Part shown: one piece after another, positions 1 through 23,388 of the stretch | Position numbering within the stretch: position 1 is the first letter of the stretch | How the letters are laid out: the number at the start of each line of letters is the position of its first letter | Source of the DNA: a virus | DNA length: 23,388 nucleotides | IMG/VR virus record: IMGVR_UViG_3300044628_000444 | Coordinates: 1 to 23,388 of that record | Strand: one strand, 5' to 3' | Position numbers and translations under genes: made by a program | Notes under the pieces: generated by a model | Databases searched by the model: none | What the model saw: only the letters and a program-made list of their open reading frames with translations | What the model was told of the DNA's origin: nothing

Positions 1-40
1 ATTGAATTGCTTGTCTTATATCCGTTACTTGTACGCTCAT
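1..40 (-). CDS. 5' end of next baseplate/tail gene (partial, runs off window)
   Basis: An ATG at 40-38 opens a frame that runs off the left edge after 13 codons (MSVQVTDIRQAIQ). It starts 1 nt after the stop codon of the gpD-like gene, the same tight spacing seen through the rest of this operon. Its position after the hub gene suggests another baseplate component, but 13 residues are too few to assign a family. Confidence 0.5.
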   Translation of the reverse strand, partial: MSVQVTDIRQAIQ

Positions 41-41
41 A

Positions 42-1037
42 TTATGCTATTCTACGTTCTAATTCGATTGTCTGTTTACCGCCCTCCGATGTGCTTACTT
101 CTGTTATAACTGATTTTATTAAGTATTTGCCTTTACGCTCGGGGTACTTCCAACTATCAATCACTGCATAATCACCCGGCACAACTAACGGCTCTAAAAA
201 TGTTTTAAAGTTGCCATAATAACCAGTGTAATTAGACTGCTCTAAAAACGAATTACATTTAGCATCTAAATCTGCCTTTGTGCCACCTAACTGAAACACC
301 GTTCTAACATCGCCATCTGTTGCTCCTTTTGGATAGATTACAGGCTCCTCAAATACTCCATTGTTTACTAATATACCTTTGACCAAAACTTTAACGTCAT
401 CCTTTTTTAAGTAGGTTAAACCCATGCCCTCTTTAACCATTTTTTCAAATAAGAAAACCGCTTTCATAGCTTCATCTTTATAAAACGGCAATCCAACACG
501 AAGCACACCATTAACGAAAAACGAAAATAAACCGTATTGGTCGCGTAACACTTGCAGCACTTTACCAACACTTACTTCTTGTAGTCTAATTTGCCCTAAT
601 TGTGCGGTTAAATCAACTTTGTAAGGCACATTGGTATTAGTCAACATCTTACCGATAAAAGTGTTTAAATCAACGCTTTTGTATGATAGGTTTGGTGCAA
701 TAGCCTGCTTCAATAAAAACATTTCATCCTCGCACAATATTTCAATCGGCACGTTGTTGTTAATCTTTGAAATGTATCCTGTGAATATTACGGTTTCGTT
801 TGGGTAATAAGCCGCAATAATTTTAATCTTATCGCCTCTGCGCATAAGTGCATTTGCACCCTCATAAATGTTTTTTTTATCGTACGTTACATTTCTCGGT
901 AATGTTACTGATGCCGTTTGTGTTTGCTTGTCGAATGAACGCGAAACAGTAACTTTGTTTACCGCAGAAAATGTGAACGTATCACTGCGCCCATCACCTT
1001 GTTGTTCAACTATCACTCGGCAAACAATTCTAAACAT
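42..1037 (-). CDS. baseplate hub protein, phage late control gpD-like
   Basis: This 331-aa protein looks like a gpD/gp27-type baseplate hub, which joins the tail tube to the tail spike and baseplate in contractile-tailed phages. Supporting features are a beta-rich N-terminus with alternating polar residues, a central stretch at about residues 95-185 (ILCEDEMFLLKQ, then SVGKVLQVLRDQYGL and FSFFVNGVLRVGLP) typical of hub domains, and a C-terminal beta segment (VVPGDYAVIDSWKYPERKGKYLI) that resembles the closing domain of gpD-like proteins. It follows the tape measure and a DUF6046-like gene, the normal place for a hub. The start ATG overlaps the end of the preceding gene by 8 nt, which indicates translational coupling. 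The assignment rests on motif feel and gene order, not on an alignment. Confidence 0.6.
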   Translation of the reverse strand: MFRIVCRVIVEQQGDGRSDTFTFSAVNKVTVSRSFDKQTQTASVTLPRNVTYDKKNIYEGANALMRRGDKIKIIAAYYPNETVIFTGYISKINNNVPIEILCEDEMFLLKQAIAPNLSYKSVDLNTFIGKMLTNTNVPYKVDLTAQLGQIRLQEVSVGKVLQVLRDQYGLFSFFVNGVLRVGLPFYKDEAMKAVFLFEKMVKEGMGLTYLKKDDVKVLVKGILVNNGVFEEPVIYPKGATDGDVRTVFQLGGTKADLDAKCNSFLEQSNYTGYYGNFKTFLEPLVVPGDYAVIDSWKYPERKGKYLIKSVITEVSTSEGGKQTIELERRIA

Positions 1038-1728
1038 CTTTAGTTGTTTTAGAAATTGTAAAATCTATATCACTCACGCAAGTCCATTGAAAGTATTGCA
1101 CATTGCGAAGTCCTTGTTGTTGCGATAATTGGCAACTTTCAACAACGATTTGATTTACTCCTAAAATGTCATTAAGAAACGAATTTACAACTTTTAAAGG
1201 CACTGGCGCACTTGCATAGCTTTTAATCAATCTTGCATCGTCATCGGGGTATTGGTCGGGGTTTTGCGTTGCCACATATCCGCGTATGGTTATTGACATA
1301 TCACTTTCGCCAATATACTCTTTGACCGTTCCCTTATAATCAATAATTTCGGTTTTGATAATTGTTTTGTTTACTGTTGCATCAATGATAACACCGTTAA
1401 GGAATAAACCATCTGTGCCTGCCGTATTAATACCCGGTGCTATTCTAATAGAACCTTTTACTTTATTGCCTGCTAAAAAGTTTGGTGTTTCAACGTATTC
1501 GTTCGTAAACTCATTGTATTCAAATGTTGTATATTCAGGCTTTTCAATAAACAATGTTCCATAAACAGGTGTGCCTAACAACGAAGTTGCATCGGGCTTA
1601 TCTGTTACAATGTTTAAGTTATTAGCAGCTATTATTGCACGTTGCACTATGGGCAGCCCATAGCCCTTTGCTAATGTTCTTGTATTTACCTTTGCTAACG
1701 GTTGGGGTATGTTAAATTGTATTGACAT
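1030..1728 (-). CDS. DUF6046-like baseplate/tail protein
   Basis: This 232-aa protein resembles the DUF6046 family, found in Bacteroidota phages between tape measure and hub. In that position phages usually encode the protein that links the tape measure/tube end to the hub (the gp53/LysM-type position). The C-terminal half has the characteristic pattern IRGYVATQNPDQYPDDDARL, followed by a predicted helix (VPLKVVNSFLNDILGV) and VVESCQLSQQQGLRNVQYF, a conserved-looking 'strand plus Gln-rich turn'. There is no signal peptide or membrane segment. It starts 6 nt after the tape measure stop and overlaps the hub gene. Family membership is from memory of the sequence pattern; the function is inferred from position. 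Confidence 0.5.
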   Translation of the reverse strand: MSIQFNIPQPLAKVNTRTLAKGYGLPIVQRAIIAANNLNIVTDKPDATSLLGTPVYGTLFIEKPEYTTFEYNEFTNEYVETPNFLAGNKVKGSIRIAPGINTAGTDGLFLNGVIIDATVNKTIIKTEIIDYKGTVKEYIGESDMSITIRGYVATQNPDQYPDDDARLIKSYASAPVPLKVVNSFLNDILGVNQIVVESCQLSQQQGLRNVQYFQWTCVSDIDFTISKTTKDV

Positions 1729-1734
1729 CGAATT

Positions 1735-3150
1735 TTATTTAGTTGCCATTAAAGAAAAATCATTAACTGCTTCAATCAGTGCTTGGGCCACTTGCTCTTT
1801 GATTTGATTTGCACCCTCTTTTATATTTGTTGTGTTCAAAGTAACCGATCCAAACTCTTTAATTTGTATATTGAAATTCTGCACACCTCTGCTTTCAACT
1901 ACGTTTGTAGATGTGCCACCTTTAGCTTTGGTTGTGGAATCGGCTGGACCACCCATAGCTGCTGCGGTTGTTGTTGATGGCGCGGTTTTAAGTAAGCCTA
2001 TTTGACCTTTAACCTCACCTAATGCTCCGTAAATTGAAGCACGTTTTCTGCTAAATTCTGTTTCATCTATTAATCCTTTATTATAATCTTTTCTTAAATT
2101 TGTTAATCTATTTATTAATTCTGTTTGGTTTGTTATTGCTTCATTTAAAGTTGCTGCGGGTGTAGTAACAAATTCGGAATATAATTCCTTTTGATAATCC
2201 AACATCATAAGTTTAGCATCTTTGCCTGTCCTAAACTCATACATCATATCTCGCCACGATGAAAAGAAATTGCCAAATTGTTCTGCTCCATTTTTAGCAT
2301 AATTTTCGGCCATTATATTGCCTTGTGCAAATGCATCTGACATTTTAGAAACAAACTCATTTGCCCACTTTACAGTGCTTGCAATTATACCTGTTTGGCT
2401 TTTACCGATATTAACTTTTAACTGCTCATAGCTATCACCTAACATACTTAACTGACCGCCTGTTGTTTTGGTTTGTTCAGCCATCATATTAAAAAACATT
2501 CCACCCTCCGCAGTCATTGATTGAAATGCTTTTTCAATTTCTTTAAAGCCTACTTTGCCATCAGTAACAAGTGTCATTACTTCACTATCAGCAACACCAA
2601 ACTGTTTTGCTAATTCTTTAACAATTGGAATACCACGACCTGTAAACTGATAGATGTCTTTTGCAAACGCTCTACCTTGCGTTTTAAGCGTTCCGTATAA
2701 GTAAGCAATATCGCCAAATGGTATCTTTAGCGCACTTGCAACATCGCCTAACATACGAATATTTTCAACTACTTTTCCTGCGCTGAATCCATAGGCTAAA
2801 AGTTGCTTTGTGGCATCCTGAACCTCAACTAAACTAAATGGTGTTGTTTTGGCAGTTTCAACTAACTGATTTTCTAATGCTTTAGCCGCTTGCGCATCGC
2901 CATGCATTAATGTTCTTAATGATGACGAAAAATATTCGTAATTTACTAAACTTTTTACAACCTCGCGACCAAATGAAACAATACCAGCAGCACCTAAACC
3001 AATACCCAAAGCACCACCTAACCCACTAATGCTTCTTTGCGCTTGGTTTACTGCACCATTCAACTTTTCAGTATTAGAAGTAGCACTTTTAATGCCACTG
3101 CTAAACTTATCTTTGAGGCTTAAAATATATTCAACACTATTATTTGCCAT
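1735..3150 (-). CDS. tape measure protein
   Basis: This 471-aa protein carries the tape-measure N-terminal domain at about residues 60-245 (VNYEYFSSSLRTLMHGD, TPFSLVEVQDATKQLLAYGF, DIYQFTGRGIPIVKELAKQFG). This domain is shared by many tape measure proteins, which set tail length and line the tube lumen. Residues 43-60 form a glycine-rich hydrophobic segment (LGGALGIGLGAAGIVSF region). A helical region at about 320-390 is followed by a low-complexity Ala/Thr linker and a beta-rich C-terminus. At 471 residues it is short for a tape measure, so the contractile tail should be short. The ATG overlaps the frameshifted chaperone frame by 11 nt, the arrangement expected for a chaperone-tape measure pair. 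Confidence 0.9.
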   Translation of the reverse strand: MANNSVEYILSLKDKFSSGIKSATSNTEKLNGAVNQAQRSISGLGGALGIGLGAAGIVSFGREVVKSLVNYEYFSSSLRTLMHGDAQAAKALENQLVETAKTTPFSLVEVQDATKQLLAYGFSAGKVVENIRMLGDVASALKIPFGDIAYLYGTLKTQGRAFAKDIYQFTGRGIPIVKELAKQFGVADSEVMTLVTDGKVGFKEIEKAFQSMTAEGGMFFNMMAEQTKTTGGQLSMLGDSYEQLKVNIGKSQTGIIASTVKWANEFVSKMSDAFAQGNIMAENYAKNGAEQFGNFFSSWRDMMYEFRTGKDAKLMMLDYQKELYSEFVTTPAATLNEAITNQTELINRLTNLRKDYNKGLIDETEFSRKRASIYGALGEVKGQIGLLKTAPSTTTAAAMGGPADSTTKAKGGTSTNVVESRGVQNFNIQIKEFGSVTLNTTNIKEGANQIKEQVAQALIEAVNDFSLMATK

Positions 3151-3325
3151 TTTTCTTGTCTTGAATTGTACCGTTAAACTTTAACACCCACATAATGCTT
3201 TCAATAGCTTCACTCCATTGCTCATCATTCATTGCATTTGGGTCTTGTTGGTAATAAAAACGGATGAGTGCATTTTGACGCGCAAACTCATCCGTTTCAA
3301 GTAATCGTTTTGCAGAATCTAATTT
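3140..3325 (-). CDS. tail assembly chaperone, -1 frameshift extension (gpT-like)
   Basis: This frame has no start codon of its own. It continues the upstream 100-aa chaperone if ribosomes slip by -1 on the run of nine A residues at 3331-3323. It adds 61 residues beginning KLDSAKRLLETDEFARQNAL and ending in a helical segment with EQWSEAIESIMWVLKF, then stops at 3142-3140 inside the tape measure start. The slipped product would be 160 aa (99 + 61 residues). A non-shifted protein plus a fused longer form is the classic lambda G/GT arrangement of tail assembly chaperones in front of the tape measure gene. The open frame, the slippery run and the location all agree; frameshifting efficiency is unknown. 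Confidence 0.8.
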   Translation of the reverse strand, partial: KLDSAKRLLETDEFARQNALIRFYYQQDPNAMNDEQWSEAIESIMWVLKFNGTIQDKKNGK

Positions 3326-3331
3326 TTTTTT
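3258..3331 (-). promoter_or_regulatory. programmed -1 frameshift site with downstream hairpin
   Basis: Nine A residues (3331-3323 on the minus strand) contain A-AAA-AAA in the zero frame (3331-3325), a canonical X-XXY-YYZ slippery heptamer, followed 3 nt later by the TAG stop. Downstream, AAACGGATGAGT (3297-3286) is perfectly complementary to ACTCATCCGTTT (3269-3258): a 12-bp stem with a 16-nt loop. The spacer from heptamer to stem is 27 nt, longer than the usual 5-9 nt, so the hairpin may act indirectly or not at all. Transcriptional slippage on the nine-A run is an alternative mechanism giving the same fusion. Confidence 0.75.
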
Positions 3332-3621
3332 AACTCACCTGCTTCGGATTCTAACATTGGCAGGATTGTTCTTGCTGCGCTGCGTAACGCTTTGAAATCA
3401 TTAATAATAGCATTCACATCGCCCTCAACACAAAGTGTTCTTAAAAACGATTCTACACCCATTAATTCATCTTTAGCAATTAACGCACTTACTGTCTTGT
3501 AAGCAAGTCTATCCATTTCACGTAAGTAAACTGTCAAAGGCGCACCTTGTCTGTTGTTTACCGTTAGTGTGTAGATTTCAACACCAGCGTGCTTTGATTT
3601 TAATTCTTCAATATTTGTCAT
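3319..3621 (-). CDS. tail assembly chaperone (gpG-like)
   Basis: This 100-aa protein is the unshifted form of the tail assembly chaperone, which keeps the tape measure soluble and ready for tube assembly. It has a beta-rich first third (VEIYTLTVNNRQGAPLTVYLRE) followed by helices (LAYKTVSALIAKDEL, ESFLRTLCVEGDVNAIINDF), a plausible TAC fold. It ends at a TAG at 3321-3319 directly after the poly-A slippery run (...ELKKN-stop). It sits between tail tube and tape measure genes, the conserved location for this function. No start-proximal Shine-Dalgarno is seen, as for its neighbours. Confidence 0.8.
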   Translation of the reverse strand: MTNIEELKSKHAGVEIYTLTVNNRQGAPLTVYLREMDRLAYKTVSALIAKDELMGVESFLRTLCVEGDVNAIINDFKALRSAARTILPMLESEAGELKKN

Positions 3622-3643
3622 TTGTTTTTTGATTTGGTTTGCG

Positions 3644-3651
3644 CAAATTTA
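3644..3651 (-). promoter_or_regulatory. possible -7 element (TAAATTTG) upstream of the chaperone gene
   Basis: TAAATTTG on the minus strand matches the Bacteroidota -7 consensus TAnnTTTG and lies 22 nt before the chaperone ATG, overlapping the 3' end of the tube gene. No TTTG is present at the expected distance upstream, so this is only a weak promoter candidate. Confidence 0.25.
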
Positions 3652-4080
3652 CTAAACAAATTCAATATGTGAAATAATTAACTCCAAATCCATCGGAATA
3701 GATGTGTCACCAGTTGCAGAAGTAATCATGTTTGTTTTAAATCTGCAATTTCTGATTTTGTGAACCACAGGAATCAAATTTACATCTGTAAAAGTTACAA
3801 TGATATCAAACTCTGGAATGTCTTGTATGCGACCGTTAGGCGCTACTGATACAATGTTCATTACTTCGTTCATTAAGATTGTAACGCTTGCAGTTGGCTC
3901 AATTTGACCATAACCGCGCGATACAGGATAACGACCTGTTGCGTAGATGTTTTCACTGTTGTCTGTTTCTCCGTATTCGATGGCAGTTACTCCAAGAATA
4001 GGTGTTCCAAGAATAACGCAAGTAATATCTGCGAATTCATACGCTTTGCCGTTTATTAACGGTAGTCCATTTAATGCCAT
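3652..4080 (-). CDS. tail tube protein
   Basis: This 142-aa protein directly follows the sheath gene, the standard place for the tube subunit of contractile tails. It is beta-rich throughout, starts with MALNGLPLINGKAYEFADITCVILG and carries a mid-region of alternating strands (EPTASVTILMNEVMNIV, EFDIIVTFTDVNLIPVVHKIRNCRF), consistent with the XkdM/gp19-type tube fold that stacks as hexameric rings around the tape measure. Length is typical (about 140-170 aa). It starts 3 nt after the sheath stop, so the two are probably co-translated in the equal amounts needed. Assignment is from context, length and fold appearance. Confidence 0.75.
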   Translation of the reverse strand: MALNGLPLINGKAYEFADITCVILGTPILGVTAIEYGETDNSENIYATGRYPVSRGYGQIEPTASVTILMNEVMNIVSVAPNGRIQDIPEFDIIVTFTDVNLIPVVHKIRNCRFKTNMITSATGDTSIPMDLELIISHIEFV

Positions 4081-4083
4081 GTT

Positions 4084-5631
4084 TTATACTGATTTTACAA
4101 ATCCAACATTTACTTTAATTATACGAGCAACACCTAACGGAACATTTTGTAATGTCAATTCAAGTGTTGAAGTAGCAAGTACATCTTGGGCGGGGTTAAT
4201 AATTATTTTATGTGCTGACAATTCGTTGTCGGCCTCCATTTGAACCAATGGATTGTTTGCTAATGTTTCAAAATAACCGATTGTTGCATTTGTAAGCGTT
4301 CCATCGGCATTTACTTTCAATGGCGAAGACAATGCAGGCAACATATTAGCACGTACAACACGCGTAATCTTTTGGTAAACTCTGTTGTTTTCGATTGTAG
4401 AGTAGTCGCTCGTTGGTGTAACAGTTGTTTTGCTATCTGACCAATACGATCCTGCGATGCCTGTTAACTTTCTTAAAAACGTGTATGAGTAGTTATTTAG
4501 GCTCTCAAATTGACTATCAGCAAGTGCGCTATACAATTGACCATTTGAGAATGCGATAGTGTCTAATTCAGGACCTAATGCCATATTGAATTTACCTACC
4601 CACGCAATTGATTCACTTACAACTGCAAACGATACTGCCCCAAGCATTGCACCTATTGAACCTACTGATTTACCAGTTGCTTTGTAAATGTAATATCCAG
4701 CGTTAGCACCATCCTGCGCTATACACACGCTTACATTTGGCGCGGTTTGTGTTGACAAATCTACTAATGTAGCCACACTTCCTGTTGCGCTGATTTCAGC
4801 GTTCAACATAATTTGCATCGGTTTGTAAACCGCTTCGTTAGCCGTTGCAATAGCTTGTAAAGCCGCGCATTGTGCTGCTGCGAATACTACGTTTTTCTCA
4901 AACACTGCCATTTGCTTAATTGAACCACTTGCATAATTTTGCATCAATGTCAACGCTCCGAATGTGTATGTGCTTGCTTCTTCTTCGTATAGACCTACAT
5001 ACATCTCGCCTTTAGCTTGTATTCTAAAGTATTCGCTAATGTGGTAATGTAATGTATCAATCCAACTTGCAACACCTAAAACAGTTGAACCGCTGCCTGT
5101 TGGTTGTGTCCATGTTCCTGTTGTGCCTCCTGTAATTGTTGAAGCGTATGGTGTTCCGCTATTCGGGAAAATACCCTCACCGCCTTTAGTTGTTACTAAT
5201 AAAGATGCAGTTGAATTTGTTGCACTAAATCCATGTGTTTGCGTTTCTGCGTTGATAGCTGCGGCAAGTGCTGCGGCTGCGGTTGTAGTGCTTACAACAT
5301 CAGCAGCTACCATTGTGTAAGTTGATAATACTGTTTCAATTCCTAATATTCCTGTATAGGTTATTGCAACGGTATCGCCAACGGCAGGAGTTCCACCAAC
5401 TACCATCTTTGCAACGGCTTTGGTTTCGCCTAAATGTGTATCCGTAATTCCTAATGTTTCAGCATCGGCAACTGAAAATATTTTTTTGATTCTATCGCTG
5501 GAAGTAAAGCCAGTTGGTAATGTGCCACCACTCGGATAGTAATGTGCATAACCCGAAACGTAATCTGTGCCGGGTAATGCTCTGCCTAAACCGCTTGTGC
5601 TTTTGACAAAGTTTATATTTGGTAATGCCAT
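4084..5631 (-). CDS. tail sheath protein (DUF2586-like)
   Basis: This 515-aa protein is the contractile sheath subunit, whose rings around the tube shorten on infection. The C-terminal third matches the DUF2586-type sheath pattern: SYTFLRKLTGIAGSYWSDSKT, then STIENNRVYQKITRVVRANMLP, then ELTLQNVPLGVARIIKVNVGF. The N-terminus (FVKSTSGLGRALPGTDYVSG) is the typical start of this family. Residues about 75-185 form a Thr/Ala/Gly-rich beta insertion (VAITYTG, TTTAAAALAAAINAET) that looks like an extra surface domain. The gene precedes the tube gene and follows a hairpin terminator, so its transcription may be partly separated from that of the capsid gene. Confidence 0.85.
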   Translation of the reverse strand: MALPNINFVKSTSGLGRALPGTDYVSGYAHYYPSGGTLPTGFTSSDRIKKIFSVADAETLGITDTHLGETKAVAKMVVGGTPAVGDTVAITYTGILGIETVLSTYTMVAADVVSTTTAAAALAAAINAETQTHGFSATNSTASLLVTTKGGEGIFPNSGTPYASTITGGTTGTWTQPTGSGSTVLGVASWIDTLHYHISEYFRIQAKGEMYVGLYEEEASTYTFGALTLMQNYASGSIKQMAVFEKNVVFAAAQCAALQAIATANEAVYKPMQIMLNAEISATGSVATLVDLSTQTAPNVSVCIAQDGANAGYYIYKATGKSVGSIGAMLGAVSFAVVSESIAWVGKFNMALGPELDTIAFSNGQLYSALADSQFESLNNYSYTFLRKLTGIAGSYWSDSKTTVTPTSDYSTIENNRVYQKITRVVRANMLPALSSPLKVNADGTLTNATIGYFETLANNPLVQMEADNELSAHKIIINPAQDVLATSTLELTLQNVPLGVARIIKVNVGFVKSV

Positions 5632-5646
5632 TTATTTTTTAGTATT

Positions 5647-5681
5647 AAAAAAGGCCTACCTACATTATAGCGGGTAGGCCT
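5647..5681 (-). terminator. intrinsic terminator or attenuator between capsid and sheath genes
   Basis: On the minus strand AGGCCTACC (5681-5673) and GGTAGGCCT (5660-5652) form a perfect 9-bp stem with a 12-nt loop, followed by a run of six T (5652-5647, the first of which pairs in the stem). The T tract ends 15 nt before the sheath ATG. It would lower sheath/tail transcription relative to the very abundant capsid protein. No promoter-like sequence follows it, so readthrough must supply the tail genes. Confidence 0.8.
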
Positions 5682-5683
5682 CT

Positions 5684-5697
5684 TTAGTTTATAATTA
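5684..5697 (-). repeat. leader repeat copy 1 (AATTATAAACTAA)
   Basis: The 13-mer AATTATAAACTAA is here, preceded by T, between the capsid stop and the terminator hairpin, 52 nt before the sheath ATG. Exact copies occur at 6658-6670 and 23356-23368, all on the coding strand and all in leaders. Confidence 0.6.
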
Positions 5698-5704
5698 TTT
5701 TAGA

Positions 5705-6640
5705 TTAAGATACCCAAGTTTGAACCAACGCTGCAACACCTTTCATATCAGCACGCAAAATCGCAGAACCTAACATTACTTCCATGTTGAAGATTGAACC
5801 TAAATATTCAGGCTTACCGTTACCGTTTGAACCACTATCATACAAAGGTGTCATTGAACCTAATGCACGTGCAACAGTTGTTGAATGGAACGCGATGCAA
5901 GCAAGGTTGTCAGTAGTTGCAGTTGCAGCACCGAAAGCCTTTGGTGTAGTTACGGTATTAGCGTAAACTGATACCACTGGGCGCATCATTATTTCGAATC
6001 CGTAAAGCATTGCAACGATACCGTTTTGCAATACGTTTGGTTGGTTTTGGAATCCGTTGTAAGATGCTCTGATTACATCACTGATTTGGAATAACTCCCA
6101 AAACATATCAGTTGACATTAACAACTTACGATTTTGTCTTGGAACATTGTCCTTGTCTAACTTGCTTGCTAATGAAGCAATGTCAGCAAGTGTAACGGCT
6201 TTACGTGTTCCTGTTGCACCCGGAGCTAATGATGTAGCAACTGCTGAACCTGTTGTGCCAACGATGTTAGCAGCACCTGTTGCAGACCAAGAAATAGCAA
6301 CTTCATCACCAATACGTTGTGTAAGTGTAGTGATTTGTTGACCAAGTACGCTTTGACGCTTGTCATAACTGATTTGCAATTCATCCAAATTACTAATCAA
6401 TGTTGGCTCTAAAGCGAATTGATTAAGTGCATAAGTTCTATCAGTATCTGTTCTCTCGCTGATAGCTAAAGGGAAAGTTGCAGGATTCTTAACCACCGTT
6501 GGGTTTGAACCTGATTGTGGAACGTGTACTGTTCCGAATGCGATATACGCGCTATGATCTACGGAGTAAGGTAAGAAGTCAGCATTTCTGTTTAACGCTT
6601 CTTGTACATCCTGTACCCAAATTTCTTTTATTAATGCCAT
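5705..6640 (-). CDS. major capsid protein
   Basis: This 311-aa protein is the best candidate for the major capsid subunit. It follows the protease/scaffold and a decoration-like gene and precedes the sheath gene. The composition is typical of HK97-fold capsid proteins: a helical N-terminus (IKEIWVQDVQEALNRNADF), an extended-loop-like region (HVPQSGSNPTVVKNPATFP), a long helix at about 85-120 (TLISNLDELQISYDKRQSVLGQQI) and a C-terminal beta region (MTPLYDSGSNGNGKPEYLGSIFNMEVM). Length is normal for a major capsid protein. The ATG follows an unstructured A-rich leader carrying the 13-mer repeat, and a terminator lies right after the gene; both fit a highly expressed gene. It has no visible propeptide boundary. 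Confidence 0.8.
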   Translation of the reverse strand: MALIKEIWVQDVQEALNRNADFLPYSVDHSAYIAFGTVHVPQSGSNPTVVKNPATFPLAISERTDTDRTYALNQFALEPTLISNLDELQISYDKRQSVLGQQITTLTQRIGDEVAISWSATGAANIVGTTGSAVATSLAPGATGTRKAVTLADIASLASKLDKDNVPRQNRKLLMSTDMFWELFQISDVIRASYNGFQNQPNVLQNGIVAMLYGFEIMMRPVVSVYANTVTTPKAFGAATATTDNLACIAFHSTTVARALGSMTPLYDSGSNGNGKPEYLGSIFNMEVMLGSAILRADMKGVAALVQTWVS

Positions 6641-6657
6641 TTTATTTTAGTTGTTTT

Positions 6658-6671
6658 TTAGTTTATAATTA
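6658..6671 (-). repeat. leader repeat copy 2 (AATTATAAACTAA)
   Basis: A second exact copy of the 13-mer lies 17 nt upstream of the capsid ATG (6640), overlapping the stop codon of the preceding gene. The copy at 23356-23368 has nearly the same spacing (18 nt) to its ATG. Confidence 0.6.
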
Positions 6672-7004
6672 ATCTATTTGAATTTTTGCGCCACATGGTA
6701 AAAAGATAGTTCCATCATACCAAAATGATTGACACCATGTTTTACCTGCTGCACCTGTAACTGTTGGAGCATCAATACCAGTACCAAAAGTAAAAGTTTC
6801 AGATGCGGTTGTTTTTACTTTTAAATGCAATGCTGCTCCTGCCTTTAATTCGCTTGAAAGCGTTAAGTCAAGTGTTGCGTTACCTGTTAACGTAGTCAAT
6901 GCAGAAACTACTGTTTCATTATTACTAATTGTTGCGGTTGTTGTACCGGTGGCAGCAATCGTTAACGTGCCTGCTGCGCCAAATGGGTTGTTGATTGTTG
7001 CCAT
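6669..7004 (-). CDS. small structural protein, possible capsid decoration protein
   Basis: This 111-aa Thr/Ala/Gly-rich protein (MATINNPFGAAGTLTIAATG; then TTLTGNATLDLTLSSELKAG) is a predicted all-beta protein lying directly upstream of the capsid gene, where phages often encode head decoration proteins. Its ATG shares one base with the stop of the preceding gene (TAATG), so the two are coupled. There is no signal peptide or catalytic motif. The decoration role is inferred from position and composition only; a head-fibre or other virion protein is equally possible. Confidence 0.5.
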   Translation of the reverse strand: MATINNPFGAAGTLTIAATGTTTATISNNETVVSALTTLTGNATLDLTLSSELKAGAALHLKVKTTASETFTFGTGIDAPTVTGAAGKTWCQSFWYDGTIFLPCGAKIQID

Positions 7005-7192
7005 TATTTTTTATTTGTTTTTATTGGTTTGTTTTCTATTTGATTGTCTTCTGTTTCTCTAACCTTAACGATGTAATGCATATTGTTTGACTGCGCGTAA
7101 CTTGCTGCCTCTGTATGTTTGATGAAGCAATTGCCATCCTCAAAACAATATAGCATATTAACAGTTGGGTTTGCGTTCCAAATTGCTTCCAT
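7004..7192 (-). CDS. hypothetical small protein
   Basis: This 62-aa protein of unknown function has a Lys-rich C-terminus (NQIENKPIKTNKK) and a core with aromatic residues and two cysteines (MLYCFEDGNCFIKHTEAASYA). It fits tightly between the protease/scaffold gene (2 nt gap) and the decoration-like gene (1-nt overlap), so it is a genuine member of the capsid operon. Similar small proteins sit next to capsid genes in other Bacteroidota phages. No family is recognised. Confidence 0.6.
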   Translation of the reverse strand: MEAIWNANPTVNMLYCFEDGNCFIKHTEAASYAQSNNMHYIVKVRETEDNQIENKPIKTNKK

Positions 7193-7194
7193 TG

Positions 7195-8304
7195 TTAGAA
7201 TCTTTTATCGGTTGCAGGATTGTAATTGTTGCTCAAATTACTTGGCAACTTGCTAATCAATGCCTCAAAACTTGCTGCATCGTTTGCTCTCATTTCTGCT
7301 AAACCTTGTGGGTCTTTTTTTGACCAATCGTTGAATGTCCAAGACTCACGACCTGCAACTGCTGCTGGCACGTTTAATTTGTTTTCAAATATCGGTGTGT
7401 ATGCAGGTGTAAGCTTGCTAAACACATCTTTCAATTCTTCGTTAGACTTGTTAGATGTTAAGTAAATTTCTTTACTTGCTGATGCAATTTTACCCTCTTT
7501 TACTGCGTTCTCTACAAGTTCAACTTTCGCTGCTTGGATAGTTGCATCGTTAGCATCTTTCAACGCTTGTAATTCATTGCTTTGTGCTTCGATACTTGCT
7601 TCTAATTCAGCAATGCGTGCATCTTTAGCGTTAACCGCTTCAATGATTGATTCTTCGGAAGCCTCGTTTGATAGCTTTAATAAATCAGTTAATTTATTCA
7701 TTTTGGTTTCTGTTTTGATTATTACTTTATTATAAATAGCGTGTAACTCGCGCACATTTGCGTTCATTGTCGGCTTCATTTTCTTTGTTTCTATGATTTC
7801 ATCAACGATGCCTAAATTCATACATTCATCGGCAGTCATCCATGTTTCTTTATTCATCAAATCTTTGCACTTGTCTAATGTTAGATTTGTATTTCTGTCA
7901 AATAATATAGAAAGCGAATTTGTGATTAAATTTAACACTTCTTCATCACTTCCACCATTTGCATTGTGCATCATAAACGTGCCATAATCGGCCATATATT
8001 TCTTTTGGCCACAAATAGCAATAACACCCGCCATTGAATAAGCCATGCCATCAATATAAGTGTTACAAGGTATCTTTGAGTTAAGTATTGCAGCAACTAT
8101 TGAAAGTCCCTCGTGAACACTTCCACCAATTGAATTGATGCGAATGTTGATGCACTTAACTTGGTCTGAATAGTTATCGTTAAGCATTTGAATATCTTGA
8201 GCAATCCAATTACCATCAATGCCCATGCCCATATCGTCAATGTTGCCGATGTGCTTATAAATAAGCATTGTTGCGGTGTCGTTGGATATGTTTGTGATTT
8301 TCAT
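7195..8304 (-). CDS. ClpP-like prohead protease with C-terminal scaffold-like domain
   Basis: This 369-aa protein is a head-maturation protease of the ClpP/S14 type. Visible motifs are INSIGGSVHEG (about residues 55-65, the oxyanion-hole loop), DGMAYSMAG with nucleophile Ser90, and MMHNANGG with His113; the third catalytic residue is unclear. Residues about 219-260 form a coiled coil (AKDARIAELEASIEAQSNEL) followed by a tail (ESWTFNDWSKKDPQGLAEM), the usual look of a scaffold domain that is cleaved off during capsid maturation. I chose the ATG at 8304 because an upstream extension could only start at a GTG and adds a non-family Cys-rich stretch. An in-frame ATG at 7701 could give a separate scaffold protein. 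It lies divergently from the plus-strand repressor gene. Confidence 0.85.
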   Translation of the reverse strand: MKITNISNDTATMLIYKHIGNIDDMGMGIDGNWIAQDIQMLNDNYSDQVKCINIRINSIGGSVHEGLSIVAAILNSKIPCNTYIDGMAYSMAGVIAICGQKKYMADYGTFMMHNANGGSDEEVLNLITNSLSILFDRNTNLTLDKCKDLMNKETWMTADECMNLGIVDEIIETKKMKPTMNANVRELHAIYNKVIIKTETKMNKLTDLLKLSNEASEESIIEAVNAKDARIAELEASIEAQSNELQALKDANDATIQAAKVELVENAVKEGKIASASKEIYLTSNKSNEELKDVFSKLTPAYTPIFENKLNVPAAVAGRESWTFNDWSKKDPQGLAEMRANDAASFEALISKLPSNLSNNYNPATDKRF

Positions 8305-8324
8305 TGTACAAAAATGGTTACATA

Positions 8325-8358
8325 TTTGCACTTGAATTGAAATAAGTTACTAATTTTG
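8325..8358 (+). promoter_or_regulatory. promoter of the plus-strand RHH gene
   Basis: TAATTTTG at 8351-8358 matches the Bacteroidota -7 element TAnnTTTG exactly, with TTTG at 8325-8328 (22 nt spacing) as candidate -33 element. It lies 26 nt before the RHH start codon and is overlapped by the operator palindrome. Confidence 0.55.
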
Positions 8359-8373
8359 TAGTGTTTAGTAACT
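8345..8373 (+). promoter_or_regulatory. palindromic operator overlapping the RHH promoter
   Basis: AGTTACTAA (8345-8353) and TTAGTAACT (8365-8373) are perfect inverted 9-mers separated by 11 nt. The left arm covers the first bases of the -7 element. Two half-sites about two helical turns apart are what a ribbon-helix-helix dimer pair would bind, so autorepression of the neighbouring gene is likely. The 7-bp core TTACTAA/TTAGTAA recurs in the intergenic region at 17753-18018. Confidence 0.6.
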
Positions 8374-8384
8374 AATATTTTACA

Positions 8385-8564
8385 ATGGCTAATCCAAAAA
8401 ACGATATTCAAGAAAAAAAACAAGCCACGAAAGCCCGCGTAACTGCTCATCTATCGGGCGAATTAAAAAAGAAATTCTTTGATGAAGTCGAAAGGACTGG
8501 CACCAAAGAATCTTATTTGCTCAAAGAAATATTATCAGAGCATTACGGAAAGAATAGGTTTTAG
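8385..8564 (+). CDS. ribbon-helix-helix (CopG/Arc-like) transcriptional regulator
   Basis: This 59-aa protein, too short for usual cut-offs, is the only gene on the plus strand. It reads MANPKNDIQEKKQAT, then KARVTAHLSGELKKKFFDEVERTG, then TKESYLLKEILSEHYG. That is the RHH layout: a beta strand with alternating residues (ARVTAHL), helix A (GELKKKFFDEVERTG), a turn with T-K-E-S and helix B (SYLLKEILSEHY). RHH proteins bind operators as dimers through the beta strands. It has its own promoter and a palindromic operator 12-40 nt upstream. Its stop lies one base from the stop of the convergent fibre gene, and it is divergent from the protease gene. It looks like a self-regulated 'moron' inserted in the structural operon. 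Confidence 0.85.
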   Translation: MANPKNDIQEKKQATKARVTAHLSGELKKKFFDEVERTGTKESYLLKEILSEHYGKNRF

Positions 8565-8565
8565 G

Positions 8566-9414
8566 TTAACTTTCGTTGTTATCTAATTGTACAACTATTT
8601 CTCCAAATAAATTAAAACCATTTGTTGTTCCAGTCCAAAATGGAGAAACAATTGAAAATTCAATATCTCTTGTTCCGTTAATAGCAACCATTTTAGCAAC
8701 GTGTCTTGTACTGGATATAGTATATTCTGCATGGCAAACACCTCCAAAATTACCTTTAAATCTATCAGTAAATGGTAGTGTTAATGTTAACGTAGTAGTA
8801 GTTAATGATATTGTTGAAGCTACAATATAGATGCTAATTGTAGCAGTGCTACCGCGCCTTTGGACTCTAACTTGAAAATTTGAACTTGTTGCTACTGTCC
8901 ATGCCCCTGTTGCTGCACTTAAATATGATGCACTGTAAGCATAATCAATCCATCTGCCTAAATACTGTACATCTGTAAAATTAAAACTTCCGCTTCCGCT
9001 TGTTCCCGCACTCCAAACAATTTTACGTATTTCGTGAACGTTATTACTTGTTGAATCACTAAATACAACTGGATCGGCATTGGTTGCAGTTAAAAATGTA
9101 GTTGTAATAGTGCCTATAACTACTTGACCAAGACCTAAAGAAATACCAATAGTACTATCGCATAAATACATTTCAGTGCCAAATACTAAACATCCGCTTT
9201 CTATTCCCCAAGTTGAACCAGCTACAGTATAACCAAGACCATAAAGTGCTTGCGGGCTTGCATATCCTGCGCTTACTCCATTTCTTTGAAATAATTCGCT
9301 TTGTGCTAAACTAAATATACCCTCTTGGTTTGCTGATTGTAAATGGTCTAAACTACCCGACTTTAACGGCATAGCACTGCCAGCAATAATGTTTGATGTT
9401 TTTATTTTTTTCAT
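8566..9414 (-). CDS. tail fibre / receptor-binding protein candidate
   Basis: This 282-aa protein lies last in the tail-tip module. Its N-terminus (IIAGSAMPLKSGSLDHLQSANQEGI) is of the kind repeatedly seen at the start of tail-fibre-like proteins of Bacteroidota phages, where it probably attaches to the baseplate. The rest is a Ser/Thr/Gly-rich beta protein (STSNNVHEIRKIVWSAG, TISIYIVASTISLTTTTLTL) without enzyme motifs, as expected of a receptor-binding or fibre head domain. The start overlaps the preceding tail-protein gene by 1 nt, and it ends next to the convergent repressor gene. The receptor-binding role is inferred from position and composition. Confidence 0.6.
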   Translation of the reverse strand: MKKIKTSNIIAGSAMPLKSGSLDHLQSANQEGIFSLAQSELFQRNGVSAGYASPQALYGLGYTVAGSTWGIESGCLVFGTEMYLCDSTIGISLGLGQVVIGTITTTFLTATNADPVVFSDSTSNNVHEIRKIVWSAGTSGSGSFNFTDVQYLGRWIDYAYSASYLSAATGAWTVATSSNFQVRVQRRGSTATISIYIVASTISLTTTTLTLTLPFTDRFKGNFGGVCHAEYTISSTRHVAKMVAINGTRDIEFSIVSPFWTGTTNGFNLFGEIVVQLDNNES

Positions 9415-10115
9415 TAGTATGTAATTACATTGTAAGTTATTCCTGCATAATTATACAGGTCGGCAATTTGCCTAATAATATTCTCTCTGTTTGCACTGAT
9501 ATTCGGCACTGTGTTTGCGGTTTCAGTAGTTAGCGCATTAGCCGTTATTAAAGGCACATTAATGGTAAACGATATACCCGCAGTTGTTAAGTTTAGTGCT
9601 TGTATAAACGCGGTTGCTTCGGGTTCATCAAACACTACATAACTGCTTTCGGTTTCTGTAAGGCCAACGTAAAACGCGCCTAAATCAGCCGCGCCTGCAT
9701 CAATATAAATATCACTCGCACCGGGTGTATTCACAAACGTAGTGCCAAACCATTCATTTAATGCCCATTCAAACAATAGGTGTTGCGCATTGTACTTCAT
9801 ACGCGGCTCAATGCCCACAAACTTGTCTTGAATCTTAAACCAATAATTTGTGTTTGTTGGTAGGTTGCCAGTGCTTGCCACCCAACATTGATAAATAGCT
9901 TTATCGGTGTATTTCACTTGATTACCAACCGCATAAGCAGTTGCCCCGTTGTATAACGCTGCTGCATTCCCATCTTTAAACGTGCCAAACATTGTGTTGT
10001 ATAGCACTTGCAATGGTTTTAGCAGTGTTTTAGTCCACGCTTTGTATATCGGCAGCCGCTTCTTTGGTGGTAAGAAGTTGACCGCAAATGTATCGGTGTT
10101 TATAATTGAACTCAT
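9414..10115 (-). CDS. tail protein I-like baseplate protein with carbohydrate-binding-like module
   Basis: This 233-aa protein lies between the baseplate J-like gene and the fibre gene, the place of tail protein I/gp48-type wedge proteins in contractile phages. Residues about 54-95 form a CBM5/12-like module: YNGATAYAVGNQVKYTDKAI, a Tyr, then ASTGNLPTNTNYW. This matches the chitin-binding pattern Y-x-x-G-N-x-V...Y...A-S-T...Y-W. The C-terminal half is mixed alpha/beta (DIYIDAGAADLGAFYVGL, NRENIIRQIADLYNYAGI). Both ends overlap neighbours by 1 nt. A similar module sits in the gp36-like connector at 14449-15123. Its function could be host-surface contact. Confidence 0.55.
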   Translation of the reverse strand: MSSIINTDTFAVNFLPPKKRLPIYKAWTKTLLKPLQVLYNTMFGTFKDGNAAALYNGATAYAVGNQVKYTDKAIYQCWVASTGNLPTNTNYWFKIQDKFVGIEPRMKYNAQHLLFEWALNEWFGTTFVNTPGASDIYIDAGAADLGAFYVGLTETESSYVVFDEPEATAFIQALNLTTAGISFTINVPLITANALTTETANTVPNISANRENIIRQIADLYNYAGITYNVITY

Positions 10116-10954
10116 TATTGTACGATATAAGATAATGTGTCTGCAAAGGTATGTGTTGCAGTTGTTTCTTGCACTACATAACCCGCAATGGTTTGATATT
10201 GCACTGCATCAACACCCGTTGAAAGGTTATACAATGTTACACCTGCACCATACGCAACGGAATGTTTGCGCACTAATATACGTGCTAAACTAACCGAAAT
10301 TACACCCTCCACCGCTTGTATAGCATCAACTACCGCTTGCGTGCTGATAACACCGTTAAATGGTAAGTTAGCCATGTAACTATTTAATGCTGCTACTACG
10401 TTAGTGCTTATAACTGCTGAATATTGACCGTTATAGTAAATTGTTGCAGCCACTTCCATTTTATCACTATTCTCATTGATTAATGTAAATGCTATGCCCG
10501 CAGGATTAAAGGTTTCAACGTAGCTTTGTAATTCGGCTAATTCTCCGACTGATACTGGTGTTGGTGGATCTGATTTAGCAACCTTAATTAATACCGTTCT
10601 ATTTGGCGCGGTTATTACTGCGCAACGTGTCAATATTTGATTAGCAGTGTTAATAATTGGATATTCAATAACGTAAGTTGTTGTGTTTAATTGAGCAACA
10701 TCGCCTTTTTGATACTTCAACACCTTGTTGCGTGTCCATTGCGGTGTGCTTGGTGCTGCGGTGCTTGCTATGGTTTCTAATTCGGTTTTAAATATGTCTT
10801 GCAATTGCTCAAAAATAGCTATGCAAGAAGCTACGATAAAATAATATAGATTCCATTTCGCAGTTTGACTTGTTGAGGTCAACGTGCTTAATGTCGGGTC
10901 TGCGTTCTTTGCATCCAACATTGATTGTTTGATTTGCGCTACTGTTCTGGCCAT
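10115..10954 (-). CDS. baseplate J-like wedge protein
   Basis: This 279-aa protein resembles the baseplate J/gp47 family that forms the baseplate wedge of contractile tails. The N-terminus is helical (MARTVAQIKQSMLDAKNADP, then an amphipathic helix IAIFEQLQDIFKTELETIA), followed by a beta-rich middle (YPIINTANQILTRCAVITA) and a C-terminal domain with the repeated alpha/beta pattern of J proteins (STNVVAALNSYMANLPFNG, STQAVVDAIQAVEGVISVSL). The family call comes from this layout and from its neighbours, a tail-I-like and a fibre gene. It is short compared with P2 gpJ, as is common in Bacteroidota phages. Confidence 0.65.
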   Translation of the reverse strand: MARTVAQIKQSMLDAKNADPTLSTLTSTSQTAKWNLYYFIVASCIAIFEQLQDIFKTELETIASTAAPSTPQWTRNKVLKYQKGDVAQLNTTTYVIEYPIINTANQILTRCAVITAPNRTVLIKVAKSDPPTPVSVGELAELQSYVETFNPAGIAFTLINENSDKMEVAATIYYNGQYSAVISTNVVAALNSYMANLPFNGVISTQAVVDAIQAVEGVISVSLARILVRKHSVAYGAGVTLYNLSTGVDAVQYQTIAGYVVQETTATHTFADTLSYIVQ

Positions 10955-11157
10955 TAGCTGATTGCAGTTATAATGCCATTAACTACTGTAATACTTGTCG
11001 GGTTGGAAAATGTACCACTCACACCGCCTTGTTTAACATAAATCGCAACGGCATTAACAGTAGTTAACGATGTAACTGCGTTTTGATTTACTACTACTTT
11101 CTCTGTGCCTGTTAATGATGTTGCTGCTGGTAACTCTGATATTTTTTGCTCTGCCAT
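10954..11157 (-). CDS. small virion-associated protein with 'KISELP' N-terminus
   Basis: This 67-aa protein starts MAEQKISELPAATSLTGTEK, a pattern often found at the N-terminus of phage tail/baseplate-associated proteins in Bacteroidota. The rest alternates short strands (VVVNQNAVTSLTTVNAVAIY) and ends with a hydrophobic strand (ITVVNGIITAIS). The whole protein is only this module, so it may be an adaptor or trimmed fibre base. It overlaps the J-like gene by 1 nt and lies 1 nt after the neck gene. Exact role unknown. Confidence 0.55.
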   Translation of the reverse strand: MAEQKISELPAATSLTGTEKVVVNQNAVTSLTTVNAVAIYVKQGGVSGTFSNPTSITVVNGIITAIS

Positions 11158-11158
11158 T

Positions 11159-11734
11159 TTATTGTTGTATTATTAGTTGATAACCTTGTTCTGATAATAA
11201 TTCGTAACCTGCCTCTGATGTTAGCACTATTGCATCGGGTATATCACCGCTACGAATAACATCGTCTTCTAATTGTGGGTCGTTGTTGGTGATTAATGTA
11301 GTAATATTTGCTACTGTTGTAGGTGCGTACATTGCAGAATAATCAAAGCCTTGCATAGTGTAAGTAATGATAAACTCTTGTATGTTTGTATGGTCATTGC
11401 TTTGCACTTCGCTTCTGCGCAGGAAACGTGAATTATAAGGTGTTGACCAACCATGTATAAGTTGGTTTAAGTCTTGTTTTAATTGCAATATATCGGTGTC
11501 TTCGGTCTTGTAGCTTTCGAAACCTAAATGTAAAGCTATTGTCATCGTGCCTTGTTGCTGACCTTGTAAGTTTTCAATGTAATCGGCAGCAGGAAATTCG
11601 ATAAAACAGTTTGGATAACCAAACGCTACGTTCTCGTTCTCACGCTCATATTGGTTGTTCCATAGTGCAACATACTTCAATGATTGAAGTGTGCTAATAC
11701 GTGCCTTTAATTGGTTATATATTGCTAATTGCAT
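11159..11734 (-). CDS. tail terminator / tail completion protein candidate
   Basis: This 191-aa protein follows the Mu gpG-like gene. Its N-terminal 130 residues have the layout of phage tail-terminator proteins: an N-terminal helix (AIYNQLKARISTLQSLKYVAL), a strand pattern (CFIEFPAADYIENLQGQQQG, TMTIALHLGFES), a helix (DILQLKQDLNQLIHGW) and a final strand (TNIQEFIITYTMQGFDY). Such proteins cap the tail tube and join it to the neck. The last 60 residues (PDAIVLTSEAGYELLSEQGY) are a beta extension without a recognised family. The call depends on layout and gene order. Confidence 0.5.
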   Translation of the reverse strand: MQLAIYNQLKARISTLQSLKYVALWNNQYERENENVAFGYPNCFIEFPAADYIENLQGQQQGTMTIALHLGFESYKTEDTDILQLKQDLNQLIHGWSTPYNSRFLRRSEVQSNDHTNIQEFIITYTMQGFDYSAMYAPTTVANITTLITNNDPQLEDDVIRSGDIPDAIVLTSEAGYELLSEQGYQLIIQQ

Positions 11735-12348
11735 TATGTGAATACCTTATCTAATCGTTTAACAATAACTGCTTTTACTTTCTCGTTGAGGTTGTATGAA
11801 TCACCCATAAATTGACGCTTGGGCATATTAATAGAATATGCTCCTGTTGTATATTCTTTACCTTGAAACGTAACTTTTTTTGCTCTGCCCCTTGTAAATT
11901 TTCCATCTTTAAAACCTGCATTGCCTCTTATGCTTCTTGTTATAGTTCCGCTTCCTTTTCTGCCACTAACATTAATTGTTTCCCCATCATTGTGAACCTT
12001 TGCATAAGGCAAATCAGTTGAAATCTTAATGCTTAACGCTGCTCTGTTTGCAGGGTTTCTTTTAATGCTTCTGCGGAGGTCACCTGTCTTAACTAATATT
12101 GCACGTCCTGCTTTAACACTTCTAACCGTTCCTAATTCTGCTGCTGACTTCTTGCTACCTCTGCCTTTTCGCTCGCTTACTTGTCTTTTTTTCCATTTCT
12201 GCACACTCTTGTCATCCCACCCTTGCTTCCTAAATGATTCAACAAAGAACACCTTTGCAGTGTTACCAACGTCAACAATAGCAGCCTCCAACGCTTTACG
12301 CGCTTTCTGCTCTGCTTGTTTTAGGTTGAATTTATTGCTCTTGCTCAT
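11734..12348 (-). CDS. virion morphogenesis protein, phage Mu gpG-like
   Basis: This 204-aa protein matches the Mu gpG / phage virion-morphogenesis family that takes part in joining heads and tails. Family-like stretches include RKQGWDDKSVQKWKKRQVSE, ILVKTGDLRRSIKRNPAN, DLPYAKVHNDGE and MPKRQFMGDSYNLNEKV. It is very basic (many Lys/Arg). The frame is open further upstream, but only to a TTG and with a Thr/Ser-rich peptide unlike the family. The ATG at 12348-12346 overlaps the gpF stop as ATGA, the same coupling seen for other genes here, so this start is preferred. Position after gpF agrees with Mu order. Confidence 0.75.
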   Translation of the reverse strand: MSKSNKFNLKQAEQKARKALEAAIVDVGNTAKVFFVESFRKQGWDDKSVQKWKKRQVSERKGRGSKKSAAELGTVRSVKAGRAILVKTGDLRRSIKRNPANRAALSIKISTDLPYAKVHNDGETINVSGRKGSGTITRSIRGNAGFKDGKFTRGRAKKVTFQGKEYTTGAYSINMPKRQFMGDSYNLNEKVKAVIVKRLDKVFT

Positions 12349-13202
12349 ATTGTTGGTGCTGCTGGTAATGTTGGTTGTGGTGGTAACGGTGGCGCAGGTG
12401 GAACGCTTGGTGCAGGTGTCGGTGACAACGGAGGCAACCCCCAATTAACTTTAGCTGCTTCTTTATCGCCTTTTGCAATATCAAAATATGGGTGCTTATC
12501 TTTGCCCTTGCTCTTAAACACATAGCCATCCTGTCCTGCATTCATTCTAAACAATGGCGGCACATCTTCGGGCGGTGTAAACTTGCTTAAATCCGTTTCT
12601 TGCCCCTCTGATAGTTGTATTACGGTACAACGACAACGCCATCCGTTAGGGGGATAGTATTGTTTCCAAAAGGGGTCGCTTATAGGGCGAATAATATTAT
12701 CAAGTGCTGCGTGTGTTGGTCTTACTCTGCCATCACCAACGGTTTGATATTGTAACAATGGCAACACATCGGCATCCATTTCAATACGCTTCCAGTCCGA
12801 TGCCATACGTGCCGATGCTTTGGCAGTTTGATATTCTGCTTGCAAATAGTCTTGGTTATAGATGCCAAATATAGGCTCTGCTGCGCGTTTAAATGCGTAG
12901 AAGTTAGATTGATATTCAGGCACTGCTAACAATGCAGTTAACGCTTTGGTTTGTTGGTAGGTTTTCGCACCGCTAAACACATAAATGTTATTCAGTAAAT
13001 CGGCAGTCAACACCTCATCCACAACTGGCGCTAAATCAATTCCATCTTTTAGATACTTTGCAGTTTTTAAATAGATTCCTGTTGGCAACTGTTGGGCATT
13101 AACCGCGCCTATCCACACATCATTTGAGAAACGATTGAAGTCGTTTTCATCAAACGGTGTTGGTGGGTCAACTTCCTTACCTACGTTGCAAAAAGTACAC
13201 AT
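12345..13202 (-). CDS. head morphogenesis protein, phage Mu gpF-like
   Basis: This 285-aa protein is a minor head protein of the Mu gpF (SPP1 gp7-type) family, which is injected or sits near the portal. The conserved family core is visible at about residues 160-195: RPTHAALD (161-168) and PPNGWRCRC (184-192), with the conserved Cys and Gly pair. The N-terminus is unusual, with two cysteines (MCTFCNVGKEVDPPTP), and the last 30 residues are a Pro/Ala-rich tail (SPTPAPSVPPAPPLPPQPTL). The gene overlaps the portal stop by 1 nt and the gpG-like start by 4 nt. Gene order portal-gpF-gpG copies phage Mu. Confidence 0.85.
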   Translation of the reverse strand: MCTFCNVGKEVDPPTPFDENDFNRFSNDVWIGAVNAQQLPTGIYLKTAKYLKDGIDLAPVVDEVLTADLLNNIYVFSGAKTYQQTKALTALLAVPEYQSNFYAFKRAAEPIFGIYNQDYLQAEYQTAKASARMASDWKRIEMDADVLPLLQYQTVGDGRVRPTHAALDNIIRPISDPFWKQYYPPNGWRCRCTVIQLSEGQETDLSKFTPPEDVPPLFRMNAGQDGYVFKSKGKDKHPYFDIAKGDKEAAKVNWGLPPLSPTPAPSVPPAPPLPPQPTLPAAPTI

Positions 13203-14449
13203 TATTTGTATAAATTACGCAGTTTGTTTTCTACTTCAATAACTTCTTTTGGCATAGTGTCTTCTTCTTCTTCTTCCTCTTCTTCCTCCATTCCGGGTTC
13301 ATCCATTATTTCAACACCATATTTGTGTTCTAAATATTCGTGTTCTAATTTTATGCCTGCCTTTAAAAAGTCAACATCAATCTTTGCTTGCTCTGCTAAC
13401 GGTAAACTTTCGCTTTCATCGTATTTAAAGGTACATCCTGTTAGGTCAAATCCGTTTCTAATCATCATTGGCACTAACTGGTCTTCAATGATGAACTGCA
13501 TCTTTAATGTGTCTTGCTTTGCTATCATAGCAGCTACACCCTCGTGAACATTCGCACTTCCTGAATAACTCTTTTCATCGGTTGTGCCTGTTTGCCCTAA
13601 TATAATCTTACTGATTTCGCTATTGCAACGCTCCACCATCTTATCGAATACTGCATAGGCATCTGTTCTGCTTGCTTGCATCAATTCGATGTTATCGTTC
13701 AAATCCAACACCGCCCACGAAGCTACACCCATATTGCGCAACATATTCTCCATATTTTTGCGGGTCATTTCATCACGCACATCAGTTTTACCTACACGTA
13801 TAGGGCTGCCGAATACCTCTGCAAATTCGGCCCACGCTGCCATTGCGTTTTTCTTCCAAATAACGTATGGTGCTAAATACATCATTAATCCTAAATCTTT
13901 CTTTTCGCCAACACCGATACACCAGTTGTTGTATGGTGCTTCATCAAATCTTTTACCCTCTGTTACCGTTGCAGTGTTGGTGCGAACTAAACTAAATTCA
14001 GGCACTACATAAATGCGCGGTATAAGGTCAACACTTGTATATCTATCGTTAACTATTGCACCAAATTGCACACAACTAAAACCCCAAAATATTGAATCTA
14101 ATGCAAGGTTTTGGAAGTCATAAAACCACTTTTGATTGAAGTAAGCAGTTTTAGTTTCATCCATTTCGCCATCCGGGCCACACACCATAAAACGCTTACA
14201 CAATACCTTTGATTTACGCTGCAACATTGCCGATTGCACCTGCCCATCTAACACAATTTGTTGATAGGTCTGCATCAATAAAAAGCGGTTTGGGTACATT
14301 GGCGATTCGGCTGCCTGTAAAGCTATGTTATACTTGGTAGCATCCTGCCTAACACGTTGTAACTGTTGCTCAAAGTCAATAGTCTTGCGTATGTTCGCCT
14401 TTTGTGGCTGCGGTTTGTTGAAGTTAAATATATCGTTATACCAAGCCAT
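13202..14449 (-). CDS. portal protein, DUF935 / Mu gp29-like
   Basis: This 415-aa protein is the portal, the dodecameric ring through which DNA enters and leaves the head. DUF935-type features include an N-terminal helical region (IDFEQQLQRVRQDATKYN), the middle motif FWGFSCVQFGAIVNDRYTSV, then YLAPYVIWKKNAMAAWAEFA and GSPIRVGKTDVRDEMTRKNM, and the C-terminal signature ILGQTGTTDEKSYSGSANVH. Residues 388-396 are nine consecutive Glu, encoded by a GAA/GAG run, followed by DTMPKE. It is a little shorter than Mu gp29. The start shares one base with the upstream stop (TAATG). Location between the connector and gpF-like genes fits. Confidence 0.88.
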   Translation of the reverse strand: MAWYNDIFNFNKPQPQKANIRKTIDFEQQLQRVRQDATKYNIALQAAESPMYPNRFLLMQTYQQIVLDGQVQSAMLQRKSKVLCKRFMVCGPDGEMDETKTAYFNQKWFYDFQNLALDSIFWGFSCVQFGAIVNDRYTSVDLIPRIYVVPEFSLVRTNTATVTEGKRFDEAPYNNWCIGVGEKKDLGLMMYLAPYVIWKKNAMAAWAEFAEVFGSPIRVGKTDVRDEMTRKNMENMLRNMGVASWAVLDLNDNIELMQASRTDAYAVFDKMVERCNSEISKIILGQTGTTDEKSYSGSANVHEGVAAMIAKQDTLKMQFIIEDQLVPMMIRNGFDLTGCTFKYDESESLPLAEQAKIDVDFLKAGIKLEHEYLEHKYGVEIMDEPGMEEEEEEEEEDTMPKEVIEVENKLRNLYK

Positions 14450-15123
14450 TATTTGAAAAAATTATCTTGTTTGTCTAAACTATTACCGTAACGAATGCTA
14501 AAGCCCTCGCTATCGGTTGTATTAATGTTCAACACCTCTGCCGTATCTGTGCCGCTTGCCCATCTATCTAATTGGTCTAATGCCTCTCTATTGCGTTCAA
14601 TTCTTAATTCGGGAATGTTTCTCGGGTTAATTCGTGCGTGTAGGTTGTAAAGGGTCATATCCATTGCCAACTCCACGAACATAGGGTATCTGTTATCGCC
14701 AACAGTCCAATAGGTTGCGTTGCTTGTTAGCACGTTTATCATTGGTTGCCAGTACGCAGTTAATGTTAGCTTTTGGTTTGTGCTTGCTGCTATGGCAGTG
14801 TAAACATAGCCATTGTTATCGGTTACGATGTTGCCTATAATATATTCGGTTTTATTGTCCCATCTGTTAAAGTCATTAACGTGTGTTATCACTTCGCCTG
14901 CAATCACTCTGTCGCGTGTACGGTAATGGGTTGCTGCTGAATAGGCATCCATTGTGCCTAATTCGATGTCCACCATGTAACGCTGCACTAACTTGGTGCG
15001 CATACGTGAAATGGCCTTAACCTCGCTATCGTATAAGTTTTGCGGTGTATTCTCGGTTATCTGATTGAGGTCAACCGTTTGAATTATTGAAAGATAGTCG
15101 GAGGTTTTTAAGAATCGTGCCAT
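14449..15123 (-). CDS. gp36-like (DUF1320-like) connector protein with inserted carbohydrate-binding-like module
   Basis: This 224-aa protein resembles phage Mu gp36/DUF1320 head-tail joining proteins. It has an N-terminal helix pair (SDYLSIIQTVDLNQITENTP, then EVKAISRMRTKLVQRYMVD) and a C-terminal region with NRYPMFVELAMDMTLYNLHA and IPELRIERNREALDQLDRWA, both typical of the family. Residues about 88-126 are an insertion: WDNKTEYIIGNIVTDNNGYV, Tyr, then AASTNQKLTLTAYW. This is the Y-x-x-G-N-x-V...Y...A-S-T...Y-W pattern of CBM5/12-type modules. It precedes the portal gene by 1-nt overlap, earlier than in phage Mu. The family call is moderate; the inserted module is clear. Confidence 0.55.
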   Translation of the reverse strand: MARFLKTSDYLSIIQTVDLNQITENTPQNLYDSEVKAISRMRTKLVQRYMVDIELGTMDAYSAATHYRTRDRVIAGEVITHVNDFNRWDNKTEYIIGNIVTDNNGYVYTAIAASTNQKLTLTAYWQPMINVLTSNATYWTVGDNRYPMFVELAMDMTLYNLHARINPRNIPELRIERNREALDQLDRWASGTDTAEVLNINTTDSEGFSIRYGNSLDKQDNFFK

Positions 15124-15168
15124 GATGCAAAATAATATAATAAATTTCGATATTTGGTAAATATGTAA

Positions 15169-16547
15169 CTAAAATCTTGAAACACTCTTATACTCTGCAT
15201 CTCTACCAACAACAACAAGCGGTTTGATAATACCTGTTTGGAATCGGGCGTATTGTGAAGCGAAAACCGTTGTAATCAAATAACGTGTTAAGTCAACTAT
15301 GTGGCCATAAGGCTGGTAGCTTACTTTGGTGACTGGATCGGTTACTGTCTTTTTATCTACTTTACCGTTTTTGTCTTCCTTTGTGTTTTCAAAGTCTAAT
15401 ATTGCCACGCGGCAGGATTCATCCACAACAAATGAAATGCCTTGCTCATTATACTCTAAAATAGCATTAAAAAAGTCGGCACTTGGTCGCACGTTCGGGT
15501 TTGATTTGCTTACGCGCCTAATTGGTTTAACTTCATCTAATTCGTTAATCAATAACCGGAACAAGTCAAAGCCCTTTTCTTGCTTAACATCATCCTTTTG
15601 TGAGGTGCTATCACCACAAACGTAAACAAAGCCGCTATGCCTCCATTGTCGAAGTTTGGCTAATATTGTTCTGCCCATTACTTTGGTGGTGTTATCTGGA
15701 TTCTTTAGCGCAATGCAGTCAATCATTCTTATTTCATTGTCATCACTAATTTGAAAGATGCCACATGGAAAGTATGGGTTTACGTTTTCATCGAATGATA
15801 ACCAAATAGCTAATGATGGGTCGTATGGAACAGTTAAGGAATGCTTAATAGTTGACCATGACTTCAGAAACTCTCCACCAAAATCTACTTTGCCCCATTC
15901 GCCCAATACATAAACTTTGTGTAAATTGGGGTTTGCTTTTACCCTTTCAGTTAAGTGATAGATGTAATCGGCATCAAGGAATGAATTGTCTTTGTAGGTC
16001 GTGTGCAATATCAATGTTTCTGTATCCGGTACATCAAAGAACCTGCCCTTTAACCAGTGCTGCTCCGATATTGGATTAAATGTGATAATGAACTGCTTGT
16101 AGTTTTCGGTTTCGCCTCGCACCCTTAACTCTAACTGATTAAAATCTAATTCATCCAATTCGGTAGCTTCCTCGCACCAAACAGATGTAATGCCCGCAAT
16201 GGATTTAATCTTTTCGGGGTCATCCATACCAGCACATAAGATTTCGTTGCCTGTTGCGTTATGGGTGAATCGCATCTCGGACTTATTTATGGTAAATTCG
16301 CTAAATATATCGTATTCTAATAGCTTATCTACTAATAGTTGATAGATACTGTTACGAATAGTCGTTGCCACCTTTCTAATGCAAAGTATGCGATGCCCGC
16401 GTTCGGTTGTAACTCGCAGGATTATCTTTTGAACTGCTGCGATTGATTTGCCTGAACCAATCAGCCCGCCCCGCCTTTCAATACCAAGTATCTATGTTGG
16501 CTTTGAATAGCGGGGCGATATGCTTCATTTAGTTTTACTTTTGTCAT
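15169..16547 (-). CDS. terL: terminase large subunit, frame interrupted in Walker A (recoded or mutated)
   Basis: TerL cuts and pumps DNA into the head. The gene occurs in two frames. The first starts at ATG 16547 and encodes 28 residues (MTKVKLNEAYRPAI... LVLKGGAG), ending at TGA 16463-16461. The second is open from CTG 16464 onward as LIGSGKSIAAVQKI and runs to 15169. Joining GGC (16466-16464) to TCA at 16455, skipping 8 nt, gives a 456-aa protein with a perfect Walker A (KGGAGSGKS), Walker B (SVWCEEATE, about residues 119-127) and a nuclease domain with candidate Asp at about 250 (SFDENVNP), 310 (VCGDSTS) and near the C-terminus (HIVDLTRY). Length then fits the family. Either translational recoding, an 8-nt insertion, or an assembly error explains it. 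A start at GTG 16371 would lose Walker A and is not credible. Confidence 0.85.
16456..16517 (-). promoter_or_regulatory. candidate translational bypass signal in terL
   Basis: A 51-nt hairpin spans 16517-16467 on the minus strand. It has an 8-bp stem CGCCCCGC/GCGGGGCG, a 2x2 internal loop, TTCAA/TTGAA, an A-A mismatch, a G-U pair plus CCAA/TTGG, and a 9-nt loop. It covers codons 11-27 exactly. The next codon is GGC (Gly28), immediately followed by UGA. GGT (16458-16456) is a possible landing codon, read by the same glycine tRNA type as GGC, after which TCA-GGC-AAA-TCA encodes Ser-Gly-Lys-Ser. These parts (stop after take-off, matched glycine codons, adjoining 5' hairpin) parallel T4 gene 60. 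Confidence 0.5.
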
Positions 16548-16797
16548 CAACAAATTCTAATTGCCATAGTTTTATTTGTTCTCCTTTCGTAGTCAAATCA
16601 GCATTAACTGAAGTTGGTATCAGTTTGGCTGCTAATTTGTAAAATTCGGTTGTGTTTTCTTTGGCCCAATTAGCAAGGTTTGCGTTTTCATCGCCTTGTA
16701 ACTCATTGAACGCGACCTCAAACGCTTCCTTAACCGATTTGGTCAGTTTGTTTGTTGCTCCCTTTGGTTTGCCTTTATTGCCTTTAGTAAAGCCCAT
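16525..16797 (-). CDS. terS: terminase small subunit
   Basis: This 90-aa protein precedes terL and is probably the DNA-recognition subunit of the packaging motor. The N-terminus is basic and Gly-rich (MGFTKGNKGKPKGATNKLTK), a DNA-contacting region similar to DUF5681-like N-termini. It is followed by a helix (VKEAFEVAFNELQ), a second helix (ENTTEFYKLAAKLIP) and a tail with a C-terminal helix (EQIKLWQLEFV). It is shorter than most small terminases, but position and layout fit. Its stop overlaps the start of the terL frame by 23 nt, so terL translation may be coupled. A promoter and palindrome lie just upstream. Confidence 0.65.
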   Translation of the reverse strand: MGFTKGNKGKPKGATNKLTKSVKEAFEVAFNELQGDENANLANWAKENTTEFYKLAAKLIPTSVNADLTTKGEQIKLWQLEFVDDKSKTK

Positions 16798-16810
16798 TTG
16801 TGTGTATTTT

Positions 16811-16825
16811 CGTGTAATTTACACG
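16811..16825 (-). promoter_or_regulatory. palindrome between terS promoter and start codon
   Basis: CGTGTAA-T-TTACACG is a perfect 7-1-7 inverted repeat, 13 nt upstream of the terS ATG and 11 nt downstream of the -7 element. With no U tract after it, it looks like an operator placed at the transcription start rather than a terminator. Its sequence is unrelated to the RHH operator. Confidence 0.5.
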
Positions 16826-16836
16826 CTTTCATACCA

Positions 16837-16869
16837 CAAAGATAAGAATTATTTTAATAAGTTAAGCAA
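16837..16869 (-). promoter_or_regulatory. promoter of the packaging/late operon
   Basis: TATCTTTG (16844-16837 on the minus strand) matches the Bacteroidota TAnnTTTG -7 element exactly. TTG at 16869-16867 is the candidate -33 element with 22 nt spacing. It overlaps the 3' end of the VRR-NUC gene and lies 39 nt upstream of terS. It is the only good promoter found between the early block and the structural genes. Confidence 0.5.
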
Positions 16870-17379
16870 TTCAGTTTGCACTTGCTCAAACGATGTGGCT
16901 ATAATGTAATTACCGCCATCGCTTTCAAGTGCTGCTTTGCGTTTTAACTGCGCTTCGCCTATCCTATCACTTGGCGATTTAACTTCGATGGCAAACAATC
17001 GACCTTTAAGAATACACTGGATGTCTTCCATTCCTTTGTTAAGTCCTGCAATATAACCTATGCCCTTTCGATATCTACCCTCGCTGCTAATTCGCCTTGC
17101 ACTATTGCAGTTGTGAACGGATTTAAGGTAAGCAATGATTAGGTCGGTAAACTTATTGGTGTTAAACGCATCTTTGGTTTCTTTATGCTGCAGGATATTG
17201 TTTACCGGTAAATCCAAGTGATTAGTTGTGAGCTCCGCCTTTCGCTTCTTAACCACTTTCTTTTTGGTGAGGTTAAATCGTTCGATGGGTAAGGTGTTCC
17301 AAAACGCTTGGGCCATGTTAGACCGTTTGTAAGTGTTGTGGTAATAGAGTTCGAATTCGGGGATTGTGTATATTGTCAT
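16849..17379 (-). CDS. VRR-NUC family nuclease
   Basis: This 176-aa protein carries a VRR-NUC (PD-(D/E)XK superfamily) domain in its C-terminal half. Visible catalytic features are KGMEDIQCI with Asp119, the AIEVK motif with Glu132 and Lys134, and a conserved Gln144 (GEAQLKRKAALESDGGNYII). Such phage nucleases cleave branched or Holliday-like DNA and often act before packaging. The first 75 residues are a basic extension (KKKVVKKRKAEL) without a recognised domain. The ATG lies 1 nt after the preceding ATPase gene stop. It is the last gene before the packaging operon, a common site for resolvases. Confidence 0.75.
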   Translation of the reverse strand: MTIYTIPEFELYYHNTYKRSNMAQAFWNTLPIERFNLTKKKVVKKRKAELTTNHLDLPVNNILQHKETKDAFNTNKFTDLIIAYLKSVHNCNSARRISSEGRYRKGIGYIAGLNKGMEDIQCILKGRLFAIEVKSPSDRIGEAQLKRKAALESDGGNYIIATSFEQVQTELLNLLK

Positions 17380-17380
17380 A

Positions 17381-17752
17381 TTATTTATTAGGTGTTAAGT
17401 TTAACCACCATGCTTCTATTCCATTTGCTCTTGCATTTTTAACCCATTTGGCTTCATTAATATTGCGTTCGCAAACTAAAACCATGCTAACTTTTAATTT
17501 AGCTAATTTTTTATACTTATAAAGTAGCATTAAATTATACAAAAATATTTCATCATCAATATCATCAATAACAACCATCTTTGTATTTGGCTTAATTATT
17601 TCGGCCCAATATACTAATGTTCTGCTAACGTATTCAAATGGTTGTTGTTGCCAAACCACTTCATCATTTTTATATTCAAGTGCCATTTCTTTTGCTCTCA
17701 AAGTTTTGCCGCTATTTTTAGGGCCAGTTATAATCGTTAATTTTGATTCCAT
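17381..17752 (-). CDS. small P-loop ATPase
   Basis: This 123-aa protein has a clear Walker A (GPKNSGKT, residues 10-17) and Walker B (VVIDDID, 60-66). The remaining sequence predicts a short alpha/beta P-loop domain with a C-terminal strand (VSMVLVCERNINEAKWV) and a Trp-rich end (GIEAWWLNLTPNK). It is much smaller than helicases or AAA+ motors, so it may be a loader, a regulator or a DNA-partitioning-like NTPase. It follows the AT-rich repeat region 17753-18018 and is joined to the VRR-NUC gene. No specific family is recognised. Confidence 0.65.
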   Translation of the reverse strand: MESKLTIITGPKNSGKTLRAKEMALEYKNDEVVWQQQPFEYVSRTLVYWAEIIKPNTKMVVIDDIDDEIFLYNLMLLYKYKKLAKLKVSMVLVCERNINEAKWVKNARANGIEAWWLNLTPNK

Positions 17753-18018
17753 ATTATTTAAAATTATTTTTTTTATATTATTACTATTACTGATTTATTA
17801 CTGATTTATTACCAAAAAATTACCAAGCGTATGCCTTGCTATCACTACTCTATATTATTATTATTATTATAAAGTAATATAGTAATAAAGAAAACGCTAA
17901 AAAGTCTGACGATTCTATTTTGAGCATAAATCTTATGAGGTTTTGCATTATTACTAAATTTAATTACTTTGTTGACTATCAGCATATTAATGTGTAATTA
18001 GTAATTTTAGTAATATTA
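17753..18018. other. AT-rich intergenic region with iterated TTACTRA/TTACTGATTTA repeats; possible origin or operator cluster
   Basis: This 266-bp gene-free stretch, the largest in the window, is extremely AT-rich. It has tandem 11-mers TTACTGATTTA at 17787-17797 and 17798-17808, flanked by TTACTA (17781) and two TTACC (17809, 17820). A (TTA)n microsatellite lies at 17855-17870. TTACTAA occurs at 17951-17957 and TTAGTAA at 17998-18004 and 18007-18013. It lies between the helicase and ATPase genes. No TAnnTTTG promoter was found. Iterons in AT-rich DNA beside helicase/primase genes suggest a replication origin; the TTACTAA cores also match the RHH operator. Confidence 0.4.
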
Positions 18019-19614
18019 CTATGCAAACCTTGGCATTGCTTCATTAGGGTCATCAACTGAATCATTTTGTTTATTAACTACTTTATTTTTAATATGATAC
18101 GGATTTTTAAATAGAAAAGGATATCCAGTTTTGCTACCCTGTGGATAATCTTGATTTGGAAATCCTTTATACTTTTTGTTTTTTAAACATACCATTTTCA
18201 TTTCCTCCTTTAAAACTGTTCTAATATAACTCATTTCATATTTATGATTTAATGGAAACCATTGCATTTTAATATCTTTTGCAGTTGCCTCAATAAATTC
18301 AATTGCATCATTATTCATAAAGAAGTCGTCAAAATTCATTTCGATTTCTTTTCTCAATGTTGATTTGCTTTGCTCCATAACAACCTGCAATGATTCTGTT
18401 AAGATTTCATCCTTGGTAAATACCATACGCGATTTACTAAAATCTATTGCAGGAAGTTGCATAAGATATTTAAGAAACTTTGGTATCTCATTAAACAAAT
18501 CGGTTTCAATGTTCGTGTTCTTTGCGCCTTTGATAATTTTAATTTTGCGCACCCAAAAACGAATCTCCTCTTCATCTATTCTCATAAAGTCTGATTCTTT
18601 GTTGGTGCAAAAAATAACCTTACCAAAAAAAGGTACTGAATAATGGCTAACAAATTTTTGCGAAACCGACATTGTTTTGGCAGTCGCTATTGATTTTAAC
18701 TTTTCGATTGCGTGTTGTTTATCGATTGTTGTTTCATCAATCATAATAATGTTTTTAGTCGCGTACGCATCATTAAAGTTACTTGTAAGGTCACTTGGAT
18801 TAATTAAGGTAGTGTTTTCTCCGAATAACATTTGAATCCAATTTAAGAACGTAGTCTTACCCGTTTCGCGCTCTGTTGAAACCAAAGCTAATACTGGCAA
18901 TATTTGGCGCGGATTTTCGTAAATGATTTTCATGTACTTTAAACCGAGTTCCCATTGGTCGCCAAAAATATGATGTATCAATCCCATAGTAACAGGAATA
19001 TCAGTTTCGTTTACATCATTAATAAAAAATTTATGCGCAAATTTAGCGTAAAGGTTATAACAGTTGTTTAGCACTGGAGTATATTCGACATTGTCGGGAT
19101 AGATTGTAAAGTCATCAAACTTGTATATCATGCCGAGTAAATTCTTTCCATGGTCTTGTTTTATTTCATCTTTTTTCCAAGGTTTAAGAAGTGTGTTTTC
19201 GGATTTGTAACGGTCTTTTTTTGCTATCACTTTAAAATAATCAGTTCCAACTCTAATATAAGGTATATCCGATTTAATAATTTCAAAGTTGACATAAGAC
19301 ATTGCAGCGAATGAATCGCCTTGGAATTTAACCGCAGCCAATACCATAAATTTAGAAACCTTGGCCCCAACACCAAGTCGGTAACTATTTTTCTTAAGTA
19401 CATCAACAGTGTTTAATTTATTGAGTACAAAGGTTGGTTTGTTAAGTTCCTGCGGATCTAAACTATCAGGATTCAATAGGCACACTTCTGTTTCGGATTT
19501 TACGTTGCATTGTTTGATGCCCTCGAATATTGAAATAAATGAACCATAAAAGTTGAAATAGTCAACTGCATTAAGTAACGGGTTGGATTCGGGTTTTTTA
19601 AATTTGTCGCTCAT
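18019..19614 (-). CDS. SF3-type phage helicase (NrS-1 polymerase-like/DUF5906-like helicase domain)
   Basis: This 531-aa protein is the replicative helicase candidate. The ATPase core is in the middle: Walker A STERETGKTT (246-255), Walker B NIIMIDETT (288-296) and sensor motif VIFCTNKESD (333-342), followed by an arginine-containing stretch EEEIRFWVRKI. This pattern fits superfamily 3 / DUF5906-type helicases found with primases in phages. The N-terminal 200 residues have no catalytic motif and may be a DNA-binding or remnant primase region. The start lies just after leader RNA A, so its expression may depend on terminator readthrough. It works with the primase-like protein encoded immediately upstream. 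Confidence 0.85.
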   Translation of the reverse strand: MSDKFKKPESNPLLNAVDYFNFYGSFISIFEGIKQCNVKSETEVCLLNPDSLDPQELNKPTFVLNKLNTVDVLKKNSYRLGVGAKVSKFMVLAAVKFQGDSFAAMSYVNFEIIKSDIPYIRVGTDYFKVIAKKDRYKSENTLLKPWKKDEIKQDHGKNLLGMIYKFDDFTIYPDNVEYTPVLNNCYNLYAKFAHKFFINDVNETDIPVTMGLIHHIFGDQWELGLKYMKIIYENPRQILPVLALVSTERETGKTTFLNWIQMLFGENTTLINPSDLTSNFNDAYATKNIIMIDETTIDKQHAIEKLKSIATAKTMSVSQKFVSHYSVPFFGKVIFCTNKESDFMRIDEEEIRFWVRKIKIIKGAKNTNIETDLFNEIPKFLKYLMQLPAIDFSKSRMVFTKDEILTESLQVVMEQSKSTLRKEIEMNFDDFFMNNDAIEFIEATAKDIKMQWFPLNHKYEMSYIRTVLKEEMKMVCLKNKKYKGFPNQDYPQGSKTGYPFLFKNPYHIKNKVVNKQNDSVDDPNEAMPRFA

Positions 19615-19624
19615 ATTTTTAAAA

Positions 19625-19748
19625 TAAAAAAGTCCTAATAGTTAAGTTTGCTTACGAAGCAAGTAAGGGATTCACTCCTTACACTTAACTATTAGGACTC
19701 CTAATGTTTTAATGTGAATCTATGTTCTATCGGTTCGTGACTCCGATG
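19625..19748 (-). ncRNA. structured leader RNA A (attenuator-like) upstream of the helicase gene
   Basis: From the promoter onward the RNA can fold as follows. A short 5' hairpin ATCGG/CCGAT comes first. GATTCAC (19720-19714) is complementary to GTGAATC (19675-19669), which is the apical loop of a 6-bp hairpin GTAAGG/CCTTAC (19682-19677 / 19668-19663). A second hairpin TTGCTT-CGT-AAGCAA (19662-19648) follows. A perfect 17-bp stem (19699-19683 with 19647-19631) encloses both hairpins as a three-way junction and ends in six T. ATTAGGAGTCCTAAT offers an alternative self-pairing of the outer stem. The last T is 11 nt before the helicase ATG, so this is a leader rather than a free-standing RNA. 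Confidence 0.7.
19626..19699 (-). terminator. intrinsic terminator of leader RNA A
   Basis: The 17-bp stem AGTCCTAATAGTTAAGT/ACTTAACTATTAGGACT, closing two inner hairpins, is followed directly by TTTTTT. It would stop transcription just before the helicase gene unless an alternative fold or an antitermination factor intervenes. Confidence 0.8.
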
Positions 19749-19751
19749 GTG

Positions 19752-19783
19752 CAAATGTACTTTATAATTATCTATTTTGCAAA
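19752..19783 (-). promoter_or_regulatory. promoter of leader RNA A
   Basis: TTTG (19783-19780) - 20 nt - TACATTTG (19759-19752) on the minus strand is an excellent match to the Bacteroidota sigma factor consensus (TTTG, 19-20 nt, TAnnTTTG). It overlaps the end of the primase gene. The same elements with identical spacing precede leader RNA B. Confidence 0.7.
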
Positions 19784-20649
19784 TAAGTAGGTTGGTTAAT
19801 TCCTTTGTTTATCATTTCTTTGCTTGTCTGTTTATAGATTGATGCCTTTTGCGAGAGGTAAGCATTGCCATCAATCATTTGGGCCATTACGTTAATAGCG
19901 TGTTCTTGGTCTATGTAACCAGCGCCACAATAACCGCCCATTAAATAAGCTGCGGCCCTTAATTGTGGATGTCCTGAATCAACTATTACGTTTATTTTTT
20001 TCGCAATAATCTTCTCAATAACAGATGTTTTGTCATCAACAATATACTGCTTAACCGGTGGCGGCACTATTTCAATATGCTTTGTTGACCACGTTTGCGC
20101 ATCTGTTCGGTGCAGTATATCGGAATCGTAACTGATAAACATTGGTAAGATACAATTTTTTGGCGCGGTGTCAAATCCATTGTAACAGTTGAGGTGTCTT
20201 TCGATGCCTGCAAAGTAGTGTTTAAATTCATCAACCGAAGTGCATACAGGTATCTTAACCAAAGCTCTCACACCATGTCGCGAAGCCGAAAGCCACGCAG
20301 TTATGATGCACTTGTATTCATTAAATAAATACTCTTTAAATTCAACTGCCACATCGGTTTCTAAATGGTCGAAGTCTAATACAAGCAAGCCAGTCCAGTG
20401 CTGAATATTAGCATATTTTCGCGGGCCATTAACAAACACACATGGAGTAAATGAGTATAGCTTTGACTTTAATGCTTGCTTTGTGGCCATGTCTTTAATT
20501 TCCTCTGCAATTCGTATCTGCTCAAATACATTGCGGATATCTTTTTTAGGTGTTCTAATCGCGTTAATAAGATATTCAAGCGTAACACTGCCAAGCGGAT
20601 TGCTACGTTTGATATCCGCTTCGTAATAGTTGAATGTTATTGGTTGCAT
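19768..20649 (-). CDS. primase-like protein (BT4734/VirE N-terminal domain family)
   Basis: This 293-aa protein matches the BT4734-like/VirE N-terminal domain common in Bacteroidota replication and mobile elements, thought to be related to archaeo-eukaryotic-type primases. Conserved features visible are LLVLDFDH (88-95, metal-binding acidic residues), AWLSASRHGVRALVKIPV (118-135) and the motif around PMFISYDSDILH (169-180). Residues 215-293 are a helical C-terminal part (PQLRAAAYLMGGYCGAGY, HAINVMAQMID). The helicase domain often fused to such proteins is here encoded separately downstream. The start overlaps the nuclease gene by 13 nt. Confidence 0.8.
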   Translation of the reverse strand: MQPITFNYYEADIKRSNPLGSVTLEYLINAIRTPKKDIRNVFEQIRIAEEIKDMATKQALKSKLYSFTPCVFVNGPRKYANIQHWTGLLVLDFDHLETDVAVEFKEYLFNEYKCIITAWLSASRHGVRALVKIPVCTSVDEFKHYFAGIERHLNCYNGFDTAPKNCILPMFISYDSDILHRTDAQTWSTKHIEIVPPPVKQYIVDDKTSVIEKIIAKKINVIVDSGHPQLRAAAYLMGGYCGAGYIDQEHAINVMAQMIDGNAYLSQKASIYKQTSKEMINKGINQPTYLQNR

Positions 20650-21194
20650 AGTTTATCCATCATAAAGTCATAATTGGCAATATGAACATTGGTGTAATCA
20701 GTACCGTTTGGATGTATCTTATGCTCAAACACTGGTTTGTTATTGATGCTAAACTGATACCCTAATGGTTTCTTTCGCACTTCGCCAATATTAAACACAC
20801 CAAGAAAACCGTTAAACGAATGATGGTCATGCAACTCCTCATGTCTATCTTTATGCAGTTCTATACCATCAATAATAGCTGATTGCTCATTAAGTATAAA
20901 ATAGCTATAAGATAAAGGCGGACAAATTAAAACAATAGCTTTTACAAATTCGCCTGGTTTATATTCCCATTCTGCGGTTGTGTATCGTTCTGCTTGCTTA
21001 ATGTACTTTCCTATCTCCTCGCCTCGTTTTTTATCGGGTATTTTGCACTCAATAGCAAAGTGATATTTGCCATCAATAGTTAGCAGCAAATCAATTCTGT
21101 TTTTTTTGCACTTGCTTACTACTTCTCTTTGCACTTCAAAATACTTTTTAAATTTTGCTTCTAATCTGTTTACAAATTCTTTTTCTGTTTTCAT
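20637..21194 (-). CDS. PD-(D/E)XK-type nuclease
   Basis: This 185-aa protein looks like a restriction-endonuclease-fold nuclease. The motif NRIDLLLTIDGKYHFAIECK provides Asp35, Glu49 and Lys51, and IKQAERY provides the conserved Gln67. A C-terminal half (GFLGVFNIGEVRKKPLGYQF, VFEHKIHPNGTD) carries strands without a recognised family. In phage replication blocks such enzymes often act as recombination or branch-cleaving nucleases, here close to a RecT-like gene. Its ATG overlaps the stop of the 49-aa gene as ATGA, so both are probably translated together, under the control of leader RNA B. Confidence 0.7.
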   Translation of the reverse strand: MKTEKEFVNRLEAKFKKYFEVQREVVSKCKKNRIDLLLTIDGKYHFAIECKIPDKKRGEEIGKYIKQAERYTTAEWEYKPGEFVKAIVLICPPLSYSYFILNEQSAIIDGIELHKDRHEELHDHHSFNGFLGVFNIGEVRKKPLGYQFSINNKPVFEHKIHPNGTDYTNVHIANYDFMMDKLCNQ

Positions 21195-21340
21195 TTTTTC
21201 GCAGGATTAAGTTTATTGTACTCATTTTGACTGTAATTAAAGTTATCAGTTACCATTGCTTTTTGAATAGCATGGTAAATCGTTTCTGCCCATGTAGGCA
21301 ATACTTTCCCACTTGGGGATTTAATTAAAAATATTTTCAT
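21191..21340 (-). CDS. small 49-aa protein downstream of leader RNA B
   Basis: A 49-codon frame starts at ATG 21340 and ends with TGA overlapping the nuclease ATG (ATGA, 4 nt). It reads MKIFLIKSPSGKVLPTWAET and ends in NEYNKLNPAKK: a beta-strand start, a central helix (AETIYHAIQKAMVTDN) and a charged tail. The 4-nt overlap, identical to that of other real gene pairs here, and its placement between the attenuator and the nuclease argue that it is real. No family is recognised. It may simply be a leader for coupling, or a small regulator. Confidence 0.6.
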   Translation of the reverse strand: MKIFLIKSPSGKVLPTWAETIYHAIQKAMVTDNFNYSQNEYNKLNPAKK

Positions 21341-21353
21341 AACTATTAAGTAT

Positions 21354-21449
21354 TAAAAAAGCCCTTAAAGATTTGCAAGGGGTCTCACTTCCTTGCGCCT
21401 CTATAAGGGCCAATGCTTTTATGTTTCTAAATGTGAGACCGAAACAACA
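21354..21449 (-). ncRNA. structured leader RNA B (attenuator-like) upstream of the 49-aa gene
   Basis: The RNA contains GGTCTCAC (21440-21433), complementary to GTGAGACC (21388-21381). The latter is the apical loop of a 6-bp hairpin GCAAGG/CCTTGC (21396-21391 / 21380-21375), itself inside a stem GCCCTTA/TAAGGGC (21410-21404 / 21367-21361) followed by six T. The same sequence of elements occurs in leader A: 5' strand, loop, inner 6-bp stem, outer stem, U tract. Shared unpaired sequence includes TCACATT, AAACAT and GG before the outer stem. The U tract ends 14 nt before the ATG at 21340. Confidence 0.7.
21355..21410 (-). terminator. intrinsic terminator of leader RNA B
   Basis: Outer stem GCCCTTA/TAAGGGC plus inner stem GCAAGG/CCTTGC is followed by TTTTTT at 21360-21355. 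It would end most transcripts in front of the 49-aa/nuclease/primase genes unless relieved. Confidence 0.8.
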
Positions 21450-21452
21450 ATG

Positions 21453-21484
21453 CAAATATAAGTATTAATTACTTAATCTGCAAA
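21453..21484 (-). promoter_or_regulatory. promoter of leader RNA B
   Basis: TTTG (21484-21481) - 20 nt - TATATTTG (21460-21453) on the minus strand is a near-ideal Bacteroidota promoter, overlapping the 3' end of the Gp157-like gene. Spacing is the same as for leader A. Confidence 0.7.
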
Positions 21485-21963
21485 TTCCGATGTGTTTCAA
21501 TCCTGCATCCAGCAATATCAATACCATCTTTAAGTGTTGCCTTAATTGCTGCCTTATCGGCTTGTTCTGTAACCTTAACCACCTTATAAAGTGATGGTAG
21601 TTGATTGACATCATCCACCTCAACAGTTTCAGATTTGCGAAAGTTGATTTTAACCAATGGTGTTTTAATCTCATCAATGCTAAATGTGTCCATTGCGTGT
21701 TTTATGCGCTCTTTAAGGTATTCAGATGCCTTTTCACGTTGTTTTTTAGCAGCCTGCAACCTCTTAATTTCAGCATCAATGATGTCAACATCAGCATCCA
21801 TTTGCTTAATCACAAACGAATAGGCAACTGATTTGTTTTGCAGTTGTTCTTCGGTGATGGCTAACTGCTCCTCAAGAGAGGGGGTTAACTCGCCCCCATT
21901 CTCTATAAGTTCCTCTGCTAATTGATTGTAGCTTTGTTCGATTTGATAAATAGTTAGTTTCAT
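21469..21963 (-). CDS. Gp157-family phage protein
   Basis: This 164-aa protein fits the siphovirus Gp157 family (first linked with phage resistance in Streptococcus), often located next to recombination genes. It has a long coiled-coil in residues about 20-95 (EELIENGGELTPSLEEQLAI, ADVDIIDAEIKRLQAAKKQR, EKASEYLKERIKHAMDTF) and a C-terminal beta part (LVKINFRKSETVEVDDVNQL, IDIAGCRIETHRNL). The ending with 'I-E-T-...-L-Q-I-K' is characteristic. It starts 10 nt after the RecT-like stop, so it belongs to the same operon. Exact molecular role is unknown. Confidence 0.8.
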   Translation of the reverse strand: MKLTIYQIEQSYNQLAEELIENGGELTPSLEEQLAITEEQLQNKSVAYSFVIKQMDADVDIIDAEIKRLQAAKKQREKASEYLKERIKHAMDTFSIDEIKTPLVKINFRKSETVEVDDVNQLPSLYKVVKVTEQADKAAIKATLKDGIDIAGCRIETHRNLQIK

Positions 21964-21973
21964 ATTCCGGATT

Positions 21974-22666
21974 TTATTTAGTTATTTCGGATTCTACTTT
22001 AGGTGTTAGTTTAGTTTTCATTTCATCTTTGGCTGCAAGTACACGCGAGTCAGTTTTAAATTCTTTTTTAAGTGCTAACCAAAGCGAAGATAATTCATTC
22101 AACGATACACAAACTTGAATGTCATTGATTATCTCATCAATAGTTGTATCTACCTCAATATGTGTAGCTTCTTCAGTAGTCACTACTTGCATTTCCTCTG
22201 GCACATAAACTGGTCCACTAAAGATGTCGGGGCAATACCACTTAACACCATTACTGATAGCCCTTGCGAATAGCATATTCTTTGGGAACTTGTCAATATT
22301 CTTGGTAAGTGCTTTTTTTGCATCTTCGATAGTGAATGTGCTATTGCCAATTTTATCTTTACCTTGATAAAAATCAATTGAGCAAACCTTTTCAGATGCC
22401 TCAATTACTTTGTAGTCATACTTGCCACTACCTTTAACACGCGAAGCTATTAAGCCGGCACCGATGGTTGGTTTACCTTGAATGATGTGGATGCCTGTCA
22501 TCGCAGCAAATGGAGGTATTCCGATTTCTTGCCCTGCTTGGATTTTCACTATTGCTTGCGCTGCTGACTTCGTGTCGGCAAACATTCCGCTTTCTGCGAA
22601 TGCCTTTGCCATGTTCATCAATTCGTTGATTGGCAGTTGTTGTACTGTGCTTACTTGTGTGTTCAT
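21974..22666 (-). CDS. RecT-like recombination protein
   Basis: This 230-aa protein resembles a family often annotated as RecT or phage recombination protein. The typical core is residues 10-150: FAESGMFADTKSAAQAIVKI, AGQEIGIPPFAAMTGIHIIQ, GKPTIGAGLIASRVKGSGKY and FPKNMLFARAISNGVKWYCP, then DIFSGPVYVPEEM. Such proteins anneal single-stranded DNA or support recombination-dependent replication. The C-terminal 70 residues are an acidic helical tail (IDEIINDIQVCVSLNELSSL). It lies between an SSB-like gene and the Gp157-like gene, with nuclease genes further downstream, consistent with an annealing function. Classical RecT motifs cannot be confirmed by eye. Confidence 0.6.
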   Translation of the reverse strand: MNTQVSTVQQLPINELMNMAKAFAESGMFADTKSAAQAIVKIQAGQEIGIPPFAAMTGIHIIQGKPTIGAGLIASRVKGSGKYDYKVIEASEKVCSIDFYQGKDKIGNSTFTIEDAKKALTKNIDKFPKNMLFARAISNGVKWYCPDIFSGPVYVPEEMQVVTTEEATHIEVDTTIDEIINDIQVCVSLNELSSLWLALKKEFKTDSRVLAAKDEMKTKLTPKVESEITK

Positions 22667-22691
22667 TGTTATTTGTTTTTAGGGGTTAATA

Positions 22692-23036
22692 TTAAAATAA
22701 ATTGTCATCGCTTAATCCACCATGTGCAGGTGTTTCACTTGGTGCTGCTGCCTCACTAAACGGGTTAGCATCTATCTTCCAACAAGCAATAGTGTTAAAA
22801 ACCTTAACTTCGCCTTGCGGACTTGTCCATTCTCTGCCACGAATGTTAATGTGCGCTTCAATGTCCTGACCAACTGTCAATGAATCCGCAAGTGAGCAGG
22901 ACTTCTGTTGCAATTCGATAGATACGATTTGCGGATACTGGTCTGTTGTGGTCAGTACTAATTCACGTTTGGAAAACTTTCCATCACTAACTGTTTGCGT
23001 TGCGCCAATGCGCTTAATCGTGCCTTTGATTGTCAT
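22692..23036 (-). CDS. DUF3127 single-stranded-DNA-binding-like protein
   Basis: This 114-aa protein matches DUF3127, an OB-fold family nearly restricted to Bacteroidota and their phages. The OB core is visible as strands TIKGTIKRIG, KRELVLTTTDQYPQIVSIEL, VGQDIEAHINIRGREWTSPQ and VFNTIACWKI. The C-terminal tail is disordered (SEAAAPSETPAHGG) and ends in the acidic-aromatic tip DDNLF, similar to the DDDIPF tip by which SSB recruits partners. It probably protects single-stranded DNA during replication or recombination, working with the RecT-like protein. No start ambiguity. Confidence 0.8.
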   Translation of the reverse strand: MTIKGTIKRIGATQTVSDGKFSKRELVLTTTDQYPQIVSIELQQKSCSLADSLTVGQDIEAHINIRGREWTSPQGEVKVFNTIACWKIDANPFSEAAAPSETPAHGGLSDDNLF

Positions 23037-23046
23037 AATTGTTTGT

Positions 23047-23337
23047 TTATTTGTTTTTGTGTAAAAATTCGGTTAATACCATTGATAGAAAAGAGGTGTG
23101 CGAAATGTAATTGTTGCCACTCAATTGAATTTCGTGCTTGTCATTGCTTACTGCAAGATCGCATAGCTGCATAGTCCAGAATGCATCTGCAAGGTCTATT
23201 GATGCAGTTATTTCGTTATCTGCATTCCAAACGTAGAATGTAGCGTTGTCTGATTCATATTCGATGCGCTCCTTTGATTTTTCGATTTGCCAAGTTGTAA
23301 GTGTTGAAACTTTTTTTGTGATGTTGATTGTGTTCAT
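23047..23337 (-). CDS. hypothetical protein, first gene of the visible early block
   Basis: This 96-aa protein of unknown function has a beta-rich middle (ERIEYESDNATFYVWNADNE, ITASIDLADAFWTMQLCDLA) and a C-terminal helix (SFLSMVLTEFLHKNK). There is no recognisable domain, signal peptide or membrane segment. It lies 10 nt before the SSB-like gene and is preceded by the 13-mer leader repeat at 18 nt, which suggests strong translation or regulated expression similar to that of the capsid gene. Confidence 0.6.
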   Translation of the reverse strand: MNTINITKKVSTLTTWQIEKSKERIEYESDNATFYVWNADNEITASIDLADAFWTMQLCDLAVSNDKHEIQLSGNNYISHTSFLSMVLTEFLHKNK

Positions 23338-23355
23338 GTTGTTTAGTTTTTATTG

Positions 23356-23368
23356 TTAGTTTATAATT
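23356..23368 (-). repeat. leader repeat copy 3 (AATTATAAACTAA)
   Basis: Third exact 13-mer copy, 18 nt upstream of the ATG of the 96-aa gene. The intervening sequence, like that before the capsid gene, contains almost no G and is A-rich. Confidence 0.6.
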
Positions 23369-23385
23369 GGGGGTGTTTAGCCCCC
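23369..23385 (-). other. GC hairpin at the right window edge
   Basis: GGGGG-CTAAACA-CCCCC forms a 5-bp G-C stem with a 7-nt loop directly upstream of the 13-mer repeat. It lacks a U tract, so it is not a typical terminator. It could be the 3' part of a larger leader structure that continues outside the window. Confidence 0.35.
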
Positions 23386-23388
23386 TTG

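Follow-up and report, generated by a model that had tools for sequence, protein, structure and literature searches.

The window, the whole stretch of 23,388 nucleotides that we analysed, carries a large terminase gene (terL) whose coding sequence is split between two reading frames at the Walker A motif. The genes and features at this locus, with the states found among the 33 distinct carriers of the interruption described below, are as follows.

16525..16797, minus strand: small gene of 90 aa at the terS position, assigned from its position and a weak PHROG match
16464..16547, minus strand: ORF1, terL codons 1-28 (MTKVKLNEAYRPAIQSQHRYLVLKGGAG), ending with the proposed take-off Gly; N-terminus homologous to uninterrupted relatives
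16466..16518, minus strand: predicted RNA hairpin, from folding, codon resampling and pairing across carriers
16518-16510 with 16474-16466, minus strand: outer stem of the hairpin, 8 G-C pairs and one U-G
16507-16503 with 16481-16477, minus strand: middle helix of the hairpin
16501-16497 with 16487-16483, minus strand: top helix of the hairpin
16464..16466, minus strand: proposed take-off codon GGC (carriers: GGC 31, GGT 2)
16461..16463, minus strand: stop codon UGA, in the A site at take-off (carriers: UGA 30, UAA 3)
16459..16460, minus strand: 2-nt spacer TT (carriers: TT 31, AT 2)
16456..16458, minus strand: proposed landing codon GGT (carriers: GGC 21, GGA 10, GGT 2)
15169..16458, minus strand: ORF2, remainder of terL starting with the Walker A Gly (GSGKS...), Terminase_3, 429 codons plus a stop at 15171-15169

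Layout of the interrupted terminase gene

From its ATG at 16547, which lies within a 23-nt overlap with the 90-aa gene at the terS position, terL runs for 28 codons and ends in K-G-G-A-G before the stop. ORF2, in a different frame, reads GSGKSIAAVQ... and is a Terminase_3 protein (PF04466, 5.3e-46; PHROG 3717, 3e-60) with Walker A present. The positions given in a first-pass annotation of this DNA were all verified. In the window, the frame of ORF2 is open only from 16491 on and contains no ATG, GTG or TTG near the P-loop, the first being a GTG at 16371; without recoding, the ATP-binding loop would thus be lost. In genomes of this kind, gene finders would predict a shortened terL that lacks Walker A.

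The IMG/VR record contains one copy of terL. Its neighbours encode a BT4734-like domain, DUF3127, Gp157 and a RecT-like protein, and the nearest annotated terL genes include those of Flavobacterium phages, which suggests a phage of Bacteroidota as the source.

Conservation of the interruption and of the upstream hairpin

A search for relatives retrieved 80 loci, 39 of which contained an identical 8-nt interruption (GGY-TRA-NT, inserted ahead of the GGN of GSGKS). The remaining loci that span the junction read an uninterrupted KGGAGSGKS, with the exception of L081, which we dropped as a further variant because of several frame breaks (indels) within its terL. Likewise, a pattern scan of IMG/VR independent of gene family yielded 40 contigs, every one of them in this same terL family; with the window added, the carriers amount to 33 distinct sequences, which were drawn from many metagenomes and all have an open ORF2. 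A GGY codon followed by UGA or UAA occurs in all 33, so that the stop survives a switch from TGA to TAA. ORF1 is 25-34 codons long in the carriers and retains the coding for RYLVLKGGAG in nearly all of them. Sf6 gp2 (4IFE/4IDH) aligns at the junction as KGGRGSGKS, with no gap, and the distant terL sequences that we read (ca. 51% identity and lower) are also uninterrupted there. We further identified a natural uninterrupted allele, L011, with an ORF1 of the carrier type and a nearly identical ORF2, that reads KGGAGSGKS.

Beyond this family, a scan of viral contigs allowing gaps of 0-30 nt after the stop revealed no additional terL case, its extra matches (L118-L121) being due to chance, and a scan for the core element did not find it in any gene other than terL; L275-L277, recovered in the latter, contain a chance GC hairpin and bear no relation to terL. 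The exact pattern was absent from 84,980 bacterial and archaeal genomes, and a nucleotide search of annotated phages gave no match to the interruption.

Frame breaks in metagenome contigs usually derive from assembly errors or gene inactivation, both of which the first-pass annotation had listed as alternatives. Nevertheless, the stop and the hairpin are conserved in 33 distinct sequences of many sources, and the dN/dS of ORF2 is 0.040 both in carriers and in non-carriers, denoting strong purifying selection with and without the interruption. This indicates that the interrupted genes yield a working protein, and excludes an assembly error or a dead gene to the extent that we give these explanations practically no weight.

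Immediately 5' of the interruption, the hairpin takes up the final 17-18 codons of ORF1, with the foot of its stem at the first nucleotide of the take-off codon. Pair C16517-G16467 closes an 8-bp GC stem, to which an extra U-G pair (16518:16466) is added; the GC base of 8 bp described in the first-pass annotation is therefore retained, while its count of 18 bp becomes 20 pairs in three helices. For the complete 118 nt, the predicted folding energy is -39.2 kcal/mol (z -4.3). We resampled synonymous codons leaving the protein unchanged, with 5000 recodings for the window and 2000 for each other class. The window hairpin scored -30.3 against a recoding mean of -12.3 (sd 3.6), and none of the 5000 recodings was as good (z -5.0). 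The carrier classes gave z values of -4.5 to -5.7 (0/2000 each), as against -1.1 to +1.3 for six non-carriers; the uninterrupted L011, with its carrier-type ORF1, was intermediate (z -2.4). Overall, conservation of the 8 nt goes along with that of the hairpin, and relatives without the former are also without the latter. For the carriers, this is the reverse of the outcome that the first-pass annotation had named as refuting its reading, namely uninterrupted relatives and no conservation of the hairpin.

Pairing is also maintained across carriers. Across 14 distinct carrier rows, pairing in the outer and top helices is complete (100%, compared with 31-52% when slid), the middle helix being excluded from this formal count because its register differs between classes. 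The class with GCT and UAA/UGA preserves pairing through changes from C-G to A-U (in which the 5' change replaces Arg by Ser), from C-G to U-G and from G-C to G-U, with two-sided covariation at one pair in one lineage. Synonymous diversity among carriers is 0.145 over the hairpin codons and 0.35-0.40 downstream, versus 0.379 in non-carriers, and carrier pairs with an ORF2 pS above 0.6 differ by merely 1.7 nt across the 61-nt element. No conserved hairpin was found 3' of the junction, where the mean z over 25 sequences was -0.02, and we consequently attribute a small second hairpin downstream in the window to chance. An Rfam search gave no match.

Two minor observations concern the junction itself. 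The contigs of L032, L057 and L061 start ca. 20 nt or less from it, and the shared element may break assembly. Additionally, the Walker A Ser codon (16455-16453 in the window) alternates between TCN and AGY across all relatives, with five or six codons used, while the neighbouring Lys is fixed; the Ser codon perhaps switches because a nuclease target is avoided in this way.

Probable mode of recoding

Only shifts that leave a remainder of 2 on division by 3 restore the frame. A P-site tRNA-Gly displaced by +8 finds GGN in 33/33 carriers, and by +2 or +5 it finds GG in none. A -1 shift lands on GGG in 29/33 and on UGG in 4/33, and a -4 realignment meets GGC in 33/33, as a by-product of the sequence GGG GCN; the +8 step is thus not singled out by anticodon pairing alone. 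Only +8, however, yields KGGAGSGKS, as in every uninterrupted relative, in L011 and, as KGGRGSGKS, in Sf6 gp2. This fit to the uninterrupted P-loop, and a stop that is kept through the change between UGA and UAA, favour a +8 bypass. The landing codon matches the take-off codon at GG in 33/33 carriers, differing in the third base where it is GGA (10/33).

A backward programmed frameshift at the GGY-stop, either of -1 or of -4 to the upstream GGC, with the hairpin as stimulator, would produce KGGAG-LI-GSGKS or KGGAG-GLI-GSGKS. The frame would be restored and the loose Walker A pattern GxxxxGKS still matched, in addition to the pairing just described for 29/33 (-1) and 33/33 (-4) carriers. Nonetheless, the sites (G_GCG_GGC, G_GCG_GGU, G_GCU_GGC and G_GCU_GGU) contain no slippery heptamer X_XXY_YYZ for -1, which would also place tRNA-Gly on UGG in four sequences of the GCT class (L039, L067, L068 and L073). 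Stimulators of -1 frameshifting are normally located 3' of the site, unlike the hairpin, which is 5' of it. Besides, either shift would add 3-4 residues to a P-loop that is KGGAGSGKS in all uninterrupted relatives and aligns ungapped with Sf6 gp2; the added codon varies from Ile to Asn (ATT to AAT), and the duplication of a Gly codon exactly 8 nt apart would be left unexplained. We thus regard a backward shift as unlikely.

Re-initiation after the UGA would give two separate polypeptides, or an ORF2 that is sufficient by itself. The stop does adjoin ORF2, and one class has an in-frame UUG at the junction. Against this, the first standard start appears only at codon 13-61 of ORF2, beyond Walker A, and the CTG/CTA/TTG at the junction is not conserved as a start; moreover, the beta strand preceding the P-loop would be lost, yet ORF1 retains its coding (RYLVLKGGAG). 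These data make re-initiation very improbable.

We assign a slightly lower probability still to a removal of the 8 nt from DNA or RNA, by programmed excision or as an on/off switch in the population, followed by ordinary translation. In its favour, L011 has nearly the genotype of L013 minus the 8 nt, and carriers and non-carriers are intermixed. But L011 also has synonymous changes (GGC GCA versus GGG GCG), expected of recombination with a non-carrier rather than of an exact excision, and selection on the hairpin at the codon level is a prediction of recoding. To our knowledge, there is no example in phages of RNA splicing of 8 nt.

Taken together, the sequence comparisons make programmed translational bypass, by a Gly-to-Gly hop of 8 nt with participation of the hairpin, the probable best explanation. 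This was also the main reading of the first-pass annotation, which had proposed a hairpin-aided hop over the stop similar to that of T4 gene 60, and the joint conservation of interruption and hairpin makes it the best fit. The ribosome would read ORF1 up to the GGC/GGU Gly codon that precedes the stop; peptidyl-tRNA-Gly would then release, the ribosome advance 8 nt and the tRNA re-pair on the next GGN, with decoding restarting at Ser to give KGGAG-SGKS, an ordinary Walker A. The hairpin could act as a spring: by the time of take-off its top would have emerged from the ribosome, and the GC-rich base of 9 bp would zip only if the ribosome moves forward, which would favour an 8-nt step. In an illustrative calculation, which involves no simulation, the refolding gain over 8 nt was -17 to -20.5 kcal/mol with 8 nt shielded upstream and -6 to -18 with a shield of 10-14 nt; random terL sites, used as a control with the 8-nt shield, gave -1.5 +/- 1.7, with a minimum of -9.7 kcal/mol. 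We identified no nascent-peptide signal resembling KKYK in ORF1. Its peptide is conserved, though constrained also as part of TerL, and the nascent chain of 25-34 residues may contribute to the bypass.

Relation to known bypass systems and possible mobility

The evidence for natural bypassing in phages comes so far from T4 gene 60, which is well proven, and Hau3, which is likely. T4 gene 60/mobA is the closest system to the carriers in logic. In both, a stop comes directly after the Gly codon of take-off (proposed, in the carriers) and the landing codon is also Gly (PMC5009743, PMC11194080); they share as well a link to a homing endonuclease, an insert in a conserved phage gene and a 5' stem-loop, which in T4 is proposed to draw the mRNA along as its stem becomes complete. 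Our zipping model for the terL hairpin fits this published 'motor' modelled for the T4 5' stem-loop (PMC5009743). They differ in that T4 gene 60 encodes a topoisomerase and has a gap of 50 nt, an ORF1 of 46 codons, a UAG stop and matched GGA codons, whereas the carriers show a gap of 8 nt, an ORF1 of 25-34 codons, UGA/UAA and a GGC/GGU take-off with an unmatched GGA landing in one third of them, all in terL. The take-off and 3' stem-loops and the KKYK signal of T4 were not found in the carriers; the stem-loops are a property of the T4 case rather than of bypassing generally.

The closest system in place is the terL of Streptomyces phage Hau3, for which bypassing is considered likely (PMC5009743), so bypassing in terL already has a precedent. 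Its sequence (NC_018836, 2329-3995) reads GGC TTACTCC GGT AAG GAC, a GGC-to-GGT step of 10 nt over UUA, and the intact terL of its relatives Amela and phiScoe10 encodes KGWGKDPLL (KGWG-KDPLL at the break). It shares with the carriers the gene, the Walker A region and the short Gly-to-Gly hop, and differs from them in having UUA instead of a stop in the A site, a Streptomyces host and another terminase family. The Hau3-type break is also present in the terL of GreenWeasel and BroPlease (ON526970 and ON526974), where the two parts are annotated as separate genes.

Two other systems show a more partial likeness. The byp elements of Magnusiomyces capitatus mitochondria are, as in the carriers, many short bypassed inserts with codons that are sometimes unmatched (PMC5009743); nevertheless, they are mitochondrial, occur in many genes and are reported to be independent of mRNA context (PMC5009743), unlike the carriers, which are confined to terL and have a conserved abutting hairpin. 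Synthetic stop-hops (PMC5009743) are alike in their arrangement of matched codons around a stop, with 9 nt being read as one residue, but these are laboratory constructs, and the carriers are natural and conserved, with 8 nt and a hairpin.

The open-access papers that we searched do not describe bypassing in these phages. The novelty lies in a conserved and probably hairpin-driven version, of 8 nt and at a stop codon, which dozens of alleles represent in a further phage group, and in its putative endonuclease link. If the bypass is true, it would be only the second or third natural case known in phages; the family combines dozens of natural alleles and their uninterrupted sisters, usable as controls, with a gap that is very short and a single dominant hairpin. 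The carrier family should make the idea of the hairpin as a motor testable, by comparing stem length with hop length.

Carriers and non-carriers alternate on the ORF2 tree, with 18 changes, at least 15 of them forced by well-supported branches, and carriers cluster no better than with shuffled labels. In the pairs L013/L009 and L026/L012, terS and ORF2 are alike while ca. 100-150 nt between them differ, indicating the exchange of a short cassette.

Two carriers, L005 and L053, are the only ones to encode an endonuclease of 168 aa between terS and terL, with HNH_3 (3e-16) and NUMOD4 (1e-10) domains, which PADLOC labels as a homing endonuclease. Its presence in 2/33 carriers versus 0/27 non-carriers is not significant alone. 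L005 and the non-carrier L008 show 98-100% identity at 850-1000 nt upstream and 100% identity at 250-800 nt downstream, diverging in between, where L005 carries the endonuclease and the 8 nt. Similarly, L005 and L053 are 92.9% identical in the endonuclease and 94.7% in ORF1 plus the gap, but 81% in terS and 82.5% in the later ORF2. Both patterns look like homing with co-conversion. Relatives of the endonuclease elsewhere are less than 50% identical. Since it is missing from the window and from most carriers, its role is one that we infer.

As DNA, the segment of ca. 100 nt behaves as an exchangeable cassette, which likely originated as a gap that spoiled a nuclease target in terL and was tolerated because it could be bypassed. 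The first-pass annotation had suggested that recoding may limit motor synthesis; the evidence is at least equally suggestive of an element with mobile or selfish origins. The sequences themselves show that the interruption and the hairpin are conserved, that terL is functional, that the segment moves between backgrounds and that it is linked to an endonuclease, while the hop, the spring mechanism and the protection from a nuclease are features that we infer from them. As a tentative proposal, which we consider possible rather than likely, the carriers might contain a minimal mobile cassette, made of a coding hairpin of ca. 100 nt plus the 8-nt gap, that was spread among terL genes by a homing endonuclease; the GC base of 9 bp would set the 8-nt hop, with no need of an exact codon match, and motor genes, as exemplified by Hau3, would be recurrent bypass sites. 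This would be a second possible pairing of a homing endonuclease with bypassing and, if true, would define a recurring route for selfish DNA into essential genes.

Other insertions were observed in or around terL. L070, L071 and L074 contain an in-frame insertion of ca. 324 aa near the C-terminus (ORF2 codons ca. 388-711) that is intein-like, with weak matches to Intein_splicing/HINT below the Pfam cut-off; in L071 it coexists with the 8-nt interruption. With three terL genes carrying this insertion, mobile elements have thus hit terL repeatedly. The non-carrier L034 has an ORF with an HNH domain (8.5e-7) immediately upstream of terS (836-1384). Finally, the endonuclease contig L005/L116 contains ca. 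420 nt inserted 3' of terL (L116 3488-3884), with two ORFs of 82 and 56 aa on the reverse strand.
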